Source of the DNA: Verrucomicrobiales bacterium
GTDB lineage: Bacteria; Verrucomicrobiota; Verrucomicrobiia; Verrucomicrobiales; DEV007
NCBI GenBank assembly: GCA_002726915.1
Contig: PBSY01000058.1
Coordinates: forward strand, 52,101-116,100
DNA: 64,000 nt
Direction of reading: 5' to 3'
In this document: one piece after another, positions 1-64,000 of the stretch
Layout of the letters: every line of letters starts with the position of its first letter
How positions within the stretch are numbered: position 1 is the stretch's first letter
Position numbers and translations under genes: made by a program
Notes under the pieces: generated by a model
Database searches by the model: none
What the model saw: only the letters and a program-made list of their open reading frames with translations
What the model was told of the DNA's origin: nothing

Positions 1-228
1 AATTCAGATACAATGCAGCTAGGACACTGTTTCGGTCAAGACATCACCGATAGCAGCGACATAAGCCTGCCAGCGAAATATCACAGGCATCACGTATCCC
101 TTAGCAAATTGACCCTTTCGGTGCATCTGTCAAACTACGGCTGATTTGCAGAACGCTCGACCGAACTCTATTCCTCATTCTGATGACAGCAGGCTCACCC
201 AGTCCCGTCCTAATTTTTAATTGATAGT

Positions 229-2826
229 ATGATTTTAAAACGTCTCTCCCCTACCTGGTTCCTCGTCATTCCAGTAGTCGGAGTTCTCGCTGTTACCGCA
301 CTTCAGGACACCTCTGCTCAAAAAGAGGAGAGGGCGGAAAAAGTCGGGCCGAAAAATAACAAGAAAAAGAACACTCCTCACATCACCGTCACGGCACCGT
401 TCACCGAGTTGAATCAGCCAGGCATCCACGAGGACTTTCCGGCGATGTGCATCAACGATGAAGGGAAACCGATCGTCGTCTTCATTGATCACTCAGGAGG
501 AGTCGACTCGCTCAAGATTGCGGACCTCGTAAATGGTAAACTCAAGCCACTAGGCCCGATCTCAGCAGAAGGCGTCACCAACATCACCCAGCCCTGTCTC
601 ACACCGCTACTCGGAGGCAGGCATCTCTGCGTCTGGTCCCAACTCCAAGAGAATGGGCAGTGGGATCTCTGGGCTCGGGTGATCGGACGACACGGCAAAG
701 CCGCCTTGGGAAGACCGGTTCGACTCACTAGCAGTCCGGGCAACGACATCTTTCCAGATGTCGGAACTGATCGCCACGGAAAAGTTTGGGTCACCTGGCA
801 GCACTTCGAAAACAGAGTCGCCAGCGTGATGGCAAAACACGGAGAAGGAAGCCCGGTCAAGTGGTCAGACGCCATTACCGTTACAAATGGCGATAAAGGC
901 GGCGACTGGGAACCTCGACTGGCCTTCGGTGCCGGCGAAGAAGCACTCATCGTGTTCGACAGTTACCGAGCTGAAGACTTTGATCTTTATCTCATCAAGG
1001 TAGCTCCCGAGGGTTCGGTCTCCGATCCGATTGCTCTGGCCCAGACCGGACGCTACGAAGCACGCGGCGAAGCGGCCGCTTCTCGAGACGGGAAAACACT
1101 CTGGGTTGCTTACGAAGACGGAGTGGAACGTTGGGGCAAAGACCTCGGCTCGGAATGGCGCAAGAAAGGGGGCGGGCTCCACCACGATCGCCAACTCAAG
1201 GTCATCAAAGTCGATCTTGAAACTGATGAAATCGAAAAGGTCGCCGATGTGACTGCCCTACTCCCCGATCTCGTCGCGGATCCGCAAAGCGTGACTACTG
1301 GAGCAATCGATGTCCCGGAAGTCATCGTCGATCGAGAGGGTCATCCATGGGTCTTCTTTCGCTACAGCCTCTTCAATGGCCCCGGCAACTGGCAAGTTGC
1401 CTACTCACGACTCGACCCAGACACCGGGGACTGGACCAAGCCGGAGACCCTCGGCAAAAGTGCCTACTGTCTTGATCGCCGCAGCCCGGTCTCGCTTAGC
1501 CCGACCGACGGCACTCTTATCGTCGCCTACGCCAGCGACTTGAGAAAAGGCAAACAAGCGGCCGATTGCGGTATCTTTCTCGCGAAGATTGATCCAGCCA
1601 ACCAGCGCGAATCCGTTGGGCCGATGCCCTTCAGCCTCCTTCAAGAGGCCCCCAGCCTTCTTGAACCATACAACGACACCGCGGAGCGTGACCGAGGTGA
1701 TAAGCACACTTGGGAAATCAATGATGAGACCTATCATCTTGTCTGGGGCGACTTCCACCGGCACACCGATTTCTCCAATTGCCGGACGACAGATGACGGT
1801 TGCATCACAGAACACTACCGTTACGCAATTGAAGCTGGCGGGCTCGATTTTCTTGGCACCTCGGATCATACCGAAGTCGGTAAACGCTACACTGAATACG
1901 AGTGGTGGCAGACCCAGAAACAGGCAGACCTCTTTCACAACTCAGGTAGCTTCGTCTCGCTCTATGCTTATGAGAGAGAGCAAAAATATCCTTATGGCCA
2001 CCGTAATGTGCTCTTCCTTGAGCGAGGCGGGCCGCTGATTTACATCAAGCGTCGCAACTACGAACAATTCACGGAAGGCGCCCTGCCATTGCCACCACCT
2101 GATGGTGATATTCTCGGTGACATTCCACCTTGGCAACTTTGGGACCTTCTCCGAGCGCATGGCCAGCGCGCGATGACAGTCGAGCACACTTCCGCAGGCC
2201 CTATGGGTACTGATTGGAACAAATACGAGCGGCTTGACCGGGAATTTGAAAATGTTCTCGAAGTCTTTCAAGGATCACGAGAAAGCAGCGAAGGCAATGG
2301 AGCCCCTCAACCTCCCATTGTCGTGGGTGGACCCAAGGTTTCCAGCTTCAAGGGTAATTCCGCCAACGGGACATGGCAGGTTGCCCTAGGGCTTGAGCAC
2401 CGACTCGGTGCTTTTGCGAGTTCTGATCACCGCTCCAATAACATCTCTTACGGGGGCGTTTACGTGAAAGAACTCAATCGAAAGGAAATCTTCGATGCAA
2501 TAGATGCACGGCGCACCGCGGCTGCGACTGACAAGATCTTTATGGAGTTCTCCTGCAACGGTCACCTCATGGGTGAAGAGTTTGACACGTCGGAAGCCCC
2601 TTCAATCAAAATCAAAATTCACGGCACCGCCCCAATCAGGAAGGTCACCTTGATTCGAAACGAGCAGAATTACGAAGTATGGGAACCGAGTCCTCAAGAA
2701 TTTGACTTTTCGATATCATTCAAGGACGAAAAACCAAAACCCGGAAAATACCGTTACTACCTTCGTGTCGAACAAATAGACGGTAACATGGGCTGGACGT
2801 CGCCCCTGTGGGTTAACGTTAAGTAA
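229..2826 (+). CDS. DUF3604/PHP-like secreted protein
   Basis: 865-aa ORF with N-terminal signal-like segment; motif 'WGDFHRHTDFSNC...LDFLGTSDHTE' typical of DUF3604/PHP-like metal-binding proteins. Confidence 0.8.
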   Translation: MILKRLSPTWFLVIPVVGVLAVTALQDTSAQKEERAEKVGPKNNKKKNTPHITVTAPFTELNQPGIHEDFPAMCINDEGKPIVVFIDHSGGVDSLKIADLVNGKLKPLGPISAEGVTNITQPCLTPLLGGRHLCVWSQLQENGQWDLWARVIGRHGKAALGRPVRLTSSPGNDIFPDVGTDRHGKVWVTWQHFENRVASVMAKHGEGSPVKWSDAITVTNGDKGGDWEPRLAFGAGEEALIVFDSYRAEDFDLYLIKVAPEGSVSDPIALAQTGRYEARGEAAASRDGKTLWVAYEDGVERWGKDLGSEWRKKGGGLHHDRQLKVIKVDLETDEIEKVADVTALLPDLVADPQSVTTGAIDVPEVIVDREGHPWVFFRYSLFNGPGNWQVAYSRLDPDTGDWTKPETLGKSAYCLDRRSPVSLSPTDGTLIVAYASDLRKGKQAADCGIFLAKIDPANQRESVGPMPFSLLQEAPSLLEPYNDTAERDRGDKHTWEINDETYHLVWGDFHRHTDFSNCRTTDDGCITEHYRYAIEAGGLDFLGTSDHTEVGKRYTEYEWWQTQKQADLFHNSGSFVSLYAYEREQKYPYGHRNVLFLERGGPLIYIKRRNYEQFTEGALPLPPPDGDILGDIPPWQLWDLLRAHGQRAMTVEHTSAGPMGTDWNKYERLDREFENVLEVFQGSRESSEGNGAPQPPIVVGGPKVSSFKGNSANGTWQVALGLEHRLGAFASSDHRSNNISYGGVYVKELNRKEIFDAIDARRTAAATDKIFMEFSCNGHLMGEEFDTSEAPSIKIKIHGTAPIRKVTLIRNEQNYEVWEPSPQEFDFSISFKDEKPKPGKYRYYLRVEQIDGNMGWTSPLWVNVK

Positions 2827-2835
2827 AAATCTACC

Positions 2836-3708
2836 CTATAACGGGTAGCGCTTCTTCATATCGAGGTAGGTCAGATTCGACACTTCTCGAATAACATCCG
2901 CTCGGTGAGAAATCCACGAGCCGTAGGATCTGCTGCGGGATCTACTCTCAATGATCCCAATAATCATGTAGGGGTATGACTCACCATTACGACCCCGCGC
3001 CACAAGGATGCCCATGTCACCACAGCACATCGCCGTGCTACCGGTCTTATTGTAAACGCGGGTGCCCCGCGGAACTCGGTTAGCATCATGATAAAGCCGA
3101 TCAATGCCTGGCAGAGCCATAATACGGAGGATCTCATTCGAGTTCGGTAGTTGTCTCTTCCAGAGCGCATCAAGAAAGCGGGCGTAATCAGCCGCAGAAC
3201 CAAGATTACGATAAGTCCGTCCGTTGCTGGGAATATATTCAACCAGTCCGATCTGCCGGCATAGAGATGGGTAATGGCGCTTGAGAAGAGCCTCGGTAGC
3301 AGCCGGCCCTCCGGTTTGGCGCATCACCCAGTTCGTCGACTCGTTGTTGCTCTTCTGGATCATCAGTTCCATGTGACGGCGACTTTTGGAACCGTAGATG
3401 ATCTTCCCAGCCTCAACCTGATGAAAAAAAGCCAACGCGAGGTAGGGCTTAATCATGCTTGCTGCCTGTAACGAGGCGTTTTCATTGATGCTGACCAACT
3501 TCTCCCCTCTCGTAAAATCGTAAACCACCCAAGCTGTGCGCTCGTTTCTTCCAATCGCCCCACGGGACCTCAGTCCCTTGATGTATCTCTCGATTTCGGA
3601 CTCTAAACGACTGTCAATCGTCGCCCGCGTCTGGACAGGCAGTAACGAGAAAGAAAGAATCAGGCAGGCAAAAACCAGCGTAAACAGTGGCGACTGGCGG
3701 TTAATCAT
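2836..3708 (-). CDS. Serine hydrolase, class A beta-lactamase-like
   Basis: Signal peptide; active-site motifs in order: SMIK (SxxK), SNN, KTG ('VYNKTGSTAMCCGDMG'). Confidence 0.8.
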   Translation of the reverse strand: MINRQSPLFTLVFACLILSFSLLPVQTRATIDSRLESEIERYIKGLRSRGAIGRNERTAWVVYDFTRGEKLVSINENASLQAASMIKPYLALAFFHQVEAGKIIYGSKSRRHMELMIQKSNNESTNWVMRQTGGPAATEALLKRHYPSLCRQIGLVEYIPSNGRTYRNLGSAADYARFLDALWKRQLPNSNEILRIMALPGIDRLYHDANRVPRGTRVYNKTGSTAMCCGDMGILVARGRNGESYPYMIIGIIESRSRSRSYGSWISHRADVIREVSNLTYLDMKKRYPL

Positions 3709-3963
3709 GTCGGATTCAAAACGAGTGGGTAAATGTGATAACTTAGTTAAAATAACTTAAATAATTATCGATGCAGCCATAAATTGTCACATTTTCGCAT
3801 GCTCGAATGCGCTAGGGATATTCACACGACTCCTGTGGAATGATTTTTCTCTGTATTACTTCATAAAATAACCCGAAGGAATCTTCGTAGGCTGGACGTC
3901 GTATTTGCAGCGTCAGCTAAGTTTTCTTACCACTCTTATGTTACCCTTTCTCACCACTCCTCC

Positions 3964-4101
3964 ATGCGCCACCTGTCATTCGCTATTCTGCTGAGCCTTG
4001 CTCGGCTTCCGCTCAAGACCTCGGGAAAGCTCAACTTCATTTGGTGCTTAGGTATCAGGGGAATGGAAAAGGCTCACGTCTTCAAAAATCCTATTGTATG
4101 A
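3964..4101 (+). CDS. Possible 45-aa upstream ORF, ATGA-overlapping the downstream hydrolase start
   Basis: My translation: MRHLSFAILLSLARLPLKTSGKLNFIWCLGIRGMEKAHVFKNPIV*; stop TGA overlaps ATG at 4098. Confidence 0.25.
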   Translation: MRHLSFAILLSLARLPLKTSGKLNFIWCLGIRGMEKAHVFKNPIV

Positions 4102-4943
4102 GGTGGCTAGTGCTTCTTTTCATCTTCGCAGCCAAACCAACATGGTCAGAAGATCTCGTCACGCCGGTCATGACAGACGATGCGCCTGCTGCCGGCAAGC
4201 GGGTTCGCCAAGTTGCTCCTGAATATCAGGGCACGAAAGTTTATCATTCACTTTACCTTCCCTCCGGTTGGAAACCCAGTGGAAGCTATCCCGTTATTGT
4301 CGAGTATACCGGCAACGAATTTCCTCCCGGCAAGGGGAGCGGTAAAGTCAAAGATGCCAACCTCGGGTTCGGCATGAGCGGAGGCAAAGACTTCATTTGG
4401 GTGGTCATGCCCTACGTGCAGCAGGGAAAAACGGAAAATGCTGTGAAGTGGTGGGGAGATAGGAAAGCCACGGTCAATTACTGCAAAATCAACCTACCCC
4501 GCATCTGTGATCAATTCGGAGGCAATCCTGACAAAGTTATTGTTTGCGGGTTCTCACGGGGTGCCATCGGCTCCAGCTACATTGGCCTGGCCGACGATGA
4601 AATCGCCGTATTATGGGCAGGAATGTTCACACACGACCACTTTGATGGCGCCAAAACCTGGAATTACCCCGAGAGCGAACGCGAGTTCGCGCTCAAACGA
4701 CTGGCGAGACTGAAAGGCCGCTCCGTTCTTGTTTCCGGCCAACGTGGCACTGGGATTCGTGACACCTTTCTCAAGGACCATCTCGATCTGGCTGACTTCT
4801 CTTTCCTTGATGTGCCCGTTACCAAGGTCTTCGACATCCCAGATGGTCCCGTCGTCCACAGCCACACCGATCTATGGATGCATCGTAACAGCAAATATCG
4901 TGACCGGGTTCGAGCTTGGATGAAAGTGATCTTGGCTCCTTGA
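4098..4943 (+). CDS. Secreted alpha/beta hydrolase (esterase-like)
   Basis: ORF track starts at 4041, but Met at 4098 begins a clean signal peptide (MRWLVLLFIFAAKPTWS); nucleophile motif 'VCGFSRGAIGS'. Confidence 0.75.
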   Translation: MRWLVLLFIFAAKPTWSEDLVTPVMTDDAPAAGKRVRQVAPEYQGTKVYHSLYLPSGWKPSGSYPVIVEYTGNEFPPGKGSGKVKDANLGFGMSGGKDFIWVVMPYVQQGKTENAVKWWGDRKATVNYCKINLPRICDQFGGNPDKVIVCGFSRGAIGSSYIGLADDEIAVLWAGMFTHDHFDGAKTWNYPESEREFALKRLARLKGRSVLVSGQRGTGIRDTFLKDHLDLADFSFLDVPVTKVFDIPDGPVVHSHTDLWMHRNSKYRDRVRAWMKVILAP

Positions 4944-5019
4944 GGGCCATTCAGCGCCCCCCTCCATCGTGGCTAGAAGAAGCTTTCCTATTTTCGGAAG
5001 CTCTGGTTTACTTTCCCAT

Positions 5020-5670
5020 ATGAAGCTAGGGATCCTTCTCGCGGGAGTTTTTGCCGTGAATTCCATTTTTTTTCTCCAAGGGGCCGACAAGTACGATGTC
5101 CCCGAATTCGTGAAGGAACTCGAAGACCTCAGCGAAGTGATGGAGGTAGCCGCCACTTCCAACAAGGGAATCACGTTTCTATTGATGGACCCAGACTCGA
5201 CCTGAGGTCCTGCCAATGCTGCCAGTTCGGTAGCGATCGAGAAGCTCAAAGAAGACACCGAAATCATTCTCATCACGGGAATGAATCTCCACAAATCGCC
5301 CCAGGCAGTTCAGGATGCGATCTACAGCAAAGAGGCTCAGGGACCCATTCCTGTGGTGGCGGTTACAGACTCTTCCACGGAGCAGCTGGTCAGCATGGTG
5401 CCATACTTCAGCATGAAAGACGTCAATGGCTTCAACGAAACCATGGCCAGTCTCGCCTTGATACGCGGGGAAATGGCCGAAGCGAAGATCAAGAAAATTT
5501 ATGCCTTAGAAACCTGGACTAACAACAAGGGCCGGTCTATTCAGGCCACCTACGTGGCCAGCAATGAGACTGACATCACGCTGAAGCTGACGAACGGAAA
5601 ATCAGCCACATTTTCAATCTCTAATCTAAGCGAAAAGAGCAAGAGTCGCGCTAATGAGCTGGCTCAATAA
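5020..5670 (+). CDS. Thioredoxin-like + SHD1-like secreted protein with in-frame TGA at 5203-5205 (candidate selenoprotein or nonsense-interrupted gene)
   Basis: Track ORFs 4969..5205 and 5281..5670 are in the same frame; the only interruption is TGA 5203-5205. Read-through gives '...ITFLLMDPDST[TGA]GPANAASSVAIEKLKEDTEIILITG...' and a C-terminal SHD1-like module 'ALETWTNNKGRSIQATYVASNETDITLKLTNGKSATFSISNLSE'. Confidence 0.6.
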
Positions 5671-5676
5671 AAGCGT

Positions 5677-6051
5677 TTACTCTACCTCAGCAAGGCACTC
5701 GATCTCGATCAAAGCGCCAAGAGGAAGTGCTGCTACCTGGACAGTTGAACGTGCTGGTTTGTGCTCGCCAAATGCCGTAGCGTAGACCCCGTTCACAACA
5801 GGAAAGTCTCCCATATCAGAAAGGAAGATAGTTGTCTTGACGACCTTATCGAGGCTGGATCCAGCGGCCTCCAACACGGCAGCCATGTTCTTGATTACCT
5901 GCTTAGACTGGGCCTCGATTCCATCGACCAGAGCCATAGAGGCCGGATCGAGCGGCAACGCGCCCGAACAATAAGCCAGCCCGTTTCGAACAACGGCGTG
6001 AGAGTAGGGGCCAATCGCGGCCGGAGCTTCAGTAGCAGTGATGAATTCCAT
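5677..6051 (-). CDS. ridA: RidA/YjgF-family protein
   Basis: 124 aa; 'AIGPYSHAVVRNGLAYCSGALPLDP...NMAAVLEAAGSSLDKVVKTTIFLSDM...ARSTVQVAALPLGALIEIECLA'. Confidence 0.93.
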   Translation of the reverse strand: MEFITATEAPAAIGPYSHAVVRNGLAYCSGALPLDPASMALVDGIEAQSKQVIKNMAAVLEAAGSSLDKVVKTTIFLSDMGDFPVVNGVYATAFGEHKPARSTVQVAALPLGALIEIECLAEVE

Positions 6052-6092
6052 GGCAAACTATGGCGCGCCCAGCTGCAATGACGAACGAAAAA

Positions 6093-7358
6093 TCACTCCC
6101 CAATGCAATAGAGAGCCTGCTGCGAACGAATCAGCAACTTCCCATCAGCCACTGCAGCGGTTCCGTTAAAGAGTGTGCTGTCTCCTGCGATCTTATTTTG
6201 GGATAGAACGTTCAATCTATCCGGCGACGGCTCGATCACAAACGTGCCGTTAGCTCGGCTCACCGCGTAGATCTTCCCGCCGGCCACCACCGGTGACGCG
6301 TAAAATGGCTTACCCCGTCCTCCTGCTCCTTCCAGACCGGGCAACCGCTCTGCCCAAAGTTCTTCCGCTTCTCCCGGCTTAGCAGCAAAGGTAATTCCAC
6401 TATCAGCAATCCAATACATGATCCCATCGACTTCCACCGGAGCGGTCATGTAAGTGGCAGGCTTCTGAGTATCGTAAAGAATTTGATTGGAACGATCTCC
6501 TTCTCCTCCCGCCTTGATAGCAACGCGGGCCGTTCTGGGAAAACCTCCTGACACAGTCAAAATATCACCACTGAGATGCGTCGTATTCGACATGTTCCCA
6601 GGAAGATTGTAATTAGCGAACCACCGAAGTTCTCCCGTCGCCGGATCGTAGGCGCGGAAGTTACCGGTTGCGGCATAAATGAGATCCGTTCTAGAGCCAC
6701 CTACCTTGGCTAGAATCGGAGTACCGTAAGTCTGCCCCAGACTAGGATGCTTGGCCCGCCACCTCTCACTGCCGTCCGCTTTGCTGAGAGCTATAAAAGA
6801 ATTAGTTTCCTCGCCCGCCGGCACAATAACGAGGTCATCGTAGAGGATAGGGCTGGAGGCAGATCCCCATACTTTTGCGGAAGACATCCCTCCGGTGCGC
6901 GCTTTCCACAGCTGATTACCGTCGTAGTCGAACGCGTAAACTCCCGCTTTTCCAAAATAGCCAAAAATCGCTTCGCCGTCCGTCACTGGGGTATTACTAG
7001 CCCATCCGTGTTCTGTGATGTAACCGCGGGCAGGATCAATCGGAAAGTCATTGGGAATATCTCGAGTCCAGACCACATCGCCGCTGTAGAGATCAATGCG
7101 TTGGAGATGGCGCATCAGATTTTCACCGCTGCCACTGTAGCTGGTGACAAAAACCGCGCCACCAGAGATGATGGGAGACGAGCTCCCCTCACCTTCAAGG
7201 TCGACTTTCCAGACCATATTCTCTGATTCGCTCCACTCGACAGGAACAGCCTCAAGAGAAATCCCCTGCGCATTATCCCCGCGAAACTGTGGCCAGTTGG
7301 CAAACGCTACACAGGATATCAGAAAGCTGATGGAGAGGGTCAGGCTAGCGGTCTTCAT
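6093..7358 (-). CDS. PQQ-like beta-propeller repeat protein, secreted
   Basis: 'NWPQFRGDNAQGIS', 'WKVDLEGEGSSSPIISGGAVFVTSY' and repeated PQQ-like blades. Confidence 0.88.
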   Translation of the reverse strand: MKTASLTLSISFLISCVAFANWPQFRGDNAQGISLEAVPVEWSESENMVWKVDLEGEGSSSPIISGGAVFVTSYSGSGENLMRHLQRIDLYSGDVVWTRDIPNDFPIDPARGYITEHGWASNTPVTDGEAIFGYFGKAGVYAFDYDGNQLWKARTGGMSSAKVWGSASSPILYDDLVIVPAGEETNSFIALSKADGSERWRAKHPSLGQTYGTPILAKVGGSRTDLIYAATGNFRAYDPATGELRWFANYNLPGNMSNTTHLSGDILTVSGGFPRTARVAIKAGGEGDRSNQILYDTQKPATYMTAPVEVDGIMYWIADSGITFAAKPGEAEELWAERLPGLEGAGGRGKPFYASPVVAGGKIYAVSRANGTFVIEPSPDRLNVLSQNKIAGDSTLFNGTAAVADGKLLIRSQQALYCIGE

Positions 7359-7378
7359 TATTCGCTTTTATAATTCTA

Positions 7379-8158
7379 CTAAAGGCGACGAACCTTGAGG
7401 TTGCGATACCAGACGGGATCTTTGTGGTCTTGCAGCAGAATTGGCCCATCCCAGCTTCCGAAGCCTTCATTCTTCCTATACTTACTCGCCTCAAAACGCT
7501 CATACCAATCGCCACTACCCCACTCGATACTCACCACTTTTTCTCCGTTAAGCCAGTGCTCAATAAAGTTCCCTTTGGCACGAATTTTTGAGGTATTCCA
7601 CTCACCTACCGGCTTGATCGGCTTATCATCCGGTGCAGCGACCAGTTCATAAAGCGATGCAGCACGATGATTGGGCTTCTTGCCGTCCGGATGCTTTTCA
7701 TCGTCAAGCACCTGATATTCGAGCCCGAGGCGTTCACGAGTTCGATACTTAACACCACTGTTTCCGGCATCGGAAATCTTCCACTCGAATGTTAGTTCAA
7801 AATCCTTGTAGGAATCCCTCGTGATAATGTCACCCGTAGCGCCGGGGCGCGACAGAATGCCATTCTCAAAAACCCAACCCGCACTCACGGGCGAACCGTC
7901 CACATCGGTCCACGCCGAAAAGTCACCCGAAGCGAACAGATCCACACTTTTATCCTCAACCTCAGGTGAAGGGGACGGACCGCTCCTAGGGCCCACCTCC
8001 GCACATGAAGTAACATCGGCTTTGGGAGTTCGAAACACGCCCGAAGAATCTTCGAGGGGAGCATAGCCCTTCTCTCTCTGGTTACTATTCTGGGCAACCA
8101 AACTCGGAAACCCCAAGAACGTGAAAAAAGTCAAAATAACGAGGTGATTATTGTTCAT
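7379..8158 (-). CDS. DUF1080 (3-keto-disaccharide hydrolase-like) protein
   Basis: 'FELTFEWKISDAGNSGVKYRTRERLGLEYQVLDDEKHPDGK...'; Met at 8158 begins a better signal peptide than the track start at 8239. Confidence 0.88.
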   Translation of the reverse strand: MNNNHLVILTFFTFLGFPSLVAQNSNQREKGYAPLEDSSGVFRTPKADVTSCAEVGPRSGPSPSPEVEDKSVDLFASGDFSAWTDVDGSPVSAGWVFENGILSRPGATGDIITRDSYKDFELTFEWKISDAGNSGVKYRTRERLGLEYQVLDDEKHPDGKKPNHRAASLYELVAAPDDKPIKPVGEWNTSKIRAKGNFIEHWLNGEKVVSIEWGSGDWYERFEASKYRKNEGFGSWDGPILLQDHKDPVWYRNLKVRRL

Positions 8159-8496
8159 GAGAAATTTGAAAAGAGAATTTCGATACCGATTAAGACAGAA
8201 ACATACTACCCAAAGAAACACGGGCAGCAAGAACGTCAATTAACCCGAAAATGCCCCCTTCTCTGCGCAAAGACGGATTCTATGAACGCTTAGCCCACAC
8301 CCGAAATGACGCAATAGACAAAATACAACGCGAAAGGGTGGTGTCACTCTCTGGTCACGTGGACACAACACAGTCACCGCTATCATTGAAGTTTGATCAC
8401 CGAAGGACCTTGAAAAATCAGACAGCTAACTTTGCATCATACACTCATCCCATGCTTGTCGCCCCATTAACTCAATCGAGTGGCTCACCAACTGAA

Positions 8497-10038
8497 TCAC
8501 TTCGGGACCACGCCGGTCTTCTTTGACCAAGCATTCCACTTTTCGGTGAGTTGCTGAACCAACTCGGGGTGTCGATCCGCCAAGTCATTGGCTTCGACAC
8601 GGTCCTTCCCGAAGTCATAAAGACACCAGCGCTTATCGTGCCGGTCGTAGACCAGTTTCCAATCTCCCTGCCGTACAGCGCGATTGCCACCCCAATACCA
8701 GTAGAGTGCGGAATGAGCTTCCCGTTCTTCTCCCTTCAAAACTGGAAGCAAGGACTTGCCGTCGAGCGGTAGGGTAGACTTGTTAAAATTCGGATGCTTG
8801 TCAGGATATTCAGCCCCGGCAATCTCTAGAAACGTCGGTAAAAAGTCGATAATGTGACCCACTTGATCAGTCCGGGTTCCCGCCTCAATCTTTTTTGGCC
8901 AGCGTACGACCAACGGAGTAGCAACACCGCCCTCGTGACAATACTGTTTGTATCGCCGGAACGGCGCATTCTGAGCACTGGCCCATCCCGGCCCCACATG
9001 AGAATAAAATTCTCTCGGCCCTGGCACTTGGTTGGTATCATTACCGCCTGGCGTTTCGGCACAAGCTCCGTTATCCGAAAGGAACAAGATCAGAGTGTTA
9101 TCTCCCTCCTCGGCTTCGTCCAGAGCATCCAAGAGTCGTCCAATATTCTGGTCGACGTTATCAACCATGGCCGCATAAACTTCCATTCGGAGTTCCTCCC
9201 ATTCCAAGTCAGGGGATTGCCCCTCTTCCCACGACTCGGCTAAGCTGTCCCGTTCTTCGATGGCCCAATGCTCATTTAGTAGGCCAAGCTCCTTCTGCCG
9301 AGCAAGGCGCCTCTGCCGCAAGACATCCCATCCTTCAGCATACTTACCTTTGTACTTGGCGATATCTTCGGGCTTAGCGTGCAGCGGATAGTGTGGTGCA
9401 GTGTAGGGAAGGTAATGGAAAAATGGTTTTCCGGTCCCTGAAAAACGCTTGATCGTTTCGATGGCATGGTCGGTAAAGGCGTCCGTAGTGAAGTAGTCCT
9501 CGGGGAAGTCGTCATACTCAAGGAGCCTATCATTGTGGCCGAAAGGACGCACCCGTCCCCCTTTAAAATCGGGATCAGGAATCTTGGGATTGAAAAAATT
9601 ACAGGCCCCGTCCCAAAGGCCGTAGGCCTCGTCAAAACCGCGATCGAAAGGAATCGTTCCCTCGGTCTTCCCATTGTGCCATTTCCCTGACATACCCGTC
9701 TGGTAATCAGCGTAACGCAGGGCTTCCCCGAGAGTCAGCATTTCGTGCGTGATTAATTCAGACTGCCCCCTTCCACCGTTTCTCGGATAAAGCCCCGTTA
9801 AAAGGGACGCCCGCGTCGTAGTGCATTTTGCGTTGTTGTAAAACTGAGTGAAAAGCATTCCCTCAGCTGCAATTCGGTCAATGTTCGGAGTCTTGATCTC
9901 TGATCCATAGCAGCCAATATCCGACCATCCCATATCATCGACCATGATTAGGATAATGTTCGGCCGATCGTCCTCGTTCGCTAACACCGTTGACACCCAA
10001 AACAAAGTTGATAGAGAGACCGTTACGAAAAATTTCAT
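8497..10038 (-). CDS. Sulfatase (arylsulfatase-like), CTTTR active-site motif
   Basis: '[36 protein letters not shown]...KCTTTRASLLTGLYPR...GKWHNG'; start chosen at MKFFVTVSL. Confidence 0.93.
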   Translation of the reverse strand: MKFFVTVSLSTLFWVSTVLANEDDRPNIILIMVDDMGWSDIGCYGSEIKTPNIDRIAAEGMLFTQFYNNAKCTTTRASLLTGLYPRNGGRGQSELITHEMLTLGEALRYADYQTGMSGKWHNGKTEGTIPFDRGFDEAYGLWDGACNFFNPKIPDPDFKGGRVRPFGHNDRLLEYDDFPEDYFTTDAFTDHAIETIKRFSGTGKPFFHYLPYTAPHYPLHAKPEDIAKYKGKYAEGWDVLRQRRLARQKELGLLNEHWAIEERDSLAESWEEGQSPDLEWEELRMEVYAAMVDNVDQNIGRLLDALDEAEEGDNTLILFLSDNGACAETPGGNDTNQVPGPREFYSHVGPGWASAQNAPFRRYKQYCHEGGVATPLVVRWPKKIEAGTRTDQVGHIIDFLPTFLEIAGAEYPDKHPNFNKSTLPLDGKSLLPVLKGEEREAHSALYWYWGGNRAVRQGDWKLVYDRHDKRWCLYDFGKDRVEANDLADRHPELVQQLTEKWNAWSKKTGVVPK

Positions 10039-10369
10039 CTTAGCATTCCCATACAACCACAAGGATCGCACCTAGGGCAATGGATCGTTTTTGCAAAGAG
10101 GTCCAAATTTGCGCAGTCTATCCTTCGAATTAATGCGATCTTCCTGCCGGTATCGCCTACCCATCTAAATCGGTGGCAGATAGACCTCTCTCTGTATTGG
10201 CGCCTTATGGATGCATGGCCCAGATTTAAGAGGTGAGGCTAAATCGTCGCCCTTACTGCAATGCGTTGAATACATTTACAAAGATTTAGTTATACTTTGA
10301 TCGATAGCAAAGTCAGGAAGCAGCAGACTTTTTTTTCATTTAACTTTCCTCGATACATTTTAATTCAAT

Positions 10370-12172
10370 ATGAATCTCCAAGTCTCCGCGCTTCTTACTA
10401 TCTTCGCTGCCCAGTCGGCGTTCGCCCAGTTCGGCGATGAACCGCCCAAGTTCAATCCCAGCGATCCTGCGGCGCCTCAACAGGATCGGCTCACCGCGGA
10501 AATCGTAGCCGACGTGACGAGCGCAGCACCAGGAAAGCCATTCCTCGCGGCAGTAAAACTCACCCACGCTCCGCTCCATCACACTTATGGAAAAGTTCTG
10601 CCACCCGATGTAATTGGGCGTCCGACCTCGGTCACTTGGACTGTTCCCGAAGGTTGGAAGCTCGAAGAAGTTCCGTGGCCGGCAACCTACAAAGTCCTCT
10701 CTACCGAGGGAAAAATGAGCGAAGGATACGACGGGATAACTTATCTGCCTGTTAAGGTCACCCCGGCTCCGAGCGCCAGTGACTCAGGTGAAATTACAGC
10801 GCAAGTTAGTGCGCTTGTTTGTGACCCGCATAGCTGCATGCCATTCAGTGCGACACCCAGTCTCTCTATATCTCTTGCCGATACAGCAATAGCTAACCAA
10901 GTCATCCCATCCCTTGATGGAAAAGCAAAGCTCTCGGGCACGAATAAGTCGGATGACGGCGAGGGAAAGGAGGTCGATCCCGAAACCCAGCGATCCTTCC
11001 TCACCTACCTATTTTTCGCCTTCATCGGCGGACTTATTCTCAATGTCATGCCCTGCGTCTTTCCTGTGCTTGGCATCAAAATTATGGGTATCGTGGGTCA
11101 AGCAGGAGACGACCGTAAGAAGGTCATTGCTCACGGTTTCGCCTACACTGCAGGCGTCCTTCTTTCTTTCTGGGTGCTCGGTTTGGTTGTCATTCTTTTG
11201 GGCAAAGGTTGGGGATTTCAACTTCAATCACCCACTTTTGTCTTCGCCCTCTGTGCCTTCTTCCTCGTTTTTGCGCTCAATATGGCCGGACTCTTTGAAA
11301 TCGGCATCTCAGTTGTTGGCTTAGGATCAGGGCTTCAAGCCAAGCAAGGAATAGCGGGTTCCTTTTTTTCCGGACTACTTGCCACACTTGTCGCCACTCC
11401 CTGTTCTGCGCCGTTCCTTGGTGCAGCGCTCGGTGTAACGCTCTCATTACCTCCGGCTCTGGCGATGCTCGTTTTTACCTCTGTTGGCATCGGTCTTGCC
11501 TTTCCTTTTCTTCTTCTCAGTGCTTTTCCAAATTTGGTTTCCTCACTGCCAAAACCAGGCGCTTGGATGGATAGCTTAAAGCAGGGCATGTCTTTCCTCC
11601 TGTTCGGAACAGCAGCTTTTCTTGCTTGGACCCTCACTGGCCTCGTCGAAAGTCTCGACATGCTGGTCCTGCTTCTCAGCCTCGTCGTAGTGGCCATGGG
11701 TTGCTGGATCTATGGACGCTGGAATTCTCCTCTCGCCTCAGCAAAAACCAGAACAATCGTGGCGGTCATCGCCCTCCTTACGATCGCCGGAGGAATTTCC
11801 ATGGGATGGCCCAGCCAGAAAATGCGTCTTGATTGGGGCACTTGGTCTGAAACGACCGTCGAAGAACTGCGCAGATCCAAGAAGCCAGTTTACATCGACT
11901 TCACAGCAAAGTGGTGTGCCACCTGTCAGATCAATAAACGGGTTTACAAAAATGAAAGACTTCAAGCTCTCTTCAAAGAAAAAGGAGTCGAACTTCTCAT
12001 CGCAGACTGGACTAATGAAGGTCCAGCGATCCAAAAGGCGATTAACGATCTCGGCAAAGCCGCCATCCCAGTAAATGTGCTCTATATCCCTGGCGAAGAC
12101 GAACCTGTCATACTGCCGGAGCTTCTGACGGTGAAAAATGTCACTGAAGCGCTCAACCGGATCTCCGGCTAA
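10370..12172 (+). CDS. dsbD: Thiol:disulfide interchange protein DsbD-like (N-terminal DsbD domain, membrane domain, C-terminal thioredoxin domain)
   Basis: 'NVMPCVFPVLGIKIMG', 'ATPCSAPFLG', C-terminal 'DFTAKWCATCQINKRVY'; 600 aa with multiple TM segments. Confidence 0.92.
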   Translation: MNLQVSALLTIFAAQSAFAQFGDEPPKFNPSDPAAPQQDRLTAEIVADVTSAAPGKPFLAAVKLTHAPLHHTYGKVLPPDVIGRPTSVTWTVPEGWKLEEVPWPATYKVLSTEGKMSEGYDGITYLPVKVTPAPSASDSGEITAQVSALVCDPHSCMPFSATPSLSISLADTAIANQVIPSLDGKAKLSGTNKSDDGEGKEVDPETQRSFLTYLFFAFIGGLILNVMPCVFPVLGIKIMGIVGQAGDDRKKVIAHGFAYTAGVLLSFWVLGLVVILLGKGWGFQLQSPTFVFALCAFFLVFALNMAGLFEIGISVVGLGSGLQAKQGIAGSFFSGLLATLVATPCSAPFLGAALGVTLSLPPALAMLVFTSVGIGLAFPFLLLSAFPNLVSSLPKPGAWMDSLKQGMSFLLFGTAAFLAWTLTGLVESLDMLVLLLSLVVVAMGCWIYGRWNSPLASAKTRTIVAVIALLTIAGGISMGWPSQKMRLDWGTWSETTVEELRRSKKPVYIDFTAKWCATCQINKRVYKNERLQALFKEKGVELLIADWTNEGPAIQKAINDLGKAAIPVNVLYIPGEDEPVILPELLTVKNVTEALNRISG

Positions 12173-13620
12173 TATTGGCCTTTCTTGCTCCAGGGCTTGT
12201 AATCAGGCTGGCGATTCTCGGCGTCACGTTCTGTGGCATCACCCAGATCACCCTGCTGCTTCATCCACACACCCATTTTAGACGGCAAACTTATACCCTC
12301 GACTTTACCGATGCGATTGTCACAGCACCACGGATCTTCGGGAAGATAGAAAAGCTCCTCTGGGGGACGATGCTGGTACGAAGCAAATCGCTCCCGGGCA
12401 AAATCGGAATCCACTTTCTTCCACGAGTGATACTCTCGCCCTCGGTGAGTGACCACATTTTTAAAAGTCATCTCAGGATGAAGGTTGAAAATATAGAGCC
12501 AATCGCCATCAGTCGCCGCCCGAATGCCGTAGGCCTCCGAACCATTATAAATTCCCCGCGTGGTGTGCACTGCAAATACCACCTCGTGATGCGCTTTGCT
12601 TAAGCCCTTGATAACGGGGACAAAGGATTTTCCATCAAAACCCTCAACCTGCGGTTCCCCACCGGCCATAGCTAAAAAGGTAGGTACTACATCGACGTAA
12701 CTCACTAAGGCCTCCGTTTCACTATCTGCTTTAATGACACCAGGCCAACGCATCAAAGCAGCGGCATGAATGCCCATATCATAGCAGGTCCATTTCCCAT
12801 ACGGCAGTTGTGACCCCTGCTCGCTCAGCCAGAGGAAGGCGGTCCTATCACTCTGCTCGGCGTCTTCGAGAATATCTATCACCGCTCCAACCTGACCGTC
12901 CATATAAGTGATTTCCGCGTAGTAAGCTGAAAGCGCCTCTCGAGTCTCATCCGTATCGACCAGGTAGGGCGGCACTGTGAGTTGGCTAGGAGGATACTGA
13001 GAAGCATCTCCCCGATTCCACGGGGTGTGCGGCTGATTGGAGGCCACCACCAAACACCACGGTTGGCCGTTATCACGATTGATAAACTCTTTCGCTGCCT
13101 CCAGCGGCAAATCATCTCCATCAGGTGTCTTGCCACCGTCCCCATGACCACCCCCAAGAAATTCGAAAGGGAACGCTTCCGACGGTGCTTCGTGCCTTTT
13201 ACCTACGATCGCGACACGATAACCGAGAGGCTCGAGGTAATGAGGAAGTGACTTCACTCCCTCATAAACCCGGCTGTGGTTTGGATGGGCTCCGTTCCTC
13301 ACCGGGTAGAGCCCAGTGTAGAGACTTTGCCGCAACGGAGAACAAGTTGGGGCAGAATTGTAGCAGCGATTAAACTTCAATCCCTCCTTTGCAAGCAAAT
13401 CAAGATTCGGGGTCTGCACGTCCGGGTTCCCATAGCAACCCACGTCCGTGTAGGTCATATCATCGGCAAGAAAGAGTAACAGATTAGGCTGAGAATCGTC
13501 GCCCCTCGCCGAGGTCACTCCCACCAATATAAAAACCAGTATCGCACGAACCATATCGTCCCAGAAAACACCAATTCGAGATACCACTGCCAGCAACTGG
13601 AGCAACACTTTTTGGCTCAT
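12169..13620 (-). CDS. Sulfatase (CSPLR motif)
   Basis: 'QPNLLLFLADDMTYTDVGCYGNPDVQTPNLDLLAKEG...TCSPLRQSLYTGLYPVRNGAHPNH'. Confidence 0.92.
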   Translation of the reverse strand: MSQKVLLQLLAVVSRIGVFWDDMVRAILVFILVGVTSARGDDSQPNLLLFLADDMTYTDVGCYGNPDVQTPNLDLLAKEGLKFNRCYNSAPTCSPLRQSLYTGLYPVRNGAHPNHSRVYEGVKSLPHYLEPLGYRVAIVGKRHEAPSEAFPFEFLGGGHGDGGKTPDGDDLPLEAAKEFINRDNGQPWCLVVASNQPHTPWNRGDASQYPPSQLTVPPYLVDTDETREALSAYYAEITYMDGQVGAVIDILEDAEQSDRTAFLWLSEQGSQLPYGKWTCYDMGIHAAALMRWPGVIKADSETEALVSYVDVVPTFLAMAGGEPQVEGFDGKSFVPVIKGLSKAHHEVVFAVHTTRGIYNGSEAYGIRAATDGDWLYIFNLHPEMTFKNVVTHRGREYHSWKKVDSDFARERFASYQHRPPEELFYLPEDPWCCDNRIGKVEGISLPSKMGVWMKQQGDLGDATERDAENRQPDYKPWSKKGQY

Positions 13621-13794
13621 TTGCCCAAAAAGTTTACCTTAACCGGGTCCACGACCCACCTCGTTCCTGTATTCCCTAGCCGGCATCTTCCGCATCGATG
13701 CGCCAACCTCTGCTCATGCTGGATGGAAATTTGTATTCTCGGACGAGGTTGCCGTCCATCTTGACTCTGAGGATTACCCCTTCTATCTGGTCTC

Positions 13795-13840
13795 TCCGCG
13801 AACCGCGGAAAGAAGCGGCGGGAGCATTTCAACTCCCGCC
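13795..13840 (-). terminator. Possible tandem-hairpin terminator after the SHD1-like gene
   Basis: Perfect 8-bp stem GGCGGGAG/CTCCCGCC (13817-13824, 13833-13840) overlapping the stop codon, plus TCCGCG-AAC-CGCGGA next to it; no strong T tract. Confidence 0.4.
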
Positions 13841-14419
13841 CTTACATTCACTCAGCGGCAGCTTAGTAATCTCTGTCAAATTGACCGCCTCAGTTTCGAT
13901 GGTGACTTCCTCCCGAGGCTGCATCACCGGAAGATCCATCGAAGCAAACTTCACTTTGTCATTCCTGCTGCGATCCTTGGACGGGGCGCTATACGAGGCG
14001 TAGAAGATTTGGTAATCAGCAGTCAGGCCCTCGAAGGGAGCAGTGCTGTTATTGCGCATTTCCATTTTGTAGCCGCCTTCCTTCCGAACCGTTCGGTAAC
14101 CATTCGTCGGATTCCGCTTCTCGCTGACTTCAGTCTCTTCGTCCGAAAATTCAATCAAGAGATTACGACCGGCAAGGAGAGTAACCGCTGCCTTCTTAAT
14201 GAAAGCCTGATCTTCTTCGATGAAAGCCGATACAGAAGCATTAATGGTCCGATTTCCTTCAAGTCGAAGCGCCACCATGCCGGACGCTTCATCGTATCCG
14301 CGCACCTCTGCCTTCACCTTTTTCGAGCCGTCAACGCTAGTAAATTCGCGCCACTCAGCTTGAGTTAGGGAAGACAGAAGAAAAATCGCAGCCAGCTGGG
14401 TGACAATAATTTTCTTCAT
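13829..14419 (-). CDS. SHD1-like domain secreted protein
   Basis: Start at MKKIIVTQLAAIFLLSSLTQA; 'EWREFTSVDGSKKVKAEVRGYDEASGMVALRLEGNRTINASVSAFIEEDQAFI' resembles SHD1. Confidence 0.7.
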   Translation of the reverse strand: MKKIIVTQLAAIFLLSSLTQAEWREFTSVDGSKKVKAEVRGYDEASGMVALRLEGNRTINASVSAFIEEDQAFIKKAAVTLLAGRNLLIEFSDEETEVSEKRNPTNGYRTVRKEGGYKMEMRNNSTAPFEGLTADYQIFYASYSAPSKDRSRNDKVKFASMDLPVMQPREEVTIETEAVNLTEITKLPLSECKGGS

Positions 14420-14703
14420 AATTGAATAACAAAAGACGCTTTCAAGCCTCTTGGATAAGAGCTTAGTGATAGTTTTATCCGAGAGAAAGCCTAAAAGAGC
14501 GATGCAAAACGCCAAGTCAGCACTGACGACGCTATCTACTCCCTCGCAATAGGAGGTTTCCGTCCAAGGAAAATTGAAAATAAAAAGGTAGAAACGGCGC
14601 AGCGGGTTCTAACGTATAGACGCTAAGGAATACGGAGCCTAACGGTTTAAACTAGTTCGTTGTGAACTGTTTTCTCACTTCCCCATTGCTCCTCCTCAAC
14701 CAA

Positions 14704-17091
14704 ATGCCTTCGAAGAAAGCACTCTTTAGCCTTGCCTGGATCGTTCTGGCTTCAGCGACTGGTAACTGCGGAGCAAAGACCGAGGAAATTCGTGGTAAAG
14801 TCGAGACCTTCCTCGGCACCTATTGCTATGACTGCCACGATGACATTTCAGCAAAAGGTGATCTCAACCTGCTCGATCTAAATTTCGACATTGAGGACCC
14901 CGGTAATTTTAAAATCTGGCGGGCCGTGCATGATGCGATCGCTCATGGCGATATGCCTCCGAAGAACAAAAAGCAACCCAATGGCGAAGCCAAATCTGAA
15001 TTTCTCACCACGATAAAGAATCCACTCCTCGAAGCCGACCGTGAAGAGCGGAAAATTTTTGGCCGCGTCCAGACTCGTCGGCTGACACGCCGCGAATACG
15101 AACATACGCTCCATGACCTGCTCGGTATCGATATTCCACTGAAGAGCTATCTTCCCGAAGATCCTACCCTACACGGTTTCGAAACGGTAGCCGATGTTCA
15201 GCAGATATCCCACTTCAACCTCTCCGCTTATCTAAACGCAGCTGAGGCTGCTCTTTCAGAGGCATTCCGCCGCACCAAGAAAGAAAATAAGGTCTATTCC
15301 CGCACCTTTACAGCCGAAGAACTCGGCACCGAATACGCTCGGGGTGCCGGCAATTATCGAGGACCAGACTTCAGAGATGGGCAGTCCATCACTTGGCCAA
15401 TGAACCCGCAATTTTACGGTCGAATGTATAGCACCGAGGTTCCAGAATCTGGTTGGTATCGGGTAACGGTTAAAAACGTGGCCGCCATTAACCCTCGCGA
15501 TGGGGTCGTCTGGGGAACACTGAGGTCGGGCGTCTGCTCTTCTAATGCCCCAATGATGTTCCCGGTAGGAATCGTGGAAGCCACCACACAAAAAAGGGAC
15601 ATCGTATTCGAAGCGTATATCGAGGAAAGCCACTGTCTTGAGATAAAACCGAACGATGTTACCTACAGGCGTGCTCCTAACGGGGCTCCGGGAGGACGGG
15701 TTTCCTACAAAGGCAGAAACTTGAAGAAGGATGGCTATCAGGGCATAGCGGTCAGCGGTATTAAGGTTGAGCGCTTCTACCCGAATGCAAATCGTGACCA
15801 GATCATTCAGAATGTGTATGCCGGTCTTGATTGGGAGGGACTAAAAAAAGGCAAGCCCACCCGAGAGGTCGTAACTCCGGCAATCAAGCGATTCGCCAAC
15901 CGAGCCTATCGACGACCGGTGACTCCCGAACAAATTGAGCCATGGATTGAGCTAGCTGTCACGGAAATGGAAAAGCCCGGAGCTTCCATCGGTGACGGGT
16001 TGCATGCGGCTTATCGCGGTATTCTCTGCTCCCCCCGATTCCTGACCTTCGTCGAAAAGCCCGGTATACTGGACGATTACGCGCTCGCCTCGCGTCTCAG
16101 CTACTTGGCATGGAATTCCACGCCGGATGCGGCGCTTCGACATGCCGCCAATCAAGGCAAACTAACTTCTGACCCGAAAGAACTCCACAGCCAGCTTAAT
16201 CGTCTTCTCGATGATCCCAAGGCGAAACGTTTCATCAACAGTCTTGCCGATCAGTGGTTGTCCTTAAACCTAATTGATTTCACCACGCCAGATCGGGGTC
16301 GTTTCAAAACATTCGACCTCATTGTTCAGGATGCAATGATCAAAGAAACACAAACTTTCCTTGAGGACCTCATCCTTCATAATCGTCCCATCAACAAACT
16401 GATCATGGCGGATCACTCCTTCATGAACGAACGCCTCGCCCGCTTTTATGGTCACAAGGAAATCAGCCTGACTCCAGGTGAAGGAATCCAACGAGTCAAA
16501 CTGCCCAGCCCATACGCTGGCGGACTTGTCAGCCAGGGAGCAATCATGAAAGTCACTGCCGACGGCACGGTCACCTCCCCCATTCTGCGAGGGATCTGGA
16601 TGGGAGAGCGCATCCTTGGGCTTCATATCCCACCTCCACCTCCGGGCGTGCCCGCAGTCGAACCTGACATCCGTGGAGCCGTCAGCATTCGCGACCAACT
16701 TGCTAAGCACAGCAACAGTGAGAGCTGTGCCACTTGTCACCGCAAGATTGATCCAGCAGGATTTGCCTTCGAAAATTACGACCCAGTAGGACGCTGGAGA
16801 ACTGGTTATGGCCCCGGAAACAAAGGCGCAAAGGTTGATCCATCGGGCATCACCTCAGATGGAATGGCATTTAAGGGCATTCAGGGGTGGAAAACAATTC
16901 ACGCTAGCCGGCCTGAGATGCTGGCCAAAGCCTTCGGAAAAAATCTCCTCACCTACGCCACTGGCGCACCCCCTCGTTTCAGCGATGCTTGGGATATTCA
17001 GCAAGTTGCCAATCAGACTAAAGATGATAACTACGGAATGCGTAGTATCGTGCACGCTGTCGTTGCCACTGAAGCTTTTCGAAGTAAGTAG
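14704..17091 (+). CDS. DUF1592/DUF1588/DUF1585-type protein with N-terminal cytochrome c-like motif
   Basis: 'FLGTYCYDCHDDISAKGDLNLLDL', 'LTRREYEHTLHDLLGID', 'ANRAYRRPVTPEQIEPW', 'SCATCHRKIDPAGFAFENYDPVGRWR'. Confidence 0.9.
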   Translation: MPSKKALFSLAWIVLASATGNCGAKTEEIRGKVETFLGTYCYDCHDDISAKGDLNLLDLNFDIEDPGNFKIWRAVHDAIAHGDMPPKNKKQPNGEAKSEFLTTIKNPLLEADREERKIFGRVQTRRLTRREYEHTLHDLLGIDIPLKSYLPEDPTLHGFETVADVQQISHFNLSAYLNAAEAALSEAFRRTKKENKVYSRTFTAEELGTEYARGAGNYRGPDFRDGQSITWPMNPQFYGRMYSTEVPESGWYRVTVKNVAAINPRDGVVWGTLRSGVCSSNAPMMFPVGIVEATTQKRDIVFEAYIEESHCLEIKPNDVTYRRAPNGAPGGRVSYKGRNLKKDGYQGIAVSGIKVERFYPNANRDQIIQNVYAGLDWEGLKKGKPTREVVTPAIKRFANRAYRRPVTPEQIEPWIELAVTEMEKPGASIGDGLHAAYRGILCSPRFLTFVEKPGILDDYALASRLSYLAWNSTPDAALRHAANQGKLTSDPKELHSQLNRLLDDPKAKRFINSLADQWLSLNLIDFTTPDRGRFKTFDLIVQDAMIKETQTFLEDLILHNRPINKLIMADHSFMNERLARFYGHKEISLTPGEGIQRVKLPSPYAGGLVSQGAIMKVTADGTVTSPILRGIWMGERILGLHIPPPPPGVPAVEPDIRGAVSIRDQLAKHSNSESCATCHRKIDPAGFAFENYDPVGRWRTGYGPGNKGAKVDPSGITSDGMAFKGIQGWKTIHASRPEMLAKAFGKNLLTYATGAPPRFSDAWDIQQVANQTKDDNYGMRSIVHAVVATEAFRSK

Positions 17092-17108
17092 TCCCAAATC
17101 ATCAGATA

Positions 17109-18389
17109 ATGAAAAACGTGAACATCACCCTCGGCAAAAGCCTCTCTCGGCGTGCTACCTTGCGTAACGCTGGCATTGCCATGGGCCTCCCTATGCTGGA
17201 TGCGATGATGCCCGCCTTTGCTGTCAACGATAGCCAGCCCAAGGCAAAACGATTCCTCGGCGTGAGTCTTTCACTCGGTCTTCACGGCCCTCTGCTGGTT
17301 CCCGAAACTGCCGGCGCCCAGTACGAACCCTCGCCTTACCTCCAGCCGCTTCAAGATTTGCGGGATGATTTTACGATCGTGTCAGGCACCTCTCACCCCC
17401 GCGTCGGTGGCGGGCATACTGCTGAAAGTAGCATCTTCTCCGCCTGCCCCAACAAGAACGATGGTGCTGCAAAAAATACCATCTCACTCGATCAGCTTTT
17501 CGCAAAGCACCTAGGGCACGAAACGCGCTTCCCCTCCATGGTGTTGAACACGGGCTCCAGTTCGAGCCCATCCTACACTGAAAATGGCGCTATGATCCCA
17601 GCAATGGAAGATCCAGTGGAGCTCTTTAATAAGCTCTTCAAAGACGACAGCGCCAAAGAGCAAGACCAACAAGCTGAACTCATTCGGAGTGGTCGTAGCA
17701 TCATGGATATCGTAGGCGACGATGCCAAGTCACTCCAGCGAGAGCTGGGTTACGGCGACAAGGAAAAGCTCGACCATTGGTTCACGAGCGTTCGCGAATT
17801 GGAACAGCGCCTCCACGCCAATGAAGCCTGGATTCGCAAGCCCAAGCCGAAGGTGGATGCCAAAGCACCTTACGAAGTCAACCGCAACAACACGATTTCC
17901 ATCGAAAACGCGATGCTTGAAATTGCTCGCCTCGCTTTCCAGACAGACTCTACACGTTTCATGACGCTTCACGTTCCTGGTACTGCCAAGGTTAATGGTG
18001 TTGCCGGAGTCAATGAAGGCTACCACAGCCTCAGTCACCACGGTCGCGACGAGGAAAAAATCGACCAACTCGCAATCGTGGAGCAGGCCGTCATCAACGA
18101 GTGGGCTGATTTCCTCCGCCGTCTCAAGGATGCCCCGGGTGAAAACGGTTCGCTGCTTGACGAGACAATGATACTCCTGACTTCAAATCTGGGTAATGCA
18201 TCCAGCCACGACAACCGCAATATGCCGGTTCTTTTTGCCGGTGGTGGTTTCAAGCACGGACGCCACCTCGCCTTCGATCAAAGGAATAACTACCCGCTGC
18301 CCAATCTCTATCTTAGCGCCCTTCACCGGGCCGGACTCGAGCACGAGCACTTCGCAACGAGCACGGGTCTGATGGAGGGATTGGCGTGA
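17109..18389 (+). CDS. DUF1552 family protein (Tat-like signal)
   Basis: 'SRRATLRNAGIAMGLPMLDAMMPAFA'; partner of the preceding DUF1592 gene; 'HSLSHHGRDEEKIDQL'. Confidence 0.88.
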   Translation: MKNVNITLGKSLSRRATLRNAGIAMGLPMLDAMMPAFAVNDSQPKAKRFLGVSLSLGLHGPLLVPETAGAQYEPSPYLQPLQDLRDDFTIVSGTSHPRVGGGHTAESSIFSACPNKNDGAAKNTISLDQLFAKHLGHETRFPSMVLNTGSSSSPSYTENGAMIPAMEDPVELFNKLFKDDSAKEQDQQAELIRSGRSIMDIVGDDAKSLQRELGYGDKEKLDHWFTSVRELEQRLHANEAWIRKPKPKVDAKAPYEVNRNNTISIENAMLEIARLAFQTDSTRFMTLHVPGTAKVNGVAGVNEGYHSLSHHGRDEEKIDQLAIVEQAVINEWADFLRRLKDAPGENGSLLDETMILLTSNLGNASSHDNRNMPVLFAGGGFKHGRHLAFDQRNNYPLPNLYLSALHRAGLEHEHFATSTGLMEGLA

Positions 18390-18522
18390 AGAAAGTGGGG
18401 CTCAGACAACCGCAAGCGTTGTTAGCGGGAACGATTTCATGCAAGGTCTTCGAGCGAAGCCATTCCTATTCATCTCGTCAGAGGTGGTGCATTAGCGAAA
18501 GTTAAAACTGCGAGACGCGGAT

Positions 18523-20493
18523 ATGCCAAAACGGATCCAACCGCTTCTGCTCGCCTGCACTGGCATAGGCTTCGTCCTCGATCCCTTCGCGGCACGCGCG
18601 ATAGAGCCAAACCCTGAGAACATCTCCCTGTTTCTTGAAGCCTATTGTCTGAAGTGCCATAGCGGCGAGAAGGTCAAAGGAAAGGTCGATTTCGGGACCG
18701 TTTCTGTTACCGCCGCTTCGAAAGATGACTTCGATTTCTGGCAACTGGCTGCCGAAGTCGTCGATTACGAAGACATGCCGCCGGAGGATGAAAAGCAACC
18801 TACCGCCGAAGAGCGCGCCGCCTTCCAATCTTATTACGAGAACCGTTACGTCCAAATCGAAGCCAAACCTGGAGTCTTCCTACCGCGTCGACTTTCTGCT
18901 CCTGAATATCGCAACACCATGCGGTCCCTCTTCGGTTTCGACCTCGAAAATAGGGTCCAGAAGGCCGAGCAAACCGCGATCGAACCATCGCTCATTCTCA
19001 AACTTATGCCCACTGATCCGCCGGGCGAAAGCGGTTTCATCAACGACACACACGGGGCCCCGATTTCTACAACGCTCTGGGATCAGTATGCTTATTTCTC
19101 CGAAGTCGCCTTAATCCGTCTCTTCTCCCGCAGTCGTCCACAATCGCTCAATGCTTTCCTCGAAGTTGAGCTACCGAAGAACTACAGACACGAAGACTTC
19201 ACCCTATCGATGGGGCAGACCCTTTTCCGAAAATTCGTGACCAAGGCCTATCGTCGTCCTGTTTCGGATAAAGAGTTTGAAGATATACAGTCCCCGCTAG
19301 TGGGTTTGTCAGGCGCAAAACTGGTAAGTGCACTCAAGTTCGAAATGCAAGCGGTTCTTATGTCGCCAAGCTTCCTCTATCGAGGGATGAGAATGGAGAA
19401 GGTGCCGGGAATACAGCATGAGGTAGACGCTTTCGAATTGGCTGAGCGTCTCTCTTATTTTCTCTGGGAAGATTCTCCTGATGAAGAACTTTTCAATCTT
19501 ACCTCAGATGGATCCCTGTTAGAACCCAAGATTTTCGAGCAGCAGGTAAGCCGAATGTTGAAGTCACCCAAGGCGCGAAGCCTTGCTGAGAGTTTTGCCA
19601 ACCAGTGGCTCGCGCTCGACGGGATTAACGACGCCTACAAAGATCCCTATTTATTGGTTTCTTATAAAAGTCAGCCACTCGATTTTTTGAATTATCTCTT
19701 CACCGAAAATCGTCCGATTATGGAAATGATCGATTCTGAAGTCACTTTTACCAACTCCGTGACCGCCTCAGTCTATCCCGAAGATCGTAAAAAACTCGAG
19801 AAATACGTGAAACCAAAGGGTATCGAAAAGCAGGCCCCACCGAACCAGAAACTCCTCCTTGAGAAAACTCCGGGGCGCGGCGGACTGCTCACCATGCCGG
19901 CTGTCCTTGCGATGAACCATGGTCCCATTATCCGGGGAACTTGGACTCTCGAACGCATTCTTGGAGAACACATTGGCGAACCGCCCGCTGATGTCCCCCC
20001 AATTGAAGCCACTCTTGGAAACCAAAAGCTCACTTTCCGTGAACAGTTCGCTCTTCACCGTAACAATGCCACCTGTGCCCGCTGCCACGAAAAGATTGAT
20101 CCAATTGGATTTGCCTTCGAAGCCTACAACGACAGGGGCGCCTATCTCTTGGGCGATATCACTTCTTTTCCTAAAGGCATGCAGAGCAAAAAGAAAGTGG
20201 ATGGTCCAGTCGATACCACCGGCAGGCTCTCCACCAGTGAAACCTTCGAGAATTTCGAAGAACTCAAACAGATTTTTATGACGAGCCGCCGTGAAGCTAT
20301 CATTGGAAACATCGTCGAACGAACCCTCTCCTACGCGCTTTGCCGAAAACTCGGAGCGCACGATGGTCCCACAGTCGAGGCAATCACCGAGAAGATGCTA
20401 GTCGAAGGTGCCACATGGGGGCAGCTCTTTTTTAATGTCGCCAACAGCCTCCCTTTCCGCGAAACTGTAATTCCGGCCCGAAAAAAACCATGA
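18523..20493 (+). CDS. DUF1592/DUF1588/DUF1585-type protein with cytochrome c-like motif
   Basis: 'FLEAYCLKCHSGEKVKGKVDF', 'KAYRRPVSDKEF', 'TCARCHEKIDPIGFAFEAYND'. Confidence 0.9.
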   Translation: MPKRIQPLLLACTGIGFVLDPFAARAIEPNPENISLFLEAYCLKCHSGEKVKGKVDFGTVSVTAASKDDFDFWQLAAEVVDYEDMPPEDEKQPTAEERAAFQSYYENRYVQIEAKPGVFLPRRLSAPEYRNTMRSLFGFDLENRVQKAEQTAIEPSLILKLMPTDPPGESGFINDTHGAPISTTLWDQYAYFSEVALIRLFSRSRPQSLNAFLEVELPKNYRHEDFTLSMGQTLFRKFVTKAYRRPVSDKEFEDIQSPLVGLSGAKLVSALKFEMQAVLMSPSFLYRGMRMEKVPGIQHEVDAFELAERLSYFLWEDSPDEELFNLTSDGSLLEPKIFEQQVSRMLKSPKARSLAESFANQWLALDGINDAYKDPYLLVSYKSQPLDFLNYLFTENRPIMEMIDSEVTFTNSVTASVYPEDRKKLEKYVKPKGIEKQAPPNQKLLLEKTPGRGGLLTMPAVLAMNHGPIIRGTWTLERILGEHIGEPPADVPPIEATLGNQKLTFREQFALHRNNATCARCHEKIDPIGFAFEAYNDRGAYLLGDITSFPKGMQSKKKVDGPVDTTGRLSTSETFENFEELKQIFMTSRREAIIGNIVERTLSYALCRKLGAHDGPTVEAITEKMLVEGATWGQLFFNVANSLPFRETVIPARKKP

Positions 20494-22103
20494 AGCGAAA
20501 TTGGTCAATCAATCGACGTACCTTTCTGCGTGGTGCTTTCGGCGCTGCCGTTCCACTTCCTTTTCTCAATCTGATGGAGGCGAGTGCCGACTCCGGAGTC
20601 ACCAATCTCGCCGGTGACAACGCCCCACCGCTGCGCTTCATGTCACTCTTCAAGCCCAACGGAGTTCACCCACCCTCCTGGAATATCAATGGCGGCACCG
20701 AGAACGACTTTCGCATGTCGCCGTTAATGGCTCCTTTTTCCCAGCACAAGGACGATCTGGTCATTTTGGATAATATGGGAGACTTCGGATTCTCGTCCCA
20801 CATGAATTCCACCCGTCGCTTTCTCAGCGGCCATCATCAAAACACCAGCGGAGCTTCGATGGATCAGCTAATCGCAGATCAGATTGGTGGAGATACCCCG
20901 CATCGTTCTCTCGAACTAACCACAGAAGGTCTTTTTACGGGACAGATTGACTGCAGCTATATTTCGTACGGTCCAGACGGTGAGCGTTTGCCTCGCGAAA
21001 GCGACCCACAACTCATCTTCGACCGTCTTTTCCGCCACCCACTTTCAGTTCCGTCAAAGCGCAGGGACATGAGCAGCCTGCTTGACCGTGTGAACGATGA
21101 CGTCAAGTTACTTCAACGCAAGGCGGGTAAGGAGGACCGAGATACTTTGGAGGAATACCTTACGGTGGTTCGAGAGACCGAGCAGCGAATCGGGCAGATT
21201 AACAAAAATGCGAAACCTTCCCCCATCAATTTCGAGGACATCGTTCGGCCACCGCTAGCAACCAATCTCGACGAGCAGGTCAATACAATGATCGACCTCA
21301 TTGCCCTCGCGCTCTGGACCGACTCCACTCGCTGCGCCACCTACATGCTAGGCAACAGCAACAGCCGTATAATTTTTGACTTCCTCGGGGTCAAGGAACA
21401 GCATCACTACCTTTCCCATTTTTTCCGCAACTTCAGCCGGGAAAATATTGACGGCCTCCTTAAAATCAGCCTCTGGCACATGGAGAAGTTCGACTACCTG
21501 CTTACCAAGCTGAAATCTTACAAAGACCAGGAAGGAAGCCTACTGGATCACACCGTTGTTCTCTTCGGTTCGGGCATGGGCCACTCTGACAACCACACTG
21601 CTCAGCGCATCCCCACGATTCTAGCGGGTCAGGGCGGCGGCATGCTTAAGACAGGGCGCTATCTCCGTTATTCCAAAAACCAAGAACTGGGCGATCTTCA
21701 TCTCACTTTGATGCAGGGATTTGGAATTCCGATTGATTCCTATGCCAATTCAGGCACCCCGTTACAAGGCCTCGACGGCAGCCCCTTTGATGAATATCGC
21801 GAGCGCTCCTTCGAAAGTTGGATCAAGTTGTCCAGCGGTAGAATCATCGTACAGGGCCGGCTCGTCATGTCTGAGAATCTAGACGAAGCCAAGACCTTCT
21901 ACATGGAAGTAGACGGCAAAGATCCTGTCCGCGTTGACGTTAGCTTTCGCGACTTTCACGATTTTAACCTCCCCTATCATGTCGGTACCCCGATCGTCCT
22001 GACAGGGAACCGCGAAGAGAAAAATGGTCAATTACTCATGACCAAAGTGAGCGACCTCAAGTCAGTCTTCGGCAAGAGTAACCCTGGAAGACAGAGAGGC
22101 TAA
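20490..22103 (+). CDS. DUF1552 family protein (Tat signal)
   Basis: 'INRRTFLRGAFGAAVPLPFLNLM'; 4-nt overlap with upstream DUF1592 gene. Confidence 0.9.
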   Translation: MKRNWSINRRTFLRGAFGAAVPLPFLNLMEASADSGVTNLAGDNAPPLRFMSLFKPNGVHPPSWNINGGTENDFRMSPLMAPFSQHKDDLVILDNMGDFGFSSHMNSTRRFLSGHHQNTSGASMDQLIADQIGGDTPHRSLELTTEGLFTGQIDCSYISYGPDGERLPRESDPQLIFDRLFRHPLSVPSKRRDMSSLLDRVNDDVKLLQRKAGKEDRDTLEEYLTVVRETEQRIGQINKNAKPSPINFEDIVRPPLATNLDEQVNTMIDLIALALWTDSTRCATYMLGNSNSRIIFDFLGVKEQHHYLSHFFRNFSRENIDGLLKISLWHMEKFDYLLTKLKSYKDQEGSLLDHTVVLFGSGMGHSDNHTAQRIPTILAGQGGGMLKTGRYLRYSKNQELGDLHLTLMQGFGIPIDSYANSGTPLQGLDGSPFDEYRERSFESWIKLSSGRIIVQGRLVMSENLDEAKTFYMEVDGKDPVRVDVSFRDFHDFNLPYHVGTPIVLTGNREEKNGQLLMTKVSDLKSVFGKSNPGRQRG

Positions 22104-22224
22104 TTTGAGTCAGTTCCTCAAAAACAGAGGCGTTCGACCCGCTTATGATGGAAAAGGAACAGAAATAGCTTTGCTCCACTCACTGCAGACCTCGCAGAAA
22201 TAGGTGGTTTCACGGCATTCAGAC

Positions 22225-23643
22225 ATGAGCAGACTTTTTTTTATCTTTCTTGCCGCAACTTCACTGCTCGTGACTCAACCGACATACGGAAAACCTAACA
22301 TCGTTTTATTTCTTGCTGACGACCTTGGATGGACCGGCCTCTCATGCTTCGGTAGCGACTTTTACGAGACTCCGCATCTCGACAAACTCGCAGAAAAAGG
22401 CATGAAGTTCACCGACGCCTATTCTGGATGCACCGTTTGCTCGCCATCACGCGCCGCCATCATGACCGGATTAACTCCGGCCAAACTTCATCTCACTACT
22501 TTCATTCCTGGACAAAATCGCCCTTTCGCCAAACTGAATAACCCTAACTGGACCCTCGGTCTTGAGGATAAATACATCACCGTCGCGGAAGCGCTAAAAT
22601 ACGGTGGTTACCGAACGTGGCAGATTGGGAAGTGGCACCTCGACTTTCCCGGAGAATCCGTTGGTCCAACCGGGCACGGCTTCGATTTCTCCCAAGATCG
22701 CCCTGCCGGATCCCAGGGTCATTTCCTTTCCGACGAGGCTGCAGGAGATCTCGGATTGGACAGTAACTATGCAACCGACTACTTCGGGAAACTCGCTGCC
22801 AAGAAAATAGCGGATGAAAGTGCGGATCCCTTCTTCCTCTATTTCGCCTTTCACGTGCCCCACACGCCAGTGACCGGTCGCAAAGATCTTTCGGCCTATT
22901 TCGGAGGTAAAATTTCGGACGGTCTCCTCCACCACAATGCCAACTATGCCGCCATGGTGAAGAGCATGGACGATGCTGTTGGTAAAGTGGTCGAAGCCCT
23001 TGATGCAAGTGGGCAGGCCGATAACACCCTCATTATCTTCACTTCGGATAATGGAGGCCTAACACAACGCTACGGAAAACACGATAATTTCACAGAGAAT
23101 CTACCTCTCCGCCGCGGCAAAGGCTCTGCTTACGAGGGCGGCACGAGAGTGCCAACTATTGTTTACTGGCCCGAGGTGGTTAAACCCGGAACGATTTGCG
23201 ACGAACCCATCATAGGACATGATTTCTACCCTACGCTGCTCGAGATTACCGGCATCAAAGGCAACGAAGAACACAACGAAATCATGGAAGGCGTCAGTAT
23301 CACTTCTCTTCTCAAAGACTCAGAAGCCACTCTCGAACGCGATCTCTTCTGGCACTTCCCTCACTACCACGCTGGAGGTGATAGCCCCTACTCTTCCATT
23401 CGATCCAAAGACTGGCGTCTTGTTGATTTCTTTGAGGACGGCTCCATCGAACTTTACAATCTCAAGAACGATATCGGCGAATCCCACAATCTAGCAGCCA
23501 ATAATCCAGAGATCGCTGAAGAATTGCATCAACGGCTCAAGCGTTGGCGGGAGGACGTCGGCGCTCAAATGATGACCAAAAATCCTAACTTTGACCCGGA
23601 GCGTCAGACAGAGGTGGTCAAAGGTAAACGGAAAAAGAAGTAG
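22225..23643 (+). CDS. Sulfatase (CSPSR motif)
   Basis: 'KPNIVLFLADDLGWTGLSCFGSDFYETPHLDKLAEKG...TVCSPSRAAIMTGLTPAKLHLT'. Confidence 0.94.
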   Translation: MSRLFFIFLAATSLLVTQPTYGKPNIVLFLADDLGWTGLSCFGSDFYETPHLDKLAEKGMKFTDAYSGCTVCSPSRAAIMTGLTPAKLHLTTFIPGQNRPFAKLNNPNWTLGLEDKYITVAEALKYGGYRTWQIGKWHLDFPGESVGPTGHGFDFSQDRPAGSQGHFLSDEAAGDLGLDSNYATDYFGKLAAKKIADESADPFFLYFAFHVPHTPVTGRKDLSAYFGGKISDGLLHHNANYAAMVKSMDDAVGKVVEALDASGQADNTLIIFTSDNGGLTQRYGKHDNFTENLPLRRGKGSAYEGGTRVPTIVYWPEVVKPGTICDEPIIGHDFYPTLLEITGIKGNEEHNEIMEGVSITSLLKDSEATLERDLFWHFPHYHAGGDSPYSSIRSKDWRLVDFFEDGSIELYNLKNDIGESHNLAANNPEIAEELHQRLKRWREDVGAQMMTKNPNFDPERQTEVVKGKRKKK

Positions 23644-23739
23644 ACCTAATCTGCATAGCGGAGATTTTTCAATCGTCTTTCTTCAACGCAGCGTGTCAGC
23701 CTAAGCTTTCATGTCGCTTGAAACCACAAGACAAAACTA

Positions 23740-24036
23740 ATGAAAATCTCCCTGAGACTTCTCCTCCTCGCAACCAGCGCCCTCGGAATTTCCCTGGCAA
23801 ATACGGCATGCACCCCAACCGAAGCAGCCCTCGTCGGAGCTGCTGCCGGAGCGGTAGTCGGCTATGCCGTAGCCGACGATCACAACGACGAGACCAATTA
23901 CCATGGTGGAAGCTACTACAGCGGAAACTACCGAAGCAGAAGCTACTACAACGACGGTTATCATTACCACAGAAGTTACCGCGGTGGTGGCTATAACAAT
24001 CGCAGGGGTTACTATGGAGGCGGCTATTGCTACTAA
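23740..24036 (+). CDS. Small secreted Gly/Tyr/Asn-rich protein with glycine-zipper-like segment
   Basis: Signal-like N-terminus, 'GAAAGAVVGYAVA', then low-complexity 'NYHGGSYYSGNYRSRSYYNDGYHYHRSYRGGGYNNRRGYYGGGYCY'. Confidence 0.65.
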   Translation: MKISLRLLLLATSALGISLANTACTPTEAALVGAAAGAVVGYAVADDHNDETNYHGGSYYSGNYRSRSYYNDGYHYHRSYRGGGYNNRRGYYGGGYCY

Positions 24037-24128
24037 CTGATCGACCTTCCGCTTTCGCTCCATTTCGCTCGTGTCGAATCAGACTTACAAGCGAGGCGGT
24101 TATCCACCACAAAAACATAAAGAGGCTC

Positions 24129-25013
24129 TCAATCCTCTGCCAGCACTAACATCTCTCCGGTCTCTGGATTTAATAAAGTCGGATCTCCTTTCAAAAAACC
24201 TAGCTCTGAGAGAAATTTATCGGCAGAAATTAAGGTGAGATCGGCCCAAGGTTGCGAGTTGAAGAAAGCGTGTTTTTCTCCCTCTGCGATCTCCATCTTA
24301 ATTTCGGTTCCCTCTAATCGTTTCCACTTCTCATAGGTGGGGTTCCAACCCTCTAGCCATTTTTTGTCCTCACTTCCGAAAAACACGATCGCCGGCGGCG
24401 CTCCGGGTTTCAGGTGTCGAATAAAGTCGATTTCCGGATCTGCGGCATCAATGCTACTAAGCGCAGGATTAAACAGAACCTTCGCTGCGACAGAAGTGTC
24501 AATGTCCTTCGGATCGTTCGGGTCATTTAATCCCGGGTTGCTGGTTGCAATCAGACTGATGTGTCCCCCTGCTGAACCGCCTGCTGCGACGAGACGATTC
24601 GGGTCAACACCAAACTCCTCTGCATTCTGTTTCACCCAGCGGATTGCGCTCTTTGCATCAGGGATACAAACTCGCTTTCGGGAAAAGTTGCCTTTGCGCG
24701 CTTCTTCTCGCGCTTGCTTCGCTGCCAGACGGTAGGTGACCGTCACTGCAACGAGGCCTCGACTCGCAAAGTAGTCACACTGATACTTGAAAGCATCGCG
24801 GGTTCCACCCCCCCATCCCCCGCCATGAAAGAAAATAATCGCCGGGACCGGATCGCTAGACAAATCGTGCCTTTCTGGGAAGTAGACCTCCAGTTCACGC
24901 TTTATACCGTCAATTTCTTTGTAGGTATAAACTTTACCATCAGGACCGGACACTCTCTCAGCGTGAGCCAGATGAACAATAAGGGAAATCAAAACCAGAG
25001 GAACACATCTCAT
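24129..25013 (-). CDS. Alpha/beta hydrolase (BD-FAE/carboxylesterase-like)
   Basis: 'FFHGGGWGGGTRDAFKYQCDYFASRGLVAVTVTYRLA', 'AAGGSAGGHISL'. Confidence 0.9.
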   Translation of the reverse strand: MRCVPLVLISLIVHLAHAERVSGPDGKVYTYKEIDGIKRELEVYFPERHDLSSDPVPAIIFFHGGGWGGGTRDAFKYQCDYFASRGLVAVTVTYRLAAKQAREEARKGNFSRKRVCIPDAKSAIRWVKQNAEEFGVDPNRLVAAGGSAGGHISLIATSNPGLNDPNDPKDIDTSVAAKVLFNPALSSIDAADPEIDFIRHLKPGAPPAIVFFGSEDKKWLEGWNPTYEKWKRLEGTEIKMEIAEGEKHAFFNSQPWADLTLISADKFLSELGFLKGDPTLLNPETGEMLVLAED

Positions 25014-25155
25014 TGGCGACTACCTATCAAATTAGACGTTTGAACGCTAGTAATCTGTTTTGCGCATCTCCAGCGGCGTTATGGAGGCTGAAAAATTATT
25101 GCTCTTCTCAACGGAAGCGAAGACCCTCCCTTAAAGAAATTCCCTGATCCAAGCC

Positions 25156-26619
25156 ATGCTAAAATCACTTTACCAGCAGACCACGAAGCCCTTCTCGCTT
25201 TTCTCTCTCGTACTATTCTTAGCCGGAACCGATTGTTACATCGGGCTAGCCAAGGACCCAATTACAGAGGAGGAAACCTCGCCGGTTATGCTCGACCTCG
25301 ACCCCTATCTGATCGACGCCCTCTACGGGCGTGAAAGCGGCGGAAAGACAGGACGTTTTGGCAAAGAAGGCGGAATGGCTGATCTCCTCACCGAGCCTGC
25401 CTTCATCGAGTTGATCAAAAAACATGACCTAAAGCTTTTTAACGGCCCTGTGATCGGTGACATCTCCCCCACCTCGGCAAAATTCTGGGTTCGCACCGCC
25501 GGGCCTGCCACCGTCCAGATCAAAATAGGGAATCAGTCTTCGGAGTCCTTCACTACGTCCGAAACGAATGACTTCACTGCAGTAATGAACGTTGAAAGTC
25601 TAGAGCCATTTACCGACCATGCCTACTCGGTGATCCTCGATGGGAAGTTAATTCAGAAAGAGACTTACCATTTCCGGACCGCTCCCGAAAAAGAGCAGGA
25701 GGTCGAATTCCATGTCACTTTTGGTTCAGGATCTCGTTATGTCCCAAAGAACGAGTACGCGTGGAGCACCATGGCTGCGCAGCGTCCCCTCGCCTACTTG
25801 GGCCTTGGAGACAACGTCTACATCGACGTCGTCGATCACCGGGGAGCCCAACGCTTTTTTTATTATCGCCGCTACCTCAGTCCAGCGTATGCCGAGCTCG
25901 CTGCCGGCTCGGCACTGTATGGGATTTGGGATGACCACGACATGGCCATGAACGATGACGCCGGAGGTTCTGGTATGAGGCACTCGTGGAAGATGCCGAA
26001 CTGGAAAGTCTTTACCGAAAACTGGAATAACCCTCACTACGGAGGCGGTGAGACGATGCCCGGCACTTGGCACAGCTTTTCACTGGGTGACGTCGACTTT
26101 TTCATGACTGATGGCCGATTCTATCGCGACAAGGGAGATAAGACCATGCTGGGTCCAGACCAGAAGAAGTGGCTTAAAAAAGAACTCTCTAAGGCCACCG
26201 GAAAATTTAAAGTCATCGCTTCAGGAACCATGTTTGCGGACGGAGCTGATAAGGACGGTAAAGATTCCTGGGCCGGAGACTGGTCACGCGAGGAGCGCGA
26301 TGAGATTTTCGACCTTATCACTGAAAAGAGGATCGATGGCGTTCTCCTCATTGCCGGTGACCGCCACCGCTCTGATATCTGGAAAACCGAACGCCCCGGC
26401 TACCCGCTCTATGAATTTGTCTCGGCCAAAGTGACCAACCTGCACACCCACAGGACATACGACAACGCTGTCTGGTCCTATAATGAGGGCAACTTCTGGG
26501 GTCAGCTTAATTTCGACCTGACCCTGAAGGATCCCATCATGACCTTCCGTTGCGTCAACATCACTGGCAAAGTGGTCAAAGAATTTCCGATCAAGCTCAG
26601 CGAAATTAGCCACGAGTGA
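25156..26619 (+). CDS. PhoD-like alkaline phosphatase/metallophosphatase
   Basis: 'GPVIGDISPTSAKFWVRTAGPATVQIKIG', 'LGLGDNVYIDV', 'YGIWDDHDMAMND', 'LLIAGDRHRSD'. Confidence 0.88.
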   Translation: MLKSLYQQTTKPFSLFSLVLFLAGTDCYIGLAKDPITEEETSPVMLDLDPYLIDALYGRESGGKTGRFGKEGGMADLLTEPAFIELIKKHDLKLFNGPVIGDISPTSAKFWVRTAGPATVQIKIGNQSSESFTTSETNDFTAVMNVESLEPFTDHAYSVILDGKLIQKETYHFRTAPEKEQEVEFHVTFGSGSRYVPKNEYAWSTMAAQRPLAYLGLGDNVYIDVVDHRGAQRFFYYRRYLSPAYAELAAGSALYGIWDDHDMAMNDDAGGSGMRHSWKMPNWKVFTENWNNPHYGGGETMPGTWHSFSLGDVDFFMTDGRFYRDKGDKTMLGPDQKKWLKKELSKATGKFKVIASGTMFADGADKDGKDSWAGDWSREERDEIFDLITEKRIDGVLLIAGDRHRSDIWKTERPGYPLYEFVSAKVTNLHTHRTYDNAVWSYNEGNFWGQLNFDLTLKDPIMTFRCVNITGKVVKEFPIKLSEISHE

Positions 26620-26675
26620 CCGCGATACCGGGAATACCAATTGTTAAGTCTCTCTTCGATACTATCTAATAAAGG

Positions 26676-27398
26676 ATGCACCAAATCATCATGATCAAAA
26701 CTATGAGCAAACTCCCCTACTTCATGCTGACAGCTGCCCTGGCATTTTCGATTTCCGGCGTTGCCGAAGAAAATGACGGCGGATGGATTTCCCTCTTCGA
26801 CGGAAAGACTCTCAATGGCTGGAAAGGCTACAACGACGCCGAGATCAATGGCAAGTGGATGGCGAAGGACGGTACACTTCATCTCGACAGCGTTCCGGAT
26901 TCTAAGCCCTACACTAATATCATAACCGAGCAGCAATTTGACGACTTCGATCTCCTTTTCGAATGGAAAATCGAGAAGGGCACCAACTCGGGCGTCATGT
27001 TTCACGTCGGTGAAGGCCCGCCTCAGCCCTACCTTACCGGCCCCGAGTATCAAGTGCTCGACAACGAAGGATTTCGCAACGGTAAGGGTGAACCCGTTAC
27101 TGAGGCGGAGAAGACCGGCTCTCACTATGCCGTTGAACCGGCCACCAGCGATGAGACCAAGCCCATCGGGGAGTGGAACCAAAGTCGCATCGTGGTAAAA
27201 GGCAACCACGTCGAATATTACACAAACGGCGTTAAGACTGCCAATTACAAGATGCACAGTGAGAAATGGAAAGGGCAGATCGCCAACGCCAAATTCTCCA
27301 AGTGGAAAGACTACGCCACTCTCGGCAAAGGCCATATCGGCCTCCAGGATCACGGACATAAAGTCTGGTTCCGAAATCTCAAGATTAAGGAGCTGTAG
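26676..27398 (+). CDS. DUF1080 (3-keto-disaccharide hydrolase-like) protein
   Basis: 'GWISLFDGKTLNGWKGYNDAEINGKWMAKDGTLHLD...FEWKIEKGTNSGVMFHVGEG...HIGLQDHGHKVWFRNLKIKEL'. Confidence 0.93.
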   Translation: MHQIIMIKTMSKLPYFMLTAALAFSISGVAEENDGGWISLFDGKTLNGWKGYNDAEINGKWMAKDGTLHLDSVPDSKPYTNIITEQQFDDFDLLFEWKIEKGTNSGVMFHVGEGPPQPYLTGPEYQVLDNEGFRNGKGEPVTEAEKTGSHYAVEPATSDETKPIGEWNQSRIVVKGNHVEYYTNGVKTANYKMHSEKWKGQIANAKFSKWKDYATLGKGHIGLQDHGHKVWFRNLKIKEL

Positions 27399-27426
27399 GC
27401 TCAATTTTCAGAACCCAAATTTTCTT

Positions 27427-27470
27427 CAGGGTTAAGTCTCGCCCGAGGGTGGACTTAGCCCTGTTTATTT
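27427..27470 (+). terminator. Rho-independent terminator downstream of the DUF1080 gene
   Basis: CAGGGTTAAGTC (27427-27438) pairs with GACTTAGCCCTG (27452-27463), 12-bp stem with one G-T wobble, followed by TTTATTTTTA. Confidence 0.75.
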
Positions 27471-27578
27471 TTAACTTCAACCATCTTAGGCGATACGCGC
27501 TGGCGGGCAGTGTTTCAGCGCCTTGATTCATTTCCTAACAGTCCTGTCTTTTTTGCAGAATCCACCTTTCCTGCTACC

Positions 27579-30500
27579 TCATTCCACCTTCAGCACCCCG
27601 TTCATAATCATCCAGTGACCAGGGAAGGTGCAGAGATAAGGGTAGTCGCCGGGCTTATCCGGCACGTCGAAGTAGATCGTAGCTTCCTCGTTTGGGTTGA
27701 CCATGTCCGTCCACACGAGGACTTCGTCCGACCCCGGCACATAATGACGAGCGAGCCCTTGGGGGTCAGTGATCATAAGGTTGGCCAGTTCTCCTACCCT
27801 TTGGAGACTGCCGGGTTGTGTGAGGATCCAGTTATGAGGCAAAACGTCGGGATTGACGAAAGTCAGGCTGATTCGCTCTCCAGCTTTGGCGCGGAGTTCC
27901 TTCTGCACGAACTGGAGGCCGGACTCCGCTTCAACCCGGATCTCGCGACCTGCTTTGCCTGCTGCCCACGGGTTCGGCTCCGAAGCTTCCGGCACGAGCG
28001 CGTTTGATGGCACGGCGGGTTTCGCTTTCTCAATTGCTGTGTAGCCCGGAAAGGCAGTGAAGGGTTCGCCGAGTTCGTGCAGGGTAAGGAAAAAATCCTG
28101 CCCGGTGGCGAGTCGCAAGTGAACCTGGTTGGCGGGGGTGAGTTGGGGAATCTCGACGAAGAGGGCGCAACCTTTCTCAAGCCGGTGCAGGCCGCGTATC
28201 GCGAGCGGGTCGTGGCCGGGAGTATCGGGATAGCGCAGGGAAAACTCGGGAGAGCCATAAGCGGCGCTGTATCGGTAGTTCCAACACTGCGCAAATGTTT
28301 CGTCGGGCGACGCTGCGGACGCGGGGAAAGGCTGATCGAAACGGATGAGAATGCCGTTTTCCCGAGTCTCGAACCCTACGGGAACTGGACTGCCGCCGGT
28401 GAAGCGGACCCGCTGGAAGCACCCGTCGATCGGAGCGTAGTTTCCCCAGCCGAGCAAACCGCTGACATAGAGCTGACCATCGAGAGGATGGAACCGGGCG
28501 CACTGTGGACCGGAGTCGAAGTTCCCCGTGATCTTCATCGTGGCGGCCTGCCAGCGGTCGTTAACCTGCTCACGCATCACAAGCCAGGCGCTGGCCCCAC
28601 CGGAGGATAGGTGAACAAGATTGCCGTCTCCGGCAAGCGGTGCCCACTTCTCGCCGCTAATGAAAGCCTGGCTGCTCGAGCTGTTGTCTTCGCCACGCGG
28701 CAGGTAGAGGAGCGGCGGTTCGGGGTCTTGTCCATCTTTCGGGCCACCTGCGCCAAAATGGGCGCCTTCGTTCCTGCCCAACTCGACCTGAAAGACACTC
28801 GATGCCGGTGTCCAGACACCCTCCTGACCGCTTGTGGTGAGAAAACGTCCGTCGGGGGACATTGCAAGACCATTCGGATTGCGGAATCCGGTGGCGAGCA
28901 CTTCGACGCTATTGTCAGCAGAGATGCGGCAGAGACCTTCGTTGCCTGAGGTGTAAATCCACCGACCTTCGAGGTTCTGTTCAAGTCCGACGACGAAATT
29001 GTGACCGCCGATCGAAGTCTCCATCGCATTTGTGACGCACTCATAGTAGTCTGTTTCATCGTCGCCGTTGAGATCATGGAGGCAAGTGATCTGATCACGG
29101 CCGATGACGTGGACTTTCCCGTCGACGATCTTCATTCCGAGTGGCTGATGCAGGCCCGAGGCAAAGCGTTTCCAGCGCAGCGTCTCCAGCGTTTCATCGA
29201 TGCCGCGCACGAGCCAGACCTCGCCGGTCATCGTGCAGACAGCAGCGCTGCCATCATCAAAGAAGTCGTGGGCGGTGAGGTAAAAAACAGTACCGTAAGG
29301 ATTCTCAATGGGAAGCGTGAGGCGATCCGTCGCAAAGGGTTGTCCAGTTCCGGTTTCGCCGCGGGTCTTGATCCATTCCGGCCATTGGGGCGGGCCTCCC
29401 AGAGTCAACGGCGCAAGGGCCTCCCTCCCGTCACCACGGACATTGAGCAATTGCCGACCGTCTTCGTTTTCGTAGGCAAAGACAACCTCCTTTCCATGGC
29501 GATAGAAACCGAGGTAGCGCCCTTCTCTTTGCTGCTCTGATTTTGCAACGACCGTGCCGTCCATCGGAGCACCGACCATGAAGCCACGACGGCGATCGTT
29601 GAGCCTGACAAAGCCTCCCTCCCAAATGACAGGAAACGTGAGTCGCGTCGGATCGAAGACGGCGGCAAGGTTATCATAGCGCACGCAAACGCTCTTAGGG
29701 ATCCTGAGATTAGCTCCTTTGAAAACCCCACAGAAGACAGAGCCAAGATCGGACTTAGACCAACGATCGTCCACCCAGGTGTCTGCGTCATTCTGATTGC
29801 CCCAGTGCCCCTGCTGCCCGCCGTCCAATCCGGGAAAGGCAGAAATCAGTTCAGGCGGTGGGCTTTGCTTTCTGAAGTGCAGGGCTTGTTTGCCATAAAA
29901 ATCGAAGACCCGCTCGCGGTTCACGAACGCGTCCCGATGCTCGTAGTCCTCGGGATTCAGGGGCGCCAGATTGGGGGTAAAAGGCACAGGTGCCGGAGCC
30001 TCGGCGACGGAAGTTACGGCTGGGAGATCATCGAAATTCCAGAGGCCAAGGGTGCTACCCTCGCGCTCCCGCGGAGAATCACTGAGTTGTGGTTCCAATA
30101 CTCCGCGCGAAATACGGACGTCATCGATGAGGCCGTCGCAGCCAATCGTTCCTTCAACAAGCCGCCCGACCGCGTAGGACTCGACCCCGGCATGACGCAC
30201 TATCTCCGGCAGTTGGCCGGTTCGCCTTTCCAGCACGAGCTTGCCATCCACCCACAGCTTGACCTGCGCTTCATCGACGCTCGCGACGAGGTCATGCCAT
30301 TCGCCGTCGCAGATATCAATTTCGGAACGGTAGTCGCCGCCACGTCCAGGCATGTATAGGGCCAGAGTGCCGCGCTTGGCGAGGGTGTAAAGTTCCCAGT
30401 GGGTATCGGCCTTCTTTGGGTTGCAGGCAACGAGGATATTGAAACGCTCTTTTCGATCGAGCTTAGCGCGGCATTCAATTGTGAAAGGCAGGGCGTGATA

Positions 30501-31601
30501 GTCAGGATTTCCCGCCAAGGAGAGACCGCCGGAAAGAGCCTTTCCAAATGTCTCACGGATCGAAGGCACGCCAGTCGCTTTGCGTGTCGCTGGTGGACCT
30601 GAAGCGGCTTCTACCGTTTTAGAAATGTTCTCCGATTCGGTCCAAGTGCGATAGTCGGGCTTCGATTCTGGTTTGTTGCCGTCAAGCTGTGACAGGATCC
30701 AGTTCAATCCATCGATATTGTCGAGGAGGCGGCCTTCCGCGTCTTCGTTCGTGTGGTTGAGAATGCCAATCGGGCCGTCATAACCACTCACACGGATCTG
30801 GCGGATCATCTCCACGTCTTCCGTGCCGATGCCGAGCGGCAAGATCTTGCGGCCCATCTGGTCTCCCCCGATGTCCATGCCGTTGAGATTCAGGCAGATC
30901 AGGTGCTGTTTCATTGCCTCAAGCACCTTTGGAAAAAAGTCCAGATGGCTGTGACCGTGGTGGAGGTTGTAAACTATGCCAACGTTATCGATGCCTCGGG
31001 ACTTGAGCGATTTGAGGATCGCAATCTGATTCTCCGGCTCGCCGAACCAGCCTCCGTGATTGTACAGACCGACCGTGAGCCCCTGAGGCGCCGCCGCTTC
31101 GCAGATTGGCGCAAGGCGCGCGATTTCCCTCGCGATGCGGGCCTGCTGGTCGGCCTCATTTTCCGCTTTGACCGACTCCTTTCCAGAACCGCTGACCCAT
31201 AGTTGGGGCTTCAAGTCGTGACGCTGAAAAAGCTCGAGGATTTCGCTGGCCCGATCATTGAATACCGTCGGAAACCACCAGCCCAGCAACTCGATGTCAT
31301 GCTTTTTGAGCGCAGTTAACTCCTCGTCCCATTGCGGAATGTGTTCGGGACGGTAGTCATAAACAAATTTTGTGATGCCCAGTTTTTTCAGCATCGCTGC
31401 CCGCTCCTCGGGACCACGCTTTTTGCCGTCGTAGGGAACGATACACCAGGCCGCGAGATTACTTTTGTCGAAGATGTCGGCCCCCGAAGCAGGCATGGCG
31501 ATCCCGGAAAAGAGCGCGACGACGAGAAAAACCGAACGGAGCGAAAATATCAGCCGTGATTGGGGCAATGAGCAGAAGGGGATTCCGCGGTTTTCTTTCA
31601 T
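27579..31601 (-). CDS. 1340-aa secreted multidomain protein: xylose-isomerase-like TIM barrel, LamG-like, DUF6797-like, beta-propeller-like and C-terminal cupredoxin
   Basis: N-terminal sugar-isomerase/epimerase-like segment; LamG-like 'FTIECRAKLDRKERFN...EWHDLVASVDEAQVKLWVDGKLV'; DUF6797-like 'PEDYEHRDAFVNRERVFDFYGKQALHF'; type-1 copper-like C-terminus 'LPHNWIL...YPYLCTFPGHWMIMNG'. Confidence 0.85.
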   Translation of the reverse strand: MKENRGIPFCSLPQSRLIFSLRSVFLVVALFSGIAMPASGADIFDKSNLAAWCIVPYDGKKRGPEERAAMLKKLGITKFVYDYRPEHIPQWDEELTALKKHDIELLGWWFPTVFNDRASEILELFQRHDLKPQLWVSGSGKESVKAENEADQQARIAREIARLAPICEAAAPQGLTVGLYNHGGWFGEPENQIAILKSLKSRGIDNVGIVYNLHHGHSHLDFFPKVLEAMKQHLICLNLNGMDIGGDQMGRKILPLGIGTEDVEMIRQIRVSGYDGPIGILNHTNEDAEGRLLDNIDGLNWILSQLDGNKPESKPDYRTWTESENISKTVEAASGPPATRKATGVPSIRETFGKALSGGLSLAGNPDYHALPFTIECRAKLDRKERFNILVACNPKKADTHWELYTLAKRGTLALYMPGRGGDYRSEIDICDGEWHDLVASVDEAQVKLWVDGKLVLERRTGQLPEIVRHAGVESYAVGRLVEGTIGCDGLIDDVRISRGVLEPQLSDSPREREGSTLGLWNFDDLPAVTSVAEAPAPVPFTPNLAPLNPEDYEHRDAFVNRERVFDFYGKQALHFRKQSPPPELISAFPGLDGGQQGHWGNQNDADTWVDDRWSKSDLGSVFCGVFKGANLRIPKSVCVRYDNLAAVFDPTRLTFPVIWEGGFVRLNDRRRGFMVGAPMDGTVVAKSEQQREGRYLGFYRHGKEVVFAYENEDGRQLLNVRGDGREALAPLTLGGPPQWPEWIKTRGETGTGQPFATDRLTLPIENPYGTVFYLTAHDFFDDGSAAVCTMTGEVWLVRGIDETLETLRWKRFASGLHQPLGMKIVDGKVHVIGRDQITCLHDLNGDDETDYYECVTNAMETSIGGHNFVVGLEQNLEGRWIYTSGNEGLCRISADNSVEVLATGFRNPNGLAMSPDGRFLTTSGQEGVWTPASSVFQVELGRNEGAHFGAGGPKDGQDPEPPLLYLPRGEDNSSSSQAFISGEKWAPLAGDGNLVHLSSGGASAWLVMREQVNDRWQAATMKITGNFDSGPQCARFHPLDGQLYVSGLLGWGNYAPIDGCFQRVRFTGGSPVPVGFETRENGILIRFDQPFPASAASPDETFAQCWNYRYSAAYGSPEFSLRYPDTPGHDPLAIRGLHRLEKGCALFVEIPQLTPANQVHLRLATGQDFFLTLHELGEPFTAFPGYTAIEKAKPAVPSNALVPEASEPNPWAAGKAGREIRVEAESGLQFVQKELRAKAGERISLTFVNPDVLPHNWILTQPGSLQRVGELANLMITDPQGLARHYVPGSDEVLVWTDMVNPNEEATIYFDVPDKPGDYPYLCTFPGHWMIMNGVLKVE

Positions 31602-32307
31602 AGTTCTGTTACTGCTAGAGTTGAGGCGAAGAAATTTTGTATCACCAGCAACGCCTCGACCGGATGGTCTCCACTAATCGAATGGCCCCAGTCCGGCAAG
31701 CGAAGAAGTTGGCAGACGTTTAGCGCTGTAATAACCTTCTCCACATTCCTACCGATCAATGCTCCACCGGCATGAGGATCGGCCTCAAGCAATAGCGCGG
31801 AGGAGCGGATAGCTGAGGGCACAGGGGGAAAACCGTAGCCACCGACCCAACGCCCCTCTATCATCGGCGAGAGCATTTCGAGCATGAGCTGGCTGAGACA
31901 GCGCACATTGCGCTCAAAGGCGCTCCGGTCACGCAAGTTTCTGAGACGCCATCAACCGCTACTACCGGAAGGAAGCCGGCTGCTGCCAACACATTGATCA
32001 TTCCTTTTTTTTACCACCCCGGGGTAAAAGTTCCATTCTAACAAATTACGCGTATCAGTCCATTCGGGCAATCCGATCTATCCCAGCTTCGTGCCAGCTC
32101 CGATGCTGAAGTAAAGTTCGTCTAAGACTTCGTTGCTGCCTCGACCACGGTCATGAATTTTGACCGCTTTGATCTGGATACGTGATCTTCGATTTAAAAA
32201 CCTCTCTCAATTAACTTTTTGCTTTCATTCAGTCCAGACTCTCTGCTCCTTTCCCTGCGTGACAAGATCTGCAAAACCGTTTTGGATGGAAATCTCCCCT
32301 TGGTTAT

Positions 32308-33229
32308 GAAATTCTTCACGCTCTCCTCAGACATGCCGAGAGAAAAACAAGACCAATTACTTCTGCTCTATCTCCGACTCGGGGCCTTCCTATGTTTTGC
32401 GGGTTGGGCCTGGGTTCACTTCTACTGGCAAGCCCCCTACGGCGTCCTACTCTGGCACGATAACACTTTTTCATTCCTCCAACGCTTCGGGATCACGTGG
32501 GAGGAATTCGTCGGAACCGGAGTTGGTGACGGATGGGTGCAGATGTGGAGCAGCCGAATCGGATGGCTCTACCTTGCCTGCGCGATTATCTCTCTCACCG
32601 TGAGGAAAGTGTCCCGATACCAGATGATAGGACTACTCGGTGGCAGTCTTCTCCTTGTTATTTTGACCTACGCCAAATTCGTCAAGGCTCAATATCAGCT
32701 TCCCATGTTTGTGGAACACGGAGGCCAGATACTGATTCCGGTCCTCCTGGTGTTTGCTCTCTTTTTTGGCGCACGTCATCAGGCGACCGTTAATGCTGCA
32801 ATTATCGCCTTTATCATGACTTTTGCCGGTCACGGGGCCTACGCTGTCGGATTTTGGCCGACACCCAGTACTTTTTACGCGATGACCACGGTCATCCTCA
32901 ACGTGGAATACCAGGCTGCCCAGATTTTTCTCTACATCGTGGGTGCTCTCGACTTTGTCATTTGCGTGGGCCTTTTCGTTCCCTCCATTCGGTGTGCCTC
33001 AGCCCTCTATGGAGCCGCCTGGGGATTTGTCACCGCCCTTGCGCGACCGCTAGCTGGCATGTCCCTGAGCCTCAATTACTGGGGAGCTGATCAATTTCTC
33101 CACGAGGCGATCCTTCGCGCCCCGCACTTTCTAATCCCACTCTACCTCTTCTTTTTTTGGAAGAAGCCCTCATCGAAACCTGCTCATAAGACGACCAAGG
33201 AAGCTGGAGAACCCGCAATGACGTCTTAG
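32308..33229 (+). CDS. Multi-pass integral membrane protein of unknown function
   Basis: Track ORF starts at 32219; Met at 32308 (MKFFTLSSDMPREKQDQ) is plausible; several hydrophobic helices. Confidence 0.6.
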
Positions 33230-33282
33230 ACACCGACTATCTTTTAGCTGACAAACACCAATCCTACCGTAACAAGACCACC

Positions 33283-35124
33283 ATGAAACTTCTGAAAACC
33301 CTGTTGATCTGCAGTATCGTAACGGCGATCACCATCCCGGCCGCTTCTCAGCAAAAAAGGAAAACCGCTAAGGGCCGAGCCGTCCTCGCGATCCCTGAAG
33401 TCGAAAAAAAAGACGCCATCTGCTTTGCTCTCTACACTGTCAGTGATGGCACGCTCAAACTGACCGCTCAACTCTACCCCTTGGCTGAAGATGACCCAAA
33501 GGAAGTTCGCCTCGAGATCGAAAAAGGCGGCAGTTGGGTTGAAGTGGCCAAGGTTAACGCCATCGATCCCGGTTGGACGGCTCCCTTTCGCGTCGAGAAC
33601 TGGGACGACAGCAAGGAGGCTAAATATCGCGTCGCCCACGGTGATGAGGCCACCTATGAGGGAATTATTCGCAAGAACCCCGTCGACAAGGACGAGATTC
33701 TCGTCGCTGGATTCACCGGAAACTCTATTCATCCAACTCACGGCGGTGACATCTCACGACAGGACATCATTGACAATGTGAAGAAAGCTGATGCCGATAT
33801 CCTCTTTTTCTCCGGTGACCAAGTTTACGATCACTTTAAGCATTATGCCGGCTGGCTAAAGTTTGGCCGAGACTTTGGCGATATCATCAAAGACCGCCCC
33901 ACTCTTTGTCTTCCTGATGACCACGACGCCGGCCAGCCCAACCTCTGGGGTGAAAGCGGCAAGATCTCGACTCTAAACGGCGCCTCTGACGGAGGTTATT
34001 CTCGCCCCGGAGTCTACGTGCAGGAAGTGGAGCGCGCCCAGACAAGTCACTTTCCCGATCCAGCCGATCCTCATCAAATCGGCCAAGGAATTGGTGTGTG
34101 GTTCACCAACCTGAACTGGGGCAACATCGACTTCGCTGTTATAGAAGACCGAAAGTTTAAGACTGGCCCCGCCGGTCGAATTCCCAAGCAGGGCCCCCGC
34201 CCCGACCATATTCTTAATCCAGACTACGACTCAACTAGCGTGGACGTCGAAGGAGCTGTTCTTCTCGGAGAGCGACAACTCAACTTCCTCAATAACTGGG
34301 CGCAGGACTGGGCTAAGGCCGACATGAAGGTTGCTCTTTCTGCAACGATCTTCTGCGGTGGCGCCCATATCCACGGCAATGCTAACGGACGTCTCCATGC
34401 GGATATGGACTCCAATGGTTGGCCGCAGACCGGCCGAAACAAGGCCATCAGCGCTCTGCGCAAAGGCTTCGCCTTTCACTATGCCGGCGACCAACACCTC
34501 GCTACCATTTTCCAGCACGGCGTCGCCGAGCACGGTGACGGGATTTGGTCGTTCTGCGTTCCTTCTATCGCAAACCTTTACCTTCGCTGGTGGCAGCCGC
34601 TTGAGCCCGGCGCAAATCGCGAAGAGGGCGCTCCCGAATACACCGGAGACCATCTCGATGGATTCAACAACAAGGTCACCAACTATGCAGCTGCTAACCC
34701 GGAAGCCAATCCAGCCGGCAATATCTTAAACACCCGCTCGGCAGGGTGGGGCATCGTGCGACTCAACACCAAATCCCGCGAAATCACGATGGAATGCTGG
34801 CCGCGAAACGTCGACATCACTGATCCTGCCTCGGAACAGTATCCAGGTTGGCCAAGGACTATCTCCCAGTTCGATAACTACAACCCGCCGTCCTGGGGAA
34901 AGCTCGGAGAGCTGTCATTTGACGTAGAAGATCCCGTAGTCCAACTGGTTGATGAGGAGACTGACGAAATTCTCTACACGGTTCGAGCCAACGGAAAGAC
35001 CTTTACCCCTGGTGCTCCCGAAGGAAAAACGTTCGTGGTGAAAGCTGGCAGAGATACCCCCGACACCATAGTATCTCAGAAAGGTAAGGTCGGTTGCGCC
35101 CCTCAGACGGTTTCGCTAAACTAA
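33283..35124 (+). CDS. PhoD-like metallophosphatase family protein
   Basis: 'ADILFFSGDQVYDHF', 'LCLPDDHDAGQPNLWGE', 'FHYAGDQHLATIFQHGV'. Confidence 0.8.
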   Translation: MKLLKTLLICSIVTAITIPAASQQKRKTAKGRAVLAIPEVEKKDAICFALYTVSDGTLKLTAQLYPLAEDDPKEVRLEIEKGGSWVEVAKVNAIDPGWTAPFRVENWDDSKEAKYRVAHGDEATYEGIIRKNPVDKDEILVAGFTGNSIHPTHGGDISRQDIIDNVKKADADILFFSGDQVYDHFKHYAGWLKFGRDFGDIIKDRPTLCLPDDHDAGQPNLWGESGKISTLNGASDGGYSRPGVYVQEVERAQTSHFPDPADPHQIGQGIGVWFTNLNWGNIDFAVIEDRKFKTGPAGRIPKQGPRPDHILNPDYDSTSVDVEGAVLLGERQLNFLNNWAQDWAKADMKVALSATIFCGGAHIHGNANGRLHADMDSNGWPQTGRNKAISALRKGFAFHYAGDQHLATIFQHGVAEHGDGIWSFCVPSIANLYLRWWQPLEPGANREEGAPEYTGDHLDGFNNKVTNYAAANPEANPAGNILNTRSAGWGIVRLNTKSREITMECWPRNVDITDPASEQYPGWPRTISQFDNYNPPSWGKLGELSFDVEDPVVQLVDEETDEILYTVRANGKTFTPGAPEGKTFVVKAGRDTPDTIVSQKGKVGCAPQTVSLN

Positions 35125-35180
35125 TTCCTCAAAGCAGAGCGGTGGAAATCATTACTCTACCAACCAATAGCCCGCCTAAG

Positions 35181-38100
35181 TCAGGGAACACTAACTTCAA
35201 CAATCACGAAGAGGGGTCCATCGGGCATTGGCGCGCAAATTTCAACGCGTTCCCAATCCTCATCAATGGAGACCACCGTCCCTGCTTCACTCACCGCCAC
35301 GAAACTGCCACTGACCAGCGTGGTGGACGTCTTTGGCGTGTAGGCCAGTCCACTGCCTTTTCGCCTTATATATTGGAGAGTCCAACAAGGCGTATCACCC
35401 ACTTCAGTTTGAAGAAGCGGCAATCCTGATGAACCACCATCGACCATCGTGCGGAGATCCAATGAGTCGAGCTCCATATTGTAGGCATACTTTTCAAGAT
35501 TGGTGACGCTACCTCCATAAGGCGTCGCGCTCGGAAGGGCATCTGATCCGCCTAATCCAGCTGCAGTGGCAACGCCATCAAACAAAATTTGAGCTGTGGC
35601 AACGGTAAATGTTCTGGAAACATTCTCAGCGGGAACATGACGTTGGCTTCCCGCCTGCGAAGCTGCCACCGTGACAGTTCCAGAACCCGTAAATCTCAAT
35701 ATATTTGAGCTGTCGATCGTGGCTGGGCCGCTGGTAATCGCAAAGGTAACCGGGTTCCCCGATCCACCTCCCGTCGCTGAAAGAGCGAAGGTATTACTTA
35801 GTGCCTGATTAGGAATAGCCGGAAACGTAATGACTTGCGGTAGAGGTATGCTCTGAAAGGAAATTTCATCCACCCAGCCACTATCAGAGCCCACCGAGAG
35901 CTGACCATTCTTAAAGTATTCCCAACGAAGAGAGTGGTTCCCCTCTGGAATCGCATAGGAGTACTGGGTCCAGTCGATTTCCCCTGTAATACTGGTAATT
36001 GCGGTGCCATCAAGAGAAAAGATCAGTCCATCGATCCCTGCTTCAGAAGACACCTTCCACCAGAAATTAACCGTATCGGGACCAACGACATCAAAATCGA
36101 AATATGAAATTTCTCCATCGTTCACATCGCCGCTTTGAGCGGCGTCCACTCCGTCGTGTGTCGTGGTCGTCTCATAAAACCAGGAAGGACTTCCTGTCGA
36201 AACCGGTAATTCCATATCAAGTGCTTCCCCTAGATTACTAATAACGATGGAAACAGCCTGAGTATCGGATCCACTGGCATTCGTTGCTGTCACAGAGACG
36301 TTTGTTGTCGAGAAACCAGTTGGGGTTCCGGAAATTAATCCCGTAGACGTATTCAAACTTAAGCCAGCCGACAACGTTCCGCTGGAAAACGAGGTCGCAG
36401 GTTGTGATGTCTGAATCTGGTAGAAAAAAGGAACTCCTACCTTACCAAAAACTTCGGATGCACTGGTAATGAACGGGCGAAAGTCAGACGATAAAAGAGC
36501 AACATCATCAAGCCATCCTGCGTCGCTACCCGCCGAAACATACTGATCCTTATCAAATTCCCACCGCAAGGCATGGGTGCCGGATGGTAACTCATGAACG
36601 ACCCGTTCCCAGCCAACTTCGCCAGCAATGGCTGCTATTTCAGTGCCATCGACTTTAAATCTAAGATAATCATAGTTCGCTTCAGAGGACACCTTCCACT
36701 GAAAAGCGATCGTGTCTGGCCCTTCGACTGAAAAATCAAGGAACGTGATCTCCTCATCACTTGCGTTCCCACTCTGGGCTGCGTCCACACCATCAAACGT
36801 GGTGGTGGTCTGTCGAAACCATTGCGGGTCACTGGTAAACGGATCGACACTCGAATTATCGATTGCGTCAGACAATTGGCCCGTCGTCGCTAGTACGATC
36901 TGATCCACCCAGGCAGTATCCGAGCCGACACTAATCACCGGATCTTTTTCATAGACCCATCGCATCGTATGGACTCCTGCCGCTACCTCATAATTCACCT
37001 CACGCCAGTCTTCTTCTCCAGAAACCGAACGGACCTCAACACCATCATCTAGCAAACGAAGAACATCGATTCCGCTTTCGGACGAGACTTTCCACCAGAA
37101 CGTGAGGGTGTCAGGACCTGCAATGGGAATTTCAAACCAAGTGGATTCACCATCATCGACATCACCACTCTGAGCAGCATCGACGCCATCGTAGGTCATC
37201 TCTGTCTGAATGAACCAAGGAATCGGCCCGGAAGTAATCGTTAGCCCGGTATCGAGTGCGCTACTCATGCCAACAGGGTCCTGTATTTCAACAGTCAAAA
37301 TTTGCTCTGCCGTACCAGTCGTATTCGTGGCTCCAATCGTGACAGTAAAAGTCCCCACCTCAGTCGGAGTACCCGATAAAATTCCCGTTGCGGTATCTAA
37401 ACTCAATCCGGCCGGCAACGCTCCTGCAATAGAGAATGAAGCAGCCGAATGGGTTGTTTCAATCTGATGACTGAACAGTTTTTCTTTAATGCCGGTCACC
37501 AAGGCTCTGCTGATAATTACCGGTCGCAAATCTTCACTGTCGAGAGAGATCAGGTCCACCCACGAAGCGTCACTGCCATTAACCACGCTCATATCTTTTT
37601 CATAACTCCAGCGAATTAGGTGGGTTCCGGCAGGAACTGTGTAGGCGGACGCTTCCCAGTCCTGCTCTCCCGATATCTGAGCTACCGTCGTGCCATCATC
37701 CTTTAAGCGCAGATAGTCAAAGCCAAGCTCGGAGGAGACCTTCCACCAGAATCGAAGCGTGTCAGGACCATCAACAGTGAGCTCAAACCATGTCGCCTCA
37801 CTGTCATCAATCGCCCCACTCTGCGCCGCGTCAACGCCGTCAAGTGTCACCTCAGCCTGAAGAAACCAAGGAGGATTTCCATTTTGAATTGGAAGCCCGG
37901 TATCGAGGGCGTCCTTGATAGGATCATCGGAAACTTCGATTACAAGTGTCTTAGTATTGGTGCCTGCCGGATTCGTCGCTGAGATCGATACGCTGACACT
38001 CTCTGAAATTGAGGGGGTCCAATTGATCACTCCCGTAGTGGTGTCAATTGTCATCCCGGGCGGCACAGTTCCACCCAAAGCAAAAGAGCGGGGCACATTC

Positions 38101-40538
38101 TGGGCCGTGATCTGGTAAAGAAAGTTTCGTCCTGCGATACCTTGAGCCGTGAGAGGGCTGCTAATTACGGGAGGAGCGAACTCGTCGGTCAGGATCGTCC
38201 CAATTCCTTCGCCATCAAGAATAATGGCATTGAATGGACTGCTCAAGACGACAGAAAAAGCCTCGTCGTCTTCTACGTCAGTTTCCCCAATTACCGGAAC
38301 TGTAATTGTTTTTGATACCTCACCAGTGGCAAATGAAAGCGTCCCAGAAACTCCAGTAAAGTCGGCCGGCGCTGAGGCCGTAGCGTCGAAGGTGGTGTAG
38401 TCGACCGAAGTCACCTCCGCAGCTTCGGCACTTAGAGTTACGGTGAATACAGCATCAGTCGTTCCGCTGTCTCCCTCAGTAACCGTCACGTCATTGATTG
38501 AGAACTGTTCGTCTGGCAGATCAAAGGCTTCTGTCACAGTGAGGCTATTAGGGTCGCCACTATCACTTGCTGAAAAGCCCATGCCCCGCTTGGCAAAGGC
38601 CTGCCAGATCAAGTCGCTGTTGACTCCACCATTGTTGACTTGATCCGCTAGAAGAATCGCATCGCGTGCTTCAAGATAAGTCGGAGTCGCTGGTTGCAGC
38701 TTTAAGCCGTCCATGACCAACTGGAGCGCTATGTTATTTCCGCCGGAACCTTGGTAGATGTCTGAGTCGAATCCATGAAAATCCACGAGCTTCCAGTACA
38801 TCTCCCAGAGAATTGAACACCATACAAATCCGATGCCATGAGGAACACTCAGACCCGAAGGAAGGTCTCCATAGGTGTATTCGTTGACCGACAAATCAGT
38901 CGTGTATGGACGCGGACGAATTCCGCTGCCGGTGGCAGGCTGACCCAACACATAATGGCCAACCGAACGACTCAAGTCTGAGGGTTGGCCCGGTTTGGCC
39001 GTTAAGGCGAGCCCCCACCAATCACTCCAGCCTTCACCCATCCCCCGGCTTTGGCTTGCCGAGAGAGCACTGGAATTCGCGGCACCACCGGTCAGGCGGT
39101 TGGAGACCCCGTGGCCATATTCATGGATGATGATGACGTTATCGAGATCACTATCGCGGTTCGGAGTCGTATTCGTCCAAACAAACATCTGCATGCGAGG
39201 ATTAGAACCGTCAGGCGGGGTCCCAAAATTAGCATTATTCGTGCCTGAACCATCCTGAGCATCAGCCTCGACCGGATCAGAACCAGCCCCGCCATTACCG
39301 TAATTATTTTCCTGAAAATTGCCGGCCGCCTCGTCGAATCCATACTGGTAGTGGATATCATGCAGAATATTATTCCAGTAGAAGAGGTTAGTGATGGCGC
39401 CGTCGAGATAAGTTGAGGGCTCCTCAGTAAGATCCAACGGATTGTCAAAATTCAGCGTGACCCCCCCTTCGGGTCGGCCTCCTCCCGAATTATTAGCATC
39501 GGTGTCATCCTGTGCATTAACATTATTACCTCTCGTATCAGAGAACTCAGCACCGCTGATACCGTCTGTGTCATGCCAACCAAATGGAGATGCCGAAGCG
39601 TCCTCAGGACCGACCACCAATTGCCTCCCTCCATCTAGGGGAGTTTCGTTAGGGAAAGGAAAGACGCGATAATTCGCGTGAGCATACCAGTTTGAACGGC
39701 TCAAAATATCACCAGACTCGGCATCGATATTCACATCCATCCATCGAGCACTGTCCGGTAAGTGAATGACCGCATTCCAAACGAGGCGAGTAGTTTCCTC
39801 TGCTTGCGGCAGATACATCAATTTTGCTGGGATGGGATCCTGTGAAATCCCTCCTCCTTCAAACACCATTGCCTGCTCAGGCCCCTTCGCCATCTGCCTT
39901 ACAGCTAGCATTTCATCCGAGCGGACCACTCCCAGATCAGCGGCTGCCAACTGGATAGCTTTTACCGCATCGATCTGCGGGTCCCTAATATTGATTTCAG
40001 AGTCCAAGTCACGGACAAAACGATTGTGGAGACTAAGTATTGTCCCGTTAGGCCCGACGTTCGCACTGGCATCTCCGTTGTAGACCTCGATCCCTCCAAT
40101 TCGCTGACGAAAATAGAGATGAGTAATTCCATTATGGCGGCTTACTGATTGTGAGTTCAGAACAACATCATCAAAATCGTTCAGCGTGTAGCCTTTTTCT
40201 GAATCGCGTTCCCGCATCCACCTAATGACAGACTCCCACGAATCTTCAGCGGCGCTGACCTCGCCCGGGCCTGAAGCGTAATTCACCAGCCCTCCCGCAT
40301 TCAGCACCTCTCGGGTACGCGGTCTAAGATAGGTGTTACCGACTTCCAGCTGGCGAGGTCTCAAGCGTTCCGCTAAGGCTTGAACCCTGTCACGACGGGA
40401 TGCTGATGGTGGAGGATCTGATACTACTCCGGTCTCCGAATCCGCTTTTTCTTCCCTTTCAGACAACGGCCGTATGACAACAACTGAGATCAGAAGCAGG
40501 AGTACAAAAAATGAGGATAGCAACGCTGCCGGTCTCAT
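35181..40538 (-). CDS. M36 (fungalysin-like) metallopeptidase with Calx-beta, putative Ig and four WKVSS-type repeats
   Basis: 'VIIHEYGHGVSNRLTGG' (HExxH at 39111-39125); Calx-beta-like 'FSINDVTVTEGDSGTTDAVFTVTLS'; He_PIG-like 'PAGLSLDTATGILSGTPTEVGTFTVTIGATN'. Confidence 0.88.
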   Translation of the reverse strand: MRPAALLSSFFVLLLLISVVVIRPLSEREEKADSETGVVSDPPPSASRRDRVQALAERLRPRQLEVGNTYLRPRTREVLNAGGLVNYASGPGEVSAAEDSWESVIRWMRERDSEKGYTLNDFDDVVLNSQSVSRHNGITHLYFRQRIGGIEVYNGDASANVGPNGTILSLHNRFVRDLDSEINIRDPQIDAVKAIQLAAADLGVVRSDEMLAVRQMAKGPEQAMVFEGGGISQDPIPAKLMYLPQAEETTRLVWNAVIHLPDSARWMDVNIDAESGDILSRSNWYAHANYRVFPFPNETPLDGGRQLVVGPEDASASPFGWHDTDGISGAEFSDTRGNNVNAQDDTDANNSGGGRPEGGVTLNFDNPLDLTEEPSTYLDGAITNLFYWNNILHDIHYQYGFDEAAGNFQENNYGNGGAGSDPVEADAQDGSGTNNANFGTPPDGSNPRMQMFVWTNTTPNRDSDLDNVIIIHEYGHGVSNRLTGGAANSSALSASQSRGMGEGWSDWWGLALTAKPGQPSDLSRSVGHYVLGQPATGSGIRPRPYTTDLSVNEYTYGDLPSGLSVPHGIGFVWCSILWEMYWKLVDFHGFDSDIYQGSGGNNIALQLVMDGLKLQPATPTYLEARDAILLADQVNNGGVNSDLIWQAFAKRGMGFSASDSGDPNSLTVTEAFDLPDEQFSINDVTVTEGDSGTTDAVFTVTLSAEAAEVTSVDYTTFDATASAPADFTGVSGTLSFATGEVSKTITVPVIGETDVEDDEAFSVVLSSPFNAIILDGEGIGTILTDEFAPPVISSPLTAQGIAGRNFLYQITAQNVPRSFALGGTVPPGMTIDTTTGVINWTPSISESVSVSISATNPAGTNTKTLVIEVSDDPIKDALDTGLPIQNGNPPWFLQAEVTLDGVDAAQSGAIDDSEATWFELTVDGPDTLRFWWKVSSELGFDYLRLKDDGTTVAQISGEQDWEASAYTVPAGTHLIRWSYEKDMSVVNGSDASWVDLISLDSEDLRPVIISRALVTGIKEKLFSHQIETTHSAASFSIAGALPAGLSLDTATGILSGTPTEVGTFTVTIGATNTTGTAEQILTVEIQDPVGMSSALDTGLTITSGPIPWFIQTEMTYDGVDAAQSGDVDDGESTWFEIPIAGPDTLTFWWKVSSESGIDVLRLLDDGVEVRSVSGEEDWREVNYEVAAGVHTMRWVYEKDPVISVGSDTAWVDQIVLATTGQLSDAIDNSSVDPFTSDPQWFRQTTTTFDGVDAAQSGNASDEEITFLDFSVEGPDTIAFQWKVSSEANYDYLRFKVDGTEIAAIAGEVGWERVVHELPSGTHALRWEFDKDQYVSAGSDAGWLDDVALLSSDFRPFITSASEVFGKVGVPFFYQIQTSQPATSFSSGTLSAGLSLNTSTGLISGTPTGFSTTNVSVTATNASGSDTQAVSIVISNLGEALDMELPVSTGSPSWFYETTTTHDGVDAAQSGDVNDGEISYFDFDVVGPDTVNFWWKVSSEAGIDGLIFSLDGTAITSITGEIDWTQYSYAIPEGNHSLRWEYFKNGQLSVGSDSGWVDEISFQSIPLPQVITFPAIPNQALSNTFALSATGGGSGNPVTFAITSGPATIDSSNILRFTGSGTVTVAASQAGSQRHVPAENVSRTFTVATAQILFDGVATAAGLGGSDALPSATPYGGSVTNLEKYAYNMELDSLDLRTMVDGGSSGLPLLQTEVGDTPCWTLQYIRRKGSGLAYTPKTSTTLVSGSFVAVSEAGTVVSIDEDWERVEICAPMPDGPLFVIVEVSVP
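35845..37905 (-). repeat. Four ~120-aa protein repeats ('DGVDAAQSG...GPDT..FWWKVSS...GSD..WVD')
   Basis: Copies centred near 36.1, 36.75, 37.15 and 37.8 kb; three share 'DGVDAAQSG' plus 'GPDT(L/V).FWWKVSS' and one has 'GPDTIAFQWKVSS'. Confidence 0.85.
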
Positions 40539-40667
40539 AAGTCGGCTTAGACAATAACAAGTCTATGAAAGTTACGCCTCTAGAGCAAAGAAAAGCGACC
40601 CGACAAACCGACGAAAAAACGAATTCACGCCATAGAATAAGAAATTGATGAGCCCCATGATCAACTC

Positions 40668-41618
40668 ATGTCAAAATTCACGAGTTTCTTGACGGTGTTA
40701 TCGTTTTGCCTCCTCGAACCCGGTTTTACCCAAAAAGTAAAAGCCCCTAAGAAGCATGAAGTCTATTCTGTTAACGTTCCTGCCCCGACCTGGGCAGGAA
40801 TTCGATATGGTGACCACGAGCGACACATTATGGATGTTTGGAAAGCGGAGAGCGACAGCCCCACCCCTGTCGCCTTTGTAATTCACGGAGGAGGTTGGCA
40901 GGGTGGTTCCAAGGAACGCATTGATCGATTCGTAAATCCCACTGCCCTTATCGAGGCCGAGATCTCAGTCGTAGCGATTAACTATCGCTACGTAAAACAA
41001 GCCGTCGAAGAAGGAATCGAGCCACCCGTGAAAGCTCCTCTTCACGACGCAGCTCGCGCCCTGCAATTTGTTCGTAGCAAAGCCGAAGAATGGAACTTTG
41101 ATAAGGGCCGAATCGGAGCCGCCGGCGGATCAGCCGGCGCTTGCTCCAGCCTATGGCTTAGCTTCCATGATGATCTCGCCGATCCTGAAAGCGACGACCC
41201 CGTCGCCCAGGAATCGACCCGCCTCTGGTGTGCAGCCGTCAGCGGTGCCCAGACGACACTCGATCCAAAGCAGATGAGGGAATGGACTCCCAACAGTCGC
41301 TACGGGGGCCATGCCTTTAATGTCCCAAAGTTTGATGACTTCATCGCAAAGCGGGAAGAATTACTTTCATGGATCGAAGCATTCTCTCCCTACTCACTCG
41401 TGAGCCAAGACGATCCGCCTATCTACATGACCTACGGCGTAGCACCTGCAATCGGAGAAGAACAAAAAGACCCGACTCACACCTCAAACTTCGGAGTCAA
41501 GTTGCAGGAACGTCTCGAAGCCACGGGAGTTGCCTCGGAACTGGTTTATCCTGGAGCGCCAAACGTCACTCACGAAACCACGACAGATTTCCTGATCGCC
41601 ACCTTGAAGGCGAAGTAG
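40668..41618 (+). CDS. Alpha/beta hydrolase (esterase/lipase, BD-FAE-like)
   Basis: 'VAFVIHGGGWQGGSKERIDRFV', 'GAAGGSAGACSSLWL'. Confidence 0.88.
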   Translation: MSKFTSFLTVLSFCLLEPGFTQKVKAPKKHEVYSVNVPAPTWAGIRYGDHERHIMDVWKAESDSPTPVAFVIHGGGWQGGSKERIDRFVNPTALIEAEISVVAINYRYVKQAVEEGIEPPVKAPLHDAARALQFVRSKAEEWNFDKGRIGAAGGSAGACSSLWLSFHDDLADPESDDPVAQESTRLWCAAVSGAQTTLDPKQMREWTPNSRYGGHAFNVPKFDDFIAKREELLSWIEAFSPYSLVSQDDPPIYMTYGVAPAIGEEQKDPTHTSNFGVKLQERLEATGVASELVYPGAPNVTHETTTDFLIATLKAK

Positions 41619-41626
41619 GGCTTTCT

Positions 41627-42361
41627 TTACTTCTTAAGCGTGATATTACGCCAGGCGACTTTCTTGCCGATTTTCTGCTTGTTCTTGCCAATACCGTGCA
41701 ACTGCAGCGCGACGTAGCCACTTGCGGTGAGATCGTCTTTAACATCTGCCGTTTGAACTCCATTGAGCCAAACTTGGAAACGGTCACCATTGGCAATGAT
41801 CTTGAAGTGGTTCCATTCGCCCTGCCTGAGAGAGCCGTCAGGCGCCTTGGCGTCATCCGGTGAGTGCAGGAAGCCACGGCCACCCTCCTCGTAAAGCGTG
41901 CCTGACCACGCTCGCTCCGAAGGGTCAATTTCAATTTGGTAACCCCAGAACCGGTCTTTTTCCCAGACCTTCTCGATGATGTCCTTGCTGCCGTCTTCCT
42001 TGAACCTTCCACCCCAACGCATAGTCGTGGTTTCTTCCGGGTAGGTCTTGCTGCGAATCTGAATACCAGAATTCAGCAACGGGTCGACTTTGAATTCCAC
42101 TTCGAGTTCGAAGTCACCATACATTTCGTTGGTGGCCAGAAAGCTATTCGGCAAGCCCGGCGCCGCCTCACCCACAATGGTTCCGTCTTCCACATAAAAG
42201 TTTCCACCGCCAAAATTCTGCCAACCATTCAGGGTTTCACCGTCGAACAAATCAACCGCTTCAGCTGCTACATTCCCACTTCCCAACTCAGCATTCGTAG
42301 GCGGCGAGCACGAAACCAAGAGAGCAAAAAAAAGAACAAGAAGATGTTTTAAGTATTTCAT
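41627..42361 (-). CDS. DUF1080 lipoprotein
   Basis: Start at MKYLKHLLVLFFALLVSCSPP (lipobox LVSC); 'VDLFDGETLNGWQNFGGGNFYVEDGTIVGEA'. Confidence 0.9.
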   Translation of the reverse strand: MKYLKHLLVLFFALLVSCSPPTNAELGSGNVAAEAVDLFDGETLNGWQNFGGGNFYVEDGTIVGEAAPGLPNSFLATNEMYGDFELEVEFKVDPLLNSGIQIRSKTYPEETTTMRWGGRFKEDGSKDIIEKVWEKDRFWGYQIEIDPSERAWSGTLYEEGGRGFLHSPDDAKAPDGSLRQGEWNHFKIIANGDRFQVWLNGVQTADVKDDLTASGYVALQLHGIGKNKQKIGKKVAWRNITLKK

Positions 42362-42445
42362 AAGATTATTGATCAAAGATAGAGGGCGCTCCCGCAATGT
42401 AAAAATACGGAAAAGAGACAATCCATAGTAGCGCTCAGACACCAA

Positions 42446-44014
42446 TCAATCGATGACGTGCCAGCGCGCGCTTTCCGAGACCGTGAATGATCCCATCAAC
42501 TTGTCAACCATGTGACGCCGAAGGCGCTCCAATTCATTGCGCTGAGCCTCGTCAGGTAGCTCCATCAGAAACAGCGGCCACTGTGGCTGACCCCAGTAGG
42601 TCTCTTCGTAGACCGCACCTTCTTTCTCCACCAATAAAATTCCCGAGGTCAACTTTCCTGCTACCTCTCCAAACAGTATATCCAACTGCACCGGACCATC
42701 ATTAATCTCCACCCACGGCCCCGAAGCAAATCCAGCTCTGGCGTTAAGGCAAGGCCACGCCGGGTAATTTTCCCGCGCCACCGGCATCACCTCGCGGAGA
42801 TCTGAGTCATAACGTGAACCATCGAAAACGGTCTTTCCGTTCACGGCCACGAGCAGATTGTTATCCGCATACCCCCAAAAGCGATAACGCCCTGACTGAG
42901 GCGGCTTTACCTGCCCTTGATACCAGATCAACCAACCTGATTCATTGATCACACGCGATGACACTCCCAGCCGAGGTGCAAACTTGTTGTAGGTACCGGC
43001 AACTCCAGCAAAACGAAGAGGCGCACTCCGGTCCATCCCTTTAAGGCAGGAGAAATCCTTGAATCCGGACTCGATCAGTGGCGCAAAGCACTGCCCCATC
43101 ACATCCACTTTAGAACGAATTGGCTGCTCCGGCAGCAAATGATCGTTAGGCAGAGAATATAGATGCCCAACAAGAGAACCCTCCGTCGGCACCAAAGCCC
43201 CCATCTCAAGTTCCGGCACCCCACTTGGCCCTTTCGAGGGCATCCGGGTATCGCCCTCGCGATCGAATTTCGCCAATTCACCAGCGGTCATAAAACTTTC
43301 CCCAACTTTTCCGCGGCCATCAAGCGAGATCAGCCCGTCGAGGACAAAGACTTGCGATCCTAGCGGCTCTGCGCTTACGACAAAACTCGTTCCCAAGTCC
43401 GTGATCTTGCGCTCCCGAGTTTCCACTACAAAACCAATCCCCTGCGGCGGCACATGAAGCTTCAAATCACCACGGCTTAGAAAAACTTGGTCAGCTGTTT
43501 GCACGGTCAACGACAACGGCGCTGTGGCAATGGCATGCACCCCGCTATCCCGAAAGACCAGTTCAACAATCCCCCTTTTCATGGTAAGGCGGTCCCCTTC
43601 CCTCAACGAGCCTCCAGAGGAAAGTTCAGCGCTTTCATTCACTTTGCCATCGCCATCAATGCGCAGCACCGAAGCGACACCGAGGTCGGCCGGCGCCCGG
43701 GATTGTCCTCCATTTCTGAACCAACCAAAAATTCCGAGAGCCAACGCAGCGGCCACTGCCCCGGTAAGCCACGCTCGCTGACGAAAAGGCTCAACCCGCA
43801 AGGAACCGGAATCATCATCAAAGTTAGAACTGCGGCCCATATCGGCAGCAGCTTCCTCGAGGTAGGCATCTGCTTTGAGTGCCCGCCTGAGATTCCTACG
43901 ACTATCGATTGCCTCATCCTGGCGGAGGTGCTGCGACAACTCCTCCGCTTCTTCTTCGGAAAGTTGGTCAAGCACGTAGCCCTGAATCAATTCTTCCAAT
44001 CGTTCTGTTTTCAT
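42446..44014 (-). CDS. FecR-domain anti-sigma factor with C-terminal PA14/lectin-like region
   Basis: N-terminal anti-sigma-like helix 'LEELIQGYVLDQLSEEEAEELSQHLRQDE', TM 'AWLTGAVAAALALGIFGWF', FecR-like 'GDLKLHVPPQGIGFVVETRERKITDLGTSFVV', PA14-like 'SGWLIWYQGQVKPPQSGRYRFWGYADNNLLVAVNGKTVFDG'; ATGA overlap with sigma gene. Confidence 0.85.
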   Translation of the reverse strand: MKTERLEELIQGYVLDQLSEEEAEELSQHLRQDEAIDSRRNLRRALKADAYLEEAAADMGRSSNFDDDSGSLRVEPFRQRAWLTGAVAAALALGIFGWFRNGGQSRAPADLGVASVLRIDGDGKVNESAELSSGGSLREGDRLTMKRGIVELVFRDSGVHAIATAPLSLTVQTADQVFLSRGDLKLHVPPQGIGFVVETRERKITDLGTSFVVSAEPLGSQVFVLDGLISLDGRGKVGESFMTAGELAKFDREGDTRMPSKGPSGVPELEMGALVPTEGSLVGHLYSLPNDHLLPEQPIRSKVDVMGQCFAPLIESGFKDFSCLKGMDRSAPLRFAGVAGTYNKFAPRLGVSSRVINESGWLIWYQGQVKPPQSGRYRFWGYADNNLLVAVNGKTVFDGSRYDSDLREVMPVARENYPAWPCLNARAGFASGPWVEINDGPVQLDILFGEVAGKLTSGILLVEKEGAVYEETYWGQPQWPLFLMELPDEAQRNELERLRRHMVDKLMGSFTVSESARWHVID

Positions 44015-44556
44015 AGTCCGGCAGGCTCGGATTTTAGTTCGGTTTCAACGCAGCGCATCAACTTGACGCGAAGACGCTGTAGTAATTTATAAAGACTGTT
44101 GGGAGATCGGGTCGACTGCGCCGCCATCTCCTTAACCGCACCGGGACCGCTGTAGGGAGCGAGAATGAGACGCTTGCGTTCGTCGGGTAATTTACTGAGG
44201 CAGGTCATCAAGGCGGCATACTCACGGGACAACTGATCGCCGCCCTTCTCCTCCGCATCTTCCTCGACAAGAATGCGCTCGACCAGTTCATCATCGAATA
44301 CATGCCGATCACGCACCAGCTTGCGGCGATGGCGAAAACTAATATTTCGAACGATCGTTTTAGCCCAGGGCAAGAACTCGTCGTAATGACGCAGCTGATC
44401 CTGTTTTTCCCAGATCACCACGCTGGCCTCCTGCATCACATCGTCTATGGGATTGACCGATGGCAGAATCAACCGCGAATAGGCTCGCAACTCCCGCGTG
44501 TGGCGAGCGAAAAGCTGCAACAACTGGCTGCCCTTCTCCTGACTTTGATCCCTCAT
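44011..44556 (-). CDS. ECF-type sigma-70 factor (TIGR02989-like Rhodopirellula/Verrucomicrobium family)
   Basis: Region 2 'LILPSVNPIDDVMQEASVVIWEKQDQL...FLPWAKTIVRNISFRHRRK'; region 4 'LPDERKRLILAPYSGPGAVKEMAAQSTRSPNSLYKLLQRLRVKLMRCVE'. Confidence 0.92.
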   Translation of the reverse strand: MRDQSQEKGSQLLQLFARHTRELRAYSRLILPSVNPIDDVMQEASVVIWEKQDQLRHYDEFLPWAKTIVRNISFRHRRKLVRDRHVFDDELVERILVEEDAEEKGGDQLSREYAALMTCLSKLPDERKRLILAPYSGPGAVKEMAAQSTRSPNSLYKLLQRLRVKLMRCVETELKSEPAGL

Positions 44557-44563
44557 TTTATTT

Positions 44564-44590
44564 ATATCTCACTTCGTCGTCGATTCTGCC
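44564..44590 (-). promoter_or_regulatory. Putative ECF promoter copy A (sigma factor gene)
   Basis: GGCAGAATC-GACGACGAAGT-GAGATAT on the minus strand, 7 nt before ATG 44556. Confidence 0.8.
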
Positions 44591-44658
44591 ATCTTTTTGG
44601 CAAAAATCGCCTCAAAGACTGGCCGTCCTGAATTCCTATCTTTGCTGCCGAAAAAATT

Positions 44659-44685
44659 GGCAGAATCAACTTTTGTTTGAGATAT
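44659..44685 (+). promoter_or_regulatory. Putative ECF promoter copy B (sulfatase)
   Basis: GGCAGAATC-AACTTTTGTTT-GAGATAT, 13 nt before ATG 44699. Confidence 0.85.
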
Positions 44686-44698
44686 AAGCGCTAGACGC

Positions 44699-46129
44699 AT
44701 GAAACCCTTTTTTAAAATCCCCATCCTACTGACCGTTCTCTGGACCTGCGCAAGCTATGCGACCGACCAGCCCAATATCATCGTACTGCTCGCCGATGAC
44801 CTCGGCTACGGGGAACTGAGCTGCCAAGGAAGTAGGGACATCCCCACGCCTCACATCGATGCGATCGCCGCCAACGGTGTGCGCTTCACCGACGCCTATG
44901 TCGCCGGCCCTAACTGCAGCCCCTCGCGGGCCGGCTTCCTCACCGGACGCACTCCGACGCGTTTTGGCTATGAGTTCAATCCCATTGGGGCGGTGAACGA
45001 AGAACCCGGAATCGGCATGCCTGCTGCAGAAGTCACCATCGCCGAAGCTCTTCATAATGGTGGCTACACCACCGGCCTGATCGGAAAATGGCACCAGGGA
45101 GGCACCGCTCACTATCATCCGTTCCGTCACGGTTTTGATGAGTTCTTTGGTTTCACTCACGAAGGTCACTATTTCGTTCCCCCACCCTGGGACGGCACAA
45201 CGACCTTGCTTCGACGCAAGTTCCTTCCCGGCGGACCGACCGAGTCGGGCTATTATTACGGCGACAAGAAACTCCATTTCCACAATCTCCTGGGCAACGA
45301 ACCCGACTACGATGCGAACAACCCCATCGTCCGGGGTGGCCAGCCCGTTGTCGAAACCGAGTATCTCACCGACGCTCTCACCCGCGAGGCGGCCGACTTC
45401 ATTGATCGTCACGACGACAAACCATTCTTTCTCTTTCTTTCCTACAATGCGGTGCACAGCCCGCTCCAGGGAGCCAACGCCTACATGGAGAAATTTGCCC
45501 ACATCGAAGACATGCATCGTCGCATCTTCGCCGCCATGCTCGCGAACATGGATGACAGCGTTGGAGCTGTAATGGATCAACTCCGCAAGTCAGGCCTCGA
45601 AGAGGATACGCTGGTATTCTTCCTCAGTGACAACGGAGGCCCTACCCTCGAGCTCACGTCTTCCAACGGAGTCCTACGCGGGCAGAAAGGCCAGATGTAT
45701 GAGGGTGGTGTTCGCGTGCCCTTCGTCATGCAGTGGAAAGGCACCATTCCTCCGGGGCAAGTTTACGAAAACCCCATCAGCTCCTTCGACATCTTTGCCA
45801 CCGCCGCCGCCAACGCCGAACACGTCACCGCGCCCAAGCAGCTCGAAGGCGCGGATCTGATCCCCTACCTCACCGGCGAGAAAGAAGGCAGCCCTCACGA
45901 AACACTGTATTGGCGTCAGGGTGGTAAAGCCGGCCTTCGCCATGGTGACTGGAAGATCGTCCGCATGGGCAAAAGAAACGAATTTGGCAAATCCAAATGG
46001 GAACTCTACGACCTCTCCAAGGACATCTCGGAAGAAAACAATCTCGCCCAATCCAACCCGGAACGGCTCAAAGAATTGATTGGGATCTGGGAAACGATGA
46101 ACGACGAAATGAGCGAGCCTTTGTTTTAG
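44699..46129 (+). CDS. Sulfatase (CSPSR motif)
   Basis: 'QPNIIVLLADDLGYGELSCQGSRDIPTPHIDAIAANG...NCSPSRAGFLTGRTPTRFG'. Confidence 0.95.
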   Translation: MKPFFKIPILLTVLWTCASYATDQPNIIVLLADDLGYGELSCQGSRDIPTPHIDAIAANGVRFTDAYVAGPNCSPSRAGFLTGRTPTRFGYEFNPIGAVNEEPGIGMPAAEVTIAEALHNGGYTTGLIGKWHQGGTAHYHPFRHGFDEFFGFTHEGHYFVPPPWDGTTTLLRRKFLPGGPTESGYYYGDKKLHFHNLLGNEPDYDANNPIVRGGQPVVETEYLTDALTREAADFIDRHDDKPFFLFLSYNAVHSPLQGANAYMEKFAHIEDMHRRIFAAMLANMDDSVGAVMDQLRKSGLEEDTLVFFLSDNGGPTLELTSSNGVLRGQKGQMYEGGVRVPFVMQWKGTIPPGQVYENPISSFDIFATAAANAEHVTAPKQLEGADLIPYLTGEKEGSPHETLYWRQGGKAGLRHGDWKIVRMGKRNEFGKSKWELYDLSKDISEENNLAQSNPERLKELIGIWETMNDEMSEPLF

Positions 46130-46205
46130 GACTCAGGCTCAGAGTGGGCAAATTCCCTGTTCCAGCTTCACTTACCCTAAAGACCCCTTCTAAAACCCAT
46201 TCCCC

Positions 46206-47687
46206 ATGAATCCTATCAAAACCCTAATCCTCACTCTCACCTGTCTCATTGGGTCTGCGGTTCACGCCACGCAACCCAACATTATTTTCATCTTTATCGA
46301 TGACATGGGCTGGGGTGATCTCGGCTGCTACGGCAATGACTTCATTGATACACCTCGTCTCGACCAGCTCGCCAGTGAAGGAATGCGTTTCACCGATGCC
46401 TACGCTGCCGGTGCCGTCTGCTCACCGACACGTTGTGCAGTTCAATCCGGGCAGAACCAGACCCGCATCGGCATCACAGCTCACATCCCCGGCCACTGGC
46501 GTCCCTTTGAGAAAGTCACCAATCCACAGACCACCATGGCTTTGCCACTCGATACTATTACTGTGGCCGAGCAGATAAAAGAATCGGGCTACACCACCGG
46601 CTACGTCGGAAAGTGGCACCTCGGCAGGGACCCTCAGTTCGGCCCCGGTCATCAGGGCTACGACTACGACCTCGAAATCAACGGCGCCCATCTGCCCGGC
46701 AAGTACAAGGTCGCCAGCAATTCGACGCAGACCCTGAAGCCCAGGCCCGATCAATTCCGCACCGACTTTGAAGCCGAGGCCTGCGAACACTTCATTCGCG
46801 AGAACAAAGACAATCCCTTCTTCCTTATGCTCTCCCCCTACGCGGTTCATATCCCTCTCGCGAGTAAAGCGTCCCTGGTCGAGAAATACCGCGCCCGCGC
46901 CGCCGAGCACAAACGCGAACTGCCCAACCCCATCTACGCCGCTATGGTCGAAGAAGTAGACGCCCTTGTTGGGCGACTTGTCGACGAAGTCGAAGCCCAG
47001 GGACTGACCAACAAAACCATGATCGTTTTTACGTCCGATAACGGAGGTCTCTATCGCCGCTACGACTACACCGAGGCGGCTGATGACAACGTGTCCAATC
47101 TAGCTCCGCTCAAGGGTGAGAAAGGCGCCCTCACCGAAGGCGGTATCCGCGTGCCGCTCATCGTCAAGTATCCGCGTGAAATCGCCGCCGGCAGCACCAG
47201 CCCCGAACCGGTCATCAGCTATGATTTCTATCCGACCTTCATTGCCGCCGCTGGGGGCAAAATGCCTGAGCATCAGACCATTGACGGCTATGACCTCCTC
47301 CCTGTCCTAACGGAACAAAATGGAAAGCTCAATCGCAATGCTATCCACTGGCACTACCCCCACTATCACCATGACCGCCCTGCCAGTGCCATTCGCGAAC
47401 GCGACTGGAAACTCATCGAATACCTCGACGGCACCGGTGACCTCGAGATCTATCACCTCGCCCGGGACATCGGCGAAGAGAACAACCTCATCGAAGAGCG
47501 CAAAGGCAAAGCCGCCGACTTGAAGAAGAAGCTCGCCAACTGGCGAATCTCAGTCAGCGCACGTGTTCCGATTCACAATCCCAACTACGACCCCGAGCGG
47601 GCCCACGAATGGTGGAGCCTGAGAACCGGGCAACCTCTCGACAGCTCAGCTCGCAAGCGCTTCCCGCAGACGGAAAAGGACCTTTAA
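46206..47687 (+). CDS. Sulfatase (CSPTR motif)
   Basis: 'QPNIIFIFIDDMGWGDLGCYGNDFIDTPRLDQLASEG...VCSPTRCAVQSGQNQTRIG'. Confidence 0.94.
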   Translation: MNPIKTLILTLTCLIGSAVHATQPNIIFIFIDDMGWGDLGCYGNDFIDTPRLDQLASEGMRFTDAYAAGAVCSPTRCAVQSGQNQTRIGITAHIPGHWRPFEKVTNPQTTMALPLDTITVAEQIKESGYTTGYVGKWHLGRDPQFGPGHQGYDYDLEINGAHLPGKYKVASNSTQTLKPRPDQFRTDFEAEACEHFIRENKDNPFFLMLSPYAVHIPLASKASLVEKYRARAAEHKRELPNPIYAAMVEEVDALVGRLVDEVEAQGLTNKTMIVFTSDNGGLYRRYDYTEAADDNVSNLAPLKGEKGALTEGGIRVPLIVKYPREIAAGSTSPEPVISYDFYPTFIAAAGGKMPEHQTIDGYDLLPVLTEQNGKLNRNAIHWHYPHYHHDRPASAIRERDWKLIEYLDGTGDLEIYHLARDIGEENNLIEERKGKAADLKKKLANWRISVSARVPIHNPNYDPERAHEWWSLRTGQPLDSSARKRFPQTEKDL

Positions 47688-47900
47688 CCGGGGGCGCTCT
47701 TAATTGGGGTCTAATAGACCAAAGAGCGGAGGAAAATAGTTCCCATACCAGAAGGTCGGTGCCCACTGGTAGGTGACCCGGACATCCATCCGGGGGCGAT
47801 TGCGAGCCATCTGGAAACCCCAGGCGGCCACTTCGCCTGATTTCACGCCGAGATCTTTCAACGGGATCGCCAGTCAGAAGACTAGCATTCACGCTCCCAC

Positions 47901-49310
47901 CTATCGTGTCTCGTCGATCAAAAAGGCTTTCGCCTGCGGCGAATAAGGATCTCCCCAGCCGTAGAACAGTAACATGCCGGGAACAATCTCACCCCCGGGC
48001 TTCGTTACGGGCTGGACGTTGTTGAAACGCCAACCGGAGAACTTCGAGACCGTCGGCGTGAGGTCGCGTTCTCGCTGCCACGTTTCCCCTTGATCGGAAG
48101 AGCACCACTCTTCGATGCGCCCTCCTCCGTGGCTGTCCATCAGTCCATCGGATTCCAAATACCCGTCTCCCACCACGAGAAAGGCAACGAGCGAACCATC
48201 TTTCTCTCTCCTCAGGTGGCCGCTGTTCCACTGATGCGTGGATTCAGTGATGAAGACCTTTTTCCATCGGTCCCCATCATGGAACACATAGAAGTAATTC
48301 GCCTCCTGCTTGGAATCATCTCCTGACAGCACATGGAGAAAAGCTGGATCGCCCTTCTCATCCAGCAAGATACTGGGCGGGACTCCGGAACCCCGCCATT
48401 CGGTGTCCCAAATGAGACAGTTCTCATCAGCGTAATCCACATCCATTGGCGCCTTCATGGTTTCGCCCTCGAAGTTCGTAACTGCCCCGGAAGCCAGGTC
48501 GACCTGGCAGTAGTAGAGATTGTATTTCCACTCCTGCCCCGTCTTCTCGCGGTAGCGTGGATTGTAGAATCGATCCGACATGGCCCGGTCAGGATCTTCG
48601 AATTTGCAGTCGTCATAAACGATGAACGCGACGTGAAGAGTTTTGCCATCCGAGCTCAACAACTTCGTCTGGTAAGAGGACCACTCAAAACGCCCTGCCA
48701 CATCCATATCCGTCACCGCCTTTTCGGGTGTCGCCCACGTTTCTCCATCATCCTCAGTCACGCTGTAAGTCCAAAATCCAAAATGCCCGAGGACCCGATA
48801 GTAGATCATCTCCTTGCCCCCCTCGATGTTGTAGACCGCGGGATAGGAAATACTCTCGCCAATCTGCGCCCCCTCTCTCCAGTCATCGAAACTCTCGCCA
48901 ATTGAACCCGGAGTCTTTGAAATTAGATGCGTTCCCGGTGTTCGATGACAGCCAGACAGCACATGGAGATGCCCGGAGTCGTCCGCCCAGATCACCGGAC
49001 CATAGTGATGATCCTTGCTCCGTTCTCCCAAGGTCACCGTCTTCGAAAATGAACGCGTCTTCGTATCGTAAGTCGTTGCCATAGGGGCGGTTCTGAAACT
49101 GGGATCCTTGCCACCCTTACCCCCTCCGTTGAATACCAGGTGCACCTTGCCATCCAGATACACCGCCTGGGGGCGTTGCCGTCGATCATAGAGCATCTTT
49201 TTCTGCCCACCTTTGCCAAAAGCCATCGGCTCCGATCGATCAGTGAATTCTGCCTGAGCAGAACTAAACACCCCAGCAAAAATGAACCAGACACACACGA
49301 AACGAATCAT
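47901..49310 (-). CDS. BNR-repeat (BNR_4-like) secreted protein
   Basis: 'RRQRPQAVYLDGKVHLVFNGGGKGGKD...HHYGPVIWADDSGHLHVLSGCHRTPGTHL'; signal peptide. Confidence 0.78.
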   Translation of the reverse strand: MIRFVCVWFIFAGVFSSAQAEFTDRSEPMAFGKGGQKKMLYDRRQRPQAVYLDGKVHLVFNGGGKGGKDPSFRTAPMATTYDTKTRSFSKTVTLGERSKDHHYGPVIWADDSGHLHVLSGCHRTPGTHLISKTPGSIGESFDDWREGAQIGESISYPAVYNIEGGKEMIYYRVLGHFGFWTYSVTEDDGETWATPEKAVTDMDVAGRFEWSSYQTKLLSSDGKTLHVAFIVYDDCKFEDPDRAMSDRFYNPRYREKTGQEWKYNLYYCQVDLASGAVTNFEGETMKAPMDVDYADENCLIWDTEWRGSGVPPSILLDEKGDPAFLHVLSGDDSKQEANYFYVFHDGDRWKKVFITESTHQWNSGHLRREKDGSLVAFLVVGDGYLESDGLMDSHGGGRIEEWCSSDQGETWQRERDLTPTVSKFSGWRFNNVQPVTKPGGEIVPGMLLFYGWGDPYSPQAKAFLIDETR

Positions 49311-49402
49311 GGGAGGAGTCTACAAGCATTCACCGCGTCCGATGAAGCTTAGCTAGCTCCACAATCGCGGTATGAATCGGGTTCAACGAATCACGAAAGT
49401 TC

Positions 49403-49429
49403 GGCAGAATCCTGCTCCGTCTGCGATAT
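49403..49429 (+). promoter_or_regulatory. Putative ECF promoter copy C (DUF1080/LamG-like gene)
   Basis: GGCAGAATC-CTGCTCCGTCT-GCGATAT, 13 nt before ATG 49443. Confidence 0.8.
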
Positions 49430-49442
49430 GTTGCATAACCCC

Positions 49443-50129
49443 ATGAAACCCGTCCTATCTCTCGTTCTGCTTATCTTCGTCTGCCACTCAGCCCACGCTC
49501 TGGAAAAGCACGACAAAGCCCCCATCGAAGGCCACGAAACCTTCGATACCTACAAGCCCGAGATCCACACCCAGTTTCCCGAGAAAAATTCCGAAGTCCG
49601 CGACGGCGTTCTATGGACGCGGGGTGAAAGCGGCCAGAAGTATCCGCCCACCGTAGCATTCCCGGTTCAACTCATCGACGGCACCTTCTCCTTCCGCTTC
49701 CGCCATCTCGGAGACGGCAACATGTTCTGGCTCTTCATCAACGGAGACGACGGGTTCGGCGGCTTCGACCACGTTTTGCGTGTCAAAGTCACTCGCAAGG
49801 CCATTTCCCTCCAAGTGGATGCCCACACCATGGATCCCAAAGGTCCCAACGTGCAGCCCGGGCGCAAACCGGGTGCTACCAGCGGCGCCTACCGGGCACC
49901 TGAGCAACTCAAACCCGAAACAGTTGAGGGTCTCAACGACGATGACTGGCACGAATTGGAACTCAACTTTGAAGGCGACACCGTAGAAATTTCACTGGAC
50001 GGGCGCCACTGGAAGACGGAACTGAGTCGCCCTGGCTTTGCCTTCGAGAAGCAGGAGTTCTTCCTTTTCATCGATGGCGGCGAAGCCGGAATGGAGTTCG
50101 ATGATCTCAAAATCACACCGGCTACCTGA
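49443..50129 (+). CDS. DUF1080/LamG-like secreted protein
   Basis: Start at MKPVLSLVLLIFVCHSAHA (track start 49428 overlaps the promoter); 'DGTFSFRFRHLGDGNMFWLFINGDD...WHELELNFEGDTVEISLDGRHWKTE'. Confidence 0.75.
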   Translation: MKPVLSLVLLIFVCHSAHALEKHDKAPIEGHETFDTYKPEIHTQFPEKNSEVRDGVLWTRGESGQKYPPTVAFPVQLIDGTFSFRFRHLGDGNMFWLFINGDDGFGGFDHVLRVKVTRKAISLQVDAHTMDPKGPNVQPGRKPGATSGAYRAPEQLKPETVEGLNDDDWHELELNFEGDTVEISLDGRHWKTELSRPGFAFEKQEFFLFIDGGEAGMEFDDLKITPAT

Positions 50130-50151
50130 GTTTCCTTTGGCGAAAAAAGTC

Positions 50152-50178
50152 GGCAGAATCAATCTCTCCTCGAGATAT
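50152..50178 (+). promoter_or_regulatory. Putative ECF promoter copy D (PVC-type cytochrome c gene)
   Basis: GGCAGAATC-AATCTCTCCTC-GAGATAT, 27 nt before ATG 50206. Confidence 0.85.
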
Positions 50179-50205
50179 CACTCGGATAAACTACCACGCA
50201 TCCCT

Positions 50206-52788
50206 ATGAAAAAACTCTTTCTCATCCTCGCGGCAGCCTTCGCCATTACTCCGCTGACAAAGGCTCAGCGCACCGCCACCCCGCCCGATAAAATTGCACT
50301 CTTGGAAGGCTTTGAGGCCGAGTTGCTCTATACCGTCCCACGTGACATCCAAGGTTCGTGGGTGGCCATGTGCCAAGACGATAAAGGGCGGCTTATCGTC
50401 AGCGACCAGTATGGCGGCATCTACCGTTTCCCTATCCCGAAACTCGGCGAACGGCTCGACTCCTCTGCTATCCAGCAGATCACCTATTCGACCGAGGGAG
50501 CCCCCAAGCGCGGCGATCACGATGGCACTGACCCTCAGGAACTCAACGCCGAACTCGCCAAACTGCCTAAGGTGGGTCACGCCCAAGGACTCTGCTACGC
50601 CTTCGACAGTCTCTACGTTGTGGTGAATTCGCGCAACAGTTCCTCCGGCACTGGAGTCTTTCGATTGCTCGACACCGATAACGATGACCAGTTTGACAAA
50701 TTAGTCACCATCAAGACGCTCGGAGAGACAGCGGGTGAGCACGGTCCGCATGCCATCTTTCCTACCGCCGACGGCGAGGGACTCTACGTCGTCATGGGTA
50801 ACCAAACACAACTGCCCGAGGACTACACCCACGCCCGCACGCCGGAAGTCTGGGGTGAAGATCAGCTCCTTCCCTCTCTGCAACATTTCATGCGCGGTGC
50901 CGAAGCTCCGCTGGGCCACGTGGCACGAATTGACCCTGAGGGCAAAACCTGGGACGTGGTCGCCACAGGATTCCGGAACCAGTACGACGCTGCTCTAAGC
51001 CGAGAGGGAGAAATGTTTACCTACGATGCCGATATGGAGTGGGACCTTAACACACCATGGTATCGCCCTACCCGCGTTAACCATGTTATCGATGGCGCTG
51101 ACTACGGCTGGCGCACCGGATCCGGCAAATTTATGGACTACTGCACCGACACCTTCGGAGCAGTGATCGACATCGGTCCGGGTTCCCCGACCGGAGTTTG
51201 TTTTGGCTACGGAGCCAAGTTTCCGGCCAAGTATCAGAACGCCTTCTTCGCCGCCGACTGGTCTTACGGAAAACTCTACGCCGTTCACCTTAAGCCTCAG
51301 GGCTCCAGCTACTCTGCGACTTTCGAGGAGTTCGCTGCTGCCCAGCCGCTGCCATTGACTGACCTCCTCATCAATGAAACCGACGGCGCGATGTATTTCA
51401 CCGTTGGTGGTCGCCGGGTTCAGTCCGGACTCTACCGAATCACTTACACTGGCGATGAGTCCACCGCTCCAGCCGAAACTGTCCACGGAGGAGAAGAAGC
51501 AAGGGCTGAGCGTCATGAGCTCGAAGCTTTTCTCCAGGCCGGGGCCAAGGAAGCAACAACCGAAGAACTCGATACAATCTGGAACGCTCTTGGCTCTTCC
51601 GATCGAGGCATCCGTCACGCCGCTCGCGCAGCCCTTGAAAAGCAGCCTGCCGCCAACTGGAAAGATCGGGTGATCGGTGAAGACGATGCTGTTATCACCA
51701 CGGCCGCGCTCATTGCCCTTGCCCGCGTGGATGCTGAGAACTCCGCCGCCGCCATTCTCTCTAAGGCCACCAGCTTTGACTACTCATCCACAAAATCCCG
51801 CCAAACCCGACTCGACATTCTTCGCGGTATCATGCTGACCCTGACTCGCAGCGGTGAACCCACAGATGGCCAGAAAGCCAAGCTCATCGAATGGCTCGAT
51901 GGAGTTTATCCTGCCAAAACACCCGAAGAGAATCGTGATCTCTCCGCCTTTGCCGCCTTTCTTGAAGCCCCTTTCGCCGTCGATCGCGGTATGGAACTGC
52001 TCGCCAATGCTTCCGGCCAGGAAGAACAGATCGGCTACGCCCTCAACCTGCGTTATCTCAAGGATGGCTGGACCCCGGAACTACGTGAGAAATATTTCAG
52101 GTGGTTTGTTATGGCCGGCAATTACAGGGGGGGTGCCCGCCTCGCCAACTACCTGGCCGATATTAAGAAACATGCCACTGAAACGGTGCCTGAGAGTGAC
52201 ATGACTGCTGCGCTCACCGAGATCATCAATACCTCGCCCAAAGATTCCACGCCTCAGTTCACCCTCAAGCCCCGTTCCTTCGTCAAGAACTGGACGATGG
52301 AAGATCTCTCTGGTGATCTTGGAGTCGGCCTCGAAGGCAACCGCGACTTCGCCAACGGTCGCCAGATGTTCGGCGCTGGCACTTGCTACGTCTGCCACCG
52401 CTTTAATGGCGAAGGAGGTGCCGTTGGACCCGACCTTTCCTCCGCAGGCGGCAAGTTCAGCCCCTACGACTTGCTCGAAACAATCGTCGATCCGGGCGCA
52501 GAAATTAGCGACCAGTATGGAAGCAGTATTTTCACACTTGATGACGGCACTCAGGTGATCGGTCGTATCATGAACATGAGCGGTGACCACTACCAGGTGA
52601 ATACCAACATGATGAATCCAAGCAGCGCCGCCAAGGTGGACGCGAATGCGATCACTTCGATCGAACCATCTCCTGTCTCCATGATGCCACCCGGCCTGAT
52701 CAACATGATGGAACGCGATGACATCCTCGATTTACTCGCCTACCTCATCTCCGGCGGTGATTCTGATCACGAGCTGTTTGCCAACTAA
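50206..52788 (+). CDS. PVC-type c-type cytochrome / membrane-bound dehydrogenase-like beta-propeller protein
   Basis: Start at MKKLFLILAAAFAITPLTKAQ; propeller and HEAT-like middle; 'GAGTCYVCHRFNGEGGAVGPDLSSAGGKFSPYDLLETIVDPGAEISDQY' (CxxCH). Confidence 0.88.
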   Translation: MKKLFLILAAAFAITPLTKAQRTATPPDKIALLEGFEAELLYTVPRDIQGSWVAMCQDDKGRLIVSDQYGGIYRFPIPKLGERLDSSAIQQITYSTEGAPKRGDHDGTDPQELNAELAKLPKVGHAQGLCYAFDSLYVVVNSRNSSSGTGVFRLLDTDNDDQFDKLVTIKTLGETAGEHGPHAIFPTADGEGLYVVMGNQTQLPEDYTHARTPEVWGEDQLLPSLQHFMRGAEAPLGHVARIDPEGKTWDVVATGFRNQYDAALSREGEMFTYDADMEWDLNTPWYRPTRVNHVIDGADYGWRTGSGKFMDYCTDTFGAVIDIGPGSPTGVCFGYGAKFPAKYQNAFFAADWSYGKLYAVHLKPQGSSYSATFEEFAAAQPLPLTDLLINETDGAMYFTVGGRRVQSGLYRITYTGDESTAPAETVHGGEEARAERHELEAFLQAGAKEATTEELDTIWNALGSSDRGIRHAARAALEKQPAANWKDRVIGEDDAVITTAALIALARVDAENSAAAILSKATSFDYSSTKSRQTRLDILRGIMLTLTRSGEPTDGQKAKLIEWLDGVYPAKTPEENRDLSAFAAFLEAPFAVDRGMELLANASGQEEQIGYALNLRYLKDGWTPELREKYFRWFVMAGNYRGGARLANYLADIKKHATETVPESDMTAALTEIINTSPKDSTPQFTLKPRSFVKNWTMEDLSGDLGVGLEGNRDFANGRQMFGAGTCYVCHRFNGEGGAVGPDLSSAGGKFSPYDLLETIVDPGAEISDQYGSSIFTLDDGTQVIGRIMNMSGDHYQVNTNMMNPSSAAKVDANAITSIEPSPVSMMPPGLINMMERDDILDLLAYLISGGDSDHELFAN

Positions 52789-52842
52789 TCTTCGTAAAAG
52801 TCAGTCTTTCAGAAAGAAATTCCGGTCATATCCGCATCATGA

Positions 52843-54078
52843 ATGCTAGATTACATCTTCTTGGCGGCCACTGCGACAACACCTGACATCGGCATCATCG
52901 GCGGAGGACCGGCCGGCCTCCGCGCTGCCGAAGTCGCCGCAGAGGGAGGTGCACGGGTCACTCTTTATGACGCCATGCCCTCAGTCGGGCGTAAGTTTCT
53001 TGTCGCCGGGAAAAGTGGGCTCAATCTTACTAACGGAGAAAGCTGGCCCTCATTTCTGCGGCGTTACAGCCGCTCCGAGATAAGATGCGATATCTGGGAC
53101 GAAATCCTTTGCCAATTCGACAACCGGGCACTGCGAGAATGGGCAGCCAACCTCGGCATCGAGACCTTCGTTGCCAGTAGCGGCAAAGTATTTCCCATTC
53201 CGGTCAATGGCCACATCAAAGCAGCCCCGCTACTGCGAAGATGGGTCGAGCAGCTTCGAAAGCTTGGAGTGAAGTTTCAGACCCGGCATCTATGGACAGG
53301 TTTCCACCCCGATGGTTCACTTCTCTTTCGTTACGGTGATGGCCAATTCAGCACGCAACACGAACGGGTCATTCTCGCTCTGGGCGGCGCTTCATGGCCA
53401 AAAACCGGATCAACCGGTCACTGGGTCTCTTTTCTAGAAGCACGGGGTGTTAGTATTAATCCTCTCATTGCCGCCAACTGTGGCTGGGAAGTCGAATGGC
53501 CTTCCGAAATCCTGGAAGAAGTTGAAGGGAAGCCCCTAAAGAATCTTAATCTCATCGTCGGTGATGAAAACCGACGCGGGGAACTGGTCATCACGCAGTA
53601 CGGACTTGAAGGTGGACCCATCTATCACCTGGGCCCCAATCTCCGCTCCATGGATTCACCGGAGATAATGATCGACTTCAAGCCGGACCTGACGGCTCAA
53701 GAATTAATCGCACGCTTCGGCAAGGTGAAGCGGAATTTTGTCCGAGAAGCAAAGCGGCGCTGGAAGCTCGATGCAGCAACCGCATCCATTCTAAAGCATC
53801 TGCCCAACCGGGGTCCTTGGGAGTCAGCTGAGCAGCTGGCGCACGAGGTCAAGCACTGCCGAATTCCTCTCGAAAGACCGCGACCGGTTGCTGAAGCCAT
53901 TTCTTCTGCTGGAGGAATCCGATGGGAAGAACTGGATGAAAATCTGATGCTACGGAAGCTTCCCGGTGTCTTCGTTGCTGGAGAAATGATCGATTGGGAA
54001 GCTCCCACAGGTGGCTATCTCCTCCAAGCCTGTTTTGCGACAGGAACGCGTGTTGGCAAAGCGGTGCTCAATTGTTAG
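52843..54078 (+). CDS. NAD(P)/FAD-dependent oxidoreductase, HI0933/BaiN-like (TIGR03862-like)
   Basis: 'IGIIGGGPAGLRAAEVAAEGG', 'GRKFLVAGKSGLNLTNGE', 'LALGGASWPKTGSTG', 'VAGEMIDWEAPTGGYLLQACFATG'. Confidence 0.9.
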   Translation: MLDYIFLAATATTPDIGIIGGGPAGLRAAEVAAEGGARVTLYDAMPSVGRKFLVAGKSGLNLTNGESWPSFLRRYSRSEIRCDIWDEILCQFDNRALREWAANLGIETFVASSGKVFPIPVNGHIKAAPLLRRWVEQLRKLGVKFQTRHLWTGFHPDGSLLFRYGDGQFSTQHERVILALGGASWPKTGSTGHWVSFLEARGVSINPLIAANCGWEVEWPSEILEEVEGKPLKNLNLIVGDENRRGELVITQYGLEGGPIYHLGPNLRSMDSPEIMIDFKPDLTAQELIARFGKVKRNFVREAKRRWKLDAATASILKHLPNRGPWESAEQLAHEVKHCRIPLERPRPVAEAISSAGGIRWEELDENLMLRKLPGVFVAGEMIDWEAPTGGYLLQACFATGTRVGKAVLNC

Positions 54079-54092
54079 AGTCGAGACTCTAA
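54075..54092. promoter_or_regulatory. Intergenic inverted repeat TTAGAGT-CGAG-ACTCTAA
   Basis: 7-bp perfect stem (8 bp with a 2-nt loop) overlapping a stop codon, 7 nt before the next ATG. Confidence 0.35.
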
Positions 54093-54099
54093 TTCGCCT

Positions 54100-54834
54100 A
54101 TGAAGTCACAACACCTCCGCTCATTTTGGATTGCTCTAGCTCTTGCCTTTTACACCACGGGTCAGGCAAATGCCCAAGAATCTGTCGATCTCGAAAAGTA
54201 TAAGGCAGAAGCTGCTGAGAAGTGGAGAGAAGACATAAAAGCATTCGGTGTCGCCAATGACCGGCTGTCTCAATCCACTGATGCCATTCTCTTCGTCGGC
54301 AGTTCTAGCTTTCGCCGTTGGGAGGACATGGAAAAAGACATGCTCCCCTATCTCTCGATCAATCGAGGCTTTGGGGGATCGAAATGGTCTGATGTGGCCA
54401 TCTTCGCGGATCAGCTGATTTCACCCCATCAATTCCGTGCTATCGTATTCTTTGTGGGGAACGATATCGGTGGTAAAGGCAAAGATAAGGCACCCGAAGA
54501 AGTGGTAGCTCTGGCAGCCTACGTCAGGAAAAAAGTAAAGGAACACCAACCGGAAGCTGCCGCTTTTTTCATCGCGACCACACCAACTGAGAAACGATGG
54601 GAACACTGGCCCCAGATCAAGCTAGCCAATAACGCGGTACGTGAATTTTGTGAGGCTACTGAAAACACTTGGTTCATTGGCACTGAAAGCATTTTTTTTG
54701 ATGAAAAAATCAAACCTCGCCCTGAACTCTTTGTGGACGACAAACTCCACATGAATCAGGACGGATACACCCGCTGGGCAGCGGCCATCAAGAGCCACCT
54801 CGATTCAGTACTTGTCGACGACAAAAGGCAGTAA
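54100..54834 (+). CDS. SGNH/GDSL-type hydrolase
   Basis: 'AILFVGSSSFRRWEDMEKDMLPYLSINRGFGGS', 'IVFFVGNDI', 'DKLHMNQDGYTRWA'. Confidence 0.85.
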   Translation: MKSQHLRSFWIALALAFYTTGQANAQESVDLEKYKAEAAEKWREDIKAFGVANDRLSQSTDAILFVGSSSFRRWEDMEKDMLPYLSINRGFGGSKWSDVAIFADQLISPHQFRAIVFFVGNDIGGKGKDKAPEEVVALAAYVRKKVKEHQPEAAAFFIATTPTEKRWEHWPQIKLANNAVREFCEATENTWFIGTESIFFDEKIKPRPELFVDDKLHMNQDGYTRWAAAIKSHLDSVLVDDKRQ

Positions 54835-54879
54835 CGATCGCGCACTTGCAGATCCAAAAGCATCCTGCTTCGATACGAT

Positions 54880-56310
54880 ATGCACAAAATCATCACCCGC
54901 TTCGCCATCGTAACTTTTCTGTCGCTCGCCTGGGCTCAGGCCGAGGACAAACCCAACTTCATCTTTATTTTGGCCGACGATCTCGGCTACGGAGATCTTG
55001 GCTGCTTCGGGAGCGAACATATCGAGACTCCATATCTTGACCAGATGGCCGCTGAAGGCATGAAGATGACCGACTTCTACTCGGGTGCAACAGTTTGTGC
55101 ACCCAGCCGTTGTGTTCTCATGACCGGGCTTCATATGGGCCACTGTTGGGTTCGTGGAAATGCCAACAACCAAGATAAACAAACCCTTCAACCCGGCGAA
55201 GTCACCGTTCCCGGTGAACTCAAAAAAGCAGGCTACAGCACTGCACTTTTTGGCAAGTGGGGCCTCGGAGAAATTGACTCCGTTGGTCATCCTATGAAGC
55301 ACGGCTTCGACGATTTCTACGGCTACCTCAATCAGCGTCACGCCCACAACTTCTACCCTGAATTCATCATCGATCAATACGAGAAGGTTCCGCTTCGCAA
55401 CCAGCACGCACCAGAGTGGCTCAAAATGAGGGAAGAACGCGGGTGGACCGATGACGGGGCCGGTTGGGCTACCGAGGAATCCAAGCTCGACTACGTGCCC
55501 GACCTCGTGATGGAGCGAACCTATAAATGGCTAGAGGAAGTCAAAGAAGGCCCATTCTTTCTCTATCTCGCTCTCAATATGCCCCACGCCAACAACGAAG
55601 CGACCAAGGGCACGGGTGACGGGCAGGAAGTGCCCGACTATGGAATCTATGCCAACAAAGACTGGTCAAACCCTGACAAAGGCCAGGCTGCCATGATCAC
55701 CCGCATGGACGGCTACGTCGGGAAAATTATTGAACTACTCAAAGGATGGAACATTGACGATAACACGCTCATCATGTTCACGAGCGACAACGGTCCTCAC
55801 ACCGAAGGCGGCAATGACATGGCATTCTTTAATGCTAACGGACCAGTTCGAGGCATGAAGCGTGACCTTACCGACGGAGGCATTCGAGTTCCTACGGTGG
55901 CTCGCTGGCCCGGCACTATACCTGCCGGCTCCGTTTCTGATCACTCCGCCTACTTCGGTGACGTCCTTGCTACAGCCTGCGAAATAGCCGGATTGCCCAT
56001 CCCAAAAGGTCGCGACAGCCTTTCCTTTCTGCCGACCCTGAAGGGCCTACAGGGTCAGAAAAAAGCCGCCTACCTCTACTGGGAGTCCTACGAAAAAGGT
56101 GGCAAGCAGGCCCTGCGCTTTGGTAAGTGGAAGGTCGTGAAGGAGCCTTGGATCGGCGGACCCGTCCAGCTCTACAATATCGTCGACGACATCGGCGAAG
56201 AGAAGGACCTAGCCGCTCAGCTACCAGAGATCGTCCAGCAAGCCGAACGCTATCTCAAAGAAGCGCATATTCGATCCCCTGAGTGGACTCCCCCTTCACC
56301 AAAAAAATGA
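54880..56310 (+). CDS. Sulfatase (CAPSR motif)
   Basis: 'KPNFIFILADDLGYGDLGCFGSEHIETPYLDQMAAEG...TVCAPSRCVLMTGLHMGH'. Confidence 0.95.
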   Translation: MHKIITRFAIVTFLSLAWAQAEDKPNFIFILADDLGYGDLGCFGSEHIETPYLDQMAAEGMKMTDFYSGATVCAPSRCVLMTGLHMGHCWVRGNANNQDKQTLQPGEVTVPGELKKAGYSTALFGKWGLGEIDSVGHPMKHGFDDFYGYLNQRHAHNFYPEFIIDQYEKVPLRNQHAPEWLKMREERGWTDDGAGWATEESKLDYVPDLVMERTYKWLEEVKEGPFFLYLALNMPHANNEATKGTGDGQEVPDYGIYANKDWSNPDKGQAAMITRMDGYVGKIIELLKGWNIDDNTLIMFTSDNGPHTEGGNDMAFFNANGPVRGMKRDLTDGGIRVPTVARWPGTIPAGSVSDHSAYFGDVLATACEIAGLPIPKGRDSLSFLPTLKGLQGQKKAAYLYWESYEKGGKQALRFGKWKVVKEPWIGGPVQLYNIVDDIGEEKDLAAQLPEIVQQAERYLKEAHIRSPEWTPPSPKK

Positions 56311-56325
56311 CAAGGGTAAGACCTT

Positions 56326-57105
56326 TTATCTTTTTTGAGTAGCTCGCCTCTGCTTGAAAAGCCACGTCAGAAAGTCAGACTCCAGATCGCAGATATCACT
56401 GCTCACCTCGGTCTTACCGTTTTCAGCTCCAGAGATCATTTTTCCAGAGACACCGTGATTATCACCTTCCCACGTCGTCAGCTTCATGTTTCCAGCCATT
56501 TTAATCAGAGCTTCAAATACTGCGCGCTGTTTCTCATAAGGACAGACGCCATCTTTGTCGCCATGAAAGGCCCATATCGGAATGTCTTTAATCTTTGCGG
56601 GATCGATAAAATCCTCAGTTCGCTTCAAGCCACTCCCCGCTGAAGGCGCCGCCGCCGCAAAATAGTTGGGCTCCAGCTGAATATAAATATAGGTACCATG
56701 TCCTCCCATGGAATGGCCAAGAACATAAATGCGATTCTCATCAACAGCTGGCAGTTCAGCAATCAATGATTGAATAGCTTTCAGCTGATCAGCGTCCCAG
56801 AGCCCAGGTGCCTGAGGTGCCACGACATAACACGGGAATTTTCCTCGAATGCTTTCTTCCGCTAACTGCTTATTCCAATCCTTGAGCTGCTTATTGTTAT
56901 CGTTTCCCTTACCTCCCGCACCATGCAGCGAGAGAATCACCGGATAGCTTTTCGAAGAATCGAATTCGAGTGGCTTCATGACCCTGACAGGCAACCCACG
57001 ATAAACTTGCGGCTCATAGAGTTCGGACCATTGACCGCCTTGGGCACAGAGCTCACTCCCTGATGTTATTAGCGCCAGAAAGGCGCATGCTAGTAGTATT
57101 CTCAT
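56326..57105 (-). CDS. Secreted alpha/beta hydrolase (esterase/prolyl-oligopeptidase-like)
   Basis: 'YPVILSLHGAGGKGNDNNKQLKDW', 'YVLGHSMGGHGTYIY', 'PIWAFHGDKDGVCPYEKQR'. Confidence 0.88.
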   Translation of the reverse strand: MRILLACAFLALITSGSELCAQGGQWSELYEPQVYRGLPVRVMKPLEFDSSKSYPVILSLHGAGGKGNDNNKQLKDWNKQLAEESIRGKFPCYVVAPQAPGLWDADQLKAIQSLIAELPAVDENRIYVLGHSMGGHGTYIYIQLEPNYFAAAAPSAGSGLKRTEDFIDPAKIKDIPIWAFHGDKDGVCPYEKQRAVFEALIKMAGNMKLTTWEGDNHGVSGKMISGAENGKTEVSSDICDLESDFLTWLFKQRRATQKR

Positions 57106-57122
57106 AATTAAATCTTCTACTC

Positions 57123-58580
57123 TTACCAATCTCTCGGAGCAGGCTTTACGGTAGGATAATTATCGAAGACCTCTCCGTTTCCAAGAGCACGCGGATCACC
57201 CTGCGACTTAAGCTCTTTCATCATTCGGCGCTTCATTTTTTTGACAAGATCCCCTTGCCCACCAAGTTCGGCTAAGTTGGTGACGCAGTCAGGGTCTTCG
57301 ACGACATTGAACAACATATCCGCAGGGCGCTTGCCGAAATTGTGCTTCCAGAAGACAGTTTCCATATTCATCTCCATGATCAATGACTTCGTGGGGCTTC
57401 TATCGGTGTCTTTTAATCCAAGTTCAATATTGCCACAAGGCCACCGATCCGGCTCAAAGTTGTGCACATAAAGATAGTCACCCATACGGATCCCACGCGC
57501 CGGATAGCCTTGGCCAGAAGGTGAACCGGGACGAGCATAAACATCATTTCGCTCCCGTCCGATCAGCACATATTCACGTTTATGATCAGGGGCATCATTA
57601 AGCAGATCCGCCATACTTCGCCCGCTCAACTCCATACCCATGGCCTCAGCATCACCTTCTTGAAGATCAATAAAGGTAGCCGCAAAATCGATGAAGCTGA
57701 CAAAGTCTTCGATCCGTCGCCCCGGATTCTTGATCCCCCGTGGCCAGCGCATCACCAGTGGCACTCGGTGAGCATCATCAAAGGTGTGCCCTTTTACTCG
57801 CGGAAACGGCATCCCATGGTCTGAAGTCACAATCACAAGAGTATCCTCGGCTTCGCCAGAAGTCTCAAGATCAGCCAGTAATTCTCCGACATGGGAATCA
57901 AAGCGCTCTACCTCCATCGAGTAATCGAGCATGTCGCCACGAACCACATCACTGTCGGGCCAGTAACGCGGCACATGATCAATATCTGAAAGTTTTTTTC
58001 CAGCATTAATACCAGCGTCCTTTTCATAACCCCGGTGAGGGTCACTACTGCCATGCCAGTAAAAAAATGGCGGAGCATCTTCACCCCGGGCTTCCAGAAA
58101 TTTTCCAAAATGATCACCCGGCACTCGCTTCGTGCTGATGACAGTTAGCCCGAAATCACGGGGCGAACCGTCTGCATGATGAGCCGTCCCCGGGCCCCAT
58201 GTTTTGCCAACAGATCCAGTTTGAATACCCGTCGCCCGTAACACTTCTCCGAATGCCGGATAATTGTCAGGAAATACGTTCTGATGATTGGCTCCCGCTT
58301 CGATCTGCCAGGGAAAACGCCCCGTCATCGTCGAAGCTCGGCAGGGGGCGCACTTTGCCGTGGCAACATAAGCGTTATCAAATACGACCCCCTCTTCCGC
58401 CAGTTTGTCGATATTGGGAGTCCTCACCCAATCACAATCATAAGCCTGACCAAAATGGCGAGAAGCATCATCGGCAATGATAAACAAAATGTTGGGCGAC
58501 TCTTCGGCCTGGGCACTCCAGACCATAACCCCCAACGTGAGCACCAAAAACGAACTCCTAAAAAACAAAGCGTGTTTCAT
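57123..58580 (-). CDS. Sulfatase (CAPCR motif)
   Basis: 'SPNILFIIADDASRHFGQAYDCDWVRTPNIDKLAEEG...KCAPCRASTMTGRFPWQIEAG'. Confidence 0.94.
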   Translation of the reverse strand: MKHALFFRSSFLVLTLGVMVWSAQAEESPNILFIIADDASRHFGQAYDCDWVRTPNIDKLAEEGVVFDNAYVATAKCAPCRASTMTGRFPWQIEAGANHQNVFPDNYPAFGEVLRATGIQTGSVGKTWGPGTAHHADGSPRDFGLTVISTKRVPGDHFGKFLEARGEDAPPFFYWHGSSDPHRGYEKDAGINAGKKLSDIDHVPRYWPDSDVVRGDMLDYSMEVERFDSHVGELLADLETSGEAEDTLVIVTSDHGMPFPRVKGHTFDDAHRVPLVMRWPRGIKNPGRRIEDFVSFIDFAATFIDLQEGDAEAMGMELSGRSMADLLNDAPDHKREYVLIGRERNDVYARPGSPSGQGYPARGIRMGDYLYVHNFEPDRWPCGNIELGLKDTDRSPTKSLIMEMNMETVFWKHNFGKRPADMLFNVVEDPDCVTNLAELGGQGDLVKKMKRRMMKELKSQGDPRALGNGEVFDNYPTVKPAPRDW

Positions 58581-58650
58581 GTTATCATCTGATCATCAAC
58601 GATTGCACAGAATCCAATACAATCAGCGTGACCGTGCTGTGACAATAATT

Positions 58651-60111
58651 TTATGTTCCGCAAAATGTCGCGCAGACCACCTCTGAAGGCTTGGGAGCAA
58701 GTTCATATTCCGAATAAGCTGCCTGTTCCTCGAAGGGACGCCGCAACAGCTCGTTGAGCCTGCGAAACGGGACATAGTCGCCCTCGTAGGCGGCCGCAAT
58801 GGCTTCTTCGACGCGATGATTGCGAGGTATAAAGACAGGGTTGGCTTGTCTCATCGATTCGAGAGCGAGCGCCACATCTTCGTTGGACATTCGTGAGCGC
58901 CAGGAAGTCAGCCATGAAGCAATCGGTTGACTGTCAGAAAACTGCTCAAGCACTCCCGTTTCTTTGCCGCCTTCGAGAGCATCAGAAAGATGACGAAAGG
59001 TTAGGGTAAAATCCGCATACCCATCCGACATGATCGATAACAACTCTTGAACAAGTTCCCAGTCTTTATCGATTCCCTCTTCTAGGCCAATCTTGCGCAG
59101 CAGGCGATCACGGAGCGCCTTGCTATGAAGCTCAGGGAAGCGAGACAACTCTGACTCGGCTCCAGCTACGGCTTTCTCAGCATCATCATCGATCAGCGGG
59201 ATCAAGGTTTCAGCAAAACGAACCAGATTCCAATGACCAATCGGCCCCTGGTTTGCGTAGGCATAGCGTCCCTGCTGATCAATCGAACTGAACACTTTCT
59301 CGGGATGATAGACATCCAAAAATGCGCAGGGGCCGAAATCGATCGTCTCACCCGAGATACTCATGTTGTCGGTGTTCATGACTCCGTGGATGAATCCAAT
59401 TTGCATCCAGTGAGCGATTAATTCAGCCTGGCGTTCAATCACTCCTCCTAACAACTCCAGATAAGGATTATCGGCCTCGATGGCTCTGGGATAGTGTCGA
59501 GCGATGGCATAGTCGGCCAGCACTCTCAAATTATCAAAGTCCTCCCGGGCCGCAAAATACTGGAACGTACCGATGCGAAGATGCGACTGCGCCACGCGAG
59601 TGAATACGCCACCTGCCATCATGCTCTCGCGATAGACTTTGTCTCCACTGGCTACCGCAGCGAGTGCACGTGTCGTCGGCACGCCGAGAGCTGCCATCGC
59701 CTCCGAAAGGAGATACTCTCGAATCACCGGACCAAGCGCAGATCGCCCATCGCCCCGGCGGGAAAACTGCGTAGGCCCGGAACCCTTGAGTTGGATATCC
59801 CGTCTCACTCCATCTTTACCCACCACTTCTCCCAGCAAGAGGGCGCGACCATCTCCGAGTTGAGGAGAAAAACCCCCAAATTGATGCCCTGCATAAGCCA
59901 TCGCAATGGGGTCGGATTCCTCGGGAAACTGGCTCCCCGAGAGAACATCCAGACCACTAGACGACTCCAGCCAATCAACATCAATTCCCAAAACAGCCGC
60001 CAGGTCTCGGTTTACTTCGATTAATTCTGGAGAACTGACCGGACTGGGTTCAACCCGCTGGTAAAACGAGTCTGGCATTCTGCTGTAGGAGTTATCGAAA
60101 GGGAACTTCAT
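58651..60111 (-). CDS. selO: SelO/YdiU family protein adenylyltransferase (Cys form)
   Basis: 'AMAYAGHQFGGFSPQLGDGRALLLGEV...DIQLKGSGPTQFSRRGDGRSALGPVIREYLLSEAMAALGVPTTRALAAV'; C-terminus 'ATFCGT'. Confidence 0.95.
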   Translation of the reverse strand: MKFPFDNSYSRMPDSFYQRVEPSPVSSPELIEVNRDLAAVLGIDVDWLESSSGLDVLSGSQFPEESDPIAMAYAGHQFGGFSPQLGDGRALLLGEVVGKDGVRRDIQLKGSGPTQFSRRGDGRSALGPVIREYLLSEAMAALGVPTTRALAAVASGDKVYRESMMAGGVFTRVAQSHLRIGTFQYFAAREDFDNLRVLADYAIARHYPRAIEADNPYLELLGGVIERQAELIAHWMQIGFIHGVMNTDNMSISGETIDFGPCAFLDVYHPEKVFSSIDQQGRYAYANQGPIGHWNLVRFAETLIPLIDDDAEKAVAGAESELSRFPELHSKALRDRLLRKIGLEEGIDKDWELVQELLSIMSDGYADFTLTFRHLSDALEGGKETGVLEQFSDSQPIASWLTSWRSRMSNEDVALALESMRQANPVFIPRNHRVEEAIAAAYEGDYVPFRRLNELLRRPFEEQAAYSEYELAPKPSEVVCATFCGT

Positions 60112-60342
60112 CTGGATTTTTTACGTTTCACAAGTCTTACTGATCTGCGCTCATTCCAACTCCAACCTGATTCGGCAATGAGGTTCCAGCAACTAGAAGT
60201 CACATTTTTCAGCACGTCAGAAATGAGGCAAAAATCACTGTGTTTCCGCCTGCCTTGCTCTTCCACGCGCCTAGGATCTGCTTGACCCCAAACCGGCAAA
60301 CCGCTAACTCAGGTTCTTCCATATCTCTTGTTTTTACTACCT

Positions 60343-61752
60343 ATGACACTGTTCAACACCCTAATCGCTCAGGCGGCCTCTGCTCCTTTAGCTGCCGTCG
60401 AAGCGACTGAAACAGCCGGCCCCGGTCTGGGTTATCTACTTGGCGTTCTTGTCGCTGCAATCGTCCTCTTGCTGGTCATGATTCTGGTGCTTCGACTGCA
60501 GGCTTTCATCGCCCTCATCATCGCCAGTATTTTTACTGCTATCGCTGCAGGAATGCCGCTCGGGGATATTCCCACTACGATTGTTTCGGGCATGGGAGGT
60601 GCTCTCGGTTTTATTGCCACCATCATCGGTTTGGGCGCCATTTTCGGACAAATCTTGGAGCACTCTGGCGGAGCTCACACGCTGGCCAATTCACTGGTTA
60701 ATCTGTTTGGCCAAAAACGGGCTTCGTGGGCGATGCTGCTGACAGGATTCCTCATATCGATCCCGGTTTTCCTCGATGTGGGACTCGTCATTGTTGCGCC
60801 TATCATTTACGCCCTTGCCCGCGATACAAAAAAATCGCTGCTGATCTTCGGCCTTCCTCTTGTTTGTGGAATGGCGGTGACCCACGCTTTCGTACCTCCA
60901 ACCCCCGGCCCCGTTGCCGTTGCTGAAATACTCGGAGCCGACCTCGGACGCGTCATTCTCTACGGCATTGGTATCGGTCTTCCAACGGCGATCATTGTTG
61001 GCATCTTCATGGTGCCAAGAGTTTGCAAAGGAATCGAAGTCGATATTCCAGCGTTCTTCGAAGAATCCAAAGAGTCGGGACCTCTCCCAAACTTCGGGCT
61101 GGTCTCAACCATCATGGGGCTGCCAATCGTTCTGATCGTTCTTGGCAGCACTTGGGCGAAGGTTGAAAATCCAACTGAGTTGCAGAAAGTTATCGGCTTT
61201 CTTGGTCACCCGGTAGTGGCACTGCTTCTTGCTACCCTGCTTGCCCTTCTCTTTCTTGGAGTAATGCGAGGGGTCGGCAAAGACAAGCTATTGGAACTCA
61301 GCACAAAAGCCCTTGGCCCGGCCGGCATCATTATTTTGATCACCGGTGCCGGCGGCGTTTTCAAAGCAATCCTTGGCGCCAGTGGTGTTGGTGATGCTCT
61401 CGCTGAATGGTTGGGCGGCTACGGAATATCAGCTGTTGTTCTCGCCTACCTTTTTTCGATGATTGTCCGCGTGGCCCAGGGATCAGCTACCGTTGCCATG
61501 ATGACAGCGGCAGGTCTCATGGCCGGTATCGTTGCCGGCGGCGACTACAGCGCTTCCGATCTGGCACTCATCACCATCGCTATTGCAGCGGGTTCCACCA
61601 TGCTCTCACACGTAAATGACTCCGGCTTCTGGATCATTTCTCGCTACCTCGGCATGTCTGAGGCACAAACCCTGAAAACATGGACCGTCCTTTCCGTCGC
61701 TATTTCCCTGATCGGCTTCGCACTTACCCTTGTGCTTAGCATGGTAATCTAA
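60343..61752 (+). CDS. GntP-family permease
   Basis: Hydrophobic protein; 'GLGAIFGQILEHSGGAHTLANSLVNLFGQKRASWAMLLTGFLISIPVFLDVGLVI', 'HAFVPPTPGPVAVAEILGADLG'. Start taken at the second Met, 5 codons into the track ORF. Confidence 0.92.
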   Translation: MTLFNTLIAQAASAPLAAVEATETAGPGLGYLLGVLVAAIVLLLVMILVLRLQAFIALIIASIFTAIAAGMPLGDIPTTIVSGMGGALGFIATIIGLGAIFGQILEHSGGAHTLANSLVNLFGQKRASWAMLLTGFLISIPVFLDVGLVIVAPIIYALARDTKKSLLIFGLPLVCGMAVTHAFVPPTPGPVAVAEILGADLGRVILYGIGIGLPTAIIVGIFMVPRVCKGIEVDIPAFFEESKESGPLPNFGLVSTIMGLPIVLIVLGSTWAKVENPTELQKVIGFLGHPVVALLLATLLALLFLGVMRGVGKDKLLELSTKALGPAGIIILITGAGGVFKAILGASGVGDALAEWLGGYGISAVVLAYLFSMIVRVAQGSATVAMMTAAGLMAGIVAGGDYSASDLALITIAIAAGSTMLSHVNDSGFWIISRYLGMSEAQTLKTWTVLSVAISLIGFALTLVLSMVI

Positions 61753-61771
61753 CTTAACCCCACCCCCATTC

Positions 61772-62521
61772 ATGATTCGCATCCTACTGCTATCAGCTGT
61801 CTTCACCTCAGGATTCACCGCATTGAGCTATTCTGAAGAGAAAACCCCTCTCGCCCTTTCCCCGGTTCCTCGGGACAACAAGGCAGAACTTCACAAGTCG
61901 TTTAATGAGATCTCGAAAGCCGGCACAGCCCAGTTGGTGTTCCTTGGCGATTCAATTACCCAAGGCTGGTCAAAAAACGGAGCTGAAGCCTGGGAAAAAT
62001 ACTGGGCACCCTATCAAGCCGCCAACTTCGGCATCGGGGGAGACCGAACTGAGCACGTTCTCTGGCGCCTCAACAATGGAAACTACGACGGTCTCAGCCC
62101 AAAGCTTACCGTTCTGATGATTGGCACCAACAACACCGGACACGAAGGTCGTGAGATGCCGGAACACGGCGGCGCTGTCTACACCAGCAGCGCCGAAGAA
62201 ACCGCAGCCGGAGTCACCGCAATTATCGATGCGATGGCAGAGAAGCAGCCAGAGATGAAAGTACTGCTCCTCGCCATTTTTCCGAGAGGAGCTGATCGCA
62301 ACGATCCCAAGCGTCAGAAGAATGATGCGATCAATAAGCTCATCTCTAAACTTGGCGAACGTGACCATGTCACCTACCTCAATATCAACGATAACTTTTT
62401 GAAGCCGGACGGCACACTGCCTCAGGAGATCATGCCGGACCTGCTGCATCTTAACGCAGACGGCTACAAAATCTGGTCTCAGGCCATCGAAAGCACGGTG
62501 AAGGAGTTGATGGGAGAGTAA
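61772..62521 (+). CDS. GDSL/SGNH-type esterase
   Basis: 'LVFLGDSITQGWSKNG', 'NFGIGGDRTEHVLWRL', 'VLMIGTNNTGH', 'DLLHLNADGYKIW'. Confidence 0.92.
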   Translation: MIRILLLSAVFTSGFTALSYSEEKTPLALSPVPRDNKAELHKSFNEISKAGTAQLVFLGDSITQGWSKNGAEAWEKYWAPYQAANFGIGGDRTEHVLWRLNNGNYDGLSPKLTVLMIGTNNTGHEGREMPEHGGAVYTSSAEETAAGVTAIIDAMAEKQPEMKVLLLAIFPRGADRNDPKRQKNDAINKLISKLGERDHVTYLNINDNFLKPDGTLPQEIMPDLLHLNADGYKIWSQAIESTVKELMGE

Positions 62522-63454
62522 TCAGTTCTCCCCCACATCGACCGGCTTCAGCTTCCAGAGATAAAAGTCGTCAACGATCGCCTTGTCAGGCACCGCAAAA
62601 GCGAAGTGATTCTTAGTCGGATGATCAAATCCCGGTGATGAGTGCGTGGCCACTTCCTCACCGTTGAGATAAAGGGTCAAAGTATCACCGCGGTGCAGGG
62701 TCACCACTTCATACCATTCGTCTGCTTCAATCTCAGAGGGAAACGTCTTTTCGGCGGCCGCCACCGCATCTTTGTATTCCTTAGAATTCTTGTTCTCGCG
62801 ATACTCCATTTTAAATCGAGCGGAACGCTCATCAGCCAAGACGATCGACTTTTCATTCATCGTCACCCCGTTGATGTGCCCGGCCCAGACTGATTTATCA
62901 GCTTTGTCATTATAGGCCAGTTTCAGCTGGCCTCCCTCTTCCAGTTTCATCCGAACAAAAAGCAGACAATCACCGTAGGATTCTTTCGGCATAAAATTTG
63001 TAGAGATCGCGTGATCAGCCCGCGGTGATATGGTCATCACCAGTTCACCGTCGACGAGATCGTTCTGCTTATCCCCCATCGCTCGGCTGTCACTGTTGGT
63101 TGTCCATGGCCCGCCGAGATCGTCTTTATCGTCGGAGTCTTCACGATTAAAATTGTCCTCCATGAGGAGCAAACCCCGCTCTTCCACCATCACCGCAAGC
63201 GCTTCAGGAAGATTGTAGCTAAGTCCCTCACTTGCCGCGCTGCTCCCGCCTTCAGCGAATTCACGATCAGCCTCGCAGAGTTGATCAAACTTCACAAAGA
63301 TCTCAGATCCGTCTGCCCGGCGAAGGCTGACACCCATGTTGTTTTTGGAGACCATTTCCGCCTCAATCGTGCTGCCACTGGTAGAGGTCCAAGTGCGGGC
63401 CGAAAGGCTGACGGTGATAAGCGCCAAACCAAGGAGAAAGATGGAAATTTTCAT
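62522..63454 (-). CDS. SHD1-like + LamG/DUF1080-like secreted protein
   Basis: 'ARTWTSTSGSTIEAEMVSKNNMGVSLRRADGSEIFVKFDQLCEADREF' followed by LamG-like 'DEWYEVVTLHRGDTLTLYLNGEEVATHSSPGFDHPTKNHFAFAV'. Confidence 0.75.
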   Translation of the reverse strand: MKISIFLLGLALITVSLSARTWTSTSGSTIEAEMVSKNNMGVSLRRADGSEIFVKFDQLCEADREFAEGGSSAASEGLSYNLPEALAVMVEERGLLLMEDNFNREDSDDKDDLGGPWTTNSDSRAMGDKQNDLVDGELVMTISPRADHAISTNFMPKESYGDCLLFVRMKLEEGGQLKLAYNDKADKSVWAGHINGVTMNEKSIVLADERSARFKMEYRENKNSKEYKDAVAAAEKTFPSEIEADEWYEVVTLHRGDTLTLYLNGEEVATHSSPGFDHPTKNHFAFAVPDKAIVDDFYLWKLKPVDVGEN

Positions 63455-63722
63455 GATATCGATCCTTCCACGGAGTCGTCTCGGTGTAAAGAAACGGAAA
63501 TAAGGCCGAATCGTTTCTAGTTCCCCGTGTCATCATCATCTCCCCATGACACTTTTCTTAATGGAATGGCAAGATCCCAAACCAAGAGTCAAAACACCGA
63601 TCACCGAAACCCCCCGCAAACCAGGTCACTTAAGCGGCTTTGATAAACTGGTGCAACAGCACCAAAACTGAATCCACACAGCGCGGCAGCTTTCCCCAGT
63701 TCTCATTCAATTCGGCTGCTAA

Positions 63723-64000
<278 letters not shown>

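Follow-up and report, generated by a model that had tools for sequence, protein, structure and literature searches.

Does the TGA codon that splits an otherwise continuous reading frame at 5020-5670 of this DNA mark a broken gene, or is it decoded as selenocysteine (Sec)? The window, i.e. the whole stretch of 64,000 nucleotides that was analysed, comes from the genome of a Verrucomicrobiales bacterium (G000; 3.5 Mb, 102 contigs, 92% complete). The original prediction proposed a candidate new selenoprotein, and translation confirmed its premise that the ORFs 5020-5205 and 5206-5670 share one frame divided by TGA 5203-5205 alone: on the + strand, 5020-5670 forms a single frame of 217 codons in which this TGA is the sole internal stop. 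The second ORF stands as an open frame from stop to stop, and its first ATG lies at 5281. Scanning both strands of the window for TGA codons with a long coding-like frame on either side gave two results, with 5203 at the top; the other (61107, minus strand) was rejected, being antisense to a real gene for a 474-aa membrane protein. Simple scans found no promoter- or terminator-like sites near the gene. When TGA is translated as Sec (U), the product would comprise a signal peptide, a domain with ITFLLMDPDST-U-GPANAAS and IPVVAVTD, and then a C-terminal module. The features considered here are as follows.

5020..5670, + strand: read-through coding sequence, 216 aa in the TGA=U translation, with a TAA stop at 5668-5670; orthologs share start and length.

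5020..5085, + strand: predicted Sec-type (export) signal peptide, residues 1-22, with K at residue 2 and a hydrophobic core.

5086..5427, + strand: thioredoxin-like domain, residues 23-136, from hhalign comparison with Thioredoxin_7-class proteins.

5203..5205, + strand: putative UGA codon of Sec62 in the motif DST-U-GPAN; TGA in all orthologs covering the column, Cys in CxxC/CxxA homologs.

5217..5235, + strand: putative bSECIS hairpin TGCTGCC-AGTTC-GGTAGCG, stem 5217-5223/5229-5235, loop AGUUC 5224-5228.

5350..5352, + strand: Pro111, unchanged across all 26 aligned family sequences and falling on the cis-Pro of Thioredoxin_7 proteins.

5509..5637, + strand: SHD1-like C-terminal module, residues 164-206 (PF03983).

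10370..12172, + strand: DsbD-family transmembrane disulfide reductase with a Thioredoxin_7 domain (PF02683, PF11412, PF13899).

The organism is equipped for decoding UGA as Sec, since its genome encodes the full Sec kit. The four genes that the original prediction suggested looking for are all present: SelA (E 4e-120), SelB and SelD (both with matches above cut-off) and selC, a tRNA-SeC with the anticodon tca, i.e. tRNA-Sec(UCA). They are grouped on one contig (C12) at about 76.3-89.4 kb, a span of ~13 kb. The selD gene of this genome (L040 8972-9901, G000:C12) is a selenoprotein gene too, its own in-frame TGA falling within CAG-U-ASK. Across genomes, SelA accompanies the TGA form in 18 cases out of 19, the nineteenth (G039, 83% complete) having SelB, while it exceeds the cut-off in one of the 24 genomes that carry non-TGA homologs only. 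The corresponding Fisher p value of 6e-10 is overstated, since the genomes are related, and the same holds for other counts and p values drawn from members of this family.

Conservation of the TGA itself was followed in 57 relatives. It is retained in all seven orthologs covering the site, at 49-88% identity: G011 (88%), G032 (80%, split over contigs) and G014 (75%), then G025, G029, G002 and G024 at 49-53%. Two paralog groups of G000 also carry TGA at the same column, a short form lacking the C-terminal module with the motif UGPS (group B, contig C39) and a form with this module and the motif UGPC (group C, contig C38). In addition, G014 and G032 possess a second tandem Sec copy (L050, G014:C6; L049, G032:C229) with the motif ST-U-HACRAAG and GGT as loop codon. 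A nonsense mutation of TGC or TGG, leaving the remaining frame as the remnant of a pseudogene, is what a lone stop could suggest, since such cases begin with one in-frame stop while the gene still looks normal elsewhere. Moreover, one distant relative does look frameshifted: L172 (G030:C33), a further UGPC member, has its halves in different frames, a probable frameshift or decay. We nevertheless judge this explanation highly improbable for the window gene. The same TGA persists in seven orthologs, the most distant of them at 49% identity. Moreover, dN/dS (Nei-Gojobori) amounts to 0.036 against G011 and 0.041 against G014 upstream of the TGA, and to 0.20 and 0.13, respectively, downstream of it. 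Groups B and C behave similarly, with purifying selection on both sides. Such low values on both sides are not expected of a decaying frame. The hairpin downstream of the TGA, described below, covaries as well, and its loop constraint is confined to TGA forms.

If the codon specifies Sec, its column could be expected to hold Cys in other homologs, as the original prediction had proposed to verify. A search of 388 genomes of the phylum with a profile of the domain (A2) recovered homologs with and without TGA, and the alignment agrees for most of them: 35 members have Sec, 16 have Cys and 7 have neither. Non-TGA homologs thus mostly display TGC or TGT at this column, in motifs such as CPLC, CPKC, CHHC, CPLA and CGLA, and a minority has neither Cys nor Sec. 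In the family tree, six Sec/non-Sec changes are needed, against a mean of 18.5 after shuffling, and at least two of them are forced by strongly supported branches. The window's group and group B form a single Sec-only clade; deeper joins are unsure because of the few columns and long branches. Two loci of this wider family deserve mention. The first (L058 1757-2449, G030:C31), with the motif SPK-U-GN-U-GPA, has a second in-frame TGA three codons after the first. This UxxU double-Sec form apparently relies on a single hairpin for both, located 27 nt downstream of one TGA and 18 nt downstream of the other. The second (L052/L153, G016:C180) is a tandem trio in which a Sec member (UGPC) and a Cys member (CHHC) accompany one that has neither (D..K), so that natural Sec and Cys variants occur next to each other.

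The identity of the homologous residue also bears on the alternative that the stop is simply read through, or that UGA is reassigned to another amino acid, e.g. Trp or Gly. UGA is indeed reassigned in some bacterial lineages. Here, ordinary genes terminate with TGA (4941-4943 in the window; G000b), all components of the Sec kit are encoded, and most non-TGA members carry Cys at the homologous position, and neither Trp nor Gly, which makes this alternative hardly credible. A sequencing or assembly error at 5203-5205, conceivable in a 102-contig draft, has a negligible chance given that TGA stands at the same codon in separate assemblies of other species as well as in two paralog groups of the same genome; the two alternatives that the original prediction had itself raised, nonsense mutation and base-call error, can hence be set aside.

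The hairpin TGCTGCC-AGTTC-GGTAGCG at 5217-5235, with its loop at 18 nt, was part of the original prediction and is present as described. According to the published consensus, a bSECIS has an apical loop of 3-9 nt and a stem of 4-16 bp, a G at loop position 1 or 2 that mostly precedes a G or U, a UGA-to-loop distance of 16-37 nt and a minimum free energy of -7.5 kcal/mol or lower (PMC13188914, Fig. 2A). The window hairpin fits all of these, with a 5-nt loop, a stem of 6-7 bp, the GU dinucleotide, a loop AGUUC beginning 18 nt past the UGA and -8.1 kcal/mol for the core 5218-5223/5229-5234. Taken alone it is only moderately unusual, since an equally stable bSECIS-like hairpin arose in 6 of 200 sequences in which the peptide was recoded synonymously, and the case rests on the family. 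In the members that were folded, the loop lies 18-22 nt after the UGA (the second UGA for the double form). The 6-bp stem is paired at 93.2% over 22 distinct sequences, against at most 59% when it is slid, and four of its pairs are changed on both sides. Its covariation reaches 0.406, compared to 0.194 (sd 0.033) in shuffles, none of 500 being as high. In some members of groups B and C the upper stem alone amounts to -3.8 to -4.8 kcal/mol, weaker than the published limit of -7.5. The loop itself is carried by an NGT codon in 35/35 TGA members, at codon 7 in 32 and at codon 8 in three, whatever the residue encoded: Ser (AGT), Cys (TGT), Arg (CGT) or Gly (GGT). Among non-TGA members, NGT occurs there in one out of 30, and this exception lies in tandem with a Sec form. 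For comparison, AGT represents 13.6% of serine codons in the long genes of the window. This constraint on the loop codon is the strongest evidence for a putative SECIS element. The hairpin is conserved across the family, its stem showing compensatory changes and its loop GU being invariant.

Sec machinery, TGA conservation, the Sec/Cys column and hairpin covariation converge, and we consider it very probable that codon 5203-5205 specifies Sec and that the gene encodes a selenoprotein. There is strong comparative evidence that what appears to be a stop-broken gene is an intact gene for a presumed exported selenoprotein. Decoding of the UGA at 5203-5205 as Sec would be carried out by SelB and tRNA-Sec, with the bSECIS hairpin at 5217-5235 as the guiding signal.

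What kind of protein would this be? The signal peptide has small residues at its cleavage site, which we place by eye after ..LQGA, and orthologs are laid out alike. For the following domain, hhalign of the family against Thioredoxin_7-class proteins of the same bacterial group yielded 97.2% probability and E 3.5e-11 over 92 columns, while reversed and shuffled controls remained at or below 2.5%. In this profile comparison the Sec column falls on the first Cys of WCxxC, with the cis-Pro also in register, and the TGA thus occupies a thioredoxin-type redox site, in agreement with the original prediction. Sec62 takes the first position of the CxxC-type site and Ala the second. The fold assignment rests on profiles and motifs, since the AlphaFold model from the single sequence without alignment (pLDDT 35) is unusable; on these grounds the domain is a predicted thioredoxin fold. 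Invariant or near-invariant residues are U62, G63, P64, S69, A44, F53 and P111. The conservation of S69 may be explained in part by its codon being the SECIS loop. For the C-terminal module, the proposed SHD1 kinship stands in part. The window module is below the Pfam cut-off for SHD1 (PF03983, E 0.087), whereas the homologous module in one relative (L026) passes it with E 3.6e-5, and we therefore term the former SHD1-like. Finally, Cys is absent from the mature window protein and likewise from its orthologs once mature; G025 has one, located in the signal peptide.

This last feature is central to the possible mechanism. In the exported protein, Sec would take the place of the nucleophilic first Cys of a thioredoxin fold, with Ala in the second position. 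Because no Cys is available in the mature chain, Sec62 could not be resolved intramolecularly. Acting extracytoplasmically as a lone selenol, it would attack an oxidised substrate, with a disulfide as the likeliest candidate, before being regenerated by an outside dithiol system, either DsbD-type or a UGPC paralog. We regard such lone-selenol action, with recycling from outside and no resolving Cys of its own, as plausible, a little short of probable. The DsbD-family gene, whose product is a candidate electron donor, lies about 4.7 kb downstream, and a similar proximity is seen in the two closest relatives that have the region. A UGPC paralog is present in the same genome. Since the gene neighbourhoods of relatives revealed no conserved operon partner for the window's subfamily (A), whose neighbours differ between near and distant species, we infer both substrate and reductant.

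Alternatively, Sec62 could act as a 1-Sec peroxidase of GPx/Prx type instead of a thiol-disulfide-type reductase. The chain has no resolving Cys, as in 1-Cys peroxidases, and export would suit a role against outside oxidants. Yet UGPC in the nearest paralogs and CPLC/CPKC in homologs correspond to the layout of disulfide oxidoreductases, and the window protein has no Prx or GPx Pfam matches, so that we hold the peroxidase function to be rather unlikely. It is quite improbable that the selenolate binds or traffics a metal such as copper or mercury, or serves a haem-protein partner, with no redox turnover. CxxC thioredoxin-like proteins do function in metal and cytochrome assembly. Subfamily B moreover adjoins a conserved protein with a haem-binding-type motif, CMNCH: in three species (L161 6689-10025, L162, L163), group B lies between this secreted protein and a PQQ-type propeller protein. 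This neighbour is however not found near subfamily A, and apart from the Sec site no metal-binding motif is present.

The protein was also compared to known families. The window protein had no match over cut-off in Pfam, in NCBIfam (June 2026 release, which holds many selenoprotein models) or in PDB, where the profile search gave one designed binder at E 0.15 that was dismissed. No such family is listed in the 2026 catalogue of 119 families (PMC13188914), and the nine families added by deep-Sep differ from it (PMC12013277). A back-translated TGY query found no match in named genomes or viral contigs, and the 28 matches of the TGA pattern in named genomes, all in unrelated taxa, were judged by taxonomy to be due to chance. 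In the literature outside subscription journals, we found no paper with the motif or with selenoproteins of this bacterial group. Thus we propose that this is a new family, thioredoxin-fold selenoproteins themselves being a known kind.

Sec-containing thioredoxin (PF00085) and thiol:disulfide interchange selenoproteins (PF13098), both UxxC (PMC13188914, Table 1), are alike in fold and in the replacement of the first active-site Cys by Sec, and the UGPC paralogs of the family share their UxxC layout. The window protein, in contrast, matches neither model, carries UGPA in a Cys-free mature chain and has a signal peptide and an SHD1-like C-terminal module. The Trx7/PDZ selenoprotein (NF041199, CxxU) is likewise related to Thioredoxin_7, but its Sec is in second position and it has a PDZ domain; the window family gives no NF041199 match. 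Thioredoxin_7/DsbD C-terminal domain proteins (PF13899) are the remote relatives found by hhalign, with common Cys and cis-Pro columns; they differ by a WCxxC with Cys, by having no SHD1-like module and by about 9% sequence identity to the window family. Some of the UGSC-, UGC- and UxxS/UxxG selenoproteins (e.g. NF041046, rhodanese forms) also have Sec with no CxxC resolving Cys, but with other domains and motifs, and none of their models matches the family. Three further Thioredoxin_7 proteins with in-frame TGA were encountered: L204 (G004:C55) with R-U-ES-U-VDC, L206 (G006:C148) with PG-U-VGC and L205 (G007:C75) with CIP-U. Given its CxxU, the last may belong with the known Trx7/PDZ selenoproteins.

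These observations would extend the known prokaryotic selenoproteome by a well-supported family whose genes get split or truncated by gene callers, in a lineage that goes unmentioned in the reviews consulted. More broadly, but tentatively, they may point to a whole superfamily of exported thioredoxin-like selenoproteins, so far unrecognised, expanded in these bacteria and forming a selenium-based extracytoplasmic electron-transfer chain. It would span UGPA and UGPS forms with no active-site partner Cys, UGPC forms and UxxU double-Sec forms. If this is true, the Cys-free forms would act extracytoplasmically through a lone selenol, and UGPC paralogs or DsbD would serve as their reductants. With UGPA, UGPS, UGPC, CxxC, CxxA and UxxU on one scaffold, this natural series offers a test of the choice of selenium over sulfur, as well as of how a selenoprotein with no Cys undergoes recycling in the extracytoplasmic space.

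Follow-up and report, generated by a model that had tools for sequence, protein, structure and literature searches.

FecI/FecR-type systems, described in Escherichia coli and for the Leptospira pair LIC12757/LIC12756, comprise an ECF sigma factor followed by a membrane protein with a FecR domain, the N-terminus of which can serve as an anti-sigma factor; in the Leptospira pair, the FecR-like protein is reported to hold the sigma factor until an outer signal is received (PMC13118517). FecI-like systems are usually without strong autoregulation, and the canonical ECF promoter carries AAC in the -35 element and CGT in the -10 element (PMC8103513). In Clostridium thermocellum, the SigI/RsgI sigma/anti-sigma pairs sense extracellular polysaccharide, each SigI having its own -35/-10 consensus and activating both itself and glycan-degrading genes (PMC4711584).

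We analyzed a 64-kb stretch of DNA from a Verrucomicrobiales bacterium (hereafter the window) in which an ECF sigma factor gene is likewise followed by one for a FecR-domain membrane protein. In contrast to FecI/FecR systems, the present sigma factor is seemingly strongly autoregulated, its targets are sulfatases, and a Pfam scan confined to ten neighboring genes found no TonB-dependent receptor with a signaling domain; the AAC/CGT elements of the canonical ECF promoter are also absent, with GGCAGAATC and GATAT, preceded by an A-tract, found instead at 30 sites. Because those promoter elements are missing and no neighboring TonB receptor was seen, we do not class the pair as FecI/FecR proper, and the best reading is an autoregulated variant of the ECF/FecR kind. 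The nearest functional analog is SigI/RsgI, which differs in its unrelated sigma class, in an anti-sigma factor that is not FecR, and in phylum and enzymes, while positive autoregulation and the covariation of sigma residues with promoter bases are shared with the described ECF promoter code (PMC8103513). Among openly available papers, we found none on the promoter motif or regulon of the gvs1 sigma factors to which this protein belongs. We consider it highly probable from the comparisons below that the bipartite motif and its 5′ A-tract are -35/-10 promoters read by this sigma factor, driving its own operon and a sulfated-glycan regulon.

The sigma factor gene and its FecR-like partner

The sigma factor gene (44011-44556, minus strand) encodes a member of the Sig-70_gvs1 family (TIGR02989), the ECF sigma factors of Rhodopirellula and Verrucomicrobium, matching the family model at full length (positions 2-158 of 158) with 143.5 bits, above the curated cut-off of 124.55. 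Region 2 is also matched by PF04542 in Pfam; region 4, for which there is no Pfam match, is spanned by the TIGR02989 match and has a weak match to a solved structure at residues 134-163. The genome contains many gvs1-like sigma genes, with 20 TIGR02989-type matches.

Overlapping the sigma factor gene by 4 nt is the gene for the FecR-like membrane protein (42446-44014, minus strand), a putative anti-sigma factor and sensor, with an N-terminal helical domain, a transmembrane segment at about residues 81-99 (a hydrophobic stretch, by inspection), and a FecR domain at residues 172-229 that scores 24.0 bits against a cut-off of 24 and was found by Pfam in all 10 downstream orthologs. Residues 364-400 match PA14 weakly (21.2 bits, below the cut-off of 24), and a PA14 match is present in 3 of the 10 orthologs. 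A structure model of this protein was discarded on account of its low confidence (pLDDT 35 for the single sequence, 46 with 10 orthologs). A 3-keto-disaccharide hydrolase (DUF1080) gene follows (41627-42370, minus strand; PF06439, 140 bits) and is probably the final gene of the sigma operon. Other sigma genes of the family are also frequently followed by a FecR-like gene, one of which encodes a LamG domain.

Motif copies in the window and the genome

A preliminary description of this DNA had reported four copies of the motif, each preceded by an A-rich run, aimed at a start codon, and carrying an unrelated spacer. A pattern scan of both strands for GGCAGAATC-N11-GNGATAT returned exactly these four perfect matches, at the same positions and on the same strands. 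The copy at 44564-44590 (minus strand; -35 GGCAGAATC, N11, -10 GAGATAT) ends 7 nt before the ATG of the sigma factor gene, and those on the plus strand at 44659-44685, 49403-49429, and 50152-50178 end 13, 13, and 27 nt before the ATGs of a sulfatase gene, a LamG-like gene (ATG at 49443), and a PVC-type cytochrome gene (ATG at 50206). All four have the A-rich run, which lies at 44591-44604 (minus strand) for the sigma promoter, as a possible UP-like element, and at 44645-44658 (plus strand) for the sulfatase promoter, and their spacers are indeed dissimilar. The full motif occurs nowhere else in the window, as had been noted: the only other matches are three that each carry 3 mismatches, about the level of shuffled sequence (mean of 1.8 at up to 3 mismatches). 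Spacing between -35 and -10 elements is typically about 16 nt, and the 16 nt separating GGCAGA from GATAT (GGCAGA-N16-GATAT in 30 aligned sites) fits this.

Across the whole 3.53 Mb genome there are five exact copies, four of them in the window, compared with about 0.007 expected by chance (by arithmetic, for 15 fixed bases and 2 x 3.53 Mb), and a reversed control pattern had no match even when 1 mismatch was allowed. The remaining exact copy (C23:22002) is intergenic and adjacent to relics of the sigma factor gene; no gene was found downstream of it, and in the relative G011 the syntenic stretch contains a degraded 103-bp version of the promoter and 5′ end of the sigma gene. Matches with 2 mismatches lie mostly inside genes and have no A-run, as expected of background. 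Random scattering, including inside genes, had been named as grounds against a promoter; it characterizes these weak matches and not the strong sites. Placement just before a start codon goes with presence of the sigma factor: 15 of 22 matches with at most 1 mismatch are start-proximal in the genomes that carry the sigma factor (this one and six relatives with an ortholog, counted by hand), as against 0 of 7 in members of the genus that have no ortholog (Fisher p = 0.002).

Repeats can mimic a motif, and a motif-like string does occur in a conserved block upstream of PQQ/BamB-like genes, where the spacers are similar as well. We nonetheless give virtually no credence to chance or a dispersed repeat as the source of the copies, a reading already refuted for the window sites by their dissimilar spacers, by the excess of exact copies over expectation, and by their retention across two phyla.

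Predicted target genes

Sulfatase 1 (44699-46129, plus strand; PF00884, 218 bits), with a CSPSR active-site motif and a signal peptide, is the core target, and sulfatase 2 (46206-47687, plus strand; PF00884, 170 bits) begins 76 nt past it and is likely co-transcribed. The PVC-type cytochrome c/CxxCH heme-binding protein (50206-52788, plus strand) matches TIGR02603 at 95.3 bits, with its TIGR02604 match below cut-off. While the earlier assignments of the sulfatase and cytochrome genes hold, that of a DUF1080/LamG-like gene needs qualification: the secreted product of 49443-50129 (plus strand) is a weak LamG/3-keto-disaccharide-hydrolase-like protein (Laminin_G_2, 26.4 bits; PF06439, 19.8 bits, below cut-off).

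The predicted regulon is larger than first described, by at least two sulfatase genes outside the window. One (C34:25697) has the motif with 1 mismatch, a strong A-run, and its ATG at +23, and its counterpart in the relative G144 has the motif at +22. The promoter of the other (C21:5597) reads AAAAAAA-GGCAGAATT-N11-TAGATTT, again with the ATG at +23, and the N-terminal part of the encoded protein is similar to that of sulfatases from G014, G005, and G147 that have the motif at +23 to +25. Six promoters of this sigma factor are predicted in the genome, including that of its own gene, and sulfatases stand at three of the other five, a share not expected by chance since the approximately 150 sulfatase domains amount to an estimated one gene in twenty. 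Motif-like sites at PQQ/BamB-like genes (2 mismatches for the copy in this genome) were left uncounted, since conservation there extends to the spacers and flanks.

Conservation with the sigma factor among relatives

Orthologs of the sigma factor, 71-96% identical, were found in eleven further genomes. Nine of these are Verrucomicrobia MAGs; the other two belong to Planctomycetota, one being 'Planctomycetes bacterium CA13' and the other a Fuerstiella MAG in which the contig terminates within the sigma gene. A comparison of orthologous loci had been suggested as a check, and in all 12 known copies, from two phyla, the motif (0-3 mismatches) lies 4-9 nt upstream of the sigma start, in the position of the gene's own promoter. 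The genomes compared are represented by incomplete contigs, among which the sulfatase 1 ortholog retains the motif in CA13, G011, G014, and G144 (13 nt from the ATG in G011, G014, and G144; 17 nt in CA13), and the cytochrome gene in G011, G144, G007, G005, and G145, with the distance of 27 nt recurring in G144 and L287. The LamG-like gene retains it in G144 and, as a weaker copy, in G011, the distance of 13 nt recurring in G144 and L271. For relatives of the two sulfatases outside the window, the distances are 22-23 nt (C34 type) and 23-25 nt (C21 type).

Comparison of genomes shows in this way that the sites are conserved with the sigma factor and at fixed positions. Within sets of orthologous promoters (n = 30), motif bases are 90-98% identical, whereas the 11-nt spacers are only 35-58% identical; of the nine -35 bases, six vary little or not at all, and the GAT of the -10 element is invariant. 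Sigma factor and promoter appear to pass together, even into another phylum.

Promoter dialects in the gvs1 family

In 37 genomes, we collected 80 non-redundant gvs1-type sigma genes; expectation-maximization on their upstream regions recovered a bipartite motif with a log-likelihood gain of 449, compared with 84-106 in shuffles. An A-tract, CGGCARRT, 11 nt, and CGGAGTA occur in this order in 86% of the 80 upstreams, mostly 7-15 nt before the start codon, a distance from which near-leaderless sigma mRNAs are predicted. To judge from these upstreams, paralogous sigma factors of the genus mostly have, at the corresponding position, an A-tract/-35/-10 promoter akin to this one, in a dialect specific to their clade: GGCAGAAT/GATAT for the present sigma factor, and CGGCAGGT/GGAATAA, GGGCAATT/GGAGTA, CGTTAGGT/GGCAGTG, and CGTTAAAT/GGAAA for others. 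When the motif was applied to 83 new upstreams, it held for the close clade only, with 11 exceeding the 99% control level where 0.8 would be expected. A single promoter for all gvs1 sigma factors was rejected, as the trained motif fails on distant TIGR02989 members, several of which bear another element, TGTCCAAA...GGACCT.

With many paralogs in one genome, cross-recognition is possible, and the promoters of paralogs do resemble the present motif; the sites could then be gvs1-type promoters that depend chiefly on a paralogous sigma factor, or on more than one, with the regulon forming part of a wider network. We regard this as improbable. Searches with two other dialects found, beyond the promoters of their own sigma genes, sites just upstream of three sulfatase genes and one GH16 gene, along with a few in-gene matches, so that each tested dialect matches almost only its own sigma promoter and a few glycan genes in the same genomes. 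Across 74 sigma/promoter pairs, the GGCAGAA-T/GATAT form accompanies N153/K157/Q160 and a RNISFRHRRK-type helix, and, as described above, start-proximal sites are absent from genus members that lack the ortholog.

Covariation of sigma residues with promoter bases

Comparison of the same 74 pairs reveals covariation across the family, the pattern expected if each sigma factor reads the promoter ahead of its own gene. The strongest links involve residues 157 and 72, both in parts of the protein expected to contact DNA. At residue 157, presumably in the recognition helix of region 4.2, K occurs with G at -35 position 3 in 48 of 50 cases and Q or M with T in 22 of 23, while at residue 72, which we take to belong to region 2.4, E occurs with G at -10 position 6 in 41 of 43 cases and K, I, V, or T with A in 23 of 23. 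Residues 153 and 160, in the helix of 157, are linked to -35 positions 6-7. By a parsimony co-change test, the pairing of residue 157 with -35 position 3 ranked top of about 168 columns, with 3 shared branches (p = 1.5e-4); for residue 72 the test was weak (p = 0.03), with other columns ranking above it. A pre-set region test was borderline (p = 0.007-0.18 depending on the cut-off), and a simple comparison of region 2 with region 4 was not significant (p = 0.2-0.67), so that we rely on the residue-level associations alone. Given these borderline region-level results, the covariation is counted as supporting evidence for contact between sigma factor and DNA, not proof of it.

A bipartite site over about two helical turns would also suit an ordinary DNA-binding regulator carried with the cassette, in which case the motif would be its operator and not a sigma promoter. 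That is less probable still: the halves are neither direct nor inverted repeats, orientation and distance to the ATG are fixed with the half spacing of a -35/-10 pair, the sigma factor and FecR-like protein are the only conserved regulator genes in the cassette, and the motif bases covary with sigma residues. The promoter reading proposed in the preliminary description draws support from the orthologous promoters, their drifting spacers, the spacing of the two halves, and the covariation.

Proposed mechanism and implications

As a promoter system, the sigma factor would drive its own operon (sigma factor, FecR-like membrane protein, and 3-keto-disaccharide hydrolase) and a regulon of sulfatases 1 and 2, the LamG-like protein, the PVC-type cytochrome, and the sulfatases C34:25697 and C21:5597, with a predicted role in the breakdown of sulfated glycans. 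Transcription from these sites and anti-sigma activity of the FecR-like protein are what we infer: most likely, by analogy with LIC12757/LIC12756 (PMC13118517), the FecR-like protein, as long as its outer domain perceived no signal, would keep the sigma factor at the membrane, and release would lead to positive feedback and secretion of sulfatases. Judging by the target genes and the weak PA14 match, the signal would be extracellular material, probably a sulfated glycan.

More broadly, and with only slightly more confidence than doubt, we suggest that Verrucomicrobiota and some Planctomycetota possess a large family of near-orthogonal sigma/FecR cassettes, their private promoter dialects set by residues 157, 160, and 72, each wired to a sulfatase or glycan-degradation set through near-leaderless promoters, and transferable across phyla as units of sensor, promoter, and targets. 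Little seems to have been written on how bacteria of this kind select the sulfatases that they express on algal or mucin-like glycans. With a promoter code linked to each sigma factor, sulfatase regulons of uncultured Verrucomicrobiota and Planctomycetota could be predicted from their sequences, and orthogonal sigma/promoter pairs would become available.

Probable relics of the sigma cassette, related upstream elements and the cassette in Planctomycetota

In the source genome, the promoter and the 5′ part of the ECF sigma factor gene recur as an intergenic relic (contig C23, 22002-22028; extracted locus L078, 9003-9029), and a second such relic is found in a relative (G011, contig C96; L082, 9004-9106). 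Both adjoin a 1030-aa gene, beside which their layout differs between the two species; these relics look like a decayed copy of the cassette.

A conserved block upstream of PQQ/BamB-like genes in five loci (L065, L009, L059, L283 and L289) holds strings resembling GGCAGA(A/T)TC-N11-G(A/T)GATAT; their spacers are alike, and CGTAGGTTGG comes after them. The block is either a further promoter of this kind or a repeat imitating the motif. Distant TIGR02989 sigma genes have a different upstream element in common (L255, L257, L262, L263 and L265), consisting of TGTCCAAA, approximately 13 nt and then GGACCT, 11-12 nt ahead of the start. A different gvs1 subfamily probably uses this element as its type of promoter.

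Among the targets, the PVC-type cytochrome c gene is apparently fused to a 3-keto-disaccharide-hydrolase-like domain in two relatives (L074 and L071; G005:C84 and G007:C9), giving an ORF of 1141 aa. The window also encodes a 1785-aa secreted protein (35181-40538, minus strand) that carries the metallopeptidase motif HEYGHG and, at its C-terminal end, several segments that are repeated, and approximately 150 sulfatase domains occur across the 3.5 Mb genome.

The cassette is also present in Planctomycetota, in Planctomycetes bacterium CA13 (L156, 2385-10120), where the sigma factor is 73% identical and the motif also precedes both the sulfatase ortholog and, divergently, a DUF1080 (3-keto-disaccharide hydrolase) gene. 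This locus suggests that the cassette has moved between phyla.
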